DNA of 64,000 bases, taken from NCBI RefSeq assembly GCF_002744755.1, contig NZ_KZ319297.1:1-64000 (forward strand), read 5' to 3'. Origin of the DNA: Leeuwenhoekiella nanhaiensis (GTDB lineage: Bacteria > Bacteroidota > Bacteroidia > Flavobacteriales > Flavobacteriaceae). The position numbers and the translations under genes were made by a program. The notes beneath the pieces are model-generated. The model was not told the origin of the DNA and ran no database searches. It was given only the letters and a program-made list of their open reading frames with translations. Positions 1 to 64,000 of this stretch are shown piece after piece. Positions within the stretch are counted from its first letter, which is position 1; each line of letters opens with the position of its first letter.

Positions 1-309
1 AGCTTTATCCCACTTTTTAAAATCTTTTTTACCAAAGCCTAAATGCCAATCACTTACAGCCCAAAGTTTTTTTAAAGTTTTCTAAAAACCCGGTCCTCTA
101 CCCCTAATTACTCACCCAACAGAAAACTCAAAAACCACAAATCATCCCGAATTCCCCGAAAATGGCGTTGAAATGCAAAGGTCGCATACTTTAAACACAC
201 CATTTATAAGGAGGACTGCAATCAAAGTCGATTTAAAGCAACGCAACAAAAGCGCTAATGAGCAAAAATGAAGATCAAAACGTACACGCAAACCCTAAAA
301 AATGGCCTT

Positions 310-418
310 AACTTAAACCGGCTTAGCGATGGAGCGGCATGTGTGAGCTCTTTTTTACGACCGCAAGGAAGTGAAAAAAGCGAGTAGCGACAGCGCGGTG
401 ATTGCCTAAAGCAATCAA
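310..418. other. Structured intergenic element, possible flavobacterial repeat or RNA
   Basis: The 431 bases left of the porin gene hold no supportable gene. At about 345-383 a CTCTTTTTTAC arm pairs with GTGAAAAAAGCGAG around a CGACCGCAAGGAA loop, using one G-U pair and a two-base bulge. At 400-416 a perfect 6-bp hairpin follows (GATTGC, loop CTAAA, GCAATC). The pattern of AGCGA and GAGTAGCGACAGCGCGG blocks around an A/T-rich stem resembles intergenic elements I recall from other Flavobacteriaceae, but I cannot name the family. It lies just past the porin stop, so it could be a 3' end element. The strand is uncertain. Confidence 0.4.
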
Positions 419-431
419 AGCCCATAGGAAA

Positions 432-2405
432 CTAAAGAAAGAAATTCCACACCAATCCGAAACGGAATGTGAAATCGCGGTACGGATAACCCGGAGCGCT
501 GAAGTAATCATTAGGCGCAAACAGGGCATTAATATGTTCTCCTATAAAAAAGATGCGGGTTTGACGCACTTTCATATTAAAAAACAAATCGATCAAGGGA
601 AAGTCACCGATCTCTTCGTCATTCTGCACATAGAATTCCGCCAAAACCGGATCATAGCCATCCATAGTATAGGAGGTAAAGTATTTCAAACTTAGGCCCG
701 TCTGCACAAATAATGCTTTATTAAACCATTCATCTGAAAAATATAGGGTGTTTCGCGTGATAAGCTGTGGTACATTGAGGTATTGATCACCACCAGTTAC
801 TTTTTGGTACGCTATGGTGTTATCTAGCGCAAATTTACCCAGGCGAAACTCCTTATTGACCTTTGCCTTTAGGTAGGTAATATTATCTCCGGTTTGAAAG
901 GACTTAACCAAACTATCTTCAGGGCTTCTGTCAAAGTATGCGTAATCAGACATATTAACCAGACTAACCGAAGCATTGAGCCAGTCGTCAGATTTCATCT
1001 TAAAATCTAAAGACTGCGTTTTAATCGTTTCATACATCTCTGCGTTATACCAGTTGTAATTTTCATAACTACTCTGGTAAAGCAGATGGTTGTAATTTGC
1101 CGGAGATGCGTTAAGATGCAATCCTCCAACAAAACTCGCCTTATCTTTATACGTATAACCCGCTTCGGCATCCAGATTATAGCCTGTAAAATCTCCTGCC
1201 ACATTAAGCGCAGCCTTCCCCGAAAGCTGAAAGCCTTTATACTCTTTTTTATACGTGGCTCCTGCGGCGATTATATTACCTGTAATTTGATTAGGAATAC
1301 GACCTGTGTCCTGAATTAACACTGAATTATAACCGTACTTATAATAAGAATGAGAAACCTGAAAACTCAATCGACCCAAAATATTATTAGTATAGGCCAC
1401 ATAGGTTGTATTGTCAAATGTTCTCAGATCGGTTTTATCAGAAATATTTTGAGTAACAAATGAATTCCCGAACAGGCTTGTTGCCGGAGCTGCCTGATCA
1501 TATCTGTAAAACTTGGTTTCGTAATTTAGAATATGTCCCAGCTCAATTCGGTTTTTGGAAAGCGTATCCTGCTGGATGAGATCGTATTTATGATTGAGAT
1601 AAAAACGAGCTCCGTCCAAAATACTTTCGGCATTTTCAAAATTTACAGAAAGTACAGCTCTGTCATCAAACTGTGAGTCATCGCTCCTAAAGTTTATCAA
1701 ACCTTGTTCTGTGAGTCCACCGTTTTCCTGGTTTAATAAATCCTGAGCTACATAATGCGCCTTGAGGTCATAACGACCACTTTTATTCTGATAATTTACC
1801 GTGAACCTAAAATTACCGGTACTGGTGAGAATGTTCTGATAATTACCCAAACTTCGTAAGCCTTTGTAAGCGATTGAAAAATTAAATCGTCTGGACTTAT
1901 TCATTGTAAAAAATGCATCCAAATTCTGACCTTGCTGGAATACACTCTTATAGTATAGTTCAGTTAGCGGTGTGGGAACATTGTAATAATAAATGTCATC
2001 AACTTCCATATAATTGAAATGCCTTGCGCGTGCGCCAAACAGTGGAAGTATATGAGCACCCGAAAAATCACGCATCAATGAGTTGTAGGATTGCCCCTCG
2101 TTAGAAAAGGGCAGCAACTCAAAATTATCTTTACGCAGGTAATTAAACTTATAGAATTTCTTTACGGTAAGCGAAGTATCTACTGTAGTAGTATCATTCG
2201 CTACAGAAATGATTTTATAGAGGTCGATGGGTGGGCGTTCTTTTTTATTTAATTTTGACCCTGGATTTGCGATACCCTGACGTTCCAAATCTTCATCACC
2301 ATCCATTCTGTTTAATGAACCACTTCCTAATGTACGCTGAGAGTACAACTTTTCAGAACCAACTAATATTAAAAAACAACAAAACAACAGATTTCTAAAG
2401 TGCAT
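432..2405 (-). CDS. Putative porin, Porin_10-type outer membrane beta-barrel
   Basis: A 657-residue protein that opens with a signal peptide (hydrophobic LLFCCFLILVG, probable cleavage before QRTLGSG). After a polar linker of about 100 residues it is built of alternating amphipathic strands rich in Tyr, Phe and Asn, and it ends in the barrel-type terminus VWNFFL with C-terminal aromatic residues. Length and layout match Bacteroidota putative porins of the Porin_10 family. It has no plug domain, so it is not a TonB receptor. The start ATG at 2405 directly precedes the signal peptide. It is transcribed leftward behind the 2551-5811 gene with a 145-base gap, so it may have its own promoter. The substrate is unknown. 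Confidence 0.75.
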   Translation of the reverse strand: MHFRNLLFCCFLILVGSEKLYSQRTLGSGSLNRMDGDEDLERQGIANPGSKLNKKERPPIDLYKIISVANDTTTVDTSLTVKKFYKFNYLRKDNFELLPFSNEGQSYNSLMRDFSGAHILPLFGARARHFNYMEVDDIYYYNVPTPLTELYYKSVFQQGQNLDAFFTMNKSRRFNFSIAYKGLRSLGNYQNILTSTGNFRFTVNYQNKSGRYDLKAHYVAQDLLNQENGGLTEQGLINFRSDDSQFDDRAVLSVNFENAESILDGARFYLNHKYDLIQQDTLSKNRIELGHILNYETKFYRYDQAAPATSLFGNSFVTQNISDKTDLRTFDNTTYVAYTNNILGRLSFQVSHSYYKYGYNSVLIQDTGRIPNQITGNIIAAGATYKKEYKGFQLSGKAALNVAGDFTGYNLDAEAGYTYKDKASFVGGLHLNASPANYNHLLYQSSYENYNWYNAEMYETIKTQSLDFKMKSDDWLNASVSLVNMSDYAYFDRSPEDSLVKSFQTGDNITYLKAKVNKEFRLGKFALDNTIAYQKVTGGDQYLNVPQLITRNTLYFSDEWFNKALFVQTGLSLKYFTSYTMDGYDPVLAEFYVQNDEEIGDFPLIDLFFNMKVRQTRIFFIGEHINALFAPNDYFSAPGYPYRDFTFRFGLVWNFFL

Positions 2406-2550
2406 CTACATTAAACTTTACTGCGAAAATATTTAAAAGAAACTGTTATTATCTGCATTTTTAGAAAATTAATTATTTAGCTACCCGCCATGAATTGAAC
2501 AATCGTATATGTGAAAAACTCAAACGATTTGTTCTAAGAAATGTTTCAAT

Positions 2551-5500
2551 TCAATTGGTATCAAAACTGCCTTCGGTCGAGTCGTATTTGTAAGTAATTA
2601 ATTTAGCATCATTCTTTATGAGAACAAGAAGCTTCCCATTATCAAAACTTAGAGAGGTTGCTCCAACCAGTTGTTCACTTACAGGGTCAACACCAAAGTC
2701 AGATAAGTAAAAGTACTCTCTCAAAGTTTTTACTGCAAACCCCTTCAGTGACGTATATCCACCATGATAGGTATTTACATCAAGAGCATTGCCAAAGACT
2801 AATAATATTTTCTCTTCGCCTATTTCAGCAACATTGAGGACGCGCATTGGAGCTACTTGCAATTCTGCATCAAATGCTTTAAAAACGGTGAATTTTCCAT
2901 TTTGATTCTCTAAATACCCGGAAGCTAAGACATTAACCTCATATTTTAAAGCTTCAGAAATTGCATCCTGACCAAAGATTTGTTGCAAGGTTTTGCCTGA
3001 AAAAACCACATTAGAATTAAACCGCCTTGCTAAAAAATTCATTTGTGAGATCAATTCCTGCCGGGAATTTATAGGGTATTGATTATCATTTACGGTGTAC
3101 GAAGTTACCACCTCACTTTCCCCGTTTTTATCAAAGTCTGAAAAATACATATTGACAGGAAGATCTTGTATGCTGTATTTAGTGTTCAATCCATAATTAC
3201 CTAAGATGATATCCAGGTCGCCATCTTGATCTATATCAAAAGCTTCTACTGACTGCCAAAGACCCTCTAATGGTTTAGGAAGAGTTTCTTGTTTAAAAGT
3301 TCCCTGTCTATTATAAAATACATAAGGCGCATCCCATTCTGCACTAATAACCAAATCTACCCAGCTATCCTTATTTAAATCGACCCAACAGGCATCTGTA
3401 ACAAATGATTCTACCTCAAATTCAGTGAGCTCCTTAAAATATCCAGTACCGTCATTTACCAACAGTTTGGATGCGGTGGGCCTACCAAAATTCTGAGGTG
3501 TAGATCTATTACCTACGAAAAGATCTGTATCGCCATCCAGGTCAAAATCTTCTGCTATAACAACGGATGTATTTAAAATATTCTGGGGAATACGGTTCTG
3601 ACTCTTTTCAAGAGTCCCATCAATATTAATATACAATCTGTCCTGATTTGGGCCTCCTTCTTTACCAATGCCAGAACCAACATATAAATCCAGATCACCA
3701 TCTTGGTCTGCATCAAAAAAGCAAGCGGCACTATCCTCAAAAGCAGCATCTTTTTCAAACGCTTTCGGGGTGCTCTTTTGAAAATAAGTTCCTTTGTTGA
3801 AAAAAATAGTTGCAGACCTGTTTTCTGAATTACCTATGAATAAGTCTTCTCTTCCATCACCATCAACATCTCCTTTCGCGTACGCGGGATCTTTCATTGA
3901 AAGACGGTAGGGTATTAAACGTTCATCTAAAAAATCGTATGTCGAATTCTCTTCGTGAGAGAATGAAATGGATTCGATTTCTTTAAAAAGATTATTTTGA
4001 GATTTAGGACGGAATTTTGGCTGAATTATTTTTGCCGGATTGTATGCCAAACTTACCTTTTGGTTAGCCTTAAGATCGTAAAATCCTTGTTCACTTAAAT
4101 CTGGCCAAACCACCTTTATTGAATCAATTGAATTTGCATCGCCTAGTCCAAAATGTAAAACACCTTCAACGGAAGATAAAAACCCCCTTGATTTTTGCAG
4201 CCATTTTGTTTGCGCCCCCAAAGTGTCATACACGACAACTTTGGCGCCTATAGATTCAAGATTTGCATCCTTATATTTAAGCGCAATTTGAATGAAATTA
4301 TTCTGTTTTGAATTATTAAGATAAATATCAGCAGGTGCGTTCAGATTATTTATAACGAGATCTAAGTCGCCATCAACATCAAGATCTACATAGGCCGCTC
4401 CTTGAGAAAGTGACGGCTTATCGGCTATCCAGCTTCCAGTCGTATTTTCAAAACCATCGGGCGAGCCTTTAAAAATTTGGTTTGCTACTTTTCCTGAAGG
4501 CATCTCATTGATTGAATTATACAACCATCGTAAACCCTGATTGCTATCTCGACCTTTGAATGAATTGGCTACATAATTCTTAAAGTCAAGTGCGTTTGGT
4601 CTTCTTAAGATCCCATTAGTAATTAGAAGATCATGAGATCTATCATTGTTAAAATCGCCAAACAATGCAGCCCAACTCCAATCTGTACTCGAAAGATTAT
4701 TAAGGATAGCAGTTTCTACAAAAAAGTTCCCGCTGTGGTTAATTTGAAGCATGTTTCTTGAATACTGATCCTTATACCCCAATCCTCTCAGTTTCTCACG
4801 CATGTTAAACATTACGTCATCACCTTCGGTCTCCTTAATGATTTTCTCGTCTCCCGGAAGCATATCCAACGTAATAAGGTCAACAAAACCGTCTTTATTA
4901 AGATCAGCCGTATCGCTACCCATTGAAAATCGACTTATAGCCGAAAAATAGTTATTCAATTCCTCCGTAAAAGTACCATCCTGATTATTGATGTAGAGAT
5001 AATCATCCTCGTGAAAATCATTACAAACGTAAATATCTTCCCAACCATCGTTATTGAAATCTGCAATAGAAGCACTCAAACCGTAGCTATTGACGCCTCC
5101 ATAAATATTGGCAACTTCACTTACATCAGTAAATAAACCACCATCATTTCGGAATAATATATCACCAACCAAAGGAGCTCTAGTCTCTCGTAATGCAGCA
5201 GGACCGTGAGAAAGTGTCGTATGAATTGCGTGATTGACCAAATACATATCCAGATCGCCATCTTTGTCATAATCAAAAAAATAGCTCTGTGTAGCATAAC
5301 CTTGAAAATCGAGCCCGTATTCTTTGGAGCGCTCGGTAAATGTACCGTCTCCATTATTAATAAACAGCTCGTTGTGCCCTTGAAAATCTAGTAAACCAGA
5401 CACATTACATACATAAATATCAAGCCACCCATCTGCATTGATATCAACCATCGTAGCTCCACTACTCCAGCTGCCGGAGCCAGATATACCGGTGCGGTCT

Positions 5501-5811
5501 GAAACATTTTCAAAAGATAGGCTTCCTTTATTGAGGTATAATTGATTGGGATTTTGATTTGAAACAAAATACAGGTCTGGCAAACCGTCATTATTCACAT
5601 CACCTGTAGCCACACCACCGCCATTATAATAATAGATATAACTTAAGATTGAATGCTCCTGATCTTCGCGTATCTGGTTTACGAAATCAACAGATGAATA
5701 TTTAGGATCTAATTTTTCAAATAAATAAGATTCCTTTTTAAAATCTTCAATCCTTTCAGAGCAAGCAATTGTTAACAAAAGACTGAAACTGGCACCAAAA
5801 AAAAACCGCAT
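2551..5811 (-). CDS. FG-GAP/VCBS repeat lipoprotein with ASPIC/UnbV domain
   Basis: A 1086-residue predicted lipoprotein with signal peptide and lipobox ending at Cys17 (LLLTIAC). It carries many FG-GAP/VCBS calcium-binding repeats in two blocks, with motifs such as GDVNNDGLPDLYF, DINADGWLDIYV and DLDVDGDLDLVI. Between the blocks, at about 500-580, lies an ASPIC/UnbV-like segment (SIGAKVVVYD, then RGFLSSVEGVLHFGLG). The repeats should fold as beta-propellers on the cell surface. In this phylum the architecture is often found beside SusC/SusD pairs, as here, suggesting a role in binding or presenting the imported glycan or peptide. A strong hairpin at 5840-5871 separates it from susD, so it may be expressed independently of, or at a lower level than, the pair. 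Confidence 0.8.
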   Translation of the reverse strand: MRFFFGASFSLLLTIACSERIEDFKKESYLFEKLDPKYSSVDFVNQIREDQEHSILSYIYYYNGGGVATGDVNNDGLPDLYFVSNQNPNQLYLNKGSLSFENVSDRTGISGSGSWSSGATMVDINADGWLDIYVCNVSGLLDFQGHNELFINNGDGTFTERSKEYGLDFQGYATQSYFFDYDKDGDLDMYLVNHAIHTTLSHGPAALRETRAPLVGDILFRNDGGLFTDVSEVANIYGGVNSYGLSASIADFNNDGWEDIYVCNDFHEDDYLYINNQDGTFTEELNNYFSAISRFSMGSDTADLNKDGFVDLITLDMLPGDEKIIKETEGDDVMFNMREKLRGLGYKDQYSRNMLQINHSGNFFVETAILNNLSSTDWSWAALFGDFNNDRSHDLLITNGILRRPNALDFKNYVANSFKGRDSNQGLRWLYNSINEMPSGKVANQIFKGSPDGFENTTGSWIADKPSLSQGAAYVDLDVDGDLDLVINNLNAPADIYLNNSKQNNFIQIALKYKDANLESIGAKVVVYDTLGAQTKWLQKSRGFLSSVEGVLHFGLGDANSIDSIKVVWPDLSEQGFYDLKANQKVSLAYNPAKIIQPKFRPKSQNNLFKEIESISFSHEENSTYDFLDERLIPYRLSMKDPAYAKGDVDGDGREDLFIGNSENRSATIFFNKGTYFQKSTPKAFEKDAAFEDSAACFFDADQDGDLDLYVGSGIGKEGGPNQDRLYINIDGTLEKSQNRIPQNILNTSVVIAEDFDLDGDTDLFVGNRSTPQNFGRPTASKLLVNDGTGYFKELTEFEVESFVTDACWVDLNKDSWVDLVISAEWDAPYVFYNRQGTFKQETLPKPLEGLWQSVEAFDIDQDGDLDIILGNYGLNTKYSIQDLPVNMYFSDFDKNGESEVVTSYTVNDNQYPINSRQELISQMNFLARRFNSNVVFSGKTLQQIFGQDAISEALKYEVNVLASGYLENQNGKFTVFKAFDAELQVAPMRVLNVAEIGEEKILLVFGNALDVNTYHGGYTSLKGFAVKTLREYFYLSDFGVDPVSEQLVGATSLSFDNGKLLVLIKNDAKLITYKYDSTEGSFDTN

Positions 5812-5839
5812 GAACTTAATCTATTTTTAGGGAAAAATA

Positions 5840-5871
5840 AAAGCCTCTGATAACTGAATATCAGAGGCTTT
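5840..5871 (-). terminator. Intrinsic terminator after susD
   Basis: A perfect 13-bp inverted repeat (AAAGCCTCTGATA, 6-base loop, TATCAGAGGCTTT). On the minus strand it is followed by a T-rich tract, 20 bases past the susD stop. It should end most susC-susD transcripts before the FG-GAP gene. Confidence 0.75.
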
Positions 5872-5891
5872 AAATTAAGCTAAATTATTTA

Positions 5892-7406
5892 CTAATTCTG
5901 AGAATCAATGAAATTATTATCCTGAATCTCTTGTTGAGGAATTTCGAAAGACAAACGCTCATCATCAAAACGAATAGGCACTCCAACGAAAGACAAGTGG
6001 TTACTGCCACGCGTCACGGTAGCTTTATTACGCTTCATTGCAAGATAGCTCTTACCTTCACCCCAAAGCTCTAAACGCGTTTGCTTGTAAATCTCATCAA
6101 GAAGAGCCTGACCACTAAGACCATCTACAAATGAAGGATCAGCAACACGCGCAGCCACTAAAGTCTTAAGTGCAGTTCGCGCAGGACCGGTCTGACCAGC
6201 TCTTGCCTTGGCTTCAGCGTTAAGGAGAAGAACTTCTGCATATCTCATATACCAGTAATCTGCTTTAACAATTTGCGAGGTTCCTGTAACAACTCTATCA
6301 CTATCATAGAACTTATTAATAGGCTGAAGATATCTACCTGAGGACTGGTTAGTTAAAAACTGAGTTCTTCTTATATCATCTGCAGGCATACTGTTATAAA
6401 GAGCTGCATCCATAGCTTTGTAATCGCCATATGCCGCATAGCTATACGAGAATGTATCTATTTGACCCCACCAAGAGATCAAACCCAAACCAATTTCAGC
6501 ATTGATATCAACACCCCACATCCATCCTTGAGAGCTAACATCGTTAAAACCACCAAGAACACCATTTGCAGTTCTGCTATTATCCATCAAGCTAGCATTA
6601 GTACCTGCAAGAGCTTCATTAGTAAGTGTAACTACATCATTCCAACGATCTCTTCTAGAACCTAAAACATAAGCTAAGATGGTCTGAGCAATAGGTTTAT
6701 CAACCTGTAATTTTGAACCTCCTGGTCTTGTATAACCATCCAATAAATCAATAGCTCTTCTAAGATCATTCTCCATTTGAGCATACACCTCTTCAGTTGT
6801 AGATTTCTCTTTTCCTGAAATTAAGGGCTCAGTATATAGGGGCAATGTAGGCTGAGTCCAGCTTGCCTCAACATCATTGATCATATATTGAGTAAGATAG
6901 AAATAAGAGTGTGCTCTCATCGCTAAGGCCTGCCCGTAAACATAGCCTTCCTCAACGCTTTCAGGTACTGCATCATTTCCTCCTAAACTTTCAATAACCA
7001 AATTTGATAAGTTTACTACTCTGTAGTAATATCTCCAAACCTGATAGTTATCTAAGAAAGTGAAATCTTGAGTACCCTGAAATTCAGTAATACTTGAACG
7101 GTACCAACCAAATGTACTTAATGACAACGCCATATCACCGCAAAGCATATCCGCAAAAACATCATAAGCTTTATGCCCAAAATCATCATGACCTCCGGTA
7201 CCACCACTACCAACATCAAACATAGTAGCATATATACCAGTCATTGTAGCCTCTCCTAATTCTGGATTCAGAGTAATAGCATCACCTAATTGATCTGCAT
7301 TGATGACAGAACCTGTAGGTTCTTCAACCAAAAAATCATCACTACAGCCTACAAGCAATACTGCCATAGCCGTAATTCTAATTGAGTTTTTAATAAAATT
7401 TTTCAT
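5892..7406 (-). CDS. SusD/RagB family nutrient-binding lipoprotein
   Basis: A 504-residue lipoprotein with lipobox at Cys21 (VLLVGCSDDFL) followed by the typical SusD opening (FLVEEPTGSV). The N-terminal helical TPR-like part contains RAHSYFYLTQYM. The C-terminal part has the SusD signature YWYMRYAEVLLLNAEAKAR and a WGEGKSYLAMKR segment that corresponds to the usual family ending. SusD proteins sit on the outer leaflet as a lid over the SusC barrel and bind the substrate. The gene starts 12 bases after the susC stop, so the two are one operon. No polysaccharide-degrading enzyme is linked, and the ligand cannot be inferred. Confidence 0.93.
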   Translation of the reverse strand: MKNFIKNSIRITAMAVLLVGCSDDFLVEEPTGSVINADQLGDAITLNPELGEATMTGIYATMFDVGSGGTGGHDDFGHKAYDVFADMLCGDMALSLSTFGWYRSSITEFQGTQDFTFLDNYQVWRYYYRVVNLSNLVIESLGGNDAVPESVEEGYVYGQALAMRAHSYFYLTQYMINDVEASWTQPTLPLYTEPLISGKEKSTTEEVYAQMENDLRRAIDLLDGYTRPGGSKLQVDKPIAQTILAYVLGSRRDRWNDVVTLTNEALAGTNASLMDNSRTANGVLGGFNDVSSQGWMWGVDINAEIGLGLISWWGQIDTFSYSYAAYGDYKAMDAALYNSMPADDIRRTQFLTNQSSGRYLQPINKFYDSDRVVTGTSQIVKADYWYMRYAEVLLLNAEAKARAGQTGPARTALKTLVAARVADPSFVDGLSGQALLDEIYKQTRLELWGEGKSYLAMKRNKATVTRGSNHLSFVGVPIRFDDERLSFEIPQQEIQDNNFIDSQN

Positions 7407-7418
7407 GTTTATTTTTTT

Positions 7419-10400
7419 TTAAAATTTAGCTCGCACACCAACAGTAAAGGTGGTCAATGGAGCATAAAGTGCTCTTCCTGAGTTACCACTTTGGCTGGTT
7501 GTTGGCAAGAAGCCCTGACGCGCTGTTTTGTACATTAAATTATCTCCAGATGCAAACAAGCTTAAACCAGAAAGACCCATATTCGATAAAGTTCTACTAT
7601 CAAAAGTATAATTTAACAATACGTTATTTAAGGCTATGAAGTCAGTACTTGTTATAAATCTAGAAGATTGAGAATTAACGTTTGGAATAACATTATCAGC
7701 AATAAGAGGTACGCTGGTTATATCACCAGGTTGTCTCCATCTGTTTCTTACATCAGTGTGACGGTTAGTACCAATTATACCTCCATTGTTGTCGTGCATA
7801 AGTTCAGCATATTGTGAGTCATAAGCATAACCACCTAATGAATATGTAAATTGAGTCGAAAGGCTGAAATTATATGCCTGAGCTGAAAGCCTGAATGCAC
7901 CATAAACTACAGGAATACCTTTTTTCTCAATAAATAACTGAGTTGCATCAGCATAAGCTTTCGTAGTTTGGCGCGCTACTGTTGCATCAGGATTTTCATC
8001 CAGGAATGGCGTAAGAGATGGTATAGACTCTTCTCCACTATCCAATACCCCATTACTGTTGGCATCGTTAAAGTATTGATACCACATTGGGTAACCATCG
8101 GCCGGGTCAACACCTGCATAATCTCTCATATAGAAGTCGTAGATAGATCTTCCGTTAGCATAACCATAAGCTCCTACATTTTGGAATACCGCTGGCTCCT
8201 GGGTTTGATTATCTAATGGCATCGTAGTTATCTCATTATTCGGCAAAGAACCGTTAATCGATAGATCTAACGAGTAGTTTGCTGTTTTAACAAGATGCCC
8301 TGTTAAATCGAATTCCAGACCTGAGTTTCTTAAAACACCATCATTAACATCTATAATAGCAATACCCGTTGAAGGCGCAATTCGTCTTTCAAAGATTAAG
8401 TTTTCTGTATCCTTAACAAAATAATCTACACTAAGGTCCAACCAACTACCTAAATCTAATTCAACACCTGCCTGGTATTGCTTAGCAGTTTCCCAGGTTA
8501 AATCAGCGTTAGCAAAAGTATCTGGAGCAACAGCAAATCCTCCGTTTACATTGGTTACACCAAATAGGTTAATTCCTGAGAAAAAGCCTACTCCTCCCTG
8601 ATCTCCCGTCAAACCGTAAGATGCTTTTAACTTCAAAAATCTAATTAAGTCGTTAGAGTTAAGGAAATTTTCATTAGAAACTACCCAGGCTGCACCTACA
8701 GAACCAAAGGTATCCCACTTATCACGGTAAAATCTTGATGAACCATCTCTACGTAAAGAACCAGTAATGAAGTATTTATTGTCAAAATCATAATTAATTT
8801 GACCAAAATAAGATTCTAGAGTATTTCCAGCTTCGGTTCCTGTTGGCGCTGTAGGGAAAACAATGTAGTTGCTCAACTCTCTTCCACCAGGGATAATCGC
8901 CTTGGTCTTAAATGTAGATGTGAAGTTTTGTCTATATTCATTGCTTTCGTGCGCAGCAAAGGCTTCAAAAGAATGTAAGCCAAATTGCCTTTTGTATCTA
9001 AGTAACTGCAAAAAGTTAGTCACAGTACGCTCTGTAACGTCCTGATCTAAAGTTCCACCACTACCCGAAGCTACACCATAAAATTGGTTACCTAACTCGT
9101 CATCAATATTATTAAAATACTGCAAACCAAAACGCGTCTCGAAAGTCATCCCTTCAAAAATATCAATAGTTGCGTTAACATTAGCATTGATTTCATTCCT
9201 AATCGCTCCATTGAAGTCATACTTAGCTGATGCTATTGGGTTAAGATTATCAGCATTAGGTCTTGGTCTAAACCCAGACTCTGATCCATAATCGTACTGG
9301 AATCCACCAAAAATAGGATCTGGCACTAATTGATAATTGTCATCTCTTAAGAAAACTGGATAGATTGGAGGAATCTTATCTGCAAATTCAAACAAGTTTT
9401 CAGCCCCATCAGTTTGACCGTTAGCAATAGTTTCAGAATAAGCGTAACCTATGTTTGCCCCAATATTAGCCCAAGGCTTAATTTGTGAAGAAACATTTAA
9501 ACGGGTCGTGTAACGCTTATAACCCGTGTTGATTGCATAACCGTCATCATCAAGGTAACCAACAGAAAAATAATATCTAGATTTATCTGTTCCGCCACCC
9601 ATACGTAGGTTAGCCTCTGTTCTAATAGCCGAGTCGAATGCTGCATCTTCAAAACGCTCAGGCGTATAACGTCTCGTAACACCCGGACGAACCTGACCTG
9701 TTGCAGGGTCAATCAGCTCAGCACCATCAGCAACATTCCACATATTGTAACCTGGAGCCAAAATTCGATTTCCTACAGTGCCACCTCCGAAAAGATTGGT
9801 ATTAACAAAATCAATTGCATCAGCTCTTGTCGAACCGTTTAAAACTTGTCTGTTAACTTTTGCTTCCCACATCAAACCGATTGATTCTTCTGGAGATGTA
9901 ATTACACTATAACGCGGGATTATAGAGGCGTTAACACCAGTTTTGACATCAACCTCAATGTAAGTCTCTGTTGACGTTCCGCTTTTAGTAGTAATTAAAA
10001 CAACACCGTTCGCTCCTCTTGAACCATAAATAGCAGTTGCGGTAGCATCTTTTAATATCGTAGTTGAAGCGATATCTGAAGGGTTAATAGAGTTTAGACC
10101 ACCAGTGAAAGGAACGCCATCCACTACATAAAGAGGATCTCTATTACCATTTATTGAACCAAAACCTCTAATACGAATAGTGGAAACTGTACCCGGCTGC
10201 CCAGAAGTATTAATGACCTGCACACCAGCAGCTTCACCAGCTAAAGATTGAGAAACGTTTGCAAAGTTTTTAAGCTCAATATCCTTAGCTTCAATAGTAG
10301 AAGCAGAACCCGTAAAAGCCTGTTTTGTAGAAGTACCATAACCTACTACAACAACTTCCTCAAGAGATTCTCCCGCCTGCATTGTGATACTATAAGTATC

Positions 10401-10664
10401 TGCTGCGCCTACTGTAATAGATTGCCGTTCAAAACCAACATAAGAGAAGATAATTTTATCTCCCTGATTTGCTGAAATTGAATAATTCCCGTCAAAATCT
10501 GTTTGAGTCCCAGTGTTCGTACCTTCTACCAATACGTTTACACCAGGCAATGCCAGACCTTCAGAGTCAACAACAGTACCGGTAATTGTTTTTTGCTGCG
10601 CAAAGGCAAACTGCATTAAAAGCAGGAATACCGATGCAAAGCACCATGTAATTTTTGATTTCAT
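7419..10664 (-). CDS. SusC/RagA family TonB-linked outer membrane transporter
   Basis: A protein of about 1081 residues. After the signal peptide (MKSKITWCFASVF...FAFAQQ) comes a CarboxypepD_reg-like domain (ITGTVVDSEGLALPGVNVLV), then a TonB-box-like SLEEVVVVGYG. The plug has the SusC signature IRIRGFGSINGNRDPLYVVD followed by GVPFTG, and a large beta-barrel follows. It forms the TonB-energised import channel for the SusD partner downstream. I place the start at ATG 10664. A longer frame would begin with TTG at 10694, but that codon lies inside a probable promoter -7 box and adds a charged leader that spoils the signal peptide. Confidence 0.95.
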   Translation of the reverse strand: MKSKITWCFASVFLLLMQFAFAQQKTITGTVVDSEGLALPGVNVLVEGTNTGTQTDFDGNYSISANQGDKIIFSYVGFERQSITVGAADTYSITMQAGESLEEVVVVGYGTSTKQAFTGSASTIEAKDIELKNFANVSQSLAGEAAGVQVINTSGQPGTVSTIRIRGFGSINGNRDPLYVVDGVPFTGGLNSINPSDIASTTILKDATATAIYGSRGANGVVLITTKSGTSTETYIEVDVKTGVNASIIPRYSVITSPEESIGLMWEAKVNRQVLNGSTRADAIDFVNTNLFGGGTVGNRILAPGYNMWNVADGAELIDPATGQVRPGVTRRYTPERFEDAAFDSAIRTEANLRMGGGTDKSRYYFSVGYLDDDGYAINTGYKRYTTRLNVSSQIKPWANIGANIGYAYSETIANGQTDGAENLFEFADKIPPIYPVFLRDDNYQLVPDPIFGGFQYDYGSESGFRPRPNADNLNPIASAKYDFNGAIRNEINANVNATIDIFEGMTFETRFGLQYFNNIDDELGNQFYGVASGSGGTLDQDVTERTVTNFLQLLRYKRQFGLHSFEAFAAHESNEYRQNFTSTFKTKAIIPGGRELSNYIVFPTAPTGTEAGNTLESYFGQINYDFDNKYFITGSLRRDGSSRFYRDKWDTFGSVGAAWVVSNENFLNSNDLIRFLKLKASYGLTGDQGGVGFFSGINLFGVTNVNGGFAVAPDTFANADLTWETAKQYQAGVELDLGSWLDLSVDYFVKDTENLIFERRIAPSTGIAIIDVNDGVLRNSGLEFDLTGHLVKTANYSLDLSINGSLPNNEITTMPLDNQTQEPAVFQNVGAYGYANGRSIYDFYMRDYAGVDPADGYPMWYQYFNDANSNGVLDSGEESIPSLTPFLDENPDATVARQTTKAYADATQLFIEKKGIPVVYGAFRLSAQAYNFSLSTQFTYSLGGYAYDSQYAELMHDNNGGIIGTNRHTDVRNRWRQPGDITSVPLIADNVIPNVNSQSSRFITSTDFIALNNVLLNYTFDSRTLSNMGLSGLSLFASGDNLMYKTARQGFLPTTSQSGNSGRALYAPLTTFTVGVRAKF

Positions 10665-10691
10665 AAATTTATTTATTTGAATTAGCCGTCG

Positions 10692-10722
10692 CAAACATCA
10701 TAAAAGTTTTTATTAATTGCAA
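10692..10722 (-). promoter_or_regulatory. Probable Bacteroidota promoter of the susC-susD operon
   Basis: On the minus strand TTG (10720-10722) is followed after 20 bases by GATGTTTG (10692-10699). This matches the Bacteroidota -33/-7 pattern TTG...TAnnTTTG with one mismatch. Transcription would begin near 10685, about 20 bases before the ATG at 10664. Confidence 0.5.
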
Positions 10723-10889
10723 CAATAATCTTAAGAGCTCCTTAATTTAACATAGTGTTTCCTTAATAAATCATTCCGCGATTTGGTTTTATTGAGGAAA
10801 AATCACTGTTTTCACTTTATGAGTGAAAATAATTTATTAATCCAGACCATTATATTTACGTTGCTTTTATTATCTTAAAATAAATCAAT

Positions 10890-11492
10890 TTGACTTTAAT
10901 TACCTTTTCACAAGTAAAAAATACTGAATGCGGAACCGATGAGGCCGGTCGTGGTTGTCTTGCGGGGCCTGTCACTGCTGCTGCAGTCATTCTGACTCCA
11001 GACTTTCAAAATCAACAGATTAACGATTCTAAACTACTCTCCACAAAGTCTCGGGAAGCTTTAAGAAAAATCATTGAGGAAGAAGCACTATGCTACGCTA
11101 TTGCCCACGTTTTCCCGGAAGAAATTGATAAAATAAATATTCTCAACGCATCTATTCTAGCTATGCATAAGGCTATTAAAAAACTAAGCCCACAACCCAG
11201 GCATATTCTTGTTGACGGAAACCGATTTAAAACCTATATGACTTGTACTCACCAATGTATAGTCAAAGGAGACCAAAAGTTTACAGCAATAGCGGCTGCT
11301 TCGATCTTGGCAAAAACAGAACGGGACAGATATCTAACTGATATGCATAAAAAATTTCCTGAATACAACTGGAAAAAAAACAAAGGCTACCCTACTAAAG
11401 AGCATCGTGAAGCAATCAGAAAATTTGGAATCACTCCTTTTCATCGCAAAAGTTTCCGATTATTGCCGGAGCAACTTAGCCTCGATTTATAA
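10890..11492 (+). CDS. rnhB: Ribonuclease HII
   Basis: A 200-residue enzyme that cleaves RNA of RNA-DNA hybrids and removes misincorporated ribonucleotides. The catalytic carboxylates are visible: Asp17 and Glu18 in GTDEAGRG, Asp109 in ILVDGNRF, and Asp146 in AKTERDRYL. The [17 protein letters not shown] motif and the C-terminal [12 protein letters not shown] and FHRKSF are typical. Length is normal. The start appears to be TTG at 10890, since no in-frame ATG precedes the catalytic motif. It runs divergently from susC and is followed about 100 bases later by the lipoprotein gene at 11595. Confidence 0.96.
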
Positions 11493-11555
11493 TGAAATAA
11501 TTATTCTTTTAGTCATTTTAAACCGGCCAATCAGGTTCTGCTTAGATTAACTTTC

Positions 11556-11563
11556 TAAATTTG
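11556..11563 (+). promoter_or_regulatory. Probable -7 promoter element (TAAATTTG)
   Basis: TAAATTTG fits the Bacteroidota TAnnTTTG -7 box exactly and lies 31 bases before the ATG of the lipoprotein gene at 11595. The -33 region is weak (TTCTG near 11536). Confidence 0.4.
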
Positions 11564-11594
11564 CGCGAATCATTCAAAATCAAGAATTATTTAT

Positions 11595-14081
11595 ATGAGG
11601 AATTTAATCTGGGCTTTAGGTTTTTTTATTTTTCTTACCGGCTGTGCAAAGAGTCCTGAGACCGAAACAGACCTTATACATCTTATTCCTCAAAAAACAG
11701 CTGCAATACTCAGAGTCCCACAATGGGAAAATTTCAAAAATAACTTACAAAGTTCCAAACTCTTAAAATTGAGCTCTGAGACACGCTTCTACACCGAGCT
11801 TGATAAAAAAAGTGAGCTTTTAAAGCATTTCAACCCTTCTCAGGAATCCTATATAACCTGGATCGCACTGGGTGACGATGATTATGACCTGGCTCTAATC
11901 TCAAAAGCTTCCAAAAATATCATACCGGCAGATTCGGCTTTTACAAAGCTTATAAATTCTTACGCTTACGAAGGAATAACTATCAATGGATTAAAAATTA
12001 ACAATACCGAAGTTTTTTACATTCGCAATGACTCCTATTTTCTCGCAAGTACGTCAAAACTGATTTTGGAAAATACCATCTTGCAGTCTAATTCCGGTCG
12101 CGATCCGGAAGATGAGTCCCTTAAAAAAATACTGAAAACCAGCTCTGCACAAAGCCCTAATCTGCTTATCAATGGCGCGTATTACAAATCACTTTTTAGA
12201 GACATTTTTGACCATTATAGATTTCAAAATTCAAAACCGGCATTTGACTGGGTCGCAGTAGACCTTGAGATAGAACCTGATGCCCTTGAAATAAGTGGCG
12301 TGCTGCAATTCAGCAAGCAAACGAATCAAAGCTCTGAACTTTTAGCAAACTTAGAACCGACCTCATCAGATATAGCTGATTTTATTCCGGTCAATGCCCG
12401 GGGTTATTCCTATTTTAATATACAGGATTGGGAAACCTATAAATCAAATCTCGCCAGTCATCGCGGGGCTTTGTTAAAAGATTTTCAGCTTTCCGCAGCT
12501 GATTTTATGAGCAGTACAAAAGGTATCGGCTCCCTGACACAAGAAAATAATACCATTTTAGTAGTCAGCACTTCTGATCCTGAAAATGCTGAAATTCAGC
12601 TTCGATCTATTTCCGGCGAAGCCGAAATCTTCAGAGAATTACCCATACGCAAACTCACAGACTCCAGTCTTTTTCAAATTGCTTTTAAAGAACTTTTCAA
12701 TCCCCCGGCTGTTCATTATTATATGTCCTGGGATAATCATTTTTTCTTCGCTAGAACGATGGAAGAACTCAAAGATTTGACTGCAAATTATCAAAACGGA
12801 GCAGTATTGAGTAATGACGCCTCCTATAAACAATTCAGAAAAAATCTGAGCGACACCTATACCGCAGAATACTATACAAACCTCCCTAAGTCTTCAGCCT
12901 ATTTATCAAAAAAACTCAGCAAAGAAAACGCTCAGGGCTTAAAAAATCTTGATTTGCAAAACTACCCGCACGCCGCAATGCAACTCAGCGCTTCTGATGA
13001 TTACCTATATCTGAATGGAGGTATTTATGAAACTCCTCTTTCTCAAACTAAGTCTCAGGTCGTCCAGCTAGCCAGCATAAAACTTGATAATGACTTATTA
13101 AACACTCCACAATTTCTCAAAAATTACCGTACTAAGGGACAAAATATACTAGTACAGGATGTTTCAAACACCTTGTATCAAATCAATCAAAGCGGAAAGA
13201 TTGACTGGAAAAAACAACTTGACGGCCCTATTCTCGGCACTATCGAACAGGTAGATCTTTATAAGAACGGGAGACTACAATATGCATTTGTAACCCCGCA
13301 TCATTTTTATGTAATTGCGAGTGATGGAACAATCGTAAAGCCCTTTGATCTGGATTACAAAAACACAATCACCCAGCCTCTTGCCGTGTTTGATTATGAT
13401 GGAAACCGGGAGTACCGTTTTGTTCTGGTTCAGGATCGTGATGTGCAGATGCTTGACCGTGAAGCCAAAAGCGTAAAAGGTTTTAAATATGACAAAGCAG
13501 AAACTGGTATAAGTAAACTTCCCCAACACATTCGCATTAGCAATAAAGATTACCTACTATTTCCATTAGCAAATGGTGATCTCAAAATTTTGAGCAGAAC
13601 CGGAGACGTTCGGGTGAAAGTCGGCGACAGCTTTCAGTTTTCTGATTACCCGGTGTTTACCGAACAATCAAATTTTGTTGTAGTAGAGCCAAACGGAACA
13701 AAGATTTCAATTTCGCAAAGCGGAAAAGTAAGCCAGCCCAAATCAAATACAAACACCGATTTACTTTTTGCCCGTAACGGAAGCATGGAAGCAAAACTCA
13801 AAGAGAACTTATTAAGTATAGGGTCAACAGATATTGAACTCGACTTAGGCATCTACAAAGGGCTACAGGTATTTACAATAGGTTCATCTTCCTATGTTGC
13901 GCTAAGTGATTTACAGACTAACAAGGCCTTTATTTATTCTTCAAAGGGCAAGTTGCTCCCTAATTTCCCGGTATATTCCGCCTCGCAGGTCGATTTAGCA
14001 GCCTCCGGAAATTCAGGAAATCTCCTACTTACCTGCAAAGGTGAGTCAGACAGCGTCATTATTTACCAGATCAACCCATAG
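11595..14081 (+). CDS. Large lipoprotein of unknown function, probable C-terminal beta-propeller
   Basis: An 828-residue predicted lipoprotein with lipobox at Cys17 (FIFLTGCAKS). Residues 25-480 form a mixed alpha/beta region that may be distantly like DUF3352 (opening IPQKTAAILRVPQWENF). Residues 490-828 look like a PQQ- or WD-type propeller, with repeated short strands such as NTLYQINQSGKIDWKKQL, DGTIVKPFDLDY and NGDLKILSRTGDVRVK. A comparable gene next to rnhB is, as I recall, common in Flavobacteriaceae, but no function is known to me. A role in envelope assembly is only a guess from the propeller. It is not in a tight operon and has its own -7 box upstream. Confidence 0.8.
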   Translation: MRNLIWALGFFIFLTGCAKSPETETDLIHLIPQKTAAILRVPQWENFKNNLQSSKLLKLSSETRFYTELDKKSELLKHFNPSQESYITWIALGDDDYDLALISKASKNIIPADSAFTKLINSYAYEGITINGLKINNTEVFYIRNDSYFLASTSKLILENTILQSNSGRDPEDESLKKILKTSSAQSPNLLINGAYYKSLFRDIFDHYRFQNSKPAFDWVAVDLEIEPDALEISGVLQFSKQTNQSSELLANLEPTSSDIADFIPVNARGYSYFNIQDWETYKSNLASHRGALLKDFQLSAADFMSSTKGIGSLTQENNTILVVSTSDPENAEIQLRSISGEAEIFRELPIRKLTDSSLFQIAFKELFNPPAVHYYMSWDNHFFFARTMEELKDLTANYQNGAVLSNDASYKQFRKNLSDTYTAEYYTNLPKSSAYLSKKLSKENAQGLKNLDLQNYPHAAMQLSASDDYLYLNGGIYETPLSQTKSQVVQLASIKLDNDLLNTPQFLKNYRTKGQNILVQDVSNTLYQINQSGKIDWKKQLDGPILGTIEQVDLYKNGRLQYAFVTPHHFYVIASDGTIVKPFDLDYKNTITQPLAVFDYDGNREYRFVLVQDRDVQMLDREAKSVKGFKYDKAETGISKLPQHIRISNKDYLLFPLANGDLKILSRTGDVRVKVGDSFQFSDYPVFTEQSNFVVVEPNGTKISISQSGKVSQPKSNTNTDLLFARNGSMEAKLKENLLSIGSTDIELDLGIYKGLQVFTIGSSSYVALSDLQTNKAFIYSSKGKLLPNFPVYSASQVDLAASGNSGNLLLTCKGESDSVIIYQINP

Positions 14082-14127
14082 ACATAAGTATCTGAAAACT
14101 AATATGTTAAATATAATATCTTTCTAT

Positions 14128-14161
14128 TATATTTGAGAGTTATACTGTATTTTCACAGTAT
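14128..14161 (+). promoter_or_regulatory. Probable promoter -7 box with adjoining inverted repeat
   Basis: TATATTTG (14128-14135) is an exact Bacteroidota -7 box. Seven bases further lies a perfect inverted repeat, ATACTGT-N6-ACAGTAT (14142-14161), covering the expected transcription start and first bases. The position suits a repressor operator for the gene at 14262. CTG-N8-CAG spacing differs from the E. coli LexA box (CTG-N10-CAG). The leader from there to the ATG is about 100 bases. Confidence 0.4.
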
Positions 14162-14261
14162 GTAAGCATTTCCCCTTTTCTGATAAAAGCAGATTTATTC
14201 TTCCCCCCAGCTTTTTCAGGTATGCTGCAATCCCCTTTTGTTTAAAAGAAATGCAGCCATT

Positions 14262-14975
14262 ATGAAAACCATTTTCAACCTGTTCGGAATTCTATTCATT
14301 CCTTTTCTAGCCAGTGCTCAAACAGAAAAACAATCCATTGTGTTACTGGAAGAGGTTTCAAACCTCACCTACACAACGTTCAATACGGAGCATCAAATTA
14401 CCTCAGAAACTTTCTACGAGGTAACTTCGGCATTTAACACGCTAAATGGAAAAAAGGCCGTACTGATGGCCAATGAAAAACCATTAGAAGACCCCGTAAA
14501 TACCACTTATAATTCTATTGAGCAGGATGCATCAGGAATGACGCTGAAAATACGAAACATCATTCCGGCATTTATGTTTGATTCGTACAGCAATATGCAG
14601 ATCAACCTTGCTTCGGGCGATTTTCAGGTACCGCTAAATTTTCGTAAAGATCAACAACTTTCTAACCTCACACTCAAGATTAGCGCCAGCATTACTCCAA
14701 TTACACATACTATAGAATATAAACTTAAAGAAAGGCGTGTTGTAAAGAAGGAAACTGTAAACACTCCTGCAGGTACTTTTGAATGTCTTGTCATTGAATC
14801 AAAAACACATTTTTTACCAAAAAGCGATAAAGATGGGATTTCAAAACAATGGTTTGCTCCCGGCATCGGTCTTATTAAGCAGGTGCATTACGATGAAGAT
14901 GGCACAATGACCGGAATGACCTTGTTGACAGGTATCAATACTTCAGAAGTTAGTTCGGGCTTTGCACAGAATTAA
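14262..14975 (+). CDS. Secreted protein, possibly DUF3108-like
   Basis: A protein of about 237 residues with signal peptide MKTIFNLFGILFIPFLASA before QTEKQSI. The body is predicted beta-rich. The C-terminal half contains TPAGTFECLVIESKT and KQWFAPGIGLIKQVHYDEDG, the pattern of DUF3108/TapB-like periplasmic proteins, in which modified termini of the substrate pass to an Asp/Gly loop. I start it at ATG 14262 because the upstream TTG at 14238 would add an unlikely leader before the signal peptide. The 3' end overlaps convergent lipB by 26 bases. Function is unknown. Confidence 0.75.
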   Translation: MKTIFNLFGILFIPFLASAQTEKQSIVLLEEVSNLTYTTFNTEHQITSETFYEVTSAFNTLNGKKAVLMANEKPLEDPVNTTYNSIEQDASGMTLKIRNIIPAFMFDSYSNMQINLASGDFQVPLNFRKDQQLSNLTLKISASITPITHTIEYKLKERRVVKKETVNTPAGTFECLVIESKTHFLPKSDKDGISKQWFAPGIGLIKQVHYDEDGTMTGMTLLTGINTSEVSSGFAQN

Positions 14976-15675
14976 GACTGATGAATTCAGCTTCAAATAA
15001 AACTTTAAAATGCTCAAGCAATTTTTGCTTGACCTCCGCCTCATCTACCTGAGCCTTACCTAGTTCTACATTAAGTGAGGTCACCGCTTTCTCTTTAATC
15101 CCGCAAGGAACGATATTATCAAAATAGCCTAAATCTGCATTTACATTAAAGGCAAAGCCGTGCATGGTTACCCACCTGCTCGCTCTGACACCCATCGCGC
15201 AGATTTTACGGGCAAAAGGAGTGCCTACATCAAGCCATACGCCGGTTTCTCCCGGTGATCTTTCGGCTTTAATGCCATAATCAGCCAGAGTTAGAATAAT
15301 CATTTCTTCCAGCAGACGCAGGTATTTATGAATATCAGTAAAGAAATTCTCCAGATCCAGAATAGGATATCCCACGATCTGCCCGGGCCCGTGATAGGTA
15401 ATATCCCCCCCCCGGTTAATCTTATAAAACGTTGCGTTTTTAGCAGCTAGCTGTTCTTCGTTGATGAGCAAATTAGTTATATCTCCGCTTTTACCCAGGG
15501 TATAAACATGGGGATGCTCTACAAACAAAAAGTAATTGGGCGTAGGATGATTGGTCTCTTCCCTACGGTTCTGGATTTTTAAATCCAGAATAGACTTAAA
15601 AAGTGTTTCCTGGTAATCCCAAACTGCCTTGTAGTCCCGGTTGCCTAAATCTTCAAGTTGTATTTGCTTATTCAT
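14950..15675 (-). CDS. lipB: Octanoyltransferase LipB
   Basis: About 241 residues. It transfers octanoyl from acyl carrier protein to lipoyl domains of dehydrogenase complexes, the first step of lipoate assembly. Family motifs are clear: NRGGDITYHGPGQIVGYPIL near 88-107, the catalytic Lys157 and the segment RKICAMGVRASRWVTMHGFA, and Cys191 in NIVPCGI as the acyl-thioester nucleophile. Start at ATG 15675 agrees with family length; an in-frame upstream ATG at 15690 adds five residues. A TATCTTTG box ends only four bases before ATG 15675, so the message may be nearly leaderless. LipA is not in the window. Confidence 0.96.
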   Translation of the reverse strand: MNKQIQLEDLGNRDYKAVWDYQETLFKSILDLKIQNRREETNHPTPNYFLFVEHPHVYTLGKSGDITNLLINEEQLAAKNATFYKINRGGDITYHGPGQIVGYPILDLENFFTDIHKYLRLLEEMIILTLADYGIKAERSPGETGVWLDVGTPFARKICAMGVRASRWVTMHGFAFNVNADLGYFDNIVPCGIKEKAVTSLNVELGKAQVDEAEVKQKLLEHFKVLFEAEFISLNSVQSPN

Positions 15676-15710
15676 TCTGCAAAGATACAATTCCTTTAAA
15701 GAGACCTGCT

Positions 15711-15863
15711 TTACTTTTTATTGACAATGACCAAAGCCGCAATGACACCGGGAATCCAGCCGCAAAACCATAAAACCGTAACGATAAGAATAGAACCACA
15801 ACCCTTATCCAGCACAGCAAGAGGTGGTAAAAAAATAGCGATTAAAGCTCTAAAAAAACTCAT
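15711..15863 (-). CDS. YqaE/Pmp3 family small membrane protein
   Basis: A 50-residue protein of two membrane helices: MSFFRALIAIFLPPLAVLDK, a short GCGS turn, then a second helix around WFCGWIPGVIAALVI. The LPPLAV and GWIPGVIAAL motifs define the YqaE/Pmp3 family, which in other organisms affects membrane potential and stress or salt tolerance. It is transcribed toward lipB, ending 36 bases before the lipB ATG, so the two may share a transcript. A second family member lies at 59632-59787 in this window. Confidence 0.88.
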   Translation of the reverse strand: MSFFRALIAIFLPPLAVLDKGCGSILIVTVLWFCGWIPGVIAALVIVNKK

Positions 15864-15929
15864 TTCCAATTTGATTGATGATGATTGATGTATCTATAGG
15901 TATAAAGTTATAAGCTTTCGTTACAATCA

Positions 15930-15960
15930 TTGATTTCTAGATGCTGAGTTGTTATATTTG
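15930..15960 (+). promoter_or_regulatory. Probable lysS promoter
   Basis: TTG at 15930-15932, a 20-base spacer, then TATATTTG at 15953-15960, an exact match to the Bacteroidota TAnnTTTG -7 box. Transcription would start near 15967, giving a leader of about 60 bases before the lysS ATG at 16030. Confidence 0.6.
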
Positions 15961-16029
15961 CCGCCTTAACGCGTGAAGCGAGGAATGGACAGCAAACCTC
16001 GCAAACACCTATTACATTAAAGACAGCTT

Positions 16030-17724
16030 ATGCAACTTTCAGAACAGGAACAAATACGCCGTGAAAAACTTGCCGAATTACGCAAATTAAACATTAATCC
16101 CTATCCTGCAGATTTATACCCTGTAGATCATACTGCCACTCAGATTAAGAAGAATTTTGAGGAAGGTAAAAAGGTGGTAATCGCAGGGAGATTGATGTCG
16201 CGAAGAATACAGGGTAAAGCTTCTTTTGCAGAGCTGCAGGATTCTACAGGCCGCATACAGGTGTATTTTAACCGTGATGAAATTTGTCCTAGAGATGACA
16301 AAACGCATTACAACGACGTTTATAAGAAACTCCTGGACATAGGAGATTTTATTGGTATTGAAGGTGATCTTTTCACCACTCAGGTGGGTGAAAAAACCGT
16401 AATGGTTAAAAAATTCACCTTGCTTAGTAAAGCTTTAAAACCGCTTCCATTGCCTAAAGTAGACAAGGACGGGAACGAGTTTGATAAATTTAACGATCCT
16501 GAGATGCGTTACCGCCAGCGGTATGCAGACCTGGTTGTTAATCCCAAAGTGAAAGAAGTTTTTGTAAAGCGAACCAAGCTTTTTGCCGCTATGCGAAATT
16601 TCTTTAACGATAAAGGCTATTTTGAAGTAGAAACACCAATCCTCCAGTCTATTCCCGGTGGAGCTGCAGCACGTCCTTTTGTTACGCATCACAATGCTTT
16701 AGATATTCCGCTTTACCTGCGTATTGCAAACGAACTTTATCTAAAACGTCTTATCGTAGGAGGTTTTGACGGGGTTTATGAGTTTTCGAAAAACTTCAGA
16801 AATGAAGGAATGGACCGTACCCACAACCCGGAGTTTACCGCGATGGAAATCTATGTAGCCTACAAAGACTACAACTGGATGATGGAGTTTACCGAAAAAC
16901 TTTTAGAGCACTGCGCAATAGCGGTTAATGGTACTACCGAAGCTACCTTCGGGCAACATAAAGTAGATTTTAAAGCCCCGTATGCACGAGTTACTATGAC
17001 CGATGCGATTAAGCAATTTACAGGATATGACATCACCGGAAAGAGCGAAACAGAGCTACGTGAAGCAGCTTTAGGAATGGGTCTTGAAGTAGATGAGACT
17101 ATGGGTAAAGGCAAACTTATCGATGAGATCTTTGGTGAAAAATGCGAAGGTAATTTCATTCAGCCTACATTTATAACCGACTACCCCAAGGAGATGAGTC
17201 CGCTGTGTAAGGAGCATCGTGAAAACCCGGAATTGACTGAACGCTTTGAACTGATGGTTTGTGGTAAGGAAATCGCGAACGCCTATTCAGAACTAAACGA
17301 TCCTATTGATCAGCGTGAGCGTTTTGAAGAACAACTGAAACTAGCTGAAAAAGGAGATGATGAGGCTACCGAGTTTATTGATCAGGATTTCTTAAGAGCT
17401 CTGGAATACGGTATGCCGCCTACTTCGGGTCTGGGCATAGGAATGGACCGTCTGATTATGTTTTTGACTAACAATCAGTCTATCCAGGAGGTTTTGTTCT
17501 TTCCTCAAATGAAGCCTGAACGCAAAAAAGTAGAGCTTAGCGAAGAAGAGAAAACCATTTTCGCGATCCTTAAAAAGGAAAAATCTATGGCACTTGACCA
17601 GCTTAAAGACGCCAGCGGCCTCAGCAATAAGAAATGGGATAAAGGCATTAAAGGCCTTACCAAACATAAACTGGCTAAAGTAGAAAAAGAAGGAGACAAC
17701 CTAAGCGTTCTGCTTATCGAGTAA
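16030..17724 (+). CDS. lysS: Lysyl-tRNA synthetase, class II
   Basis: A 564-residue enzyme charging tRNA-Lys. It has the N-terminal OB-fold anticodon domain (about 55-150, GRIQVYFNRDE), class II motif 2 (FRNEGMDRTHNPEFTAMEIY) and motif 3 (GLGIGMDRLIMFLTN). At about 500 residues the usual bacterial enzyme would end (VLFFPQMKPE). Here a further segment of some 55 residues follows (TIFAILKKEKSMALDQLKDA...), which looks like a small winged-helix domain and is, to my knowledge, common in Bacteroidota LysS. It is monocistronic, with its own promoter and terminator. Confidence 0.97.
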   Translation: MQLSEQEQIRREKLAELRKLNINPYPADLYPVDHTATQIKKNFEEGKKVVIAGRLMSRRIQGKASFAELQDSTGRIQVYFNRDEICPRDDKTHYNDVYKKLLDIGDFIGIEGDLFTTQVGEKTVMVKKFTLLSKALKPLPLPKVDKDGNEFDKFNDPEMRYRQRYADLVVNPKVKEVFVKRTKLFAAMRNFFNDKGYFEVETPILQSIPGGAAARPFVTHHNALDIPLYLRIANELYLKRLIVGGFDGVYEFSKNFRNEGMDRTHNPEFTAMEIYVAYKDYNWMMEFTEKLLEHCAIAVNGTTEATFGQHKVDFKAPYARVTMTDAIKQFTGYDITGKSETELREAALGMGLEVDETMGKGKLIDEIFGEKCEGNFIQPTFITDYPKEMSPLCKEHRENPELTERFELMVCGKEIANAYSELNDPIDQRERFEEQLKLAEKGDDEATEFIDQDFLRALEYGMPPTSGLGIGMDRLIMFLTNNQSIQEVLFFPQMKPERKKVELSEEEKTIFAILKKEKSMALDQLKDASGLSNKKWDKGIKGLTKHKLAKVEKEGDNLSVLLIE

Positions 17725-17747
17725 GTTCTTAAAAACCGAAAACTATC

Positions 17748-17779
17748 AAAGCCTTTCAGTCATTCTGAAGGGCTTTTTT
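17748..17779 (+). terminator. Terminator of lysS
   Basis: A 12-bp inverted repeat AAAGCCTTTCAG / CTGAAGGGCTTT with one G-U pair and a 5-base loop, followed by a run of six T. It touches the stop codon of the convergent gene at 17778. Confidence 0.75.
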
Positions 17780-18032
17780 ATTGATTAAAAACCGCGGTTA
17801 AAATCCCGATGCCGCCTGCCAGAAATAAAAAGCCAAGAACGATAATCAGTACGATTAAGGCAATAAGCAATTTACCTTTTGCCCATTCCTGCAAATGCAG
17901 ATTTTCACTGCTGCTAAATGCCCAAATCAATAGCATTATAAAACCGATTATGGGAATGCTTGAAATAAAGATATAAAGCGCCCAGCGCTTAGCTCCCAGG
18001 TTGTTGCTCGGTTGTGAGTAGATTTGATTCAT
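17778..18032 (-). CDS. Small two-helix membrane protein of unknown function
   Basis: An 84-residue protein. A polar N-terminus is followed by helix one (RWALYIFISSIPIIGFIMLLIWAF), a linker with LQEWAKGKLL, and helix two (IALIVLIIVLGFLFLAGGIGI). The combination IPIIGFIMLLIWAF plus a following WAK is a recurring pattern in small bacterial membrane proteins of unknown role. It starts at ATG 18032, convergent to lysS. Confidence 0.65.
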   Translation of the reverse strand: MNQIYSQPSNNLGAKRWALYIFISSIPIIGFIMLLIWAFSSSENLHLQEWAKGKLLIALIVLIIVLGFLFLAGGIGILTAVFNQ

Positions 18033-18156
18033 GGTCGTAGATATTTATCTATAAGTAAGACCAACTAGATAAATGTTACAAAAAATTACGAATTCCCTGT
18101 TTTAAACCTTTATCCAAACTCAAAGTCATAAGAACATAACTTAAACATTTAGAAAT

Positions 18157-18648
18157 ATGAAAAAATTAGCTTTAATCCTTACGATTTTGGTAAGCTGCTC
18201 GGTTTTTGCACAGCGCGACGGGCGTCAGGATCGTATGAAAAAAATGATGGAGGCCAGTCCCGAGGAGATGGCTGATATTCAAACCAAGCGTCTTACTCTG
18301 GCCCTTGTGCTTGACGACAAACAGCAGAAAGCAATTTACGATCTGGAACTGGAAGCCGCTAAAGAACGCAAAGCCCAGTGGCAGAAACGCGCCGAACAAA
18401 TGAAAAATAGTGAAAAACCTAGCGAAGAAGAACGCGCAGCGATGCGCGAAGCACGTAAAGATCGCTATGCTGCAATGCTCGACAAGCAGATTGCACATCA
18501 GGAAAAAATGCAGAAAATCTTAAACGAAGAGCAATTTGACCAATGGCGTAAAATGAAAGCAAAGCAAAAACAGCGTATGGGTATGCTTGATGGCAAACGC
18601 GGTGAGCGACCAGACGGGCGCAGAAGAAATCACCGTGAGGGTAAATAA
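18157..18648 (+). CDS. Secreted Spy/CpxP-like helical protein
   Basis: A 163-residue protein with signal peptide MKKLALILTILVSCSVFA. The mature part is almost entirely charged helix (many Lys, Arg, Glu, Gln, Met) with ASPEEMADIQTKRLTLALVLDDKQ and ILNEEQFDQWRKM, the flavobacterial counterpart of LTXXQ/Spy periplasmic chaperones. The C-terminus is basic and Gly/Arg-rich (GKRGERPDGRRRNHREGK). It is likely a periplasmic stress or envelope chaperone, though sequence proof beyond composition and the LT...Q motif is thin. Monocistronic, with a strong terminator after it. Confidence 0.7.
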   Translation: MKKLALILTILVSCSVFAQRDGRQDRMKKMMEASPEEMADIQTKRLTLALVLDDKQQKAIYDLELEAAKERKAQWQKRAEQMKNSEKPSEEERAAMREARKDRYAAMLDKQIAHQEKMQKILNEEQFDQWRKMKAKQKQRMGMLDGKRGERPDGRRRNHREGK

Positions 18649-18671
18649 CCCCCGGTTTTATGTCAAAAAAG

Positions 18672-18704
18672 AATCCCCTTCGGTTTGACCGAAGGGGATT
18701 TTTA
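18672..18704 (+). terminator. Bidirectional terminator between the Spy-like gene and hemL
   Basis: A perfect 12-bp inverted repeat AATCCCCTTCGG / CCGAAGGGGATT with loop TTTGA, flanked by A-rich and T-rich sequence on either side. It can serve both converging genes. Confidence 0.85.
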
Positions 18705-18724
18705 GTTTATCCAAAGCTATAAAA

Positions 18725-20017
18725 TCACTTCAGACCGGGAGCTACTTTAGCTACCGCATTGATGGTTTCGTCCAGATCCTGGTAGGTCAAGGCATCCGTG
18801 ATAAACCAGGTTTCATAAGCACTGGGTGCGATATAAATACCTTCTGCCAGCATGCCGTGAAAGAATTTTTTAAAAGTATCTGTAGCCGCGTTTGCAGCAC
18901 TAGCAAAATCAGTCACAGGTTTTTCAGCAAAATGAACAGATATCATAGAACCCAATCGGTTTATGGTATGCACCACGCCATTTTCAGTAAGTACTTTTGA
19001 CATCCCTTTGTGCAGATATTCGGTTTTTTCTTCAAGACGTTTGAAAATCTGAGGATCGGAGTCTAATTCTTTCAACATTGCCAGACCGGCGGCCATCGCC
19101 AGCGGATTTCCACTTAAGGTCCCCGCCTGATACACGGGACCAACAGGCGCCAGGTAGTCCATAATTTCGTTACGGGCAGCAAAGGCTCCTACAGGCAAAC
19201 CGCCACCTATAACCTTTCCGAAGGTTACAATATCAGCTTGCACCCCCATCAATTCCTGCACACCTCCTGCGGCCAGTCTAAAACCGGTCATCACCTCATC
19301 AAAAATGAGCAGGGTTTTATGCGTATCACAGAGCTCTCTCAGGCCTTCTAAAAATCCTTCGGACGGAGGAATACAGCCCATGTTTCCGGCAACGGGCTCA
19401 ATAATAATTGCTGCTATTTCATTTTCATTAGCCTCAAAAAGCTTTTGAACTTCCGTCAGGTTATTATACGGCGCAAGCAACGTATCTTTTGCCGTACCTG
19501 CTGTTACGCCGGGACTATTGGGTGTACCAAAAGTTACCGCACCACTACCCGCCTGAATCAAAAATGAATCAGAATGCCCATGATAACAACCGGCAAACTT
19601 GATAATCTTATCGCGACCGGTAAACCCGCGTGCGAGGCGTACGGCGCTCATACAGGCTTCGGTACCGCTATTTACAAAACGTATTTTATCAATACCCGGC
19701 ACCATTTTTACGGCAAGTTGTGCAATTTCGGTCTCGATTTGCGTGGGCATGCCGAAGGAGGTTCCCTTCTGAGCCTTTTCAACCACCGCATCTACTACAG
19801 GTTTATAGGCGTGACCTAAAATCATAGGCCCCCAGGAGTTGATGTAATCAATCAGGCGATTACCGTCTTCATCATATAAATAAGCACCTTTAGCTTCTTT
19901 CACAAAGATGGGATCGCCTCCCACGGCTTTAAATGCCCGTACCGGAGAATTTACTCCGCCGGGGATTACCTGTTGTGCTTCTGCGAAAAGTGCGCTGCTT
20001 CTTTTATAAATCATCAT
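18725..20017 (-). CDS. hemL: Glutamate-1-semialdehyde 2,1-aminomutase
   Basis: A 430-residue PLP enzyme converting glutamate-1-semialdehyde to 5-aminolevulinate in C5-pathway haem synthesis. The family signature is clear: [12 protein letters not shown] at the N-terminus, [35 protein letters not shown], and the PLP lysine in [13 protein letters not shown] (about Lys268). Length is normal. The start is one of two adjacent ATG codons (20017 or 20014). The first overlaps the stop of the preceding lipoprotein gene as TAATG, which suggests translational coupling. Confidence 0.97.
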
Positions 20018-20850
20018 TAAAATCCGTTATACTGTGGGGTAACATTCAATTGTTGCCCAATGCTTATCGTATTATCACGCAAGCCGTTATTCTTTTTCAA
20101 TTCGTCTACCGTCAGGTTGTACATTCTGGAAATACTGTAAAGCGTTTCCCCTTTTTTGACCGTATGCAAAACCACCTTATCAGAAGGTTCGGGTTTAAAT
20201 TCTTTAATGTCAGTGCCTAAAACTTCAGCATCGTAATTATACATCGCATAGCGTTCTATAATAGCTATAAGTTTTTCCGGGTATTTGGGATCTGTGGCAT
20301 AGCCGGCCTTACGCAAACCACGGGCCCAGCCTTTATAATCGTCGGGATCAAGTTTGAACAAATCTGCATACCGACTTCTTCCGGTTAAAAACAACGAGTG
20401 ATCGCGGAAAGAATATTTGGGATCGCGATACTTCCGGAAGCATTCCCCCTTTTCATCATCATCGTGATAGACCACTGCGCCGGTCCAATTGTGGCATTTA
20501 ATACCAAAATGATTGTTGGCTTTTTTGGTAAGGTTACCATTGCCGGCACCACTTTCTAAAACCGCCTGGGCCATCGTGATGCTTGCGGGAATTTTATACA
20601 AACGCATTTCTTCTTTTGCTATGGGTGCAAAATGTTCAATATAATCCTCAACTTTATTAAACGGCGCATATTCATAAGCCTTCTCTGTTTCTTCGGTTAC
20701 AGCAGCAGGTGTGGTTTCTCTTTTAGTCACCGGTCGTTCTGAGGTTCTTGATGATCTTACGATTACTTTACGCTTTGAAGCTCTTTTGCTTCCGCCGCAA
20801 CCTACCAGTAAAATACTTATTAATAGAAGAATAGTTATTTTTTTGATCAT
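20017..20850 (-). CDS. Glucosaminidase (FlgJ/GH73-like) lipoprotein with LysM domain
   Basis: About 277 residues. Signal peptide and lipobox ([20 protein letters not shown]), a short basic linker, then a mannosyl-glycoprotein endo-beta-N-acetylglucosaminidase-type domain ([43 protein letters not shown]). A C-terminal LysM domain ([20 protein letters not shown]) should bind peptidoglycan. It likely trims cell-wall glycan at the outer membrane's inner face. I start at ATG 20850: this lies two bases beyond the stop of the upstream PLP gene and begins the signal peptide cleanly, whereas an earlier ATG at 20895 would overlap that gene and add a charged leader. Coupled by TAATG to hemL. Confidence 0.88.
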
Positions 20851-20851
20851 T

Positions 20852-21796
20852 CTAGATGCTAATTGTAGATCGTCCCTGTTTTTTAAGTCTGTCATTCATT
20901 CCCGGAATACCTTGTAGTCCTCCAGTATGAACGGCAAAAATACGGGTATTTTTAGAGAAATACCCATTGCGGATAAGATCTGTCAAACCGTACATCATTT
21001 TCCCCGTATAAACAGGATCAAGCTGAATGTTTTGCTCTTTCTTAAACCTATTGATGAAACGAATTAACTCCTCAGAAGTTTTAGCGTAACCCCCAAAATG
21101 GTAATCAGGTATCAGCTCCCAGTTGGTTTTTGATGTGTATTTTTTGATCTCATCTTCTAAAAAATCTCCTTTCAACGCCGGGAAACCCAAAACCTTTTGA
21201 TGCGGCAAACTGGCCTCAATTATACCGGCGATTGTGCCGCCTGTCCCCACGGCGCAGGCGATGTAGTCGTAATCGACTGTTGTTGCACCAAGTATTTCGT
21301 GGCAACCTTTGATAGCGAGTTCATTCGTACCACCTTCAGGGATCTCGTAAAAGGTACCGTATTTAGTTTTTAAGCTTTCGCGAAAAGACTCCGTGTTCTT
21401 TTCACGGTAGGCGGTTCGGGTAACAAATTCAAACTGCATCCCGCATTCGTATGCAAATCTCAAGGTAAAATTCTTCTGAAGCGTGATGTCTAAATTCTTC
21501 CCCAGCTCTTCCCCCCGGATCACTCCAATGGTTTCTAAACCAAAAAGCTTTCCGGCTTTAGCAACGGCTGCTATATGATTTGAAAACGCGCCTCCATAGG
21601 TGAGTATTGAGTAATGACCCTCTTCAAGAGCCTGAAGCATATTGTATTTGAGCTTTCTAAACTTATTCCCGGAGACTTCAGCATCAATGAGATCTTCTCT
21701 TTTGAGATCAACTTTAATATGCTTATCCCCGTAAACTGTGCTTGAAATTGAGTTTACGGGTGTCTCGGGAAATGTAGTAGTGCTCCAGATTTTCAT
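20852..21796 (-). CDS. PLP enzyme of the ACC deaminase/D-cysteine desulfhydrase family
   Basis: A 314-residue fold-type II PLP enzyme. The probable Schiff-base Lys45 is in EVSGNKFRKLKY, the substrate loop is TYGGAFSNHIAAVAKAG, and a glycine-rich phosphate cup is CAVGTGGTIAGI. These match the family of 1-aminocyclopropane-1-carboxylate deaminase and D-cysteine desulfhydrase. Which substrate it uses cannot be read from the sequence; D-cysteine breakdown is the more usual role in bacteria that do not meet plants. It heads a leftward unit with the glucosaminidase and hemL. Confidence 0.85.
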   Translation of the reverse strand: MKIWSTTTFPETPVNSISSTVYGDKHIKVDLKREDLIDAEVSGNKFRKLKYNMLQALEEGHYSILTYGGAFSNHIAAVAKAGKLFGLETIGVIRGEELGKNLDITLQKNFTLRFAYECGMQFEFVTRTAYREKNTESFRESLKTKYGTFYEIPEGGTNELAIKGCHEILGATTVDYDYIACAVGTGGTIAGIIEASLPHQKVLGFPALKGDFLEDEIKKYTSKTNWELIPDYHFGGYAKTSEELIRFINRFKKEQNIQLDPVYTGKMMYGLTDLIRNGYFSKNTRIFAVHTGGLQGIPGMNDRLKKQGRSTISI

Positions 21797-22060
21797 AAGT
21801 GCAAATTACCGTATTCGACTTAGAATTAAAATTGAAGGCTGAAACTCAATAAAGCCTTCTCATCAGCACCCTGATCTTCAAAAGATTGACTAAAACAAAA
21901 CTTAAAAGCACAAAAACTCACAAAAAATAAAAAAATACCGATAAAGTACAAGTATATATCGACAAAAGTATATATATTAGTCGCGCATAACAAAACGTAT
22001 TCACTTAGAGGATAAAATAATGCATTTAATCTGATTTGTGAGTGAGTAATTCAAACCCCT

Positions 22061-23848
22061 ATGAATCTACGCTCTTTAATTTTAACAGGCGCCTTATTGA
22101 GCGCCAGCTACGCTGTCCACGCACAAGTGGGTATAGGCACTACTAATCCGGTTTCCGGCGCTCTTTTAGACATTTCTGCAACAGATAAAGGTCTGATGAT
22201 TCCCCGAGTGTCTCTCACCGGAACAGATGACACCGCTACAGTTACCCCGGCCGCAACTACAGGCCTGCTTGTTTTCAACACCGCTGTTACCACAGGCACA
22301 AATGCTGTCTCTCAGGGATTTTATTACTGGGATAGCACGAAATGGGTAAAGATTTCGGCAGGCTCTGATGACACAAGTATCTATGCAAACGACGGAACCT
22401 TGTCAGGAGATCGTATCGTTACGCAAAACAGCAACACCTTAGATTTTGTAGGAACAGGAGGAAGAGGCATCCTTGCTATAAAGCGTACTGACAATGCTAA
22501 TGAGATTGGATTAAGCTTTAGAAACAGTGGCGATAACTATGACGCTTCCATTTTTATGGAGAGTGGCTCTAATAGTGGGCTCGCGATTGCCTCGGGTTCT
22601 AATCAGGGCAATGCTGCTAACCTGACAAATACGGTGATTTTTAATAATGACCAGACGAGTTCCTTTTCTAAGGAACTAAAGGTTTACGAAGCTGATGCGA
22701 ATCTAAATGACATTACATCACGTCTGTATAGTTCAACAGATGACGGGATTCTTGATCTTTACGAGAATAACACGTATAACCACAGGCTTGCAGCAAATGC
22801 AACAACTATATTTAATGAAAAAGGGCTTGATCTTGATTTTAGGATAGAAACAGATACCAACGAGAATACCTTCTTTGTAAAGGGGAGTACTAATAGAGTG
22901 GGGCTCGGCACAAATGACCCGCAGGCAAGACTACACATTCTGGAATCTGTAGGCACGCCTGCATCTGCTTCTACCGGAACTATAGTTTTAGAACACGGTA
23001 ACGCAGGAGGAGAATCTTCTATAGTTTTCAAAAGCCAGTCTAATAACAACAGTGACTACGGGTATCTCAAGTATTCTGATGACGGTAGCGGAAACGGAAG
23101 CACAGGCGAAAATAGCTTGCTCGAACTCGGCATTCAAAATGACACCCCGGGACTCTATCAGGATGATATCAATATCGCCTCTACAGGAAATGTTGGCATA
23201 AGCAATACCGCTCCAAAAGAAAAATTACACATTTCCGGAAATACCTCTACCATCAGAGTAGATGGATTAAATACCACAAATAATGCTACAAATGTTGCCG
23301 GTGATCCTATGCCTGTCTATGTGGATGATAATGGAACGATGGTATTAAGACCATCTCTGGTACAGACATATTTGGCTGCAAATGATTATAATTTTTTAAC
23401 TGGTACCGGGAATGCTGTTATATCTGACTCTAATACAGGTGCAGCTAAAGACATCCTTCTTTTGACCAAAACTATAACTCTAACTCAAGCTTCCCTAGTC
23501 GAAATGAAATATATGTATAGTGTAAGTGTATCCAGAAGAAACGATGCGGTGATAACTGACGGCGCTCCAAGACTTTACAGAGGGTGGATTACAGTTAATG
23601 GTGGCACAGAACATTTTGCTTATGATTCAGGAACTTACAATCAGGCACATACTTCTACAGGTGGTGGAGGCAGCACAACCACCTATGCTGCTGGATTTTA
23701 CTATCTTAATGGTTCATCCTATGTACAACTTCCTGCAGGTACACATACATTCCGACTTTACGGTAGAGGCTTTGGAGCTGATTTTGATTACAAAATGATA
23801 TTCGGTGAATCTGACCATGATCGTTTTCAATTAATCGTTCACAGATAA
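22061..23848 (+). CDS. Secreted fibre-like protein with VGIGT motif, function unknown
   Basis: A 595-residue secreted protein (signal peptide ending SYAVHA before QVGIGTTNP). The opening VGIGTTNPVSGALLDI, followed by GLMIPRVSL and a GFYYWDSTKW segment, is a common Bacteroidota pattern also seen in phage tail-fibre-like and surface proteins. The same VGIGT-type repeat recurs as RVGLGTNDPQARLHIL and VGISNTAPKEKLHISG, a repeated shaft motif. The C-terminal 150 residues look like a compact beta-sandwich head. There is no obvious type IX secretion tail. It has a 264-base upstream gap with two GTATATAT tracts and its own transcription. Adhesion is a guess. Confidence 0.7.
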   Translation: MNLRSLILTGALLSASYAVHAQVGIGTTNPVSGALLDISATDKGLMIPRVSLTGTDDTATVTPAATTGLLVFNTAVTTGTNAVSQGFYYWDSTKWVKISAGSDDTSIYANDGTLSGDRIVTQNSNTLDFVGTGGRGILAIKRTDNANEIGLSFRNSGDNYDASIFMESGSNSGLAIASGSNQGNAANLTNTVIFNNDQTSSFSKELKVYEADANLNDITSRLYSSTDDGILDLYENNTYNHRLAANATTIFNEKGLDLDFRIETDTNENTFFVKGSTNRVGLGTNDPQARLHILESVGTPASASTGTIVLEHGNAGGESSIVFKSQSNNNSDYGYLKYSDDGSGNGSTGENSLLELGIQNDTPGLYQDDINIASTGNVGISNTAPKEKLHISGNTSTIRVDGLNTTNNATNVAGDPMPVYVDDNGTMVLRPSLVQTYLAANDYNFLTGTGNAVISDSNTGAAKDILLLTKTITLTQASLVEMKYMYSVSVSRRNDAVITDGAPRLYRGWITVNGGTEHFAYDSGTYNQAHTSTGGGGSTTTYAAGFYYLNGSSYVQLPAGTHTFRLYGRGFGADFDYKMIFGESDHDRFQLIVHR

Positions 23849-23849
23849 T

Positions 23850-24170
23850 CTAAGACTTCAGGAAACCCCAAAATTTTCGATTTTTTAAATACGAAAAGTC
23901 ACATTCGTTTTGATAAGCCTCTCGTTCAAAAACTATTGAGCGATAGGCTTTTTGTTTGGAATACCCCTTAGTACGATAGTAAGTGTATTCCAACATATAC
24001 CATATATAAAATGGAAGAACAAGCAATTCTAACTGTTGACGCAGATGAATACGCTCGTGATTCATAAATACTTTATTGCGTTTTAAATCCTTTTGCTTAA
24101 TCAGAATAAACGGCCATAACGCACACCCTGAAAAATGCCTTAAAAGTTTGGGAGCCGTAATACAAATCAT
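23850..24170 (-). CDS. Uncharacterised protein with HERIH motif
   Basis: About 106 residues, starting MICITAPKLLRHFSG. The middle holds FMNHERIHLRQQLELLVLPFYIWYMLEY. HERIH fits the HExxH zinc-peptidase pattern, and the following aromatic helix is membrane-like, but the protein is far too short for a known peptidase family. A longer frame to 24257 exists, but it would overlap the well-supported divergent DUF5522 gene, so I prefer ATG 24170. I recall similar genes beside DUF5522 in other Flavobacteriaceae. Function unknown. Its stop abuts the convergent fibre gene. Confidence 0.6.
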   Translation of the reverse strand: MICITAPKLLRHFSGCALWPFILIKQKDLKRNKVFMNHERIHLRQQLELLVLPFYIWYMLEYTYYRTKGYSKQKAYRSIVFEREAYQNECDFSYLKNRKFWGFLKS

Positions 24171-24228
24171 TATTCTAGTTTTACCATGGTAAACACAAAG
24201 TATGCCGTATCTTTTTGTAAATTTATAG

Positions 24229-24390
24229 ATGATGCTGTTTAAAAATAAAGTTACCATTGAAGAAGGTGATTATTATCTTACTCCCGAGGGTTACCGGTGC
24301 TTCACAGAGCAATACCACTTGAAGAGAGGTTATTGCTGCAAGAGCGGGTGCAGGCATTGCCCTTATGACTTTGATAAAACCAAAGAATAA
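24229..24390 (+). CDS. DUF5522 small cysteine-rich protein
   Basis: A 53-residue protein easily missed by length filters. It contains GYRCFTEQYHLKRGYCC followed by KSGCRHCPYDF: a four- or five-cysteine pattern (C-x11-CC-x3-C-x2-C) with a His, typical of DUF5522 and likely a small metal site. Two ATG codons in tandem (24229, 24232) are available. It is divergent from the HERIH gene and upstream of the DUF4136 lipoprotein. Confidence 0.85.
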   Translation: MMLFKNKVTIEEGDYYLTPEGYRCFTEQYHLKRGYCCKSGCRHCPYDFDKTKE

Positions 24391-24455
24391 ATTCTTCTTG
24401 GTACAATTCTTGAGGCATTAAAATAGCTGTTCTGTTGAATTAAAAAAATATACTT

Positions 24456-25007
24456 ATGAAAAATTTTAGACCCTTTTTGCTTTTAGCGCTTGTCGCTATG
24501 CTAGCTTCCTGTAGTTCTGTGCGTGTATCTTCAGATTATGATCAGTCGGCCAATTTTAACGAATACAAAACTTTTGCTTTCTTCAAGCCCGGTATTGATA
24601 AGGCCGAAATTTCGGACCTTGATAAAAAGCGCATTCTTCGTGCGATTGAAGATCAACTGATGGCAAAAGGTTTTGTCAAATCTGAAAACCCGTCTATGCT
24701 CGTAAGTATTTTTACTACTGCACAGGAGCGTGTAGATGTATACAATAATTACGGCTGGGGCTGGGGTGCTTGGGGCGCCTGGGGTCCTTGGGGTCCTTGG
24801 GGCGGTGGCTTTGGCAATACAGTATCGCGCAGCACCGAAGGAACATTATACATCGACCTGATTGATGCTCAGAAGAAAGAATTAGTATGGCAAGGTCAGG
24901 GAACCGGCTATTTAGCCCGTGATGTAGACCGTAAGCAGGAACGCATCAATGAAATTGTAGGAGAAATTATGCAGGAGTATCCTCCTAAGAAAATGGCTTC
25001 TAACTAA
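24456..25007 (+). CDS. DUF4136 lipoprotein
   Basis: A 183-residue lipoprotein with signal peptide and lipobox (LLALVAMLASCSSVRV). The mature part starts SSDYDQSANFNEYKTFAF, the hallmark of DUF4136, and ends with the usual DAQKKELVWQGQGTGYL segment. A central tryptophan/glycine-rich insert (about 98-120, WGWGAWGAWGPWGPWGGG) is longer than in many relatives. Probably anchored to the outer membrane's inner leaflet; no specific role is known. Confidence 0.88.
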   Translation: MKNFRPFLLLALVAMLASCSSVRVSSDYDQSANFNEYKTFAFFKPGIDKAEISDLDKKRILRAIEDQLMAKGFVKSENPSMLVSIFTTAQERVDVYNNYGWGWGAWGAWGPWGPWGGGFGNTVSRSTEGTLYIDLIDAQKKELVWQGQGTGYLARDVDRKQERINEIVGEIMQEYPPKKMASN

Positions 25008-25030
25008 AAACAGAAGTCCTAAAACTTAAA

Positions 25031-25054
25031 AAGCCCTCAAATGAGGGCTTTTCT
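25031..25054. terminator. Bidirectional terminator
   Basis: A perfect 8-bp inverted repeat AAGCCCTC / GAGGGCTT with loop AAAT, A-rich on the left and T-rich on the right. It separates the convergent DUF4136 and enoyl-CoA hydratase genes. Confidence 0.75.
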
Positions 25055-25806
25055 TATTTATAAGATTGCAATTTCTCTTTAGTAAACTGAGAGAGTACTA
25101 ATTTCCCGCTTGTCTCAGCCCGCGCTTCCAGAATACTCTGCCATTCATCTGTCCCCTCCCAGAAAATCTTTTTAGCTGCCCTTAAAGCTTCCGGATTGTA
25201 ACTCGCCAGGTGTTTTGCCAATTCCGCTACACGCTCATCCAGAGCTTCATTAGATTCTAAAACCTCAGCAAAAAGTCCGTTAGCTTTCGCCCATTCGGGT
25301 TTGTAAAATTCCTGCGCATTCAACGTCATTTGTGAAAATGCCGAAACACCTATTTTACGTTCTACAGCAGGTCCTATCACAAACGGACCAATACCTATGC
25401 TCAGTTCGCTCAGTTTTATACTCGCGTACGTACTTGCCAAACAATAATCTGCCGCAGCGGCAATACCTACTCCGCCCCCAACAGTTTTACCCTGTACACG
25501 AACAATAATAGGCTTCGGACAATTGCGCATGGCCAGAATCACCTTAGCAAAACCCATAAAGAAGTCTTTGCCCTTGCTTTCGTTGTCAATCGCAATCAAT
25601 TCGTTAAAACTGGCTCCTGCACAAAATGTACGATCTCCTCCACTTTGCAAAATAACTACATTAACGTTCCTATCATCTGCCACTTCATTAAGCACCGCCT
25701 CAAGACGATTTAATATTGCCGTAGGCAATGCATTGTGATGCGGCGTAAAAAAAGTGACCGTAGCAATAGTATCTTTAATATCAAGATTAACAAATGAGTC
25801 TTGCAT
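25054..25806 (-). CDS. Enoyl-CoA hydratase/isomerase family protein
   Basis: A 250-residue crotonase-fold protein. The two oxyanion-hole segments are visible as RTFCAGASFNEL and GKTVGGGVGIAAAADYCLAS. The catalytic glutamates of true hydratases are not obviously present: the second acidic region reads KLSELSIGIGPFVIGPAVER, where a Glu (SEL) follows a Leu. That is closer to isomerase or ring-opening members such as PaaG-type. Its neighbour is the aromatic amino acid hydroxylase, divergently placed, so a link to aromatic or fatty acid catabolism is possible but unproved. A TAAATTTG -7-like box lies at 25848-25855 on the same strand. Confidence 0.88.
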   Translation of the reverse strand: MQDSFVNLDIKDTIATVTFFTPHHNALPTAILNRLEAVLNEVADDRNVNVVILQSGGDRTFCAGASFNELIAIDNESKGKDFFMGFAKVILAMRNCPKPIIVRVQGKTVGGGVGIAAAADYCLASTYASIKLSELSIGIGPFVIGPAVERKIGVSAFSQMTLNAQEFYKPEWAKANGLFAEVLESNEALDERVAELAKHLASYNPEALRAAKKIFWEGTDEWQSILEARAETSGKLVLSQFTKEKLQSYK

Positions 25807-25922
25807 AAATTTTATTCAGTAAAAGTGGGTTCTTATTGGATAATCTTCAAATTTAGCTCTAAATTACGTATTGTTTTTCCGTTAAGAAAGAATTGAGGAA
25901 ATTCCGCTTAAAAATATAACGC

Positions 25923-27689
25923 ATGTCAGAGATTCTAGATAAAAATATTGAAAGTAATCCACTTATAGACCGCCTGCCTCCGCATTTAAAACAGTATATA
26001 AAACCTCAAAACTACGAGGATTACACCCCGATTAATCAGGCTGTTTGGCGCTATGTAATGCGTAAAAACGTAAGCTACCTCAGCAAAGCGGCTCATAAAT
26101 CCTATCTCGATGGTCTTAAACAGACCGGGATTTCTATTGATCAGATTCCCAATATGTATGGGATGAACCGCATTTTAAAAGAAATCGGCTGGGCAGCAGT
26201 GGCGGTTGACGGTTTTATTCCTCCGGCAGCCTTTATGGAGTTTCAGGCCTACAACGTTTTGGTTATCGCTTCAGACATACGTCAGCTTGAGCATATAGAA
26301 TATACGCCTGCTCCCGATATTATCCACGAAGGCGCAGGCCATGCCCCGATAATCGCAAACCCCGAATATGCCGAATACCTCAGACGTTTTGGGGAAATAG
26401 GCTGCAAGGCGATTTCGTCAGCTAAAGATTACGAGCTGTATGAAGCCGTGCGAAAGCTTTCCATTCTCAAAGAAGCCGAAAACACTCCTGAAGAAGCCAT
26501 TCGGGAAGTTGAAGAACAGGTAGACTATCTTCAGAAGAATATGGGTAAGCCCAGCGAAATGGCCCTCATACGCAATTTACACTGGTGGACGGTTGAATAC
26601 GGACTTATAGGCACTCCTGAAAATCCTAAAATTTATGGCGCCGGCTTACTATCATCTATTGGCGAGAGCGCATGGTGTATGACCGACGCGGTTGAAAAAA
26701 TTCCGTATGGTCCTGAAGCGGCGCACAAGGAATTTGACATTACCAAACCGCAGCCTCAATTGTATGTGACTCCAGATTTTGCTTTTTTAAGCGAGGTACT
26801 CGAAGAATTTGCAAATACCATGGCTTTACGCACCGGTGGGCCGGAAGGGCTTCAAAAACTAATTGAAAGCAATAATCTGGGTACAGCTCAATTGAGTACC
26901 GGTCTACAGATTTCCGGGGTTTTTGATGAACTGATTACCCATAAAGGCAAAGTGACTTATTTACAAACCAAAGGAGCAACCGCGCTTGCTTATCACGAAA
27001 AGGAACTGGTAGGACACGGCACTTTAAATCATCCTAAGGGTTATGGTACCGCGATAGGTAAGCTTAAAGGAATTAATCTTGCTATCGAAGATATGAGCCC
27101 CAAAGATCTCAAGGCTTATAAAATTTATGAGGGCGAAAAGATTAAGCTGGAGTTTGAAGGTGACGTTGTTGTAACCGGAAAAATCATTACCGGCACCCGT
27201 AACTTACAGGGAAAAATCATCCTTATCAGTTTTGAAGACTGCACGGTTACACACCAGGAACGTCTGCTTTTCAAACCGGAATGGGGAGTTTATCATCTGG
27301 GAGTGGGCAAAAAAATTACTTCGGCATTCTCAGGTCCTGCAGACTTTAAATCATTTGACCTAACACATCACAAACCCGGCTCTGAGACTATTAAGGCCTC
27401 TAAAAATGACAAGCGGCAGGAGCTTGAATCACTATATCAGGCAGTGCGCGATTACCGCAATGGCAAAGACACACCATTTGCTCCTGAAGCTGTTTTTGAT
27501 ATCCTAAAAAAATCTCATCCGGAAGATTGGCTGCTACCTGTAGAATTGTATGAACTCGCTTTTGATGAAAACCGTTCTGAATTTTGTCAAAAAATCGAAG
27601 AACACCTCAAAAAACTTTCTGAAGAGCGTCCTAAACTGAGTCATCTTATAAAAGATGGCCTAGAGCTCATACGTTCAACAAGAAATTAA
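25923..27689 (+). CDS. Biopterin-dependent aromatic amino acid hydroxylase (phenylalanine 4-monooxygenase type)
   Basis: A 588-residue protein. The N-terminal 320 residues form the hydroxylase domain, with the iron ligands His135 and His140 in IIHEGAGH and Glu225 in WWTVEYGLIG. The likely reaction is phenylalanine to tyrosine using a pterin. Typical bacterial enzymes are about 260-300 residues and lack regulatory domains. Here an extra C-terminal 260 residues follow (from about KVTYLQTKGATALAYHEKEL), with beta-rich sequence and a helical tail; I do not recognise that part. I believe such long forms occur widely in Flavobacteriaceae. It ends overlapping convergent response regulator 27686 by four bases. 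Confidence 0.9.
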   Translation: MSEILDKNIESNPLIDRLPPHLKQYIKPQNYEDYTPINQAVWRYVMRKNVSYLSKAAHKSYLDGLKQTGISIDQIPNMYGMNRILKEIGWAAVAVDGFIPPAAFMEFQAYNVLVIASDIRQLEHIEYTPAPDIIHEGAGHAPIIANPEYAEYLRRFGEIGCKAISSAKDYELYEAVRKLSILKEAENTPEEAIREVEEQVDYLQKNMGKPSEMALIRNLHWWTVEYGLIGTPENPKIYGAGLLSSIGESAWCMTDAVEKIPYGPEAAHKEFDITKPQPQLYVTPDFAFLSEVLEEFANTMALRTGGPEGLQKLIESNNLGTAQLSTGLQISGVFDELITHKGKVTYLQTKGATALAYHEKELVGHGTLNHPKGYGTAIGKLKGINLAIEDMSPKDLKAYKIYEGEKIKLEFEGDVVVTGKIITGTRNLQGKIILISFEDCTVTHQERLLFKPEWGVYHLGVGKKITSAFSGPADFKSFDLTHHKPGSETIKASKNDKRQELESLYQAVRDYRNGKDTPFAPEAVFDILKKSHPEDWLLPVELYELAFDENRSEFCQKIEEHLKKLSEERPKLSHLIKDGLELIRSTRN

Positions 27690-28087
27690 TCTTCGGTAAT
27701 TGAATCACGTATGGCTTCCAATTGTTCTAAGGTCACCGGTTTAACCACATAGTTAGATACGCTGTTAAATCGCAGAGCACGCTCCTGATCGCGGGGATCA
27801 ATAGATGAGGTGAGAATATAGATGGTGATTTTTTTGGGCGGATTGTATTTCGTAAAAGCCTCAAGAAACTCCCAACCGTCCATTACCGGCATATTGAGAT
27901 CTAACAAAATCAAATCCGGTATTTGTTCTCCATTCTTAAAAATAGCGATGAGCGCATCTAATGCCTCCTGACCATTACTATAAACCAGGAAATTCTCGCA
28001 AAACTTCACAAGTTTCATCATCTTTTTAAGTCCGAAAACTACTATCGGGTCATCGTCTACCAAACAAGCCAGTTTAATCTTTTTCAT
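27686..28087 (-). CDS. Single-domain (CheY-like) response regulator
   Basis: A 133-residue receiver with no output domain. The acidic pocket is Asp11-Asp13 (LVDDDP), the phosphoacceptor is Asp63 in LILLDLNMP, with the conserved Thr/Ser in ILTSS (about 93-95) and Lys116 in VVKPVT. The ATG lies inside the end of the upstream histidine kinase gene (14-base overlap), so the two are translated together and this is the probable partner. Lacking an output domain, it presumably signals through another protein or phosphorelay. Confidence 0.92.
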   Translation of the reverse strand: MKKIKLACLVDDDPIVVFGLKKMMKLVKFCENFLVYSNGQEALDALIAIFKNGEQIPDLILLDLNMPVMDGWEFLEAFTKYNPPKKITIYILTSSIDPRDQERALRFNSVSNYVVKPVTLEQLEAIRDSITED

Positions 28088-29870
28088 GGAGTTTTATTAT
28101 AAATGTGGTTCCTTCGCCCACCTTACTTTTTACGTCTATTGAACCGCCCATCACCTGAATCTGCGATTGCGTCATATACAATCCCAAACCCCGGGCATCT
28201 GAATGTTTGTGAAAGGTTTTATACAGGCCAAAAACACGATCACCATAGCGGTCTAAGTCTATACCCGAGCCATTATCACTAACACTTAAGATGGAGTATC
28301 CTTGTTTGCTTTCTGCTGAAATCTGAAGCCAGGATTTTCTATTGCAATCCCTATACTTTATAGCGTTTGTAAACAAATTCAGCAAAATGCTTTCTATGTA
28401 TGCAGGAACCGCATATACTTTGAAACCTTCAGGCACGTGATTGTAAACCTTAAAATTAGCATTCACGATTAAACCACGCAGAGAACGCTCGGTATTATTG
28501 ACATAACTATGAAGATCAAGTTCTTCCTTATCCTTCACGTCTATATCTACAGAAACCACCTCGTTTAAGTGATCAATAGTTTCATTAAGCATATCTGAAG
28601 CCTGATTCAACATATCTAATTGAATCTCGCGCTCTCCCTCATCTTCCTCGGCTTTGAGAAAGTTTAACAACATACTGATGTTGCTGGTATGCGATCTGAG
28701 GTTGTGTGAAACGATGTGCGCAAAATTTATAAGCCTGGTATTTTGATCTGTAGTGACTTCTACAAAACGATCTACTTCTTCTCTTTTTTTCTTTAGCTCT
28801 GTTACATCCTGGATCTGAACAATAAGCTCTTTAGCCCTGTTATTGGCATCGTAAATAACGGAAGCAAATAGGCTGCAGGTAAGTATTTCCCCAAAGCTGT
28901 CCTGAAAGAAATACTCTCCTTCAATCTTAGGGATCTTAGCCTCAATTAAGTTTTGAAATTTTGCAGCGTATCTGTTGAAATCTTTTGACGTGAAGAAATC
29001 CGTCAGTTTTTTAGTTTTTAATTGCTCGTCATCATACTTAATCAGTTTTTGAAAAGCCTCATTAGTGCGTAAAATCTGAAATTCTTCGACACCTAAAATC
29101 AAAAAGCCGATGGGAGAATTATCAAATGCTAACCTAAACTGTTCCTCACTACTTTTAAGTTTAAGACTTCGGTTAACGCGCTCTGTAATATCCTGAAATG
29201 TTCCCACAAGGCGCACACATTTCCCGTCTTCAAACTCCGCTTTACCCCGTGCATTTACGTGCCTTTCTTTACCGGTATGTGTAATGATGGTATAGTCCCC
29301 TTCCCAGGACTCCCCGGTTTGCATCCCTTTTTGAACTGCCTCAGAGATACGCTCTCTGTCCTCACCTTCTTTATAAAAACTAACCCCGGTTTCCAGATTG
29401 GGTACAAAGTCTTCCGGCACCTCGTGAATTTTACGGGTTACCTCAGACCAGAAAATCTTACCCGTTAAAATATTGAATTCCCAGAAGCCAATATCTGCAA
29501 CCTTATTGGTTTCCTGTAGTAACAGCTCTTTCCGGTAATCTTTAGGGCGGGTAAGTAAAACCTGCTGAATAAGAATCAGGCACGGGTTTTCATCTATTCT
29601 CCTGAATTTGTATTTATACCGAGTTTGCTTGTGAGGCAAATCTTCAACAAAATAAGCGTGCTCACCCATTACGGCTTTCTCAAAAGCCAGGTCAAATTTT
29701 AAACGAATTTTACCCGATTCTCCCGAAGTACCTGTAAACGCTAAAAGCAATGCCGAATCCCATTCCTTACTTTGGGAAATAATAGCCAGATCTTTATCGA
29801 CTATCGCGAATACACCCGGCATTTCGCGTATGGCCTCAATCAAAATCTGTGATGTTTTTACTACTGCCAT
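28074..29870 (-). CDS. Soluble PAS-domain histidine kinase
   Basis: About 598 residues without membrane helices. PAS-like domains lie around 10-110, 125-235 (ADIGFWEFNILTGKIFW, VRLVGTFQDITER) and 245-365 (EQFRLAFDNSPIGFLIL, IVQIQDVTEL). The kinase core follows: phosphoacceptor His in NFAHIVSHNLRSHTSNI, N-box NLFTNAIKYR, G1 box VSDNGSGIDL and G2 box DARGLGLYMTQSQI. It likely senses a cytoplasmic or redox/energy cue and phosphorylates the overlapping receiver. I start at ATG 29870 because the TTG at 29885 would overlap the DUF4230 stop. Confidence 0.92.
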   Translation of the reverse strand: MAVVKTSQILIEAIREMPGVFAIVDKDLAIISQSKEWDSALLLAFTGTSGESGKIRLKFDLAFEKAVMGEHAYFVEDLPHKQTRYKYKFRRIDENPCLILIQQVLLTRPKDYRKELLLQETNKVADIGFWEFNILTGKIFWSEVTRKIHEVPEDFVPNLETGVSFYKEGEDRERISEAVQKGMQTGESWEGDYTIITHTGKERHVNARGKAEFEDGKCVRLVGTFQDITERVNRSLKLKSSEEQFRLAFDNSPIGFLILGVEEFQILRTNEAFQKLIKYDDEQLKTKKLTDFFTSKDFNRYAAKFQNLIEAKIPKIEGEYFFQDSFGEILTCSLFASVIYDANNRAKELIVQIQDVTELKKKREEVDRFVEVTTDQNTRLINFAHIVSHNLRSHTSNISMLLNFLKAEEDEGEREIQLDMLNQASDMLNETIDHLNEVVSVDIDVKDKEELDLHSYVNNTERSLRGLIVNANFKVYNHVPEGFKVYAVPAYIESILLNLFTNAIKYRDCNRKSWLQISAESKQGYSILSVSDNGSGIDLDRYGDRVFGLYKTFHKHSDARGLGLYMTQSQIQVMGGSIDVKSKVGEGTTFIIKLHEKD

Positions 29871-29877
29871 CCCCGTA

Positions 29878-30495
29878 CTAATCAATAATTACCTTTTGAA
29901 GCTGATCATTACTCTTAATGGCAGTCTTATTATACCTCAACTCCCACCCCAACGCATTAGTGACCGCATAGATACTTGCCAATTCAGAAATGAGCCGCTG
30001 CTCGGCCTGCTCAGGAAGCTCTGAAGCCTCTACCTTTTTGCGAACACTTGCAGTAACTCTCTTTTTGATGGTATTATAGTCTGAAGCTTCAAATTGATTA
30101 AGATAATCCTGAGTTACATCATAATATTCAATATCAGGATTGATATTGATTTCCGGTTTTGGGATGCTCAGAATAGTTATCGTTTTGTTTTGCTCATCAA
30201 TTTCGGTCTGCATAGCCCGTAAATCATAAGCAATACTTACTTTAGCATTGACTACCACAAGCGCCTTTTTATTGGCCGTGAGCAAATCAAAATACATCCG
30301 CTTTGAATCGTTATAGGTAAAAACCTGAGCAAAGGTTCCTTCGGTCACAATGAGTTTACCCACATTGCGCACCTCTTTTTGAATCAGAGCAGAACTCTCG
30401 ACAAGACGCTGCCTGGACTCATTTCGCTCTGCGAAATAATTATAGGTAAAAATGCCCAGAACTATCAGAAGTAGGATAATTAGAAGTTTACGCAC
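29878..30495 (-). CDS. DUF4230 membrane-anchored protein
   Basis: A 205-residue protein with a single N-terminal helix (KLLIILLLIVLGIFTYNYF) and a soluble part with KLIVTEGTFAQVFTY, KKALVVVNAKVSIAYDL, KTITILSIPKPEININP and YDVTQDYLNQFEASD, the DUF4230 pattern. Start is GTG at 30495. It is immediately upstream of the PAS kinase (7-base gap), so they are co-transcribed; a sensory or periplasmic accessory role for the kinase is possible but the link is only positional. Role of the family is unknown. Confidence 0.88.
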   Translation of the reverse strand: MRKLLIILLLIVLGIFTYNYFAERNESRQRLVESSALIQKEVRNVGKLIVTEGTFAQVFTYNDSKRMYFDLLTANKKALVVVNAKVSIAYDLRAMQTEIDEQNKTITILSIPKPEININPDIEYYDVTQDYLNQFEASDYNTIKKRVTASVRKKVEASELPEQAEQRLISELASIYAVTNALGWELRYNKTAIKSNDQLQKVIID

Positions 30496-30590
30496 TGCTC
30501 GCAGAATGAGGTTAAGTTTACTAGTTTGAAACAGGACGGGCGTTCCCGGTTCACTTTGATTCTAATATTACAAAATTATCTCAGGTAATA

Positions 30591-31241
30591 CTAGATTAAA
30601 TTGTTATTACGGGCTTTTTTAACAGCTTCAAGCTTGTTATGCACCTGCAGCTTTTTATAAATATTCTCGATGTGTTTACGGACGGTACTTGGAGAGACCA
30701 CTAAATTTTCGGCGATTTTAGTATAGCTTAACCCTTTTTCCAATTGCTCTAAAACTTCTATTTCGCGCTGCGAAAGCTGTATTTCTTCCTGTTTATCCAA
30801 ATGCGTGACCGCATCGGGATTACGCAACAGTTTTAAGGTTCGCATCGCTATAGCGGGCGTCATTGCAGCTCCACCTGCCAATGTTTCTTCAATACCGGTT
30901 TTGAGGGCTTCCGGCGGAGTTTCTTTTAATAAATACCCGTCTGCACCGGCCTGAATCGCATTAAAAATATGGAGATCGTCATCAAAGACCGTGAGCATGA
31001 TTATTTTGACGTGTGGAAATTCGTCCTTGACAATTGCCGTAGCTTCTATTCCATTAAGAACGGGCATCTCAATATCCATCAAAATCAAATCTACATGAGG
31101 TTGCTCCCGAATCTTTTCAACCAAAATCTGTCCGTTCTCTGCAATCAGACGCAAATCAAAATCCTTGAAAAAGGAAAGCTTTTCTTTAAGCGACTGCGCC
31201 AGATAGAATTTATCTTCAGCTATTGCTATGCGTACAGGCAT
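30591..31241 (-). CDS. LuxR/NarL-family response regulator
   Basis: A 216-residue two-domain regulator. Receiver: Glu9-Asp10, phospho-Asp56 in LILMDIEMP, Lys106 in YLLKETPP. Output: a LuxR-type helix-turn-helix at about 150-216 (LSQREIEVLEQLEKGLSYTK, VSPSTVRKHIENIYKKL). It is the last gene of a leftward run: TPR kinase (32073-33878), Nudix regulator (31265-31990), then this gene with a 23-base gap. The histidine kinase partner is most likely the TPR kinase. Confidence 0.95.
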   Translation of the reverse strand: MPVRIAIAEDKFYLAQSLKEKLSFFKDFDLRLIAENGQILVEKIREQPHVDLILMDIEMPVLNGIEATAIVKDEFPHVKIIMLTVFDDDLHIFNAIQAGADGYLLKETPPEALKTGIEETLAGGAAMTPAIAMRTLKLLRNPDAVTHLDKQEEIQLSQREIEVLEQLEKGLSYTKIAENLVVSPSTVRKHIENIYKKLQVHNKLEAVKKARNNNLI

Positions 31242-31264
31242 CTTTTACTATTGTTGATTTGGGA

Positions 31265-31990
31265 TCAGATTTCGAAGTTGTAACCACTTTCAAGCAGCTC
31301 CTGATACTTTTCAGAATCAAAACGGTATAGATAAGCGCCGCGCTTGCTGCCCGACTTATCTTTTTCATCAAGCTTTACCAAAACTTTTAAGGAAAGAACT
31401 TTCTTTCTAAAATTACGCGGATCGAGTTCGCGCTGATAAATTGATTCGTAAAGCTTCTGCAACTGAGGAATCGTAAATTTTTCAGGCAACAGCTCAAATC
31501 CTATGGGTTGATACCGTGCTCGTCTGCGCAGTTTATCTAAAGCATCACGCACCATATCCTGATGATCAAGTGCCAGTTGGGGCAGCTCCTGCAGCGTGTA
31601 CCAAAAAGCTCCGTGGCTCTGGGTAAGTTCGCGATCGTGATCATTAATTCGCATCAAGGCGTAATGCGCTACCGAAATACAGCGGTAACCCGGATCTCTT
31701 TCGGCTTTGCCATAGGTTTTTGACTGCTCCAGATAGATCTCTTCGAGACCAGTGATTTCCTTTAAAACCCGCCGTGCAGCCTCATCAACGTCTTCATCTA
31801 TCTTGACAAAGCTTCCTATTAGCGACCAGATTCCGGAGTCTGGCTCTACCCTCCTTTTAAAGATCAAAAGTTTTAGATCCCCATCATCAAAACCAAAAAT
31901 AATACAGTCTGTAGCCACATATAATTTATCGTGCGCTGCATAAAAATCATTATTAGAAGCTTGAGCCGTACTGGCAGAACTGGGAGTCAT
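31265..31990 (-). CDS. Nudix-type regulator (NrtR/AraR-like) with degenerate Nudix box
   Basis: A 241-residue protein with a Nudix domain at about 22-150 and a C-terminal winged-helix-like part (about 165-241, FTIPQLQKLYESIYQRELDP then FRKKVLSLKVL). The Nudix box runs G59-SFVKIDEDVDEAA-R74-VLKEITGL82. Relative to the active GX5EX7REUXEEXGU pattern, the metal-binding Glu positions after Arg74 read Val75, Glu78 and Ile79, so two of three are lost. This suggests ligand binding without hydrolysis, as in NrtR/AraR transcription factors. It is the middle gene of the TPR-kinase/LuxR operon, an unusual place for such a regulator. The ligand may be ADP-ribose or a sugar but cannot be told. Confidence 0.85.
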   Translation of the reverse strand: MTPSSASTAQASNNDFYAAHDKLYVATDCIIFGFDDGDLKLLIFKRRVEPDSGIWSLIGSFVKIDEDVDEAARRVLKEITGLEEIYLEQSKTYGKAERDPGYRCISVAHYALMRINDHDRELTQSHGAFWYTLQELPQLALDHQDMVRDALDKLRRRARYQPIGFELLPEKFTIPQLQKLYESIYQRELDPRNFRKKVLSLKVLVKLDEKDKSGSKRGAYLYRFDSEKYQELLESGYNFEI

Positions 31991-32072
31991 AGGTTCGATT
32001 TTAAGCGTTTAAAATACGTTTTTTATTTAGAAAGCAAAACCATTACCTCATTTTAGCCCGAAACCCTAATAA

Positions 32073-33878
32073 TTAAAATTCTGATGATTGCATATGTGAT
32101 TCGGTTACCGGCTTAACGAGTTCAATTGTACTGCCTTCTCCTAAACTACTGGTCACCAATAACTCTGCTTCAATATCTGCCGCTCGTTTACGCATATTGT
32201 TTAAACCATTTCCGGCGTTGTGTTTTGTTTGGTCAAAACCTACTCCGTTATCTTTGATGCTTACTTTAAAAACCGACCGTTCTAAACGCATTTCGATTTT
32301 CAGATTTCCGGCCTTAGCATACTTAATCGCATTGTTTATAGCTTCCTGAATGATTCGATACATATTTATCCCCTCAAGAGCGCTAAACGTAAGTTGATTT
32401 GTTAAATCCTGAAGTACCATTTCAAACTGCGTTTCGGTATCACTTTCCTTAGCTTTATCAATTAAGCCTTTGATACGCGATTCTAAATCTGCCAGGCTAA
32501 TGTGTTCTTTATTCATCGCCCAGACGGTATCACGCAGTTCATTAATCGTTACCGATGTAAAGGCGCTGATGGCCGCAATGCGCTCCCTGACCTCTTGCCC
32601 GGTATCTTTCACCAAATAATTCAGGTTGTCTAAACTGATAATAATAAACGTAAGCTGCGAACCTATATTATCGTGTAAGTCCCTAGAAATACGCAGACGC
32701 TGTTCTTCAAGCCGGTTTTGGGTTTCGATTTTTGCCAAAGCGATCTGAAGCTCACTTTCTTTTTGAAGTTGTCTGTTTTTCAATTTCTGACGGCTGTAAA
32801 TCAGGTAACCCAGCAAGCCTAAAATAATCGCGAGCCCAAGACTGCCATAGATATACAGATTTTTACGTCTAACCTCCAGATCCTTTTCGGCAAGTTCTGC
32901 CCGTTGTTTTAGAATCTCGTTTTCCTTTTTCTCCGTTTCGTATTCCACATTAAGCTCAGCCATTCGTTTATTTACATCCAGAGAATTGATGCTGTCTTTA
33001 TAAGCCGAATACCGCTCAAAATAGAACAAGGCAGAATCGGTTTGGCGCAATTGCTTGTAAGCTTCAGACAATTGCTGATAAGTATACTGAGTTAAAAACC
33101 GGTACTCCTCTGAGATGGCGAGAGGTAATGATTGCTTAAAAAAGGGAACTGCTTCACCGGGTTTACCCTCGGCCAGATAAACTTCTCCTATCTGTGTAAA
33201 ATTTTCCGCAATGCCTTTACGATCATTTATCTGCTCACGTATAGCTTTCGCCTTATAAAAATACTCGCGTGAAAGATCGTAGTTGCCCATCTGCCCGTAA
33301 ACCCCGGCCAGATTACTGTAGCTGTAGGGCAAACCTTCGGTATAGTTTCGTTCTTCAACAATAGCCAGACCCTTTTTATAAAAATAAAGCGCGCTATCCA
33401 GTTGACCCTGCATTTCTTTTAGCACACCGTAGTTATTATAGGTACGATCTAAAACTTCTTTATAGTTTCCTTCCTCAGCCATTTTCAGGCCCTTGTTCAT
33501 ATAATACTGCGCACGCTCCATATTGTCACGCTTCATCCCATAGCCCATTTCTCCATACAGGTTTGCCGCCTGCGGTTTGAGATCATTTTCTTCAAAAATG
33601 CGTATCGCTTTTAAGGAATATTCCAGCCGCTTATCAAGCTTGCCATCATAGCCGTAGACTATCGCCGTGTTTTTAAGAGCTTCCCCCATTCCCTTTTGAT
33701 ACTTCAGCTTTTCTGCGGCTTTATAAACGCCATCATAAATTACCAGAAGCGAGTCCGTTTTAAGCGAAGAGTTTTGAACCAAAATGGCATTTATAGAATC
33801 TATTTGTTGAATATTCTGCGCTGAAAGAACGCCAACATTAAGAAAAAGAAATAAAGTCCAAACGTAATAGTGTTTCAT
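32073..33878 (-). CDS. TPR-containing membrane histidine kinase (HisKA_3 type)
   Basis: About 601 residues. Signal peptide (MKHYYVWTLFLFLNVGVLSA), then five or six TPR repeats facing the periplasm (about 40-300; ANLYGEMGYGM, LPYSYSNLAGVYGQMGNYD, IAENFTQIGEVYLAEGK), a membrane helix (YGSLGLAIILGLLGYLIYS), a coiled linker, and a NarX/DegS-like kinase core with phospho-His in RISRDLHDNIGSQL, then ATPase motifs NAIKYAK, KDNGVGF and GNGLNNM. Start at ATG 33878 follows a 17-bp palindrome; the in-frame ATG at 33905 would lie beyond it. TPR kinases of this type pair with LuxR regulators, here the one at 30591. Confidence 0.94.
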   Translation of the reverse strand: MKHYYVWTLFLFLNVGVLSAQNIQQIDSINAILVQNSSLKTDSLLVIYDGVYKAAEKLKYQKGMGEALKNTAIVYGYDGKLDKRLEYSLKAIRIFEENDLKPQAANLYGEMGYGMKRDNMERAQYYMNKGLKMAEEGNYKEVLDRTYNNYGVLKEMQGQLDSALYFYKKGLAIVEERNYTEGLPYSYSNLAGVYGQMGNYDLSREYFYKAKAIREQINDRKGIAENFTQIGEVYLAEGKPGEAVPFFKQSLPLAISEEYRFLTQYTYQQLSEAYKQLRQTDSALFYFERYSAYKDSINSLDVNKRMAELNVEYETEKKENEILKQRAELAEKDLEVRRKNLYIYGSLGLAIILGLLGYLIYSRQKLKNRQLQKESELQIALAKIETQNRLEEQRLRISRDLHDNIGSQLTFIIISLDNLNYLVKDTGQEVRERIAAISAFTSVTINELRDTVWAMNKEHISLADLESRIKGLIDKAKESDTETQFEMVLQDLTNQLTFSALEGINMYRIIQEAINNAIKYAKAGNLKIEMRLERSVFKVSIKDNGVGFDQTKHNAGNGLNNMRKRAADIEAELLVTSSLGEGSTIELVKPVTESHMQSSEF

Positions 33879-33890
33879 AAAAATCTGATT

Positions 33891-33907
33891 GCTTGCATTT
33901 TGCAAGC
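33891..33907. promoter_or_regulatory. Perfect palindrome upstream of the TPR kinase
   Basis: GCTTGCATTTTGCAAGC: 7-bp arms around TTT, ending 12 bases before the kinase ATG (33878). It could be a protein-binding operator (for example of the neighbouring LuxR or Nudix regulators) or a leader hairpin that affects translation. No second copy was noticed in the window. Confidence 0.35.
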
Positions 33908-33959
33908 TAATATAAATAATACCACAATAGATTTCTTTTAAAAATCGGTTGGAATAGTT

Positions 33960-34226
33960 TTATCTCACTATAATTTCAGGCTGAATGATTAGCGCTTCGT
34001 TAAGATTATAGGCTAAAAGATTGTAGGTATTCAGGTACTGCTTCCGCTTTATCAGCTGATCCCGGTTGCGCTGAACGTTTTCATTTAAATGAGATAACCT
34101 CATTTCAGCTGCTTTTTGATCTTTCCGTTTTAGCCTTTGAAAATACAGCAGCATCAGAAGCAATAGCAGCAAAACTGCCGCTACGATTAAAGCTTCCGGT
34201 ATTGAAAAAATACTGCTCATTTCCAT
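33960..34226 (-). CDS. Small single-pass membrane protein
   Basis: An 88-residue protein with one strongly hydrophobic helix (ALIVAAVLLLLLLMLLYF) and a cytoplasmic basic coiled-coil tail (RLKRKDQKAAEMRLSHLNEN). Not recognised. It lies in a leftward row with the genes at 34233 and 34594 (gaps of 6 and 10 bases) and directly before the TPR kinase region, so the set is probably one transcription unit. Confidence 0.55.
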   Translation of the reverse strand: MEMSSIFSIPEALIVAAVLLLLLLMLLYFQRLKRKDQKAAEMRLSHLNENVQRNRDQLIKRKQYLNTYNLLAYNLNEALIIQPEIIVR

Positions 34227-34232
34227 TCCGCT

Positions 34233-34583
34233 TTAGGTTATAGCCTGCCCGATAAATACAAAACCTATGACCAGATATAAACCTGTGAGAATTCCTTTAA
34301 TTCTTGGCCTTAAATTGCTTTTTAATACTGAAACCAGAACCAGGAGTCCGGTTAGGTATGGGGGCAAAGCCGTAAATACGGTACCTGTAAATGTAAAATC
34401 CCATACCAAAATGAGCATAGGAAGCAGAAGCAGTACCGCCAGGATGCCCTTCAAAGAGTCTGGTTCGGTCGCAAGAACGTATTTGCTCGCAATCCACAAA
34501 ACCAATTTGTAAGCCACATAATATAGTAACGTACTAAAAGCTACCATCAAAATCAACCATACAGATCCCGAAACTGCATCCAT
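34233..34583 (-). CDS. Multi-pass membrane protein, unknown
   Basis: A 116-residue, almost wholly hydrophobic protein with about four helices (LILMVAFSTLLYYVAYKLVL, ILAVLLLLPMLILVW, LPPYLTGLLVLVSVL, ILTGLYLVIGFVFIG). Not recognised; composition and spacing (6 bases to 33960, 10 to 34594) suggest operon membership with its membrane-protein neighbours. Confidence 0.6.
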   Translation of the reverse strand: MDAVSGSVWLILMVAFSTLLYYVAYKLVLWIASKYVLATEPDSLKGILAVLLLLPMLILVWDFTFTGTVFTALPPYLTGLLVLVSVLKSNLRPRIKGILTGLYLVIGFVFIGQAIT

Positions 34584-34593
34584 TACTTAAAAT

Positions 34594-35328
34594 TTATTCA
34601 CTAAACAGTAGCAATTGCTTTTTGATTTTTTCAAAACTCATTTGACTGTTCTTCTCAGCATACCAGGACGCAAAGCGGTCTAGCGCTTCTGTATTTTCGC
34701 GTAGGCCTATCAAAAACAGATCGAGCGCCAATCGAAACAGGATCAGAAGCACCGCGGCTATCATTCCGGCTTTGAGAAACACCAGAAAAAAACCAGAGAG
34801 TATGACTACAAACTGCTGCACAAAAATGCGCAAGTAGGGTTTGGACATCAGTTCATTTGCTGTGAACTCTGTGTAGCGCTTTTCGGCTAAAAAATTCATC
34901 ACAAAAGCCAGCAGGTTTGTAAACACAATGCTGGCGATAAGCAGCCACATTCCCTCAAGCTTTAACAGATCTGAATAATTCTGAATCAAAGCAAAAGGCT
35001 CCTTAAACAGGCCACCTTCCATCTCAAAAAATGAAAAAACGAAAATGCTCTGTATCGCAATAAAAAAACCATAATGAAAACAGAAGAATAGGATCAGGCT
35101 GTAGTTGGCGCTTCCACCTCCCTCTGTTCTATTAGCATACGAAGTGCTAAAACCCATTTTTACTGCATTAAAAACACCTAAAATGATACTCTCAATAAAA
35201 TAAGCCATTACTACGGCAAGGGCACTCACATAACCTACACTCAGCAAACCCAATAAAAACAGGGCATTTACATACACCATATAATTTTTGGTGTTAGGCC
35301 TGAGCAATTCAAAAACCAGGGTTTTCAA
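34594..35328 (-). CDS. DUF6498-like integral membrane protein
   Basis: A 244-residue protein with about six helices. The segment YVSALAVVMAYFIESIILGV followed by FNAVKM, and FFCFHYGFFIAIQSIFVFSF, match what I know of DUF6498, a family without known function. The second half has two more helices (LLIASIVFTNLLAFVMNFL, GMIAAVLLILFRLALDLFL). It overlaps the upstream membrane gene at 35309 by 20 bases, indicating translational coupling. Confidence 0.65.
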   Translation of the reverse strand: MKTLVFELLRPNTKNYMVYVNALFLLGLLSVGYVSALAVVMAYFIESIILGVFNAVKMGFSTSYANRTEGGGSANYSLILFFCFHYGFFIAIQSIFVFSFFEMEGGLFKEPFALIQNYSDLLKLEGMWLLIASIVFTNLLAFVMNFLAEKRYTEFTANELMSKPYLRIFVQQFVVILSGFFLVFLKAGMIAAVLLILFRLALDLFLIGLRENTEALDRFASWYAEKNSQMSFEKIKKQLLLFSE

Positions 35329-35695
35329 AATTTAAACGAAATAAGTAGCGATTTAAAAACGCAATTAAACTCAGTAATGCTAAAAGCAACGCAATTGAAA
35401 ACAACACTAAAAACAGTATATACATTTTTTTACCGGCCCTCAAACTTCGGTATCTACCAGCACAGAAGTAACCGGTAATCAAACAAGGCACGCCTATCAA
35501 CACGTTGATGTAATACACCCACATCCAACTCACCACCAGCGCTGCCAGCGCATAAACCAAAGCTGCGTAACCATAAAAGAAGGCAATTTTTGACTGCGAA
35601 AAACCTCCCCCGATGTGGTGCTCTATAAAGCGGAAGCCAAAATAACTCAGCCCAATTACCAGGCTTACAGAACTTAGAATCAAAAAATAATTCAT
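35309..35695 (-). CDS. Membrane protein, unknown
   Basis: A 128-residue protein with four helices (MNYFLILSSVSLVIGLSYFG, ALVYALAALVVSWMWVYY, VLIGVPCLITGYF, ILFLVLFSIALLLALLSLIAF). Not recognised. It is the first gene of a four-gene leftward row (35695 to 33960) of small membrane proteins upstream of the TPR kinase. Confidence 0.6.
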   Translation of the reverse strand: MNYFLILSSVSLVIGLSYFGFRFIEHHIGGGFSQSKIAFFYGYAALVYALAALVVSWMWVYYINVLIGVPCLITGYFCAGRYRSLRAGKKMYILFLVLFSIALLLALLSLIAFLNRYLFRLNFENPGF

Positions 35696-35759
35696 CCTTT
35701 AAATCAAAACTGCCCGAAACAGCTTCAGGCAGTTTCTAATATTAATTAATAGCTTGAGA

Positions 35760-37664
35760 TTACCTCAAATTGTATGCATAAATGGTTTTGTTATCGGCTT
35801 TGTAATACAGCACACCTCCAAAATCATCTACCTCATACTCCGGTTTTTTGTCTTTAAGCAGAATTTCTTTTTCCACACTCCCGTCAGCTTTGCTCAATTT
35901 TACCAGTCCAACACCGTCATCCAGATTAGAAAGGATAAACTGAGAATCTTCGGTCGCCGCAGAAGCTTTAAAGCGTTTGCTAAGGTATTCAAAGGAAGCT
36001 CCTGCCATCGATGCAAACATATCCTGGGCGCGCTTGGCTTCTTTTCCGGTTTCATTATAACTGTCCAGATTATTCATATCCATCCCATTACGATTTGCTC
36101 CTGCAGAAGCAGCCATGGTCACGGTAAGTGCTGTGGTTGCTACCGCTGTAATACCGCCCATAATTTTACCAAACGTGCTTCGGCCCGGAGATTTATAATA
36201 CTCATGGTACTTTTCGTTTCCGTCAAAGTCAAGTAAGGTCATGTTTTGATCACTCCCTAAGAAAATACCATTATCGCGCACTGCCAGTGTGGTTGGATTT
36301 TCTTTTTCATCAAACTTTACATTCGCCAGAGTTGATACGTCTCCACTCGCTGCGTCTACAGCAAATAACTCATCATCCGCATTGATTAAATACCGGCTGT
36401 GTGCCTCATCAAAAGCCGAAGTAACACTCTCGGCCTTCTTGAATTTTAAAGGTTTATTCCAAATAGATTCTCCGGTTTTGAGATCTACAATATTGGCATC
36501 TTCTGAGGTAATGTAGATCAATCCCTTCGGAGTTTCGGCCATGATCTGAATATTCTCTCCGGTTTTGAGCGGCTTTTTGAACAATGGAGTCCCGTCAAAA
36601 GCGACTTTATTGATTCCACCTTCATAAATACCGAATAGAATCCCATCTTCCATCACATAGAAATGCTGCACAAAACCACCGGTTTTAGGTGCTTTGTCCC
36701 AAAGATCCTCACCATTAGCTGCGCTCAGCAGATTGATTTTTGACTCAGACCGACCGGCAAGCACACTTTTTCCGGAAGTATCTTTATCACTCACTACAAT
36801 CAGACCCTGGGGTACAATTTGAAAATTGCTCACCACCCCGTCAACTTTTACCTTGTCTCCCCAGGCTTCACCGCCATCAGGCTTCACTTTTATGATTTCG
36901 GTTTTACTCCCGGTGTCGTTTACGTCAAAAGCATAAATTTCTTTCTCGTCTGCGCTTGAGGTCATCCAGTTCACATCTTTTACGTCATTTTCCCAAAGCG
37001 TTTGCCCCGAATGACTTTTCGCATAAATACCCTGAGTCGTAGGCACCAATAGTTTGTCTTTTAATAATAAAGGCGTCCCCGTTACAGCAAAATATTTAGC
37101 TGTTGTTTTACCCGGCTCGTTCAGGAAAAAGGAATAATCGAGATTACCGGTAATGAGATCATAAACAGCCAGTTTAGCTGTGTTCTTTTCAGCCATCGAA
37201 CCTTCTTTTTGAAGTCCGCTGATGACGAGCTTGTTATCGGGCATAATCACATCTGCTGTTTGAACGGTCTTCCAGCCTTTACTTTCGGTAGTGAAAATCA
37301 CTTTACCTGAAATGTAATCAATGACCGCTTTTTTGCTCGATAAAGCCGACAAAGCTTTAAGACCCCCAACGCCTCCCTGGTCTACGATAAGATAAGGTGA
37401 AGCAGGAATATACGTCACCTCTTCAGGCTTTACGCTACCGTAATCGGTAAACTTAAATACCAGCTCGTTAGAACCCGGCTTAATACCCACGAGACCATCA
37501 CTGGTTGAGACGACCATCGTTCCGGCCAAAGTCAGAGTCATGTCGTTAATGTTTCCGCCTACATCGTAGGTATAATCTGGAGTTTCAGCTTTTTGAGCGA
37601 AAAGGCCTCCGGTAAAAAGCAAAAAGCATACGATGCTGCTTAAATGGTGTAATTGAATTTTCAT
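35760..37664 (-). CDS. Secreted PQQ-like beta-propeller protein
   Basis: About 634 residues. Signal peptide MKIQLHHLSSIVCFLLFTGGLFA, then a long run of PQQ/WD-like blades (LAGTMVVSTSDGLVGIKPG, GIYAKSHSGQTLWENDVKD, EDANIVDLKTGESIWNKPL, DDELFAVDAASGDVSTL). Near 510-560 a GKIMGGITAVATTALTVTMA helix breaks the propeller, possibly a membrane or flexible insert. Start at ATG 37664; the upstream in-frame ATG at 37697 adds a polar leader. A palindromic site lies about 65 bases upstream and is shared with the lipoprotein gene at 38428. No function is known. Confidence 0.78.
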   Translation of the reverse strand: MKIQLHHLSSIVCFLLFTGGLFAQKAETPDYTYDVGGNINDMTLTLAGTMVVSTSDGLVGIKPGSNELVFKFTDYGSVKPEEVTYIPASPYLIVDQGGVGGLKALSALSSKKAVIDYISGKVIFTTESKGWKTVQTADVIMPDNKLVISGLQKEGSMAEKNTAKLAVYDLITGNLDYSFFLNEPGKTTAKYFAVTGTPLLLKDKLLVPTTQGIYAKSHSGQTLWENDVKDVNWMTSSADEKEIYAFDVNDTGSKTEIIKVKPDGGEAWGDKVKVDGVVSNFQIVPQGLIVVSDKDTSGKSVLAGRSESKINLLSAANGEDLWDKAPKTGGFVQHFYVMEDGILFGIYEGGINKVAFDGTPLFKKPLKTGENIQIMAETPKGLIYITSEDANIVDLKTGESIWNKPLKFKKAESVTSAFDEAHSRYLINADDELFAVDAASGDVSTLANVKFDEKENPTTLAVRDNGIFLGSDQNMTLLDFDGNEKYHEYYKSPGRSTFGKIMGGITAVATTALTVTMAASAGANRNGMDMNNLDSYNETGKEAKRAQDMFASMAGASFEYLSKRFKASAATEDSQFILSNLDDGVGLVKLSKADGSVEKEILLKDKKPEYEVDDFGGVLYYKADNKTIYAYNLR

Positions 37665-37725
37665 AAGTCTTCGGTTTATAAAGTTTTTACACTCCAAAAG
37701 TCCCTGAAAATCAACCGCTAATCAA

Positions 37726-37744
37726 TAGGGCAATTGCCGTATAT
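37726..37744. promoter_or_regulatory. Palindromic site TACGGCAATTGCC, copy 1
   Basis: On the minus strand, ATATACGGCAATTGCCCTAT then TGATT. The core GGCAATTGCC is a perfect 10-bp palindrome, extended by TA on each side. It is about 65 bases before the ATG of the propeller gene (37664). Copy 2 lies at 38483-38501 with an almost identical flank, suggesting one activator controlling both genes. Confidence 0.5.
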
Positions 37745-37915
37745 TTTGACGTAGGACAAGAGAAAACAAGAGCTGAGGCTCGAGATAAAACAGTACTGAA
37801 GTACCTATTTTTAAAAATATTGTCTGCCCTAAAAGTAATAAAGCCGAAAACAGAATTGCTCCTGCTTCCGGCTTCGTGTAAAAACCTCAACACTTGAGAT
37901 TTTCGATAGTAATAC

Positions 37916-38428
37916 TTACTTAATTTTTACGTTGAAATCGCCTTCGCTCACCACCACCTTTTTGGTGGTATCACTGGTAAGATACCCCGTAAAACTGAAG
38001 GTTCCCTTAACGCTTTCACCTTTGGTATACTCCGCGATTTTAATCTCGCCGTTAGATGATGCGCCCGTCGCAGTAGAAAAAATCTGAGCGCTCATAAAAT
38101 CAGATTTGTCTTTAAGATAGGTGTAAGTGCCCAGGCTTGCCGCATTCAGGTTGTAAGTCCCAACGCCTTCAAAACCAATAATGGTTATCTGAATGTTTTC
38201 AGAATCTGCACTACCGCCGCTAATGGTAATGATTTCGATATTGGCGGAAGAACTCTCCTGAGCAGTAGTCGCAGCAGGCATAGACTTGTAGGCCTTACCA
38301 TCTACTTTTGCGGTAAGATTGCCTTCACCGGAAGCGCTGTCGCCCCCGTCATCATCTGTAGAGCAGGACGTAAGACTTAGGGAAAGACCCAGAAAAAAAA
38401 TGGATGTGAATTTGATAATTGTGTTCAT
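37916..38428 (-). CDS. Small lipoprotein, DUF6252-like
   Basis: A 170-residue lipoprotein with lipobox at Cys22 (GLSLSLTSCSTDDDGG) and an acidic, low-complexity linker. The mature part begins NLTAKVDGKAYKSMP, the typical opening of small Bacteroidota lipoproteins such as DUF6252, and consists of beta strands up to VVVSEGDFNVKIK. Preceded 58 bases upstream by the palindrome TACGGCAATTGCC shared with the propeller gene, so both may belong to one regulon. Function unknown. Confidence 0.7.
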   Translation of the reverse strand: MNTIIKFTSIFFLGLSLSLTSCSTDDDGGDSASGEGNLTAKVDGKAYKSMPAATTAQESSSANIEIITISGGSADSENIQITIIGFEGVGTYNLNAASLGTYTYLKDKSDFMSAQIFSTATGASSNGEIKIAEYTKGESVKGTFSFTGYLTSDTTKKVVVSEGDFNVKIK

Positions 38429-38482
38429 GGTTTTGGTTTTTGATTACAAGACAAATCTCCTGTTAATCAAAACACGAATCCA

Positions 38483-38501
38483 TAAGGCAATTGCCGTATT
38501 T
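38483..38501. promoter_or_regulatory. Palindromic site TACGGCAATTGCC, copy 2
   Basis: On the minus strand, AAATACGGCAATTGCCTTAT then GGATT, matching copy 1 at 21 of 25 positions. It lies about 58 bases upstream of the lipoprotein ATG (38428) and touches the end of the GSCFA gene (stop at 38500). Confidence 0.5.
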
Positions 38502-39447
38502 AGAATTGAATATGAGGGATTTCCCGCTGCAGCCGGGCTATTTTTTGCTGCAGTTTTTTAAGGAATTGCTGATGCTGATCTGAATTTGGGTTAAAAGGCC
38601 TGTGCTCTAAACCACGCTGAATTTCTTCAACCTGCTTTTTTAATTCTTTAGCCTGCGGCGAAAGGTAAACCGACTCAAAAGCTTCCCAGATGTAATCAAC
38701 AGCAATAGCGTTAGGATGTATGAGGTCGCGGTCGTAGAAGCGGTAATCGCGTAGCTCGTCCATTACAATTTCATAGGCCGGAAAGTAAAAAGCACGATCA
38801 CTCCGCTCTACCAAAGCGTGTGTCGCGGCAATAAGATGCGCTTTACTGCGCTGGTTTTCGACAAAACCATCTTTAATATGGCGCACGGGAGAAACGGTTA
38901 AAGTTACCGAAGCATTGAAATTAAGATTTGCAACAGCTGCTAACATCCGGCTTATCGCCGCTTCAATATCTACCACCGAAGCCAGTTCTTTCTTATACTC
39001 CCGCTGTGGGATTTTATGGCAATTGGCTACGATCTTATTTTGAGTTTTATGGCGATATCCCCAGGCTGTGCCCAGCGTGATAAAGATATGCGTGGCTTTT
39101 TGGAGTTGGTAGTGGGCATCAGCCAGGGCTGTATTAAGCTGCTCTATCGCAGCTTTTGCCGAAGTTGCACTCAATTTAGAGTGCGCATCAAACGAGACAA
39201 AACTTCCGTTTACTTCTTCAAAATCACTTTCTTTAAATTCTCTTTGCTCAGCCACCTGCTCAAAAAACCGGGCAATAGCTTCCGGGTGAAAGAAAATCCC
39301 AAACGGATTTACGCTATTCCTAAACTTATAATATTCGAATTTCGCCCCAATATTTTCAACAAAACAACTGCCCACGAGCATAATCTGCGAATCGTAATCT
39401 ATAGGATTAGCGGCAGGTTGAAGCGGGATTTTGGTTTGGAGTTGCAA
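38500..39447 (-). CDS. GSCFA domain protein
   Basis: A 315-residue protein with the eponymous motif LVGSCFVENIGAKFEYYKFR, then NPFGIFFHPEAI, and downstream FITLGTAWGYRHKT and LTVSPVRHIKDGFVENQRSK. C-terminal DLIHPNAIAVDYIWEAF carries the His and Asp of an SGNH-hydrolase-like active site. GSCFA proteins resemble SGNH/GDSL esterases; the substrate is unknown. It has a normal length, and no signal peptide is evident. Confidence 0.93.
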   Translation of the reverse strand: MQLQTKIPLQPAANPIDYDSQIMLVGSCFVENIGAKFEYYKFRNSVNPFGIFFHPEAIARFFEQVAEQREFKESDFEEVNGSFVSFDAHSKLSATSAKAAIEQLNTALADAHYQLQKATHIFITLGTAWGYRHKTQNKIVANCHKIPQREYKKELASVVDIEAAISRMLAAVANLNFNASVTLTVSPVRHIKDGFVENQRSKAHLIAATHALVERSDRAFYFPAYEIVMDELRDYRFYDRDLIHPNAIAVDYIWEAFESVYLSPQAKELKKQVEEIQRGLEHRPFNPNSDQHQQFLKKLQQKIARLQREIPHIQF

Positions 39448-39474
39448 AAGTTATTGTTTTTGTTATTTCAAAAA

Positions 39475-39529
39475 ATGCGCGATACAGTCATCTTAGTATA
39501 TGGGTCTCGACTGCGCTCGACCTGACAAC
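39475..39529. repeat. REP-like intergenic repeat, left copy
   Basis: ATGCGCGATACAGTC followed by GTCTCGACTGCGCTCGACCT and GACA. The TCTCGACTGCGCTCGA core is close to a palindrome. The same arrangement (GTGCGATACAATCG, then GTCTCGACTGCACTTCGAC, then GCTCGACCTGACA) recurs at 40100-40181, in the same order and orientation. This type of TCGA-rich repeat is, as I recall, abundant between genes in Flavobacteriaceae. Confidence 0.6.
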
Positions 39530-39564
39530 GGCGATATTTTATTGTTATTCCTATTTGTGATTTT

Positions 39565-39984
39565 TTATTTCGTATTTCTCAACTCGGCTGATTTACTAAT
39601 TCCATTTTTTATAGCCCAACCAAAATTCATTAAAAAAACCAAGGCTGAAAAAAACAATAGAGTCAGGACGATACCTGAACTCAGGGATAAAATCGCTTCT
39701 ACTATAAAAATCAGGAAAATAGATATCAAATGAATTATTGAAAGAATCTTATTCGTAGAATATCTCAATAAGCTTAGAACCCCATACCCTAAAAACACTG
39801 TTATCCAGAGAAAAGGCTTAGTAATTATGATCCAATACTTAAAATCGAATGACCAACCTATGGTTCTATTGTAAGATGTGATTTCATTCGATCCAAATAT
39901 CATTATCTTCATAAGAATAATAAGTATTTGTGAAATCAAAAACAGAACAAACATTCTTTTTTGCACTATACGATCAATTGTCAC
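39565..39984 (-). CDS. AT-rich four-helix membrane protein of unknown function
   Basis: A 139-residue hydrophobic protein with four helices (FVLFLISQILIILMKIMIFG, WIIITKPFLWITVFLGYGVL, IIHLISIFLIFIVEAILSL, IVLTLLFFSALVFLMNFGW). Codons are clearly AT-richer than in neighbouring genes. It lies between two copies of the same intergenic repeat, suggesting acquired DNA. Not recognised. Confidence 0.5.
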   Translation of the reverse strand: MTIDRIVQKRMFVLFLISQILIILMKIMIFGSNEITSYNRTIGWSFDFKYWIIITKPFLWITVFLGYGVLSLLRYSTNKILSIIHLISIFLIFIVEAILSLSSGIVLTLLFFSALVFLMNFGWAIKNGISKSAELRNTK

Positions 39985-40099
39985 TTCTTTTGTTTTATCA
40001 GAACCAATTCACTTTTAAGGTGTTTTATTGATTGCAGATTTTTATTTAGTCCTTGTGAGGTTAAATGATATACCGTTTTCCTTAAAAAATACTAGAAAC

Positions 40100-40181
40100 A
40101 ATGTGCGATACAATCGCGCAAGAGCGGATGAGTCTCGACTGCACTTCGACGAGCTCAGTGTGACACGCTCGACCTGACAAG
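40100..40181. repeat. REP-like intergenic repeat, right copy
   Basis: Longer copy of the 39475 repeat: GTGCGATACAATCG, then GTCTCGACTGCACTTCGACG, GAGCTCAGTGTGACAC, and GCTCGACCTGACAA. The extra central part holds GAGCTC. The pair brackets the membrane protein gene at 39565. Function unknown; possible transposase-mobilised elements. Confidence 0.6.
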
Positions 40182-40236
40182 ATTGGGTTATTTAAATATC
40201 CTGAAATAAAAATCAAATTGCTGGATAGTAGGCAGT

Positions 40237-40674
40237 TTATTTATTTTTTATCAGATCCCTTGCATTTTTTATTCCGCAACCAATTACAAAAATTCGAGTT
40301 CTTAAATCTTTCAAGCCACCATAAGGAATTTTATCAGTCCAAAACTCTATTCGACGTTTTTTGAGTTCACCTAATATCTTCTCGACTATTTGCTCAGATG
40401 AATACATTCCAATGTAGTGCCTGTTTGCGTGTTTATCTGCTTTAATCTCTTCACAAGCATACTGAACAGCTTCTTTTTCAGTATTGAAGTATTTCAAAAT
40501 ACTCTTGTTACCTCGCTCTGTATAATACCACTGATAAAGTCCTCCAATATTTTCAAGTCCACGACCTTCAATAATAGAATTGCCATTTATACTGTAATTA
40601 TCCTTTGAATAACAATTTTCTTTTAGCCACAGTTCTAATTCTAGAACTGTATTGATCTCAGGTTCATTCACCAT
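40237..40674 (-). CDS. AT-rich hypothetical soluble protein
   Basis: A 145-residue protein with no signal or membrane helix. A central block, GRGLENIGGLYQWYYTERG followed by KSILKYFNTEKEAVQYACE, then RRIEFWTDKIPYGGLKDLR, looks like a compact domain. Size, AT-rich composition and isolated position fit accessory genes such as polymorphic-toxin immunity proteins, but I do not recognise a family and no toxin lies nearby. Confidence 0.5.
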   Translation of the reverse strand: MVNEPEINTVLELELWLKENCYSKDNYSINGNSIIEGRGLENIGGLYQWYYTERGNKSILKYFNTEKEAVQYACEEIKADKHANRHYIGMYSSEQIVEKILGELKKRRIEFWTDKIPYGGLKDLRTRIFVIGCGIKNARDLIKNK

Positions 40675-40717
40675 TTGAATCTAGTTTAACAACTAACGTA
40701 ACAATGAAATCAAAGCA

Positions 40718-43330
40718 TTAAACCAGATACTTCTTCACTGCATCTAGTGCGGCAACAATTCCATCGGGATTTTTTCCGCCGGCGGTAGCAAAAAACGGCT
40801 GGCCTCCGCCACCTCCCTGAATGTATTTACCCAGTTCGCGTACAATGGTACCCGCATTTAAGTCTTTCGCTTTAGCTAAATCCTTATCAATATAACAACT
40901 TAACAAAGCCTTACCGCCCTGACGGGAAGCCAGTACCAAAAAGAGATTTTCAACCTCACCTCCTAACTGAAAAGACAAATCTTTGATGCCGTTTGCATCC
41001 AGATCCACCTCACGGGCAAGAAACTGAATTCCGTTGATTTCTTCCAGATCTGCTTTGAGTTCGCCTTTTACATTTTTGGCTTTCTCAGCCAATAACGACT
41101 CGAGCTGCTTTTTGAGTTCGTTGTTTTCTTCCTGTAGGTTTTCAATGGCTTTTGCAGGTTCTTTCGTATTGTTAAGCAGGCCACGAACAGATTCAAGCGT
41201 TTCGTCCTGTTCTTCAAAATACTGCATCACCGCGTCGCCGGTTATCGCTTCAATACGACGAATTCCCGAAGCAACCGCTCCCTCAGATTTAATTTTAAAA
41301 TACCAGATATCACCGGTATTGTCTGCGTGGGTACCGCCACACAACTCCATCGACTTGCCAAAACGTATGGTACGCACCGCATCCCCGTATTTTTCACCAA
41401 ATAGCGCAATCGCCCCCTCAGCAATTGCCTGATCGTACGGAATACCGCGCTGCTCCTCAAGTGGCAACTGCTCCTGAATACGGGCATTTACAAACTGCTC
41501 TACTTCTTTCAATTCTTCAGGCGTTACTTTTGAGAAGTGCGAAAAGTCAAAGCGCAAATAACCGCTGTGCACCATAGAACCTTTTTGCTCAACGTGAGTT
41601 CCTAAAACGGCGCGCAGGGCCTGATGCAACAAGTGTGTCGCGGTATGGTTTGCCTGCGTACGGTTCCGTTGCCTCGCATCTACCACCGCGGTAAAGGTTT
41701 CTTCTAAATTCTTCGGAAGGTTTTTAGCCAGGTGAATAATCAGGTTATTTTCTTTTTTGGTATCGGTGATGTAGATCACATCACCATTTGGCGCTTCGAG
41801 ATAGCCTTTATCGCCCACCTGACCGCCACCTTCTGCGTAAAACGGAGTCAGATTAAAAACGAGTTGATACTGATCGCCTTCTTTTTTGGTATTTATTTTT
41901 CGGTAGCGGGTAATGCGCACGGGCGTTTGGAGCGTGTCGTAACCCACAAATTCTTCTTCGGCATCATCCTCGAGTACCGTCCAGTCCCCGGCTTCAATTT
42001 TTCCGGCAGCACGCGAACGGTCTTTTTGTTTTTGCAATTCGGCCTGAAATCCTTTTTCGTCGAGGCTGTACCCCTTTTCGCCCAAAATCAAAGCGGTCAA
42101 ATCTATAGGAAAACCATAGGTGTCGTACAGCTCAAAAGCTTTGGTACCCGACACTTCTTTGCCTTCCGTTTCTGCAATAATGGAATCAAGCAAAATCAAG
42201 CCCTGATCCAAAGTTCGCAGGAAGCTCTGTTCCTCTTCCTTGATGACGTTATAAATGAGGTTTTGTTGTTTTTTAAGTTCGGGGAACGCTTTGCCCATCT
42301 CATCAACCAGCACGCCTATCAACTTGTAAATAAAAGGCTCTTTGGTGTCCAAAAAGGTAAACCCGTAACGTACCGCGCGTCGTAAAATACGGCGTACCAC
42401 ATACCCGGCGCCGGTGTTGCTGGGCAACTGTCCGTCTGCAATGGAGAAAGCAACGGCGCGCACGTGATCTGCAATCACCCGAATGGCGATATCGGTTTCT
42501 TCTTTACTTCCGTATTTAGAATTGGTGATGGTCTCAATCTCGCGGATAAGCGGTGTAAACACATCAGTATCATAATTTGATTTTTTGCCCTGTAGCGCCA
42601 TACAGAGACGCTCAAAGCCCATCCCAGTATCAATATGTTTTGCGGGTAGATTTTCAAGCGACCCGTTTGCTTTTCGGTTGTACTGAATGAAAACCAGGTT
42701 CCAGATCTCAACCACCTGAGGATGGTCTGCATTGACCAGTTGAGCTCCCGGTGTTGTTGCCTTTTCTTCTTCAGAACGCAAATCGACGTGAATTTCAGAA
42801 CAGGGTCCGCAGGGTCCCTGATCGCCCATTTCCCAGAAGTTGTCTTTTTTGTTTCCGTTTAAGATACGGTCTGCAGGCACGTGCTTGCTCCAAATGTCAT
42901 ACGCCTCGGTATCGCGCTCCAGATTTTCACTGCTATCCCCTTCAAAAATGGTAACATACAAGTTATTTTTATCCATTTTGAAGACTTCGGTAAGCAACTC
43001 CCAGGCCCAATCGATGGCTTCCTGCTTAAAGTAATCGCCAAAACTCCAGTTACCCAGCATCTCAAACATCGTGTGATGGTAAGTATCTTTACCCACTTCT
43101 TCCAGATCGTTATGCTTTCCGCTAACGCGAAGACATTTTTGTGTATCGGTCACCCGGGTATCTTTGGGCACTCCATTCCCCAAAAAGTATTCTTTAAATT
43201 GATTCATACCGGCGTTTGTAAACATCAGCGTGGGATCGTTTTTGATCACCATAGGTGCTGAAGCGACGATGGAATGGTTTTTGGACTTAAAAAATGAAAG
43301 AAAAGTATCGCGAATTTCCTGGGATTTCAT
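40718..43330 (-). CDS. alaS: Alanyl-tRNA synthetase
   Basis: An 870-residue enzyme charging and proofreading tRNA-Ala. Class II core from [19 protein letters not shown], motif [15 protein letters not shown], and [20 protein letters not shown]. The editing domain has the zinc/editing motifs [12 protein letters not shown] and [14 protein letters not shown]. The C-terminal C-Ala domain ends near [18 protein letters not shown] with [14 protein letters not shown]. Length is normal. A 43-base gap lies between its stop and the accessory gene at 40237-40674. It is divergent from the M23 gene. Confidence 0.98.
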
Positions 43331-43384
43331 GAGTAAATTTTAGACTGGTTTTTGCCAAAATGAGTTTAACGGCAAACTATTTTT

Positions 43385-43418
43385 TATATTTGTTCGTTAC
43401 CCTTCTGATTCAGGAGGG
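43385..43418 (+). promoter_or_regulatory. Promoter -7 box and leader hairpin of the M23-LemA operon
   Basis: TATATTTG (43385-43392) is a perfect TAnnTTTG -7 box. Eight bases on is CCCTTCTG-ATT-CAGGAGGG (43400-43418), an 8-bp stem with one G-U pair, followed by ATTTTTG. The hairpin would form at the very 5' end of the RNA, with a leader of about 140 bases before the ATG at 43541. It could protect the end or act as an attenuator. Confidence 0.4.
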
Positions 43419-43540
43419 ATTTTTGAGGATTTTAGACTGCTTTCAGCATTAAAAATCTTCCGTTAAATCCTGAGGTTTTACTCAAGATTCACCCACGATT
43501 CGCGGGTTTTCATTAACGCAAAAATAGAATAATTTAAACA

Positions 43541-44518
43541 ATGTCTAAGGTTAAATATTATTACGACAAAGAGACGCTTTCCTATAAAAAGATAGAGAAG
43601 CGCAAGGGTCGTAAACTGGGTTATGTAGCGTTATCTATTGTTGCCTCGTTTCTTGCAGGTTTTATTTTACTAATCATTTATCTCAATATTCCCGATCTGG
43701 AAACGCCCCGCGAAAAAGCACTCGCACGCGAATTGCAAAATATGAAAATGCAATACGGAGTTCTCAATAAAAAACTGGATCAGGTGCAGACCGTTCTGAG
43801 CGAAATCGAAGAACGCGACAACACCATTTACCGGCTTTATTTTGAGGCCAATCCCATTCCTGATGAGCAACGCAAGGCCGGTTTTGGTGGGGTTAACCGC
43901 TACAAAGACCTTGAAGGTTTTGATAACTCTAAAATGATTATTGAAACGAATAAGCGTCTGGACATTTTGACCAAACAACTCGTCGTACAAAGCAAATCGC
44001 TTGACGAAATCGCAGTCTTGGCCGAAGAAAAAGAGAAATTACTGGCCGCAATCCCTGCCATTCAACCGGTGGCTAATGAGAACCTAACCCGTATCGCTTC
44101 GGGTTATGGGTATCGTTCAGACCCGTTTACCAAGGAACGCAAGTTTCACTACGGGATGGATTTCACAGCCCCTCGAGGAACTCCGGTTTATGCGACAGGT
44201 GATGGTGTAGTTGAACGCGCCGATAATAATGCCACGGGATACGGAAATCACATACGTGTAGATCATGGCTATGGCTATGTAAGCCTGTATGCTCACCTGT
44301 ATAAGTACAATGTGAGACCGGGACAAAAAGTGAAACGCGGTGATCTCATAGGTTTTGTGGGCAGTACCGGGCGCTCTGAAGCACCGCATTTGCATTATGA
44401 AATCTTCAAGGATGGTGAGCGCATCAACCCGATAAATTTCTACTACGGAAACCTATCGCCTGAAGAGTTTGACGTAATTTTACAGAAAGCACAACTCGAA
44501 AACCAATCGCTGGATTAA
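43541..44518 (+). CDS. M23-family membrane-anchored peptidoglycan peptidase
   Basis: A 325-residue protein. A basic N-terminus, one membrane helix (LGYVALSIVASFLAGFILLI), a coiled-coil (70-190), then an M23 LytM-type domain at about 190-300: HYGMDFTAPRGTPVYATGDG holds the first zinc ligands, RVDHGYGYVSLYAHL the central His, and APHLHYEIF the last HxH. All metal ligands appear present, so it is probably an active endopeptidase in cell-wall growth, or a division-linked regulator of amidases. First gene of a five-gene rightward operon; stop overlaps the MerR start as TAATG. Confidence 0.95.
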   Translation: MSKVKYYYDKETLSYKKIEKRKGRKLGYVALSIVASFLAGFILLIIYLNIPDLETPREKALARELQNMKMQYGVLNKKLDQVQTVLSEIEERDNTIYRLYFEANPIPDEQRKAGFGGVNRYKDLEGFDNSKMIIETNKRLDILTKQLVVQSKSLDEIAVLAEEKEKLLAAIPAIQPVANENLTRIASGYGYRSDPFTKERKFHYGMDFTAPRGTPVYATGDGVVERADNNATGYGNHIRVDHGYGYVSLYAHLYKYNVRPGQKVKRGDLIGFVGSTGRSEAPHLHYEIFKDGERINPINFYYGNLSPEEFDVILQKAQLENQSLD

Positions 44519-44847
44519 TGCACGTTGACCTGCCCGAAAAATTATACTACAGCATAGGCGAAGTCGCTGATGCCTTTGGCGTTAACACCTCGCTGGTGCG
44601 CTTTTGGGAAAAGGAATTTGATGTATTAAAACCCAAAAAAAACGCGAAAGGCAATCGCAAGTTCACGCCCGAAGACATTAAAAATCTCGAGCTCATTTAC
44701 CATTTGGTCAAAGAACGGGGCTTTACGCTGGAAGGCGCAAAAACGCATTTGAAAGAAAATAAACACCAAACACTCAATAAATTTGATCTCATCCGCAAGC
44801 TGGAAGCCATAAAAGCCCAACTGCAGGATTTAAAAGATCAACTCTAA
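44518..44847 (+). CDS. MerR-family transcription regulator
   Basis: A 109-residue protein made of a MerR winged helix (YYSIGEVADAFGVNTSLVRF then WEKEFDVLKP, KGNRKFTPEDIKNLELIYHL) and a short coiled-coil (ALEAIKAQLQDLKDQL-like tail). No Cys or ligand-binding domain is visible, so it does not look like a metal sensor. Short MerR proteins of this kind often sit with M23 peptidase genes in Flavobacteriaceae. Coupled to both neighbours; probably regulates the operon or its own set. Confidence 0.92.
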   Translation: MHVDLPEKLYYSIGEVADAFGVNTSLVRFWEKEFDVLKPKKNAKGNRKFTPEDIKNLELIYHLVKERGFTLEGAKTHLKENKHQTLNKFDLIRKLEAIKAQLQDLKDQL

Positions 44848-44859
44848 TCAATCAAAATC

Positions 44860-45474
44860 ATGAAAAAAGGAATTATTGCAATTATAGTTGTAGTTATTTT
44901 AGGCTTTATAGGATATTCATTCTTTAAAGGTTTTTACAATACTGCGATCACGCTAAAAGAAGATGCTACCGCGCAATGGGGTAATGTGGAAAGTGCCTAC
45001 CAACGCCGCGCAGACCTGATACCGAATATCGTAAACACAGCAAAAGGCTATGCCGAGTTTGAGCAAAAAACGCTGACTGACGTAATAGAAGCCCGTTCTA
45101 AGGCAACCGGTGTTAATATCGACCCGGCTAACATCACACCCGAGCAGCTGGCGCAGTTTCAACAGGCTCAAAGTGGGGTGAGTTCGGCTTTATCCAGACT
45201 TTTGGTTACCGTAGAGCGTTATCCCGATCTTAAGGCTAATGAGAATTTTAAAGAACTCATCAACGAGCTGGAGCGTACCGAAAACCGCATCAATGTAGAA
45301 CGTAACCGCTACAACGAGGCGATTAGACCTTACAACAAGCACATCAAAACCTTCCCAAATAACATCGTCAACAACTTCATAGGCAACTTTGAAGAAATGG
45401 GTTATTTTGAAGCCAATGACGGCGCCGAAAATGCACCTGAAGTCAACTTCGACTTCAATAACGATGAAGCCTAA
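44860..45474 (+). CDS. LemA family protein
   Basis: A 204-residue protein with a single N-terminal helix (GIIAIIVVVILGFIGYSFF) and the LemA four-helix bundle: ATAQWGNVESAYQRRADLIP near 37-56 is the signature, with NIVNTAKGYAEFEQKTLTD and ELERTENRINVERNRYNEA. Length is normal. LemA proteins form large membrane-linked assemblies and are usually encoded with TPM-domain proteins, as here. Its stop overlaps the next ATG (TAATG). Confidence 0.95.
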   Translation: MKKGIIAIIVVVILGFIGYSFFKGFYNTAITLKEDATAQWGNVESAYQRRADLIPNIVNTAKGYAEFEQKTLTDVIEARSKATGVNIDPANITPEQLAQFQQAQSGVSSALSRLLVTVERYPDLKANENFKELINELERTENRINVERNRYNEAIRPYNKHIKTFPNNIVNNFIGNFEEMGYFEANDGAENAPEVNFDFNNDEA

Positions 45475-45914
45475 TGGCATCTGTCGTAGAAGATTTTCTA
45501 AACGCCAAAGAAGAAGAGGAAGTTGTAGAAGCCATTCGCCAGGCAGAGCTGAAAACTTCCGGAGAGATACGGGTGCATCTGGAACGCAAGTGTGAGATAG
45601 ACGCCTTTGAACGTGCGAAGGAGTTGTTTCACTTTCTGAAGATGGACAACACCAAGGCTGAAAACGGCGTGCTTATTTACGTGGCCGTTGACGCTAAGAA
45701 GTTCGCCATTTGTGGAGATCGCGGCATCAACAAGGTGGTTCCCGAAAACTTCTGGCAAAGCACCAAAGACCTTATGCAAACCGAATTTAAAAACCGAAAG
45801 TTCAAAGACGGTCTGGTAAAGGGAATCAATTCTGCCGGGGAGCAGCTCGCGAAGTTTTTCCCGTGGGATGCTGATGATGTCAACGAACTTTCAGACGAAA
45901 TATCAACCTCTTGA
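45474..45914 (+). CDS. TPM-domain protein without signal peptide
   Basis: A 146-residue cytoplasmic-looking TPM (Psb32/YgcG-like) protein: AELKTSGEIRVHLERKCE, RAKELFHFLKMDNTKAENGV, VDAKKFAICGDRGINKVVPE, and GLVKGINSAGEQLAKFFP. The next gene encodes a secreted TPM protein, so the pair may form a cytoplasmic/envelope set with LemA. No enzyme activity is known for the domain beyond proposed phosphatase-like roles in plant relatives. Confidence 0.9.
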   Translation: MASVVEDFLNAKEEEEVVEAIRQAELKTSGEIRVHLERKCEIDAFERAKELFHFLKMDNTKAENGVLIYVAVDAKKFAICGDRGINKVVPENFWQSTKDLMQTEFKNRKFKDGLVKGINSAGEQLAKFFPWDADDVNELSDEISTS

Positions 45915-46720
45915 CCTATATAACTCAGCGATATCAATTCCGTAACTTTTTGCTTGTGGCATTTCTTTTTTGCCTTACGGCGAAAAGTTTTGCGCAATAC
46001 GATATACCTCCCGTTCCTCAAGAAGAAACCAGCGTTTACGATTATTCCGGTTTATTGAGCACGGGGCAAAAAGCTTCTTTGGAAAACAAACTGGTCAAGT
46101 ACAGCGACACGACATCTACCCAAATCGTGGTGGTGATCATACCCAGCACCAAAGGAGAAGACATCAGTTTTCTGGGAGCCAAATGGGGCCAGAAATGGGG
46201 AATTGGTCAGAAAGACAAAGACAACGGTATTCTCATTACCCTGGCTACGCAAGACCGGAAAGTGGACATCAATACCGGTTATGGGATTGAAACTATCATC
46301 ACAGACCGAATGGCCGAGCAGGTCATCAACCGCATTATGATCCCTCAGTTTAAAAAAGGTGATTATTACGCGGGGCTCGATCAGGGTTCAGACGCGCTGT
46401 TTCAAATGCTGCAAGGCGAATATCAGGGAACACGTCAAAACGACTCTAAAGGCTTTAATATCTTCCCGGTGCTTATCATTTTTATTGTGATCATTTTTAT
46501 CCTGAGTCGCTCGCGTGGCGGTGGCCGCAATGGCGGAAGAGGTGGCGGCGCAGGCAGTCTGCTTGATGTCATCATCCTGAGCAGCATGGGCCGTGGCGGC
46601 CTGGGCGGCGGTGGCTTTGGAAGCAGCTCTTCCGGTGGAGGATTTGGCGGAGGCGGCGGCTTTGGTGGCGGCTTCGGCGGTGGCGGCTTTGGAGGCGGTG
46701 GGGCTTCCGGGGGTTGGTAA
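45911..46720 (+). CDS. Secreted TPM-domain protein with Gly-rich tail (YgcG-like)
   Basis: A 269-residue protein. Signal peptide (NFLLVAFLFCLTAKSFA), TPM domain (about 35-170; SVYDYSGLLSTGQKASLENK, STQIVVVIIPSTKGEDI, VDINTGYGIETIITDRMAEQ), one membrane helix (FPVLIIFIVIIFILS), then a Gly/Ser-rich tail of about 65 residues ending GGGASGGW. It starts at TTG 45911, overlapping the previous stop (TTGA). The Gly-rich tail is usual for YgcG-type members. Last gene of the M23-MerR-LemA-TPM operon. Confidence 0.93.
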   Translation: MTYITQRYQFRNFLLVAFLFCLTAKSFAQYDIPPVPQEETSVYDYSGLLSTGQKASLENKLVKYSDTTSTQIVVVIIPSTKGEDISFLGAKWGQKWGIGQKDKDNGILITLATQDRKVDINTGYGIETIITDRMAEQVINRIMIPQFKKGDYYAGLDQGSDALFQMLQGEYQGTRQNDSKGFNIFPVLIIFIVIIFILSRSRGGGRNGGRGGGAGSLLDVIILSSMGRGGLGGGGFGSSSSGGGFGGGGGFGGGFGGGGFGGGGASGGW

Positions 46721-46846
46721 AGCAATTATTTTTATTGCTATTGCTATTATTATTCCTATTGGTATTAGTAAAAAAGTTAATGGTTACATCCATCCCCAAC
46801 CCTTCTTTCAAAGGAAGTGAGCCTCTAATATATTTAGAACGAAAAG

Positions 46847-46864
46847 CCTCCCTTTGAAGGGAGG
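46847..46864. repeat. Intergenic hairpin CCTCCCTTTGAAGGGAGG
   Basis: A perfect 8-bp stem with TG loop. The flank reads TATGGAGG and a run of T. It follows the TPM operon by about 125 bases and could terminate it, though the type with GAGGTATGGAGG also occurs as a scattered flavobacterial repeat. The 258 bases between 46721 and 46978 hold no gene; TTATTGCTATTGC repeats lie at its start. Confidence 0.5.
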
Positions 46865-46978
46865 TATGGAGGTTTTTTTTAATTCAGAATTATGAATTCG
46901 GAATCCACTGAGCCACGGCTGAGTACATTTTATATCTAAGCCAAAGAACCCAATAATCAAATAACCTAATAAACTCTT

Positions 46979-47440
46979 TTGGAAGCTTTTCTCAATCTCA
47001 TTCAACGCATTACACAATACGGTACTGAAACCATTGCAAACCCAGATAAGCCATTGACTTTAAAGAAAGCACTGGTTGATCTATATGCCCTCTATGTGAA
47101 TCTGGAACCTTCCTTTGATGAACGTTTGTACGAAGAGATTGAACGCCTGGATTACGGACTCGTTTACGCACACGTAAAGGTAAATTTTCCCGAGTTTCAC
47201 GATTACGCACAGTTAGCGCAATTTCTCGACCCCGACCAAAAACCGGAAATCCTCACAGGCGATGCGATAGACGATCTTTCTGACCTCATTATTGACCTCA
47301 GCGAAGTAGCCTGGAGGTTGCAAAATACCAGTCTTGACGATGCGCTTTGGTACTTCAACACCTTAATGCGTATACACTCTGAAGAACATCTGCTTAATTT
47401 ATTGGGGTATTTAAAAGCTTTGGAGGATAGTAAAAATTAA
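46979..47440 (+). CDS. DUF5063 protein
   Basis: A 153-residue acidic, helical protein (ALVDLYALYVNLEPSFDERL, GDAIDDLSDLIIDLSEVAWR, DDALWYFNTLMRIHSEEHLL). This agrees with the DUF5063 pattern, function unknown. There is no ATG before the conserved region; TTG at 46979 is the probable start. Monocistronic, ended by a strong terminator. Confidence 0.8.
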   Translation: MEAFLNLIQRITQYGTETIANPDKPLTLKKALVDLYALYVNLEPSFDERLYEEIERLDYGLVYAHVKVNFPEFHDYAQLAQFLDPDQKPEILTGDAIDDLSDLIIDLSEVAWRLQNTSLDDALWYFNTLMRIHSEEHLLNLLGYLKALEDSKN

Positions 47441-47468
47441 AAACAGGAGTTTCAGCAACTCCTGTTTT
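47440..47468 (+). terminator. Terminator after DUF5063 gene
   Basis: A perfect 12-bp inverted repeat AAAACAGGAGTT / AACTCCTGTTTT with 5-base loop, beginning at the last stop-codon base; the T run completes it. A-rich on the other side, so it can also serve the convergent YiaA/B gene. Confidence 0.85.
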
Positions 47469-47488
47469 TCTATTTAGTACAAGTAAGC

Positions 47489-47956
47489 CTATTTTTCATT
47501 TTTTTCGATCCACTTGAGATCTCTTGTATTCTTTTGTACGGTTACCGCTGCAAATAAACTGAGAAGAAATGACATTCCGTAAAAACCCTTTTCGCTTAAA
47601 AGCATATCGGCATTCCACAAACCTATTATGAGTAGTAGAATAGATGCCAAAGTTGTAAACCAGCTGATTCCGTAATACATGTCAGTCACTTCAATGCCTT
47701 CCTGACGATCACGTACACTCTTTTGCACGGAAACCACCGAGAACAGGCCAAACAGTAAAAGAGTAAAGTAATAGCCTTTTTCACTTAGCCACATATCGGC
47801 ATTCCATAATCCCACACAAAAAGAAACCATCCCAATCAGCAACGCAGTCCAGGCAGCCGAAACAAATGCTGCAGTGGGTTTAAATTGAGAATCTTCTTTT
47901 CTTTTGGTCTTAAAATCAGTTGCTTCGCTTTTTGATTTTTCAAAATTCGTTTCCAT
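47489..47956 (-). CDS. YiaA/YiaB-family inner membrane protein
   Basis: About 155 residues with two copies of the two-helix YiaA/B unit: AAWTALLIGMVSFCVGLWNA then DMWLSEKGYYFTLLLFGLFS, and WFTTLASILLLIIGLWNADM then LLSEKGFYGMSFLLSLFAAV. Each copy has GLWNADM and LSEKG, and each ends VQK. Start at ATG 47956 (METNFEKSKSE); an upstream ATG at 48022 would add a hydrophobic leader out of family pattern. Role unknown; E. coli homologues are uncharacterised. Confidence 0.9.
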   Translation of the reverse strand: METNFEKSKSEATDFKTKRKEDSQFKPTAAFVSAAWTALLIGMVSFCVGLWNADMWLSEKGYYFTLLLFGLFSVVSVQKSVRDRQEGIEVTDMYYGISWFTTLASILLLIIGLWNADMLLSEKGFYGMSFLLSLFAAVTVQKNTRDLKWIEKNEK

Positions 47957-48103
47957 AATTTGATTGTTTTGTTGAAACAAAGATTGGTAACCCCACAGAC
48001 ATTTTAAAAACCAAATTTTCAAAAAACTTACGATTTAATTCTTGTACTTATGCCATCTACGATTATTAAAACAGTAACTTATCTTTACTAAAACTTATGA
48101 TTT

Positions 48104-49564
48104 ATGAAGGCAGTATTCTCTTTAGTTCAAAGCTTTTCTGCACCAGAGCAAAAGGAGGCACGAGCATTTATTGAGAATCGCAATCGCCGGGGAGATGTAA
48201 AAAACCTGATTTTATTTGATCAATTGTGTCAAGACAAAACAGACCACATTCAACACAAACTTTACGGCACCAAAAGTCGCAATGCCTATCATGCATTAAG
48301 CAAGCGTTTACAGGATACACTGATTGATTTTTTGGCTTCTAAAAGCTTTGCTACAGAAGCAAGTGATGAAATGAGCGTTTTAAAATTGATTTTAGCCGGC
48401 AGACTACTATTCGAAAAACAACAGAATAAACTAGCCTGGAAGACTTTAGCAAAGGCCGAAACCATAGCCAAAAGTTTCGATTTCTACTCAGCGCTACAGG
48501 AGATTTACCAGACGCAATTGCAATACGCGCACCTCAAGAATGATCAATTTTTAAAACGCGTTTTACTGGCGAGCACGGCCAATATGAAAAACATACAAAA
48601 TGAACTTCATCTTCAACAGGCCTATGCTTCTTTAAAATTGAACTTAAAATCTAATCCTAAAAATCCGATCCAGCTTCTTCACGAAACTTTAGATCGGTTT
48701 GAATTAAAGCTATCCCAACATTTCACCTACAAATCCCTGTATCAATTTATGGAGGTGCTTACCGATGCTGCAGCACTTTCCGGAGCTTATTACAGCATTG
48801 TCAACACCATTGAAGAAGCATACACGTTTGTACAGGAAAAAAGCAACCCGGACAAGCACCTGTATTATTATTTTCAGATACGATATCTTCTCGCTGATGT
48901 CAATTTGCGAAACAAAGATTTCAGATCCTGCATTGAAATTCTCAATGAAGTTGACAATGCTCTCCCTGAGAAGTATCGCAAGCTATTCAATCACAAAACC
49001 GAAACACTGAGAGCACTTGCTTTTAATTATTCGGGAAATTATAAAGAGGCTATTCGTATCGCAGAGTTATACGCTGAAGATTCAGAAAACTTAAAACTGC
49101 TTTTAGTAACGTTTCGCTTTCAGCAAGATCAGATACGTGAAGCCTATGATCTCTTTAAAGGTTTTCGAAAAAGCGATCAGTACTACGAGCAAAAAAATGG
49201 TTTACTTTGGGTGATTAAAAAGGAGCTCATAGGGCTCTTACTGTTGATTGAACTGGATAAGCTGGACCTCATTTCAGGCAAAATCCAAAGTGTTAGGAAG
49301 CGGTTTAGTTCAAAAATCAATTCATCTCAGGAAGAGCAGCTGCAACAATTTCTCAAACTGGCATCAGCTTATTACGAAAATCCAAAACAAGCTTCATCAT
49401 CACAATTTAGATCCCGTGTTGACGAATCATTCAAATGGCTGGGATTTGAACGCGAAGACCTGTTTGCAATGAGTTTTTATGCCTGGCTTAAATCAAAAAT
49501 GGAAAACAAATCGCTTTATACGACCACTTTAGAATTGGTTAGTCCCACCAGCTATTCTCCCTAA
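48104..49564 (+). CDS. Helical-repeat protein of unknown function
   Basis: A 486-residue soluble protein made of helices throughout (KAVFSLVQSFSAPEQKEARA, NAYHALSKRLQDTLIDFLAS, AWKTLAKAETIAKSFDFYSA, IRYLLADVNLRNKDFRSCIE, HKTETLRALAFNYSGNYKEA). The central part resembles TPR-like repeats with YSGNYKEAI. No signal peptide. I do not recognise the family. The C-terminus overlaps convergent 49539 by 26 bases. Possibly a scaffold; nothing more can be said. Confidence 0.7.
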   Translation: MKAVFSLVQSFSAPEQKEARAFIENRNRRGDVKNLILFDQLCQDKTDHIQHKLYGTKSRNAYHALSKRLQDTLIDFLASKSFATEASDEMSVLKLILAGRLLFEKQQNKLAWKTLAKAETIAKSFDFYSALQEIYQTQLQYAHLKNDQFLKRVLLASTANMKNIQNELHLQQAYASLKLNLKSNPKNPIQLLHETLDRFELKLSQHFTYKSLYQFMEVLTDAAALSGAYYSIVNTIEEAYTFVQEKSNPDKHLYYYFQIRYLLADVNLRNKDFRSCIEILNEVDNALPEKYRKLFNHKTETLRALAFNYSGNYKEAIRIAELYAEDSENLKLLLVTFRFQQDQIREAYDLFKGFRKSDQYYEQKNGLLWVIKKELIGLLLLIELDKLDLISGKIQSVRKRFSSKINSSQEEQLQQFLKLASAYYENPKQASSSQFRSRVDESFKWLGFEREDLFAMSFYAWLKSKMENKSLYTTTLELVSPTSYSP

Positions 49565-52340
49565 CCTCGCCTTTTTTGCCTAGTGTATTAAACTTATAGC
49601 TGAAGCTCAACATAAAATACTGCTGTAAGACGGTGCTCTGCACATCTTCTATATACGACTGGGTGGCTGTCCTTCTTGAATTGGTATTTTGGTTCAGCAA
49701 ATCATACACTTTAAAAGTTACCAGCGCCTTATTTCCAATAAAGGAATAGGCAAGTGAGCTATTCCAAAAAACGGCATTCCTTTGAAATCCTGAGCCCACA
49801 TTAGGGTTATAGATGTAATTGATATCATTTTCCCAGGTCAACCATTCGGGGAAAAACGTAGTTGTACGCAAACGGCCGTTGTGTTGTGTAAAACTTCTTC
49901 CATCAAAGAAATCCCGATTGAAATTAGTGCGATTAAAACTGATGTTATATTCAGGTCTAATCTCAAACCAGTCTTTCCAGGTAAAACGCAGCCCGATATT
50001 AGGCTCTAAACGTCTAGTGACACTGGCATACTGATCTGCATTAAAAAAATTCACAAAACGGTTTATACTACCGAACATACGCGTTTCTACCTTGAGCGTT
50101 CTAAGACTATCTAGTTTAAAGTCCTTATTATAACTAATGCTTGCATAGGTATTGTAAACGCCATCAACGTTTGTAAAGGTGGTTTCACGAACAAAATTAT
50201 CGTCTACTGTCGTTTTATTTACAATCTGATCATTGGTGACACTAACTCCTCCGTACATATAATAACCCGTTCTGGATTCCCAGTCATAATTATTGATTGA
50301 GATGTTGAAATCATGGCTATTAGTAGGTCTCAAATCAGGATTACCCTGCAACGTATTAATAGGGTCTGAAACATCGAGATATGGAGATAATTGGCGCACA
50401 TCAGGCGCATCATTATTTAAACGATAAGAGGTCCACAGGCTTAACTTCTTTGTGAAGTTGTAATTGAATCTTGCCGAAGCTTCAAGAGCATTAAATGTAT
50501 TGTCAAAATCAATATCACGCACCCGGCTCCCGTTAGTATCGGTGAGTAAGTCTTCACCGGTAAGTTTACGGGACACCCAGGCTGCACTTATACCAGCCCG
50601 CATTTTTTCGGAGTTGTAAGAAAGTCCCAATTGAGGCTTATGGCTTCTGTTTGTGCTTTCAAAATCGGTACTCTGAACGGTTATTAACTGATTGTAAGTT
50701 TGAGAATTTTCGTCAAAATCATAAACCAATTGCGTATTGGTTCGATTTTGATTATCAAACTCATACTCTGCGTCAACAAACAACTTTTTACTGATCAAAG
50801 GAATCCTCCAGGTAAGATTTGATTGTATGCCATTGTTAGTATTGGCTCCATCAGTAAATTGATTTCTTAAAATCTGATTGGGGTTATCCCCATACACTTC
50901 GGTCTGTGAATTCGTAAAATCTGCACTCTCGGTTTCATCAAACTGTAGATTACCGTTTAAACGTATAAATGCTCCTTTATTACCATACCTTTTGGTAGCA
51001 GAGATTCTGTTACCAAAGTTACGCGTGGTGCGATCACTACTGTTATCATAGCTACTTTCGTTTACCAGATTACCAGCCTGATTACGGGTCGTTGAACTCC
51101 CATTACTTAAGTTTCTACCTTCGGTATAGCGCAATCTGGGAAGCACTTCAACCATCAAAGTGGAATCGATTTTTGCCTGAAATCTTAGGTTTGCTGAGTG
51201 ATCATCTGTAAAGGATTCGGTGCGGGAATCGCTCTCAGAAAGAAACCGATCTTCAGGCAGAATGTTTTCCCGGACGCTCTGTCTTTCATTAAAACTGTTG
51301 GCACCGGAGTAAAAATAATCTGCCGAAGTCTCAATTTTTTCACCAAAATCATTGGCGAAGTTCATACCTGCATTACGAGAATTTACGATACCATCTCCCC
51401 AACCAAAACTTCTTCCTCCAAAATTAAAGCCTCCGCTACTGTTTACAGAGATTGAATTAGCATTACCAAACATTTTTTGAATTTCACCAAAACTAAAACC
51501 GGGTGAGTTAATGTTGTTTCCGCTGCCTAATAAACTCAACCTTAAATCGTTGTCAAAGTAGTTTCCAATACCCGCATATTCAAAACGATCATCAGTACCC
51601 CCACCGGCAGCAACCCGGCCAAACATCCCTTTATTTTTATCTTCGTCAATCGTAATGTTTATGGTCTTATTTTCACTATCTCCGGCTTCGCCTGTAAATT
51701 CTTCAGATTCCGTTTTGGTATCTACTACCTGAATTTTATTGATCAATTCTTTGGTAAGGTTGCGTGTAGCGATTGTAGGATCGTCGCTAAAAAAAGGTTT
51801 TCCGTTTACGAGAATATTACTTACCGGCTTTCCGTTAATACGGATTTGACCATCTGCATCAACCTCTGCGCCGGGTAATTCTTTAAGTAAATCTTCCAGA
51901 GTAGCATCGGGCTTTGTTTTAAAGGAAGCTGCGTTAAATTCTAAAGTATCCTTTTTAATAATTACTGGAGCTGCCCGCCCTTTAACTACAACATCCCCCA
52001 GGGACTCTACCTGAAACTCCAGAGTAATATCTCCTAAATTCTGCGTTCGGTTTTTGCTCAGGTCAATTTTGCGCTCATAAGACTGATAACCCACAAAAGT
52101 GACAAAGAGATTGGCCTGATCAATATTTGATTTTCCTTTTAATTGAAACTCCCCATTACGATCGGTTATGGTGTATGTAATCATCGTAGAGTCTTTGAGG
52201 GTTTCAAGTACTACAGTTGCAGCTTCAAGAGGTGTTTTTTGCTCCTGATCTACAAGGCGACCGGTAATAGAAAAATCCTGAGAATAGGATAAAAAGGAAA
52301 ATAAGCCCAAAGCAAGGCTAAGCAGAAAACGCATGTTCAT
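49539..52340 (-). CDS. TonB-type outer membrane barrel with CarboxypepD_reg domain, paralogue B
   Basis: A 933-residue protein: signal peptide (MRFLLSLALGLFSFLSYS), a CarboxypepD_reg-like domain (FSITGRLVDQEQKTPLEAAT), then a plug (LEFNAASFKTKPDATLEDLL, RINGKPVSNILVNGKPFF) and an outer membrane beta-barrel (OMP_b-brl-type). It has no SusD partner. Its plug is nearly the same as in 52450-55182 (EFTGEAGDSENKTINITI is identical in both), so the two arose by duplication. The C-terminal strand ends LSFSYKFNTLG with a polar tail. The substrate is unknown; a role in folate, siderophore or peptide uptake cannot be told. Confidence 0.88.
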   Translation of the reverse strand: MNMRFLLSLALGLFSFLSYSQDFSITGRLVDQEQKTPLEAATVVLETLKDSTMITYTITDRNGEFQLKGKSNIDQANLFVTFVGYQSYERKIDLSKNRTQNLGDITLEFQVESLGDVVVKGRAAPVIIKKDTLEFNAASFKTKPDATLEDLLKELPGAEVDADGQIRINGKPVSNILVNGKPFFSDDPTIATRNLTKELINKIQVVDTKTESEEFTGEAGDSENKTINITIDEDKNKGMFGRVAAGGGTDDRFEYAGIGNYFDNDLRLSLLGSGNNINSPGFSFGEIQKMFGNANSISVNSSGGFNFGGRSFGWGDGIVNSRNAGMNFANDFGEKIETSADYFYSGANSFNERQSVRENILPEDRFLSESDSRTESFTDDHSANLRFQAKIDSTLMVEVLPRLRYTEGRNLSNGSSTTRNQAGNLVNESSYDNSSDRTTRNFGNRISATKRYGNKGAFIRLNGNLQFDETESADFTNSQTEVYGDNPNQILRNQFTDGANTNNGIQSNLTWRIPLISKKLFVDAEYEFDNQNRTNTQLVYDFDENSQTYNQLITVQSTDFESTNRSHKPQLGLSYNSEKMRAGISAAWVSRKLTGEDLLTDTNGSRVRDIDFDNTFNALEASARFNYNFTKKLSLWTSYRLNNDAPDVRQLSPYLDVSDPINTLQGNPDLRPTNSHDFNISINNYDWESRTGYYMYGGVSVTNDQIVNKTTVDDNFVRETTFTNVDGVYNTYASISYNKDFKLDSLRTLKVETRMFGSINRFVNFFNADQYASVTRRLEPNIGLRFTWKDWFEIRPEYNISFNRTNFNRDFFDGRSFTQHNGRLRTTTFFPEWLTWENDINYIYNPNVGSGFQRNAVFWNSSLAYSFIGNKALVTFKVYDLLNQNTNSRRTATQSYIEDVQSTVLQQYFMLSFSYKFNTLGKKGEVRENSWWD

Positions 52341-52449
52341 TTTGTTTTTTGATTGATTGATATGCGAATAACACCATTATTTCTAAAACTATAAAATTAG
52401 TTTTATGCTTTAAGAAAACATTAACAAATATAAAGGTGTTGAATATCAA

Positions 52450-55182
52450 CTATCTTCGGTAACCGCCCCTGCCTCTATTTTGGCTGGCTCCTCCAAAATT
52501 GCTCAACTTATAGGTAAAGCTGAGCATCGCATATTGGGTAAGGATCAGGCTGTTTGTATCCTGCACAAAATTATCACCGGTTATCCGTCGGGTATCTACC
52601 ACCTGATCTAATAAATCATAGACCTTGATTTTTAGCGTAGCTTTTTCCTCCAGAAATTGATAACCCAGACTGGTATTCCATAAAATCGACGAATTCTGAA
52701 AACCCGGGGATACATTGCCATTGTAGTTGTAGGAGATATCATTTCCAAACACCACGTTTTTAGGCCAAAATGTAGTCGCTTCAAAACTGGCGGTATGATT
52801 GATGAACTCCTGATTTCTACCCGGATTTAGCGAAAAGTCAGTCTTGTTATAGGTAAGGCTGTAACCGGGATTGAGTTCAAAAAAATCTTGAATTGCAAAA
52901 GTTAACCGAACTCCCGGACTGACCCTAAATTGATCTGAATTGAACAAGACAGCATTATTAAAGCCCACATTGCGGTCATAACTACCGGTCAAACTCAAGC
53001 GGTACCTAAATTCCTTTTCTTCCTTACGGGTGCTGTTTGTATAAAACACACGCGCTGAAGCAGAGCGCTTACCATCAACATTTGCATAGGTCGTGGTCTG
53101 CCTTAAATCGTCGTCAATAGTAGTTACCTGCGCCACCTGATTTTCGGTAAAACCCAGTGAAAACGAACTAAATATCCCACTTCCTCCCCCAGCAGCAAAG
53201 TTAAAACTTCTAAAATCTGCATTGATGTTATGGTTAAAAGTAGGTCGCAAAGCGGGATTTCCCACCACAACATTTAGGGGGTTGGTCTGGTCTATTACCG
53301 GCTGCAACTGGTTTATTGACGGCGCATTTGCGTTAGTAATGTAATTGATACTGACGGTTTTGGAACGCTGCAGCTCGTACTGCACGCGGGTGCGTATGGA
53401 GAGATTGTTAAACGAATTGTCAAAACCGCCCGTGCCAAACAAATTCTCGTTTTTCAAAACGGTATTGATCAAACCCACATCTGCATTGATACGCCAGGCT
53501 TCGTGATCATATCTCAGTCCTACGGTAGGGCGGTTTACGAAAGTCCGCACTTCAAAATTACTGCTGAGTGAATCGTTAAATACCGTATAATTCCCACTTC
53601 CGTCCGCATCATAAATAAAACGCTTATTGGTTGACTTAGAAGATGAAAAATCATAGTTTAAATCCATGAAAAAGTCGGTTGCCAAAACAAATCGCTGCTC
53701 AGCGCCAATGGAATACCGGTATTCCTGCTGATCCTCGTCAATAAACTGATCCTGAATTTCTGTACGCGGATCACCGACAAAAAATTCACTCTCTGAGAAA
53801 TAGAAATTATCGTTTTCCTGATTGTTATACTGCTGCGAAAAATTTAACCGTAAAAAAGCCCCACGGGAGCCAAAACGCTTTATAAAATCAAGGTCATTTT
53901 GCAGTTCAAAATTATAAATCTCTTCCTGATCTACAGTTTCGGTCGTATTTACCAAATCCCGGTCGCCATCGCTGGAAGAAGCCTCTCGATTACGTACTGC
54001 CCGGGTTTTACTGGTGTTAAAGCGCGGGCTAAAGGAAAGCCGGGTCAAGGTATCAAATTCAACTTCAAAACGCACATTAGCCCGGTGCCTGGTGTTTACC
54101 GCATTACTGGAGTTCTCAGAACTTGAAAAATAGGTGGTATCCGGCAAAATATTCTCCCGTTCAGTACGGCTTCGCGTATCGGTATTGCTACGGTCAAAGT
54201 AATAATTACCGCTTGCTTCATAAGTATCATTCCAGTCGTTACTATAATCAATGCCTGCTGTTTCAGCCTTGGTAATTCCGTTATTATTTCCTCCCTGTAC
54301 GGCCCGGGCACCGCTACGACCCATCATCCCGTAAATGTCATCAAAGTCAAAGCCCGAACTGTTGATGTTATTAGAGCCGGCAAGTACGGTGGTGCGCATA
54401 TTATCTTTAAAAACATTGCCTATCCCGCTCATTTCATAGCGCTCATTAGTACCCCCACCTATCGTTGCACGAGCAAAATAACCTTTGTTCTTATCTTTCT
54501 TTATGGTAATGTTGATGGTTTTATTTTCACTGTCTCCGGCTTCGCCCGTAAATTCCTGAGCTCGTGATTTCGTATCAACCACCTGTAATTTCTCAATAAT
54601 CTCCTTCGGAAGGTTTTTAGTGGCGATTTTAGGATCGTTGCCAAAAAACTCTTTTCCATTTACTAAAATTCGGGTGATCGGTTTTCCGTTGATGGTTATA
54701 GCACCATCACTGTCTACCTCAGCTCCCGGAAGCTTTTTAAGCAATTCTTCCAGATTAGCATCGGGACGGGTTTCAAAAGAGGCCGCATTAAACTCAAGCG
54801 TATCTTTCTTCAGTACAACCGGTGCGCGGTTGGCCACCACAACCACCTCGTCAAGCTGATTGTCCTGTACCTTTAATTTGATTTGACCTAAATCTGATTC
54901 CTCTTTAATCTCAACCTGTTGCTTTAATGGCTTAAAGCCGGCGTAGGATATAAACAAGTTGGCCGTTTTGACCTCTGTATTACCTTCCAGTTTAAAAATT
55001 CCATTTTGGTCAGATATGCCATATGTGACTAAAGTGCTATCGGCAATTCTTTCCAAATAAACTGTGGCCGACTCAAGTGCTACGCCATCCGGGTCTGTGA
55101 CCGTTCCTTTCATAACAAATTCTTGAGAAAAGGAATTTTGCAAACTCAATAAAACAAACAACAACAGGTATAAATACTTCAT
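52450..55182 (-). CDS. TonB-type outer membrane barrel with CarboxypepD_reg domain, paralogue A
   Basis: A 910-residue protein: signal peptide (LYLLLFVLLSLQNSFSQ), CarboxypepD_reg-like domain (VMKGTVTDPDGVALESATVY), plug (LEFNAASFETRPDANLEELL, TINGKPITRILVNGKEFF) and barrel. It ends in MLSFTYKLSNFGG plus a basic Arg/Gly tail (ASQNRGRGGYRR). It leads its paralogue by a 109-base gap. Tandem paralogues with diverged barrels but conserved plug suggest different ligands and a shared TonB interaction. Confidence 0.88.
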   Translation of the reverse strand: MKYLYLLLFVLLSLQNSFSQEFVMKGTVTDPDGVALESATVYLERIADSTLVTYGISDQNGIFKLEGNTEVKTANLFISYAGFKPLKQQVEIKEESDLGQIKLKVQDNQLDEVVVVANRAPVVLKKDTLEFNAASFETRPDANLEELLKKLPGAEVDSDGAITINGKPITRILVNGKEFFGNDPKIATKNLPKEIIEKLQVVDTKSRAQEFTGEAGDSENKTINITIKKDKNKGYFARATIGGGTNERYEMSGIGNVFKDNMRTTVLAGSNNINSSGFDFDDIYGMMGRSGARAVQGGNNNGITKAETAGIDYSNDWNDTYEASGNYYFDRSNTDTRSRTERENILPDTTYFSSSENSSNAVNTRHRANVRFEVEFDTLTRLSFSPRFNTSKTRAVRNREASSSDGDRDLVNTTETVDQEEIYNFELQNDLDFIKRFGSRGAFLRLNFSQQYNNQENDNFYFSESEFFVGDPRTEIQDQFIDEDQQEYRYSIGAEQRFVLATDFFMDLNYDFSSSKSTNKRFIYDADGSGNYTVFNDSLSSNFEVRTFVNRPTVGLRYDHEAWRINADVGLINTVLKNENLFGTGGFDNSFNNLSIRTRVQYELQRSKTVSINYITNANAPSINQLQPVIDQTNPLNVVVGNPALRPTFNHNINADFRSFNFAAGGGSGIFSSFSLGFTENQVAQVTTIDDDLRQTTTYANVDGKRSASARVFYTNSTRKEEKEFRYRLSLTGSYDRNVGFNNAVLFNSDQFRVSPGVRLTFAIQDFFELNPGYSLTYNKTDFSLNPGRNQEFINHTASFEATTFWPKNVVFGNDISYNYNGNVSPGFQNSSILWNTSLGYQFLEEKATLKIKVYDLLDQVVDTRRITGDNFVQDTNSLILTQYAMLSFTYKLSNFGGASQNRGRGGYRR

Positions 55183-55248
55183 AAACTGGATATGCGTAAA
55201 ATGTACATTTATACCTATGACCGAAAAAATGACTCAGGGTTTAAAACC

Positions 55249-55281
55249 AAAAGCCCACTTTTTTGAAAAAAGCGGGCTTTT
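55249..55281 (-). terminator. Terminator of der
   Basis: Long hairpin AAAAGCCC-A-CTTTTTT-G-AAAAAAG-C-GGGCTTTT, one A-C mismatch, 25 bases past the der stop on the minus strand. Confidence 0.75.
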
Positions 55282-55305
55282 AAAGGCTTAAGGCTGTAAA
55301 AAAAT

Positions 55306-56607
55306 TTATTTTTTTCTGAAATATACCGAGATAGGCACTCCCTGAAAATCAAATTGTTCGCGCAACTTATTTTCTATAAAACGCTTGTAGGGATCTTTTA
55401 CATACTGTGGCAGGTTGCAGAAAAAAGCAAACTGCGGGTGCGGTGTAGGCAACTGCATGCAATATTTGATCTTGATGTATTTTCCTTTATTCGCCGGTGG
55501 CGGATAGGCTTCAATAATCGGCAACATCAGTTCGTTAAGTTCACTGGTTTTTACGCGTCTGCTTCGGTTTTCAAATACCTGAACTGCGGTTTCAATCGCT
55601 TTATACACCCGCTGCTTGGTTAACGCTGAAATGAACACGATAGGCACATCGGTAAAAGGTTCCATTTCCTGGCGAATTTGCTTCTCATATTCACGCATGG
55701 TTTTGTTTTCCTTTTCGACCAAATCCCATTTGTTCACCAGAATAACAATCCCTTTTCGATTTCGCTCTGCGAGCCAAAAAATATTTTGCACCTGCCCGTC
55801 AAAACCACGGGTGGCATCTAAAACAACCAGACACACGTCACAGTGCTCTATTGCACGCACCGAACGCATGACCGAGTAAAACTCAAGATCTTCCTTAACC
55901 TTAGACTTGCGGCGTATACCAGCAGTGTCCACCAGATTAAATTCAAATCCAAAACGGTTGTATTTAGTATCTATAGCATCGCGGGTTGTCCCTGCGACAT
56001 CTGTCACGATATAGCGATCCTGACCAATCAGGGCGTTGATAAATGAGGATTTTCCGGCATTGGGACGACCTACAACGGCAAAGCGCGGCAATATGCTTTC
56101 TTCCACTTCCGGTTTATCTGGTAAAACCTCAACCAGCGCATCGAGTAAATCTCCGGTGCCGCTACCGCTAATACCGGCGATGGTATAGTAATCACCAAGC
56201 CCCAGACTGTAAAACTCCACAGCGTTTTCTTCACGCATAGCGTTATCTACCTTGTTAACCACAAGAAACACAGGCTTGTTCTGGCGACGCAGCAAATTGG
56301 CCACATCTTCATCCATCCCCGTTACTCCGGCTTCCACATCAACCATAAAAATGATGGCGTCAGCCTCATCTATAGCCAGTTCTACCTGCTTGTCAATTTG
56401 TTCTTCAAAAACGTCATCACTCCCTTTTACATACCCACCGGTATCTATGATTGAGAATTCTTTTCCGTTCCAGTCGGTTTTGCCATAATGGCGATCGCGG
56501 GTTACCCCACTCACCGAATCAACAATCGCCTCGCGGCGCTGAATTAATCGGTTAAAAAGGGTTGATTTACCCACATTAGGTCTCCCTACAATTGCTACAA
56601 TACTCAT
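55306..56607 (-). CDS. der: Ribosome-assembly GTPase Der (EngA)
   Basis: A 433-residue protein with two tandem GTPase domains and a KH-like C-terminus, needed for 50S assembly. First domain: G1 GRPNVGKST (8-16), G3 IDTGG, G4 VNKVD. Second: G1 GRPNAGKSS (about 180), [23 protein letters not shown]-terminus [20 protein letters not shown], ending [11 protein letters not shown]. Length is normal. A TAATTTTG -7 box lies 30 bases before the ATG at 56607. Confidence 0.98.
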
Positions 56608-56636
56608 ATGTTATACTTTGTGCTTTTAAAGCGCTG

Positions 56637-56669
56637 CAAAATTACGATAAATACCTGCACGGTTGGCAA
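56637..56669 (-). promoter_or_regulatory. Probable der promoter
   Basis: On the minus strand TTG (56667-56669), a 22-base spacer, then TAATTTTG (56637-56644), agreeing with the Bacteroidota -33/-7 pattern. Transcription would begin about 20-25 bases before the der ATG. Confidence 0.45.
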
Positions 56670-56847
56670 TTGCTTTGCTTTAAGCTAAATCCTGGCAATA
56701 AGCCGTCTGTTTACGGTCCTAAACAGTGCATACTATTAAATCTTCCCTAAATTCTGTTAAGACAGCTGTTAATTACCCGCCAGATAAAACCGGAGGTGCA
56801 CTACCTTACGTATCTATTAGCAAACAACACAAGTTATGTATCACCTT

Positions 56848-57639
56848 ATGAAACGTATTATAGTAGGTCTTTTTGCAGCTTTTATCTTATACAGCTGTAA
56901 TCTCATTTCAGCAGCCGGACTCAGCAGCGCCGGGCAACCCACAAAAGAAGTTAATGGGGACCTCACCTCAACCACTGCAAATTCTGCCGAAAATGTAGAC
57001 CACAGCGCCTGGGACGCCTTGCTTAAAAAACACGTAAACGCCGCCGGAATGGTAGATTACGAAGGTTTTCAGAAAGACCGTGCAAAGCTGGATGCCTACC
57101 TAAAAAAATTATCATCCTACAATCCAAGCGATGACTGGTCGGTTCAGGAACTTTTGGCCTATTACATCAATTTATATAACGCGTATACGGTTGAGCTGAT
57201 CCTAAATAATTATCCGGTAAAAAGCATCAAAGACATTGACGGTGCCTGGACCAAGGCTATTGTCCCCGTAGGAAATCGTGAACTTTCTTTAGGCGGAATT
57301 GAAAACGGCGTGCTGCGTAAAATGAACGAACCTCGTATTCACTTTGCCATCAACTGCGCATCCATGTCCTGCCCAAAATTGCTGAATGAAGCCTATACCG
57401 CCGGTAAAATCAATGAACAGCTTGATAAAGTGACCAAAGAGTTTGTGAACTCAGACAAAAATGATATCACAGCTTCAAACCCTAAAGTATCTTCAATTTT
57501 TGACTGGTATAAGAGCGATTTTATCACAGACAAAACACCAACGGTGATTGATTATATCAATCAGTACAGCAAAACCAAAATCAATAAAGGTGCTACACTG
57601 ACGTATAAAAATTACGACTGGAATCTTAATAAACAATAG
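56848..57639 (+). CDS. DUF547 lipoprotein
   Basis: About 263 residues. Lipoprotein signal (MKRIIVGLFAAFILYSC), Ser/Thr-rich linker, then DUF547: HSAWDALLKKHVNAAGMVDY, ELLAYYINLYNAYTVELILN, IHFAINCASMSCPKLLNEAY, and the usual C-terminus YKNYDWNLNKQ. The Cys-rich INCASMSCP and the ATG at 56848 (four residues into a longer frame from 56836) fit. DUF547 genes often neighbour the TIGR04283 glycosyltransferase, found next here. Function unknown. Confidence 0.9.
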   Translation: MKRIIVGLFAAFILYSCNLISAAGLSSAGQPTKEVNGDLTSTTANSAENVDHSAWDALLKKHVNAAGMVDYEGFQKDRAKLDAYLKKLSSYNPSDDWSVQELLAYYINLYNAYTVELILNNYPVKSIKDIDGAWTKAIVPVGNRELSLGGIENGVLRKMNEPRIHFAINCASMSCPKLLNEAYTAGKINEQLDKVTKEFVNSDKNDITASNPKVSSIFDWYKSDFITDKTPTVIDYINQYSKTKINKGATLTYKNYDWNLNKQ

Positions 57640-57657
57640 ATTTCTCCTTTAGTACGG

Positions 57658-57684
57658 AAATATCCCGCTCTATGCGGGATATTT
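57658..57684 (+). terminator. Hairpin between DUF547 gene and glycosyltransferase gene
   Basis: Perfect 11-bp arms AAATATCCCGC / GCGGGATATTT, loop TCTAT, followed by AATTTT. It may end the DUF547 transcript or partly attenuate into the next gene. Confidence 0.55.
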
Positions 57685-57750
57685 AATTTTATGTCCTGAC
57701 GAATTAGTTTAGTTTTGAATACCCATTCTACCCCCGCCGAATTACCTTTT

Positions 57751-58455
57751 ATGCTGAGTATCATTATTCCCGTTTACAACGAGTCTGCCAATTTACCGGT
57801 GCTGCTGAAACATCTCCTGCGCAGTGCAAAAGCCCCGGAACTTCTGGAAATTCTGGTAGTTGACGGAGGTAGCACTGATGACACCCCGGCTTTGGGCGAA
57901 AAATTTAAAGCGGCTAACCGCGTTAATCTTCAACTTTTACAATCCGGAAAAGGCAGGGCCAAACAGATGAACACCGGGGCACGGGCTGCCCGTGGAAGTA
58001 TTCTTTATTTTTTACATGCCGATTCTTTTCCGCCGAAGCATTTTGACCAGCATATACGTGATGAGGTTGAAAAAGGAAATCCTGCCGGATGCTTCAGAAT
58101 GCAGTTTGACAGCAAGCATTGGTGGCTGCGTCTGGCCAGTTATCTCACTAAATTCAACTGGAGAGCCAGCCGTGGCGGCGATCAAAGTCAGTTTATCACC
58201 CGCGAACTTTTTGATGAGATAGGTGGTTACGATGAAAGCTACATCATCTACGAAGACAATATTTTGATCAATGAGCTTTATGCCCGTAAGAAGTTTGTAG
58301 TCATTCAGCAGCCGCTGAAATCTTCTGCTCGTATGTATGAAAAATACGGCGTCTGGTATGTACAATATCATTTCTGGAGTATTTATGTCAAAAAATGGAT
58401 GGGCGCTTCGGCCGAAGAACTTCACGCCTACTACTGTAAAGTGCTTAAAAAATAA
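57751..58455 (+). CDS. Family 2 glycosyltransferase, TIGR04283 type
   Basis: About 234 residues, GT-A fold: MLSIIIPVYNESANLPVLLK, ILVVDGGSTDDTPAL, GRAKQMNTGARAARGSILYF, FLHADSFPPKHF (the DxD-like metal site is HADS), GGDQSQFITRELFDEIGGYD, and YEDNILINEL. It lacks membrane helices and matches TIGR04283, which is linked in several bacteria to arsenosugar or rSAM/selenodomain gene clusters. I start at ATG 57751 rather than the in-frame TTG at 57715. Substrate not determinable. Confidence 0.9.
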   Translation: MLSIIIPVYNESANLPVLLKHLLRSAKAPELLEILVVDGGSTDDTPALGEKFKAANRVNLQLLQSGKGRAKQMNTGARAARGSILYFLHADSFPPKHFDQHIRDEVEKGNPAGCFRMQFDSKHWWLRLASYLTKFNWRASRGGDQSQFITRELFDEIGGYDESYIIYEDNILINELYARKKFVVIQQPLKSSARMYEKYGVWYVQYHFWSIYVKKWMGASAEELHAYYCKVLKK

Positions 58456-58608
58456 GAGTCTACAAACTCTTCAAATCAATCTTTCGCTTTGCTTAAAATT
58501 AGTTTTGAAATTGAATTATTAGTTTCAATGCTAAATTTTCATAGTTTCTTAACAGCAATCGCACGGGCTTCGATGTAATTTGAAACTGAATTTAAAAAAA
58601 CTCTAACC

Positions 58609-59043
58609 ATGACAATTTTTGAAGCGATACGTAAAGACCACGATAAACAACGCGAACTCTGCCGGATGGTTACCTCAACCAGCGGCGAGTCTAAGGGTCG
58701 CAAGCAAATGTGGGAAGACCTTAAAAAAGAGTTGCAGATACACGCTGATGCTGAAGAACGCACTTTTTATTCCCCACTTATTCATAACGATATGATGCAG
58801 GAGCACGCCCGTCACGGCATCGCCGAGCATCACGAAATGGACGAACTCATTGAAAAAATTGACGCTACTGAGATGGACTCCCCTGCCTGGCTGGTTTATG
58901 CCAAACAACTATGCGAGAAAGTAGAGCATCACCTGGAAGATGAAGAGCACACCTTTTTTCAGCTGGCCGGAAAAGTATTCACCGAAAAGCAAAAAACCGA
59001 GATCGCTACTGAATATCAAAAAGAAATGAAAGCCAATCGCTAA
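58609..59043 (+). CDS. Hemerythrin HHE domain protein
   Basis: A 144-residue four-helix bundle with diiron ligands: His11 (RKDHDKQRE), His45 with Glu49/50 (IHADAEERTFY), His74/75 (AEHHEMDEL), and His107/108 with a Glu and His114 (VEHHLEDEEHTFF). Likely binds oxygen, nitric oxide or senses iron. It is preceded by a 153-base gap and overlaps the convergent VOC gene by four bases. Confidence 0.93.
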   Translation: MTIFEAIRKDHDKQRELCRMVTSTSGESKGRKQMWEDLKKELQIHADAEERTFYSPLIHNDMMQEHARHGIAEHHEMDELIEKIDATEMDSPAWLVYAKQLCEKVEHHLEDEEHTFFQLAGKVFTEKQKTEIATEYQKEMKANR

Positions 59044-59570
59044 TTACCGTTGCTGTAATCTCCTATGACTTCAATAAAAACGCCATCAGGATCCCGCAGT
59101 AACAGTAAATAATTATGCTCTCCAAGTTTAATAGGCGTATCGGCTTCGGGCTGTACGCCTTCTTTTTTGATTGCTTCCATAATACCATCAAGCGTATACA
59201 CCTGCAGGGTCAGGTATTGCAACCCCAGTTGCTGCTGAATTCCGGCTTTAACCGAATCGATTTCCGCCTTTGGCAAATCAAATGATGCAATTTTTAGCTG
59301 TGAACTCCCGGGGATGGTGTCAAAAGCCAATCGGGTTACTTTAAAAGGAAGGCCTTGCGACAGCCCTAAACGGGTTGCAAACGGGGCATCAACCGTAAAA
59401 CTCCCCACTTCGTGAAGTCCTAAAATATCTTTGTAAAAGTGTAAGGATTGTTGCTCGTCGCTAGCGACTACAGCAACAGTAAGTGCTCCGGGTTTAAAGT
59501 TAGATTCCTGGCCTTTTGAAACCAGAGCAAAACCGAAAAGAGCTAGCAAAAGAAGTACACGATGGCGCAT
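59040..59570 (-). CDS. Secreted VOC/glyoxalase-like protein
   Basis: A 176-residue protein with signal peptide (VLLLLALFGFALVSKG before QESNF) and a VOC fold: TVAVVASDEQQSLHFYKDIL, LGLHEVGSFTVDAPFATRLG, LTLQVYTLDGIMEAIKKEGV, LLLRDPDGVFIEVIGDYSNG. A secretion signal on a VOC protein is uncommon. The ATG at 59570 is directly preceded by the T run of a terminator-like hairpin (59575-59613). Confidence 0.85.
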   Translation of the reverse strand: MRHRVLLLLALFGFALVSKGQESNFKPGALTVAVVASDEQQSLHFYKDILGLHEVGSFTVDAPFATRLGLSQGLPFKVTRLAFDTIPGSSQLKIASFDLPKAEIDSVKAGIQQQLGLQYLTLQVYTLDGIMEAIKKEGVQPEADTPIKLGEHNYLLLLRDPDGVFIEVIGDYSNGN

Positions 59571-59574
59571 AAAA

Positions 59575-59613
59575 AAAAGGGTTTTAGTAAAGATACTTTA
59601 CAAAACCCTTTTT
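59575..59613 (-). terminator. Terminator-like hairpin before the VOC start codon
   Basis: Arms AAAAGGGTTTTAGTAAAG and CTTTACAAAACCCTTTT with one bulge and loop ATA. On the minus strand it is followed by eight T and then the ATG of the VOC gene. It would end the YqaE transcript from 59632, yet leaves no room for a promoter for the VOC gene. Confidence 0.65.
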
Positions 59614-59631
59614 TCGTCAATTCGTTATCGT

Positions 59632-59787
59632 TTATCTGCTCTGCACGTAGAAACCGTGAATAACTCCCGGCAACCATCCTAAAAGCGTCAGTATGACATT
59701 GATGATAAAATCTTTGCCTAAGCCTTTATTCATTGCAACTGCAAGAGGTGGTAGTAATATGGTTATGATAATTGAAATAATTCCCAT
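59632..59787 (-). CDS. YqaE/Pmp3 family small membrane protein (second copy)
   Basis: A 51-residue protein: MGIISIIITILLPPLAVAMN, a charged turn KGLGKDF, then a second helix around VILTLLGWLPGVIHGFYV. It has the family motifs LPPLAV and GWLPGVIH. It lacks the C of the first copy (15711-15863) and is otherwise distinct, so the two are ancient paralogues. Confidence 0.87.
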   Translation of the reverse strand: MGIISIIITILLPPLAVAMNKGLGKDFIINVILTLLGWLPGVIHGFYVQSR

Positions 59788-59873
59788 TGTGTAATTTTTT
59801 GGTTAGTGTTCAGTCCAAAAATATACAGCCTGCCTCTTCTAATGCCTTAACACTTTGCCAATTGAGATAAGTT

Positions 59874-60893
59874 TCACGTTTTTTCAAACCACTTTTTAAG
59901 CACTTCTTCAGCCGGTTTTCCTTGAGGGGTAAAACGATTATTTTCCTGCGAAATCGTACGCTCGTGATTGGGAAACCACTTCCAGACGAAACCTCCTGCA
60001 AACCAGGGCTCATTCCAAAACTCTTCAAACAAAGCTTCGAAGAGATTTACCTGAGCTTCCGCATTCATCTTCCCGTCGTGACGATCACTAACCCATGGTT
60101 CTTTCCCCGCAAAGTCTGCACTACGGTATCCAAACTCTGTGAATAAGACAGGTTTGTTGTACTTTCGCGAAAGCGCAACAAACATCTTTTTATGCGGCTG
60201 CCAGCCTGCTTTGGCTTCGGCAATCGTTGGTGTTTCGGCTTCTGAAACCGGATAATAGGCGTCAGCACCAATATAATCGAGCTGCGACCAAAAATTCACT
60301 TTGTCTACCTTATCCCAGTTTTCGGCATAGGTGAGCTTCCCGGTATACACCTCCCGTACCTCGGCGATCAGGCTGTTCCAAAAATCAGGTCTCTCGTTCA
60401 CAAAATTATAAAGCTCTGTACCTATGCAAAAGAGTTCGGCTCCGGTTTCCTGAGCCAGCTTTGCATACAACAGAATAAACTCCCTGTAGGATTTTTCAAA
60501 AGCAACCCAGTCTGCGTCTGACTTCATCTGCATATCGCCGGTAAACGTGCCGCGGCCAATCCAGATATGGGGCTTGACCATGACTTTGATTCCACTTTGA
60601 TGTAAGGCTTCGATGTATTGCTTCGCTCCTTCATAGCGCTCGCCGTACCATTGGCGTTCCGCATTAAAATACAACTGCGGATTGTCGAGATCGCGCACAA
60701 AACCGAAAGGCATTATGGCTACGTGACTCGCTCCCACGCGCAAAACCGGATTGATATCTTTCTGCACCAGCGTATCGCCCGAAGCAACAAAACTCACCCC
60801 ATCAATTTTTTGGCTTACATAAGGCGTGGCAGAGCAACCTCCAAGCGCGAGGCAACCTATTACCAATAACAAAAATGAATATGTGTATTTCAT
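59874..60893 (-). CDS. GH113-like glycoside hydrolase lipoprotein
   Basis: A 339-residue lipoprotein (lipobox LLVIGCLALGGCSATPY) with a TIM-barrel hydrolase pattern. IKVMVKPHIWIGRGTFTGDM, GAELFCIGTELYNF (probable acid/base Glu), YIGADAYYPVSE, and VLFTEFGYRSADF (probable nucleophile Glu) resemble family GH113, beta-mannanases. GFVWKWFPNHE closes the barrel. The enzyme probably acts on mannan or a related glycan at the cell surface or periplasm, but specificity is not shown. It stands alone, with no SusCD nearby. Confidence 0.85.
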   Translation of the reverse strand: MKYTYSFLLLVIGCLALGGCSATPYVSQKIDGVSFVASGDTLVQKDINPVLRVGASHVAIMPFGFVRDLDNPQLYFNAERQWYGERYEGAKQYIEALHQSGIKVMVKPHIWIGRGTFTGDMQMKSDADWVAFEKSYREFILLYAKLAQETGAELFCIGTELYNFVNERPDFWNSLIAEVREVYTGKLTYAENWDKVDKVNFWSQLDYIGADAYYPVSEAETPTIAEAKAGWQPHKKMFVALSRKYNKPVLFTEFGYRSADFAGKEPWVSDRHDGKMNAEAQVNLFEALFEEFWNEPWFAGGFVWKWFPNHERTISQENNRFTPQGKPAEEVLKKWFEKT

Positions 60894-61017
60894 ACCCCTA
60901 AAAATAGGCGAAATAAATGCTCCTTTAATCTCATTTTCTCAAAAAAACCACCAAATTGAGCGTGACACCATTCTAAGTTATTATCTTTAAGAACAACCTC
61001 AACGCAACAGCTTTTTT

Positions 61018-62304
61018 ATGGAACATGTGGTCATTGTAGGCAATGGCATCGCCGGAGTTACGGCTGCCCGGCACATCCGGAAAAATTCAGATAAAAATAT
61101 CACCATCATTTCTGCCGAAAGTGATCATTTTTTCTCCCGCACCGCACTGATGTATGTCTATATGGGGCATATGCGCTTTAGAGATCTCAAACCTTACGAA
61201 GATCAGTTTTGGTCAAAAAACAACATCAATCTTAAAAATGCCTTTGTTGAACGGGTTGATACCGATGCACAAACCCTGCATTTGGCAAAAGGCGAAACCA
61301 TCACCTACGACACACTTATTCTTGCAACGGGGTCGATCCCTGCAAAATACGGCTGGGAAGGTCAGGATTTAAACGGCGTTCAGGGACTGGTTTCCAAACA
61401 GGATTTAGAACTGCTCGAAAAAAATGCACCCAATAACGAAGTCTGTCCCAAAGCGGTCATCGTAGGCGGCGGCCTCATTGGCGTTGAACTCGCCGAAATG
61501 CTGCACACCCGCAAGATTGAGGTAACTATGATCGTGCGTGAACACGCATTTTGGTCGGGTGTTTTACCTGATGGCGAAGCCGAAATGATTAGCAGACACA
61601 TTAAAAATCACGGGATTGATTTAAGATGCGGAGCAGAACTTGATAAAATTTTGGATGACGGCCAGGGGAATGTAAGCGGAATAATCACTAAAAAAGGAGA
61701 GCAGATTGACTGTAAGCTCGTAGGCATCACAACCGGCGTTAAACCCCAGATTGAATTTTTCAAAGACTCCAAAATAGAGACAGACCGGGGCATTCTGGTC
61801 AACCGAATGCTTGAAACCAATATTAAAAACGTCTATGCCATTGGTGATTGTGCGCAGCAGCGCGAGGCCATAGGATTACGAAAACCGGTGGAAGCCGTAT
61901 GGTACACCGGCCGAATGATGGGCGAAACGGTTGCTCAGACCATTTGCGGCAGGCCTTTCGAGTACAGTCCGGGAAATTGGTTTAATAGCGCCAAGTTTTT
62001 TGACATCGAATACCAGACCTACGGCTGGGTTTTTAGTACCAAAAACAAAAAAGACTACGAGCAGCATCTGCACTGGAAGCATTCGGATGACACCAAATGC
62101 ATAACCATCGCTTTTCATAAAGACACCCGCGAATTTTTAGGCATCAACAGCTTTGGTATTCGCCTACGCCACGACGTACTTGACCGCTGGCTGAATGAAA
62201 AACGGGACGTGGCCTACGTTACCAAAAACCTTAAAGAAGCCAATTTTGACCCCGAGTTTTACAGGCATTACGAATCTGAAATTCAAAAAGAATTTAAAGT
62301 CTAG
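61018..62304 (+). CDS. FAD-dependent NAD(P)H oxidoreductase
   Basis: A 428-residue two-dinucleotide fold enzyme: GNGIAGVTAARHIRK (FAD), LILATGSIPAKYGW, VIVGGGLIGVELAEMLHTRK (NAD), and VYAIGDCAQQREAIGLRKPV. The C-terminal domain differs from classical thioredoxin reductases: it continues YEQHLHWKHSDDTKCITIAF to YRHYESEIQKEFKV. It resembles small nitrite-reductase-like or rubredoxin reductases. Together with the 4Fe-4S protein at 62964 it suggests an electron-transfer unit. I recall such a pair in flavobacterial arsenosugar-type neighbourhoods, but this is recollection. Confidence 0.88.
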   Translation: MEHVVIVGNGIAGVTAARHIRKNSDKNITIISAESDHFFSRTALMYVYMGHMRFRDLKPYEDQFWSKNNINLKNAFVERVDTDAQTLHLAKGETITYDTLILATGSIPAKYGWEGQDLNGVQGLVSKQDLELLEKNAPNNEVCPKAVIVGGGLIGVELAEMLHTRKIEVTMIVREHAFWSGVLPDGEAEMISRHIKNHGIDLRCGAELDKILDDGQGNVSGIITKKGEQIDCKLVGITTGVKPQIEFFKDSKIETDRGILVNRMLETNIKNVYAIGDCAQQREAIGLRKPVEAVWYTGRMMGETVAQTICGRPFEYSPGNWFNSAKFFDIEYQTYGWVFSTKNKKDYEQHLHWKHSDDTKCITIAFHKDTREFLGINSFGIRLRHDVLDRWLNEKRDVAYVTKNLKEANFDPEFYRHYESEIQKEFKV

Positions 62305-62309
62305 CCAAA

Positions 62310-62338
62310 ACCTCACAGGTTTTAAAAACCTGTGAGGT
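62310..62338. repeat. Left hairpin flanking transposase: ACCTCACAGGTTT
   Basis: Arms ACCTCACAGGTTT and AAACCTGTGAGGT around TAA. It begins a few bases after the FAD oxidoreductase stop. The arm CCTCACAGGT recurs in the right hairpin (62915-62947), and both are followed by CTGTGAGGTCTAAATAAC. Confidence 0.8.
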
Positions 62339-62350
62339 CTAAATAACTGA

Positions 62351-62911
62351 ATGATGCAATACGAACCTATTTCAGCTGGAAACTACTATCATATTTATAA
62401 CCGTGGGAATAATTATGAAGATATTTTTATTGAAGATCGCAATTATGAGTATTTCCTTAATCTGGTCGCAAGGCATCTGACAAGTGTATTGGAAGTTTTA
62501 TCGTATTGCCTTTTAAAGAATCATTTCCATATGATAGTCAGAACTTTTGATAATACCGAAGACCATTTGATATCAAGGAAATTTTCAAATTTATTTAATG
62601 CGTATGCAAAAAGTATCAATAAAGCGTACGGAAGAAATGGAAGCTTATTTAAAGACCGATTTTCGAGAAAAAAAATTGATCAGGAAAATTATTTACGCAA
62701 CCTAATCATTTATGTTCATTTGAATCCGACAAAGCATTTTGGAATTGATTTTAAAACGTATAAATATTCCTCATATCAGGCGTTTATATCAAACAAAAGA
62801 ACTTTATTAAACAGGGACTTTGTTCTGGGTCTGTTTGACGATGAACCTAATTTTAAAGCAGCACATTGTCTGACCACATTTGACCCTAATAACGAATATT
62901 TACTGGAATAA
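62351..62911 (+). mobile_element. REP-associated tyrosine transposase (RAYT, Y1/IS200-like)
   Basis: A 186-residue protein of the Y1 transposase superfamily. The motif pattern of RAYT/TnpA_REP is present: NYYHIYNRGNNYEDIFIEDR at the start, LLKNHFHMIVRTFDN with the HxH metal-binding pair, NAYAKSINKAYGRNGSLFKD, and LRNLIIYVHLNPTKHFGIDF in which the catalytic Tyr may be in IYVHLNP. Two perfect hairpins flank it and are likely its recognition sequences. Codons are AT-rich compared with the neighbours. It lies between two genes that otherwise would be adjacent, so it was probably inserted there. Confidence 0.88.
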
Positions 62912-62914
62912 CCC

Positions 62915-62947
62915 AGACCTCACAGGTCTTCGAGACCTGTGAGGTCT
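62915..62947. repeat. Right hairpin flanking transposase: AGACCTCACAGGTCT
   Basis: Perfect 15-bp arms AGACCTCACAGGTCT and AGACCTGTGAGGTCT around TCG. It starts four bases after the transposase stop and ends 17 bases before the ATG of the 4Fe-4S gene. Confidence 0.85.
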
Positions 62948-62963
62948 AAATAACACTAGCTTT

Positions 62964-64000
62964 ATGAGCACCATACAACGCGATATGTCTCTTACCGGCC
63001 AGCCGCCGGCTTCTATAAACGCCATTCAAAAACTGGGAACTGCTCTTGGAGTGGCGGGCTTATTAATTCTGCTTCTGGCGGCCTTTAACGTAAATTTCCC
63101 GGAAAAACAGCTTTGGCTTAGTATTGCGCTCGGCAGTTTGTTTGGCGGAATCCTCATCTTTACTTACGGCGCTTACTCCGGGAAGCACGAAGGCATCAAG
63201 AATGACGGTGTCTGGTTTAAATCGGTTTCTAGCAGGGGGTTTTTAGCCTGGGTTGCGGGGCTGGCTTTGACAGGGTTTTACATCATCCTGTATTTCAAGG
63301 CAGAATGGTTAGGTCTTAACACCGAAGGTGATAATACCGGTCTCATCGCGCTTTTTGATCCACTAAGCAGAATATTGAGCGGTAACCCTGCAAGCCAATG
63401 GTTTGTGTACGGTACGCTCTATACCATCGCAATTTTGGCTTTTGGGATCAAATTCTTCTGGAAATACCGCCACAACCGTTATGAAAGGCTGCGCACGCTG
63501 AGCGTGATGTTTTTTCAGACCGCTTTTGCCTTTCTGATTCCTGAGTTTATGGCGAGGCTCAATTCAGAAAATTTCAATCTGCCCTATTATGATTTAAAGA
63601 ATATCTGGCCGCTCAATTACTACAATTTTGAGCAGTACCGTGTCAACGATTTTATCTCTGCCGGCAATGTAGGTCTTGCCTTATTGCTTTTCGGGATCGC
63701 TTCCATCTTTGTTATTACGCCTATTCTCACTTATAAATACGGAAAACGCTGGTATTGCAGCTGGGTGTGCGGTTGTGGCGGATTAGCCGAAACTGCCGGA
63801 GATTCCTTTAGACACCTCAGCGATAAAAGCACCTTTGCCTGGAAGGTAGAGCGCTGGGTGGTGCACAGCGTTTTGGTTTTTGTGGTGGTGATGACCACTG
63901 CAGTGGTTTCGACCTATCTGGGCTACGATGCCGATAAATATTGGCTGACTAAAGATGTATTCCTTATTGGCGTAGCAGTTTTTCTTACCCTGCTTTTTGC
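62964..64000 (+). CDS. 4Fe-4S membrane protein (NapH/NosR-like), truncated by the window edge
   Basis: The first 345 residues only; the frame is still open at 64000. At least six or seven membrane helices (LGVAGLLILLLAAFNV, LSIALGSLFGGILIFTYGAY, FLAWVAGLALTGFYIILYF, YGTLYTIAILAFGIKFFW, VMFFQTAFAFLIPEF, ALLLFGIASIFVITPIL). The Cys pattern KRWYCSWVCGCGGLAETAGD near 265 is typical of polyferredoxin membrane proteins such as NapH or NosR, which receive quinol electrons. It may work with the FAD oxidoreductase at 61018. Confidence 0.85.
   Translation, partial: MSTIQRDMSLTGQPPASINAIQKLGTALGVAGLLILLLAAFNVNFPEKQLWLSIALGSLFGGILIFTYGAYSGKHEGIKNDGVWFKSVSSRGFLAWVAGLALTGFYIILYFKAEWLGLNTEGDNTGLIALFDPLSRILSGNPASQWFVYGTLYTIAILAFGIKFFWKYRHNRYERLRTLSVMFFQTAFAFLIPEFMARLNSENFNLPYYDLKNIWPLNYYNFEQYRVNDFISAGNVGLALLLFGIASIFVITPILTYKYGKRWYCSWVCGCGGLAETAGDSFRHLSDKSTFAWKVERWVVHSVLVFVVVMTTAVVSTYLGYDADKYWLTKDVFLIGVAVFLTLLF

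Follow-up and report, generated by a model that had tools for sequence, protein, structure and literature searches.

The Locus

We analysed a 64,000-nucleotide stretch of Leeuwenhoekiella nanhaiensis DNA (contig NZ_KZ319297.1, positions 1 to 64,000; hereafter the window) in which three intact genes lie consecutively on the minus strand, encoding a sensor kinase (HK), a Nudix-winged-helix protein, and a response regulator (RR). The initial annotation had read a kinase, a degenerate Nudix protein, and a LuxR-type regulator in a row at 30591-33878, and this arrangement is confirmed. The features of interest are the following.

38482..38499: RR-type palindrome ATAAGGCAATTGCCGTAT, upstream of a DUF6252 gene (37916-38428, minus strand)
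37725..37742: RR-type palindrome ATAGGGCAATTGCCGTAT, upstream of a PQQ-like propeller gene (35760-37658/37697, minus strand)
33891..33907: palindrome GCTTGCATTTTGCAAGC, before the kinase gene
32073..33878, minus strand: HK, sensor kinase with TPRs, HisKA_3, and HATPase_c (domain search)
32002..32021, minus strand: candidate operator AAACGTATTTTAAACGCTTA in the HK-Nudix gap, a predicted site of autoregulation
31265..31990, minus strand: Nudix-winged-helix protein (Pfam NUDIX, NrtR_WHD, AraR_C), predicted galactose regulator of the AraR-type NrtR family
31242..31264, minus strand: Nudix-RR gap of 23 bp, with neither a hairpin nor an RR-type palindrome
30591..31241, minus strand: RR, LuxR/NarL-type response regulator (REC-GerE), presumed partner of HK
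29878..30495, minus strand: DUF4230 gene, adjoining RR downstream

Read by eye, the HK sequence has a signal peptide-like start and one membrane helix. HK and RR together have the make-up of a NarL/LuxR two-component pair, a HisKA_3 and HATPase_c kinase with a REC-GerE regulator, with the Nudix gene between them. Of 28 short RR loci from other genera, 7 also have the DUF4230 gene close to RR. Seven loci were searched against Rfam, with no match at the gathering score.

The Nudix Protein and Its Pocket

The Nudix box of the window protein, read by eye from the alignment, is S-x5-E-x7-R-V-L-K-E-I-T-G-L, and the intact GX5EX7REUXEEXGU of active Nudix hydrolases is absent. The first of the REUxEE glutamates is replaced by V, the second is kept, and the third is replaced by I, in agreement with the initial annotation's count of two metal-binding glutamates lost out of three; the box of BtAraR, the Bacteroides L-arabinose regulator, is likewise degenerate (R-V-L-A-E-L-T-G-L). 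The match to BtAraR has an E-value of 3.9e-75 at about 48-50% identity, and a structure model of the protein (pLDDT 88.4) has AraR chains as its best PDB matches. Domain search and model both give a Nudix-like domain followed by an NrtR-type winged helix, as is typical of the AraR/NrtR family. Judged by sequence and modelled fold, the protein is an AraR-type regulator of the NrtR family, and its Nudix domain very probably senses a ligand and binds DNA. The proposal that the Nudix domain, which has lost catalytic residues, had become a ligand sensor is very probably right, but the sensor is of the known AraR/XylR type rather than of a new kind.

The arabinose pocket and DNA contacts of BtAraR were taken from passages of PMC4666351. 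In BtAraR numbering, R34, R86, H131, and Y5 of the pocket are kept in the window protein, while F36V, G48S, V92C, and F129L are changes within the pocket and K179P lies in the DNA-reading helix. With few exceptions, these five substitutions split gal-type from ara-type rows in the alignment. The L. aequorea regulator has Q at pocket position 36. The retention of the polar arabinose-pocket residues together with the changed neighbours is consistent with D-galactose as the ligand. According to the same source, Lys179 of BtAraR touches the G of GTGT in its operator (PMC4666351); this lysine is gone in the window protein, and the operator described below has A at that G position with the GT-N7-AC geometry unchanged. 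In the tree, the Leeuwenhoekiella rows form one clade (100), nested in a larger one (96) with many gal-linked orthologues.

Galactose Genes and the galK Operator

Orthologues of the Nudix protein recur beside galactose genes, with galK or galT within about 6 kb of the regulator in 45 of 80 loci and neither gene nearby in the other 35; this is in place of the arabinose-gene linkage of AraR, and an ara-type paralogue lies elsewhere in the window genome. The Arenibacter regulator locus lies beside homogentisate-dioxygenase-like genes. A palindrome, TAATAAATGTA-N5-TACATTTATTA, was found in 39 of the 41 galK-Nudix intergenic stretches scored (attainable maximum 12, no shuffled control, no stretch obtained from L042), and one of the two misses, L056, has a copy visible on inspection. 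A weight matrix was built from those 39 stretches, L056 and L080 being dropped, with a training minimum of 18.6 bits.

This operator also follows the regulator across genomes. Among Flavobacteriaceae genomes, it precedes galK in 13 of the 18 that encode the regulator and in 0 of the 28 that lack it (Fisher p 8e-8); by the matrix at 15 bits, the counts are 15 of 18 and 0 of 28. The linked cases lack independence, however: in at least four genomes of the 18 (G111, G031, G007, G030) the protein is identical to that of a galK-linked scan locus, and three of these four loci went into the matrix. Where a match had a locus, the regulator was called present from residue signature and tree; eight further matches were typed separately, and this one-by-one typing extended down to about 45% identity. 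Ara-type proteins account for four of the eight (G134 has two, G049 and G117 a single one each) and proteins of another type for three (G033, G050, G045), while the last, in G065, is ambiguous (V36, E48, L129); G065 belongs to neither group. In G026, G102, and G061, galK lies far from the regulator and is still preceded by the operator. Three regulator-bearing genomes (G115, G071, G056) have no operator before galK by pattern or matrix; in G056, galK lies downstream of the regulator on the same strand. Within Leeuwenhoekiella, a 16/16 operator precedes galK in all nine entries searched (eight distinct genomes, as two entries are the same genome), and the window's own genome brings this to nine distinct genomes. 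No Nudix relative was found in the galK loci of these same genomes.

In the window genome, further sites were located ahead of HAD-galE, ahead of a TIM-barrel gene, and in the interval separating a GH5-like gene from a hybrid two-component gene; homologues of the GH5-like and TIM-barrel genes adjoin the regulator in other genera. This genome-wide search used IUPAC patterns, and its matches include places without galactose genes. The pattern modelled on the window gave no excess over control at two mismatches (162+166 vs 155+166), while a broader pattern did so at one mismatch (23+31 vs 11+11). The broader pattern has 11 exact matches, one of them before an AraR-like paralogue; of the seven examined, two (C2:229266, C4:239175) lack a Leloir context. 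At the level of predicted sites, the gal promoters carry the palindromic operator before target genes that is typical of the AraR/NrtR family.

The candidate site at 32002..32021 has the half-sites and spacing of the gal operator. The block is present in the window and seven Leeuwenhoekiella loci, its right half degenerate in L009, and is absent from L052. By matrix, it scores 7.5 bits, whereas no training site fell below 18.6 and the highest-scoring site elsewhere in the window reaches 9.4.

Distribution of the Gene Order and of the HK-RR Pair

Among the 80 loci, the HK-Nudix-RR order occurs in seven of the eight from Leeuwenhoekiella, in addition to the window, and in none of the 72 from elsewhere, at least eight of which end at contig ends. 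Of 147 genomes from outside Leeuwenhoekiella, a single one has both the Nudix and the RR gene. The expectation that the Nudix gene would be conserved with the other two thus fails beyond the genus. L. aequorea keeps the regulator and the galK operator; its whole genome contains no RR orthologue at E<=1e-50, and no HK lies beside the regulator at its locus.

Of 149 genomes sampled from the family, 44 encode RR. In other genera, 28 RR loci were compared, and 27 have a TPR-kinase homologue upstream of RR (L157 has no kinase match within the flank). In six loci (L156, L159, L162, L169, L173, L176), 330-640 bases separate the two genes, and none of the 28 has a Nudix gene. By these comparisons, HK-RR is a two-component system independent of the Nudix regulator. 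It is accompanied by a palindrome of its own, ATASGGCAWWTGCCSTAT, to which we infer that RR binds; this consensus was written after matches had been inspected, and its later scoring included part of those loci. The palindromes noticed earlier at 37726 and 38483 are real and are found again ahead of the same genes in related species, but they go with RR and not with the Nudix protein. The palindrome at 33891, also put forward as a regulatory site, is not conserved in the seven related HK promoters compared and is probably a chance occurrence.

The Nudix-RR gap differs within the genus. It measures 23-24 bp in the window, L004, and L010, with no RR palindrome before RR, versus 145-212 bp in L005-L009, where an RR-type palindrome and a terminator-like hairpin precede RR. 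Co-transcription of the Nudix and RR genes in the window is likely because the gap is only 23 bp.

Discussion

The computed family, fold, galactose linkage, operator, operator-regulator co-occurrence, and occurrence of HK-RR without Nudix elsewhere lead us to an explanation that we hold with good confidence: the Nudix protein is a sugar-sensing repressor of galactose genes belonging to the gal-type clade, HK-RR is a separate system, and the regulator gene moved between its two genes. As a one-component regulator, the protein would repress the genes for galactose uptake and the Leloir pathway. In the absence of sugar, a dimer would occupy operators of the type TAAAYGTA-N5-TACRTTTA in the galK-galT/SSS symporter promoter and ahead of HAD-galE and related genes; the HK-Nudix gap, with the regulator's own promoter, is probably a further target. 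D-galactose, the predicted effector, would enter the dead Nudix pocket and cause the winged helices to leave the operator, giving derepression. RR would act apart from this, on ATASGGCAWWTGCCSTAT. The regulator gene probably left the gal locus and, in an ancestor belonging to the marine genus Leeuwenhoekiella, came to be placed between the HK and RR genes.

Several other assignments of the Nudix protein and its operator were weighed. The galK palindrome might belong to a LacI-type regulator, as a LacI-type gene follows galT in the window genome. We judge this improbable and reject the LacI-type protein as owner of the palindrome, since its homologue (cluster 39) occurs in only 4 of 45 gal loci (L012, L016, L035, L049), far fewer than carry the palindrome, which moreover is absent before all 28 galK genes in genomes without the Nudix regulator and has the GT-N7-AC geometry of the BtAraR operator. 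Overall identity to BtAraR and the retained polar contacts could instead mark the protein as an orthologue responding to L-arabinose. This is highly unlikely, as the same genome has a separate ara-type paralogue (C2:574083) adjoining arabinofuranosidase, GH43, and FGGY-kinase genes, ara-type Flavobacteriaceae rows and gal-type rows fall in separate clades (99 and 98, the placement of BtAraR being unsure), and linkage and operator point to galactose; at F36, G48, V92, F129, and K179 the protein has V, S, C, L, and P. A candidate xylose paralogue (C5), 42% identical to the window protein, lies beside an FGGY kinase in the same genome. Least probable is an ADP-ribose/NAD regulator, NrtR proper, to which the NrtR_WHD domain and a match to the NCBIfam NtrR model (132 bits, below the cut-off of 400) might point, as the recurrent neighbour clusters that can be named are galactose genes. 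The ADP-ribose-binding residues of SoNrtR are those named in PMC4666351 (section 14); the corresponding positions here are V36, I67, and G89 (BtAraR numbering), close to BtAraR, and ADP-ribose specificity was rejected.

The initial annotation had proposed that a TPR signal and a metabolite signal are joined at this locus. As one signalling module, the three genes would have the Nudix protein pass a metabolite signal on to the pathway of TPR kinase and LuxR regulator. The order kept within Leeuwenhoekiella and the short gap in the window would suit such a module, but it now appears very improbable: the Nudix gene is found at gal loci, HK-RR occurs elsewhere without it, the candidate DNA sites of the two regulators, where examined, occupy different promoters, L. 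aequorea has the regulator and no RR orthologue, and RR in L005-L009 is preceded by its own palindrome and a terminator-like hairpin. A narrower coupling, confined to the window subclade, is possible, though on balance unlikely: a Nudix-RR operon read from a galactose-controlled Nudix promoter, in which galactose sets the amount of RR. The short gaps lacking an RR palindrome, the absence of a hairpin in the window gap, and the candidate operator before Nudix favour it, while read-through from the HK promoter could also supply RR, and the operator is weak by matrix. Since RR there lacks its own palindrome and lies 23-24 bp behind the Nudix gene, its transcription may be galactose-dependent. Slightly more tentative is the evolutionary version, that a metabolic repressor gene inserted between HK and RR captured RR, which lost its own autoregulated promoter, leaving the two-component response galactose-gated. 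If true, sister species would make regulatory rewiring by gene insertion visible, with L005-L009 as an intermediate and L. aequorea as a state without RR.

Under the preferred explanation of a galactose repressor and a separate HK-RR pair, a clade of Flavobacteriaceae regulators gains a testable function and operator, and a LuxR-type response regulator gains a candidate DNA site. Galactose would join arabinose and xylose on the list of sugars that dead Nudix domains recognise, and the pocket positions named here may explain the change of sugar. The locus is also a warning that a three-gene order kept within one genus is not the same as a functional module. We found no description of this clade as a galactose regulator among the open-licence papers listed; the listed titles and abstract openings on Leeuwenhoekiella and galactose, or on Nudix, TPR, and two-component systems, contained nothing on point, and the listed passages of PMC5507952 include no Nudix galactose regulator, the term 'NrtR' being absent from its text.

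Among known systems, the closest is BtAraR (BT0354; PDB 5bs6/5dd4/5ddg/5deq), which, according to passages of PMC4666351, has the same Nudix-like and winged-helix layout. The two proteins share a broken Nudix box, the polar ligand residues, and five of six base-contacting residues, and BtAraR and the gal-type regulator share the GT-N7-AC operator core. The gal-type regulator differs in the four pocket substitutions and K179P, in orthologues that adjoin galactose genes, and in its operator, AAATGTA-N5-TACATTT versus the AGTGT type of BtAraR. BtXylR (BT0791), an NrtR-family xylose regulator inferred from genome comparison, likewise belongs to the sugar-responsive NrtR branch, as passages of PMC3878776 and PMC4666351 describe it. 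Shewanella oneidensis NrtR (PDB 3gz5/3gz6/3gz8) has the same fold and family but differs in its ADP-ribose ligand, its NAD regulon, and an identity of about 27%. HK and RR, for their part, have the domains and ordinary make-up of other NarL/LuxR-type pairs with TPR HisKA_3 kinases, and are set apart from them by the palindrome ATASGGCAWWTGCCSTAT inferred in this analysis.

The regulator and its setting

The genes concerned form one row:

32073-33878, minus strand, TPR sensor kinase (HK)
31265-31990, minus strand, Nudix-winged-helix protein
30591-31241, minus strand, LuxR-type response regulator (RR)

The initial annotation was correct in this arrangement, and in reading a Nudix box that lacks two of the three glutamates for metal binding; the same positions are changed in the Bacteroides L-arabinose regulator, BtAraR. 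The protein matches BtAraR over 217 ungapped residues (E 3.9e-75), passes the Pfam cut-offs for NrtR_WHD, AraR_C and NUDIX, and gives an AlphaFold model (pLDDT 88.4; 20 sequences) whose best PDB matches are AraR chains. Two more relatives are found in the same genome, at C2:574083 (contig:position; 51%), adjoining arabinofuranosidase, GH43 and FGGY-kinase genes, and at C5:160865 (42%), adjoining an FGGY kinase and a GH43 gene. These are taken as AraR-like and XylR-like, respectively, with the window gene as a third type, very likely the galactose form of an already described kind of regulator. About 160 bp upstream of the match to the AraR-like paralogue gene, TAAATGTGATTTAAACACTTA (C2:573921, locus L115), a mixed GTGT/ATGT site, may be the operator of that paralogue.

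The three-gene order, which the initial annotation had proposed to survey across Bacteroidota, is kept within one genus and was not seen outside it in the loci scanned. Among the best 80 of 408 Nudix loci from one scan of genome_contigs, HK-Nudix-RR occurs in seven of eight Leeuwenhoekiella loci, the eighth, from L. aequorea, having Nudix-DUF4230 and neither HK nor RR; HK and RR matches are absent from the remaining 72. The window, which is from a Leeuwenhoekiella-like genome, is best matched by L004 and L010 (Nudix protein 97% identical). In the same 80 loci, galK or galT lies within about 6 kb of the orthologue in 45, mostly as galK-galT divergent from the regulator, with an SSS symporter homologue in 35, a galM homologue in 28, and GH2, GH53, GH5-like and TIM-barrel genes as recurrent neighbors. 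In a quick tree with 113 rows, the ten from Leeuwenhoekiella (the window among them; L006 and L084 represent a single genome) form one clade (SH-aLRT 100). This is nested in a clade (96) that has 65 rows, of which 35 are gal-linked, so we infer that the gal setting probably came first and that the kinase setting arose later. Some gal loci encode another regulator as well, either of LacI type downstream of galT or of GntR type next to the Nudix gene (L016:2572-3597, L114:6436-7443, L070:6760-7776), possibly giving layered control of galactose genes. In Arenibacter and kin (L061-L069, L072-L074), the gal-type Nudix gene adjoins a homogentisate-dioxygenase-like gene, not gal genes.

A candidate galactose operator

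The element TAATAAATGTA-N5-TACATTTATTA, or a close variant, is present in 39 of 41 galK-Nudix intergenic stretches. In a control on Flavobacteriaceae galK upstream stretches, at least 14 of 16 fixed positions were matched in 13 of 18 with a gal-type Nudix regulator versus 0 of 28 without (Fisher p 8e-8), the cases being not fully independent, as some linked ones have the same protein as a training-scan locus. These 46 stretches comprised 30 loci listed and 16 that we chose, of which six have the regulator and ten lack it; 86 of 149 Flavobacteriaceae genomes have galK at the search threshold. The site precedes galK in genomes G026, G102 and G061, although galK and regulator are far apart. The G102 Nudix protein is identical to that of L065, one of the loci of Arenibacter and kin, and galK in G102 still has the operator at a distance. 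Eight further Nudix-family matches typed afterwards included none that was clearly gal-type, with G065 unclear.

Ten Leeuwenhoekiella galK loci, each about 4.1 kb long, and the 16-kb one of the window's genome contain no Nudix relative. A 16/16 site stands before galK in all nine Leeuwenhoekiella entries searched (eight distinct genomes) and in the window's genome. In that 4.37-Mb genome, a pattern based on the site in the window matches perfectly three times (in the window, before HAD-galE, and between GH5-like and hybrid two-component genes) and, at two mismatches, shows no excess over control. A broader pattern has 11 exact places; of seven looked at, four are galactose-related or before gal-locus gene homologues, one precedes the AraR-like paralogue, and two are without Leloir genes.

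Just upstream of the Nudix start, in the HK-Nudix gap, the window and seven relatives share the block AAAACGTATTTTRWACGYTTAA or a variant, its right half degenerate in L009 and with AAGCG on the left in L010. Since the window copy is weak by weight matrix (7.5 bits) and L. aequorea lacks the block, autoregulation of the Nudix gene is only moderately supported.

The kinase and response regulator

RR matches at E<=1e-60 occur in 44 of 149 Flavobacteriaceae genomes. Outside the genus, 42 genomes have such a match; of the 28 loci compared from these, 27 have a TPR-kinase homologue upstream of RR (330-640 bases between in six) and none has the Nudix gene; within short flanks, DUF4230 is downstream in seven and an enoyl-CoA hydratase homologue near in six. 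The 147 genomes from outside the genus include 16 with a gal-type Nudix gene (G065 left aside), 42 with RR, and one (G071) with both, unlinked. The palindrome ATASGGCAWWTGCCSTAT, matched at 15 of 18 positions or better, lies within 500 bases before RR in 15 of the 28 loci (12 at -58 to -78), against 0.08 loci on average and at most 3 for 60 shuffled palindromes, the consensus having been written after some scored loci were seen; as background, it occurs 6 times in 878 kb of other loci. The palindromes at 37726 and 38483, for which the initial annotation had suggested DNA-binding tests, lie before the PQQ-like (35760-37658/37697) and DUF6252 (37916-38428) genes and are ATASGGCAWWTGCCSTAT copies, of RR type. 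They recur at both genes in Leeuwenhoekiella loci reaching far enough, and Leeuwenhoekiella loci L005-L009 also carry a copy between Nudix and RR. In L. aequorea, neither an RR orthologue in the genome nor a ATASGGCAWWTGCCSTAT site in the Nudix locus was found. HK-RR therefore appears to be a system apart from the Nudix regulator, with targets of its own.

Elsewhere in the window's genome, at about 119-123 kb of C2, two more RR-type palindromes (L185:5372, 9068) precede a CHAT-domain gene of 960 residues, with a MORN-repeat gene after it, and a gene of 248 residues. The L. aestuarii kinase gene (L007:4141-5931) is split by an in-frame stop in its TPR part, by either decay or assembly error; L165, from another genus, has a similar split. 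In the L. blandensis kinase (L005:3743-5917), the membrane-kinase part is similar but the TPR sensor part differs (40% overall). By eye, kinase parts look mosaic among Leeuwenhoekiella species, which could reflect exchange of sensors or gene conversion between TPR kinases.

The Nudix-RR distance is 145-212 bp in L005-L009 and 23-24 bp in the window, L004 and L010. The longer gaps contain the RR palindrome, an element that by eye resembles TAGTTTAG, and a hairpin then T's; folded in four of the five, the hairpin is not strong (z -0.4 to -2.2 versus shuffles). Upstream of the RR start codon, these gaps (L005:6735-6874 and its counterparts in L006, L007, L008 and L009) share a conserved element of about 110 bases, which combines the palindrome, the TAGTTTAG-like element, a CAATNNCARTACT-like block, the hairpin with a GAGTTAGGGGAC-like loop, and the T-run. 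It has no Rfam match and could be a small RNA or leader attenuator. With the short gap, RR is probably transcribed from the Nudix promoter or by HK read-through. If from the Nudix promoter, galactose would set the RR level, the boldest reading left.

Comparison with sugar-responsive Nudix regulators

AraR and XylR are described as sugar-responsive NrtR members (PMC4666351; PMC3878776). A check of the PMC4666351 main text for the word galactose gave no hit, and galactose regulators of other kinds are described in PMC5507952. We found no description of a Nudix/NrtR galactose regulator in open-licence literature.

L-arabinopyranose has the ring stereochemistry of D-galactopyranose, minus the C6 hydroxymethyl group. 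By analogy with BtAraR, the apo dimer would bind DNA, and sugar binding would shift the winged helices into an arrangement unsuited to DNA binding. In BtAraR, R34, R86 and H131 bind the sugar hydroxyls, Y5, F36, G47, G48, F49, V92 and F129 line the pocket, and K179, R180, N181, K184, K204 and R205 contact DNA bases (PMC4666351). The window protein keeps R34, R86 and H131 as well as Y5, G47 and F49, but has V36, S48, C92, L129 and P179. In the alignment, this pattern splits gal-type from ara-type rows with few exceptions (L082, ara-like in the pocket; Q36 in L. aequorea; single rows differing at 48, 92 or 129). Given the shared ring stereochemistry and the absence of a C6 hydroxymethyl in arabinose, the smaller residue at 36, close to C4 and C5, is consistent with D-galactose. 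K179, which in BtAraR recognizes the G of GTGT, is lost here, in keeping with the A at that place in the gal operator.
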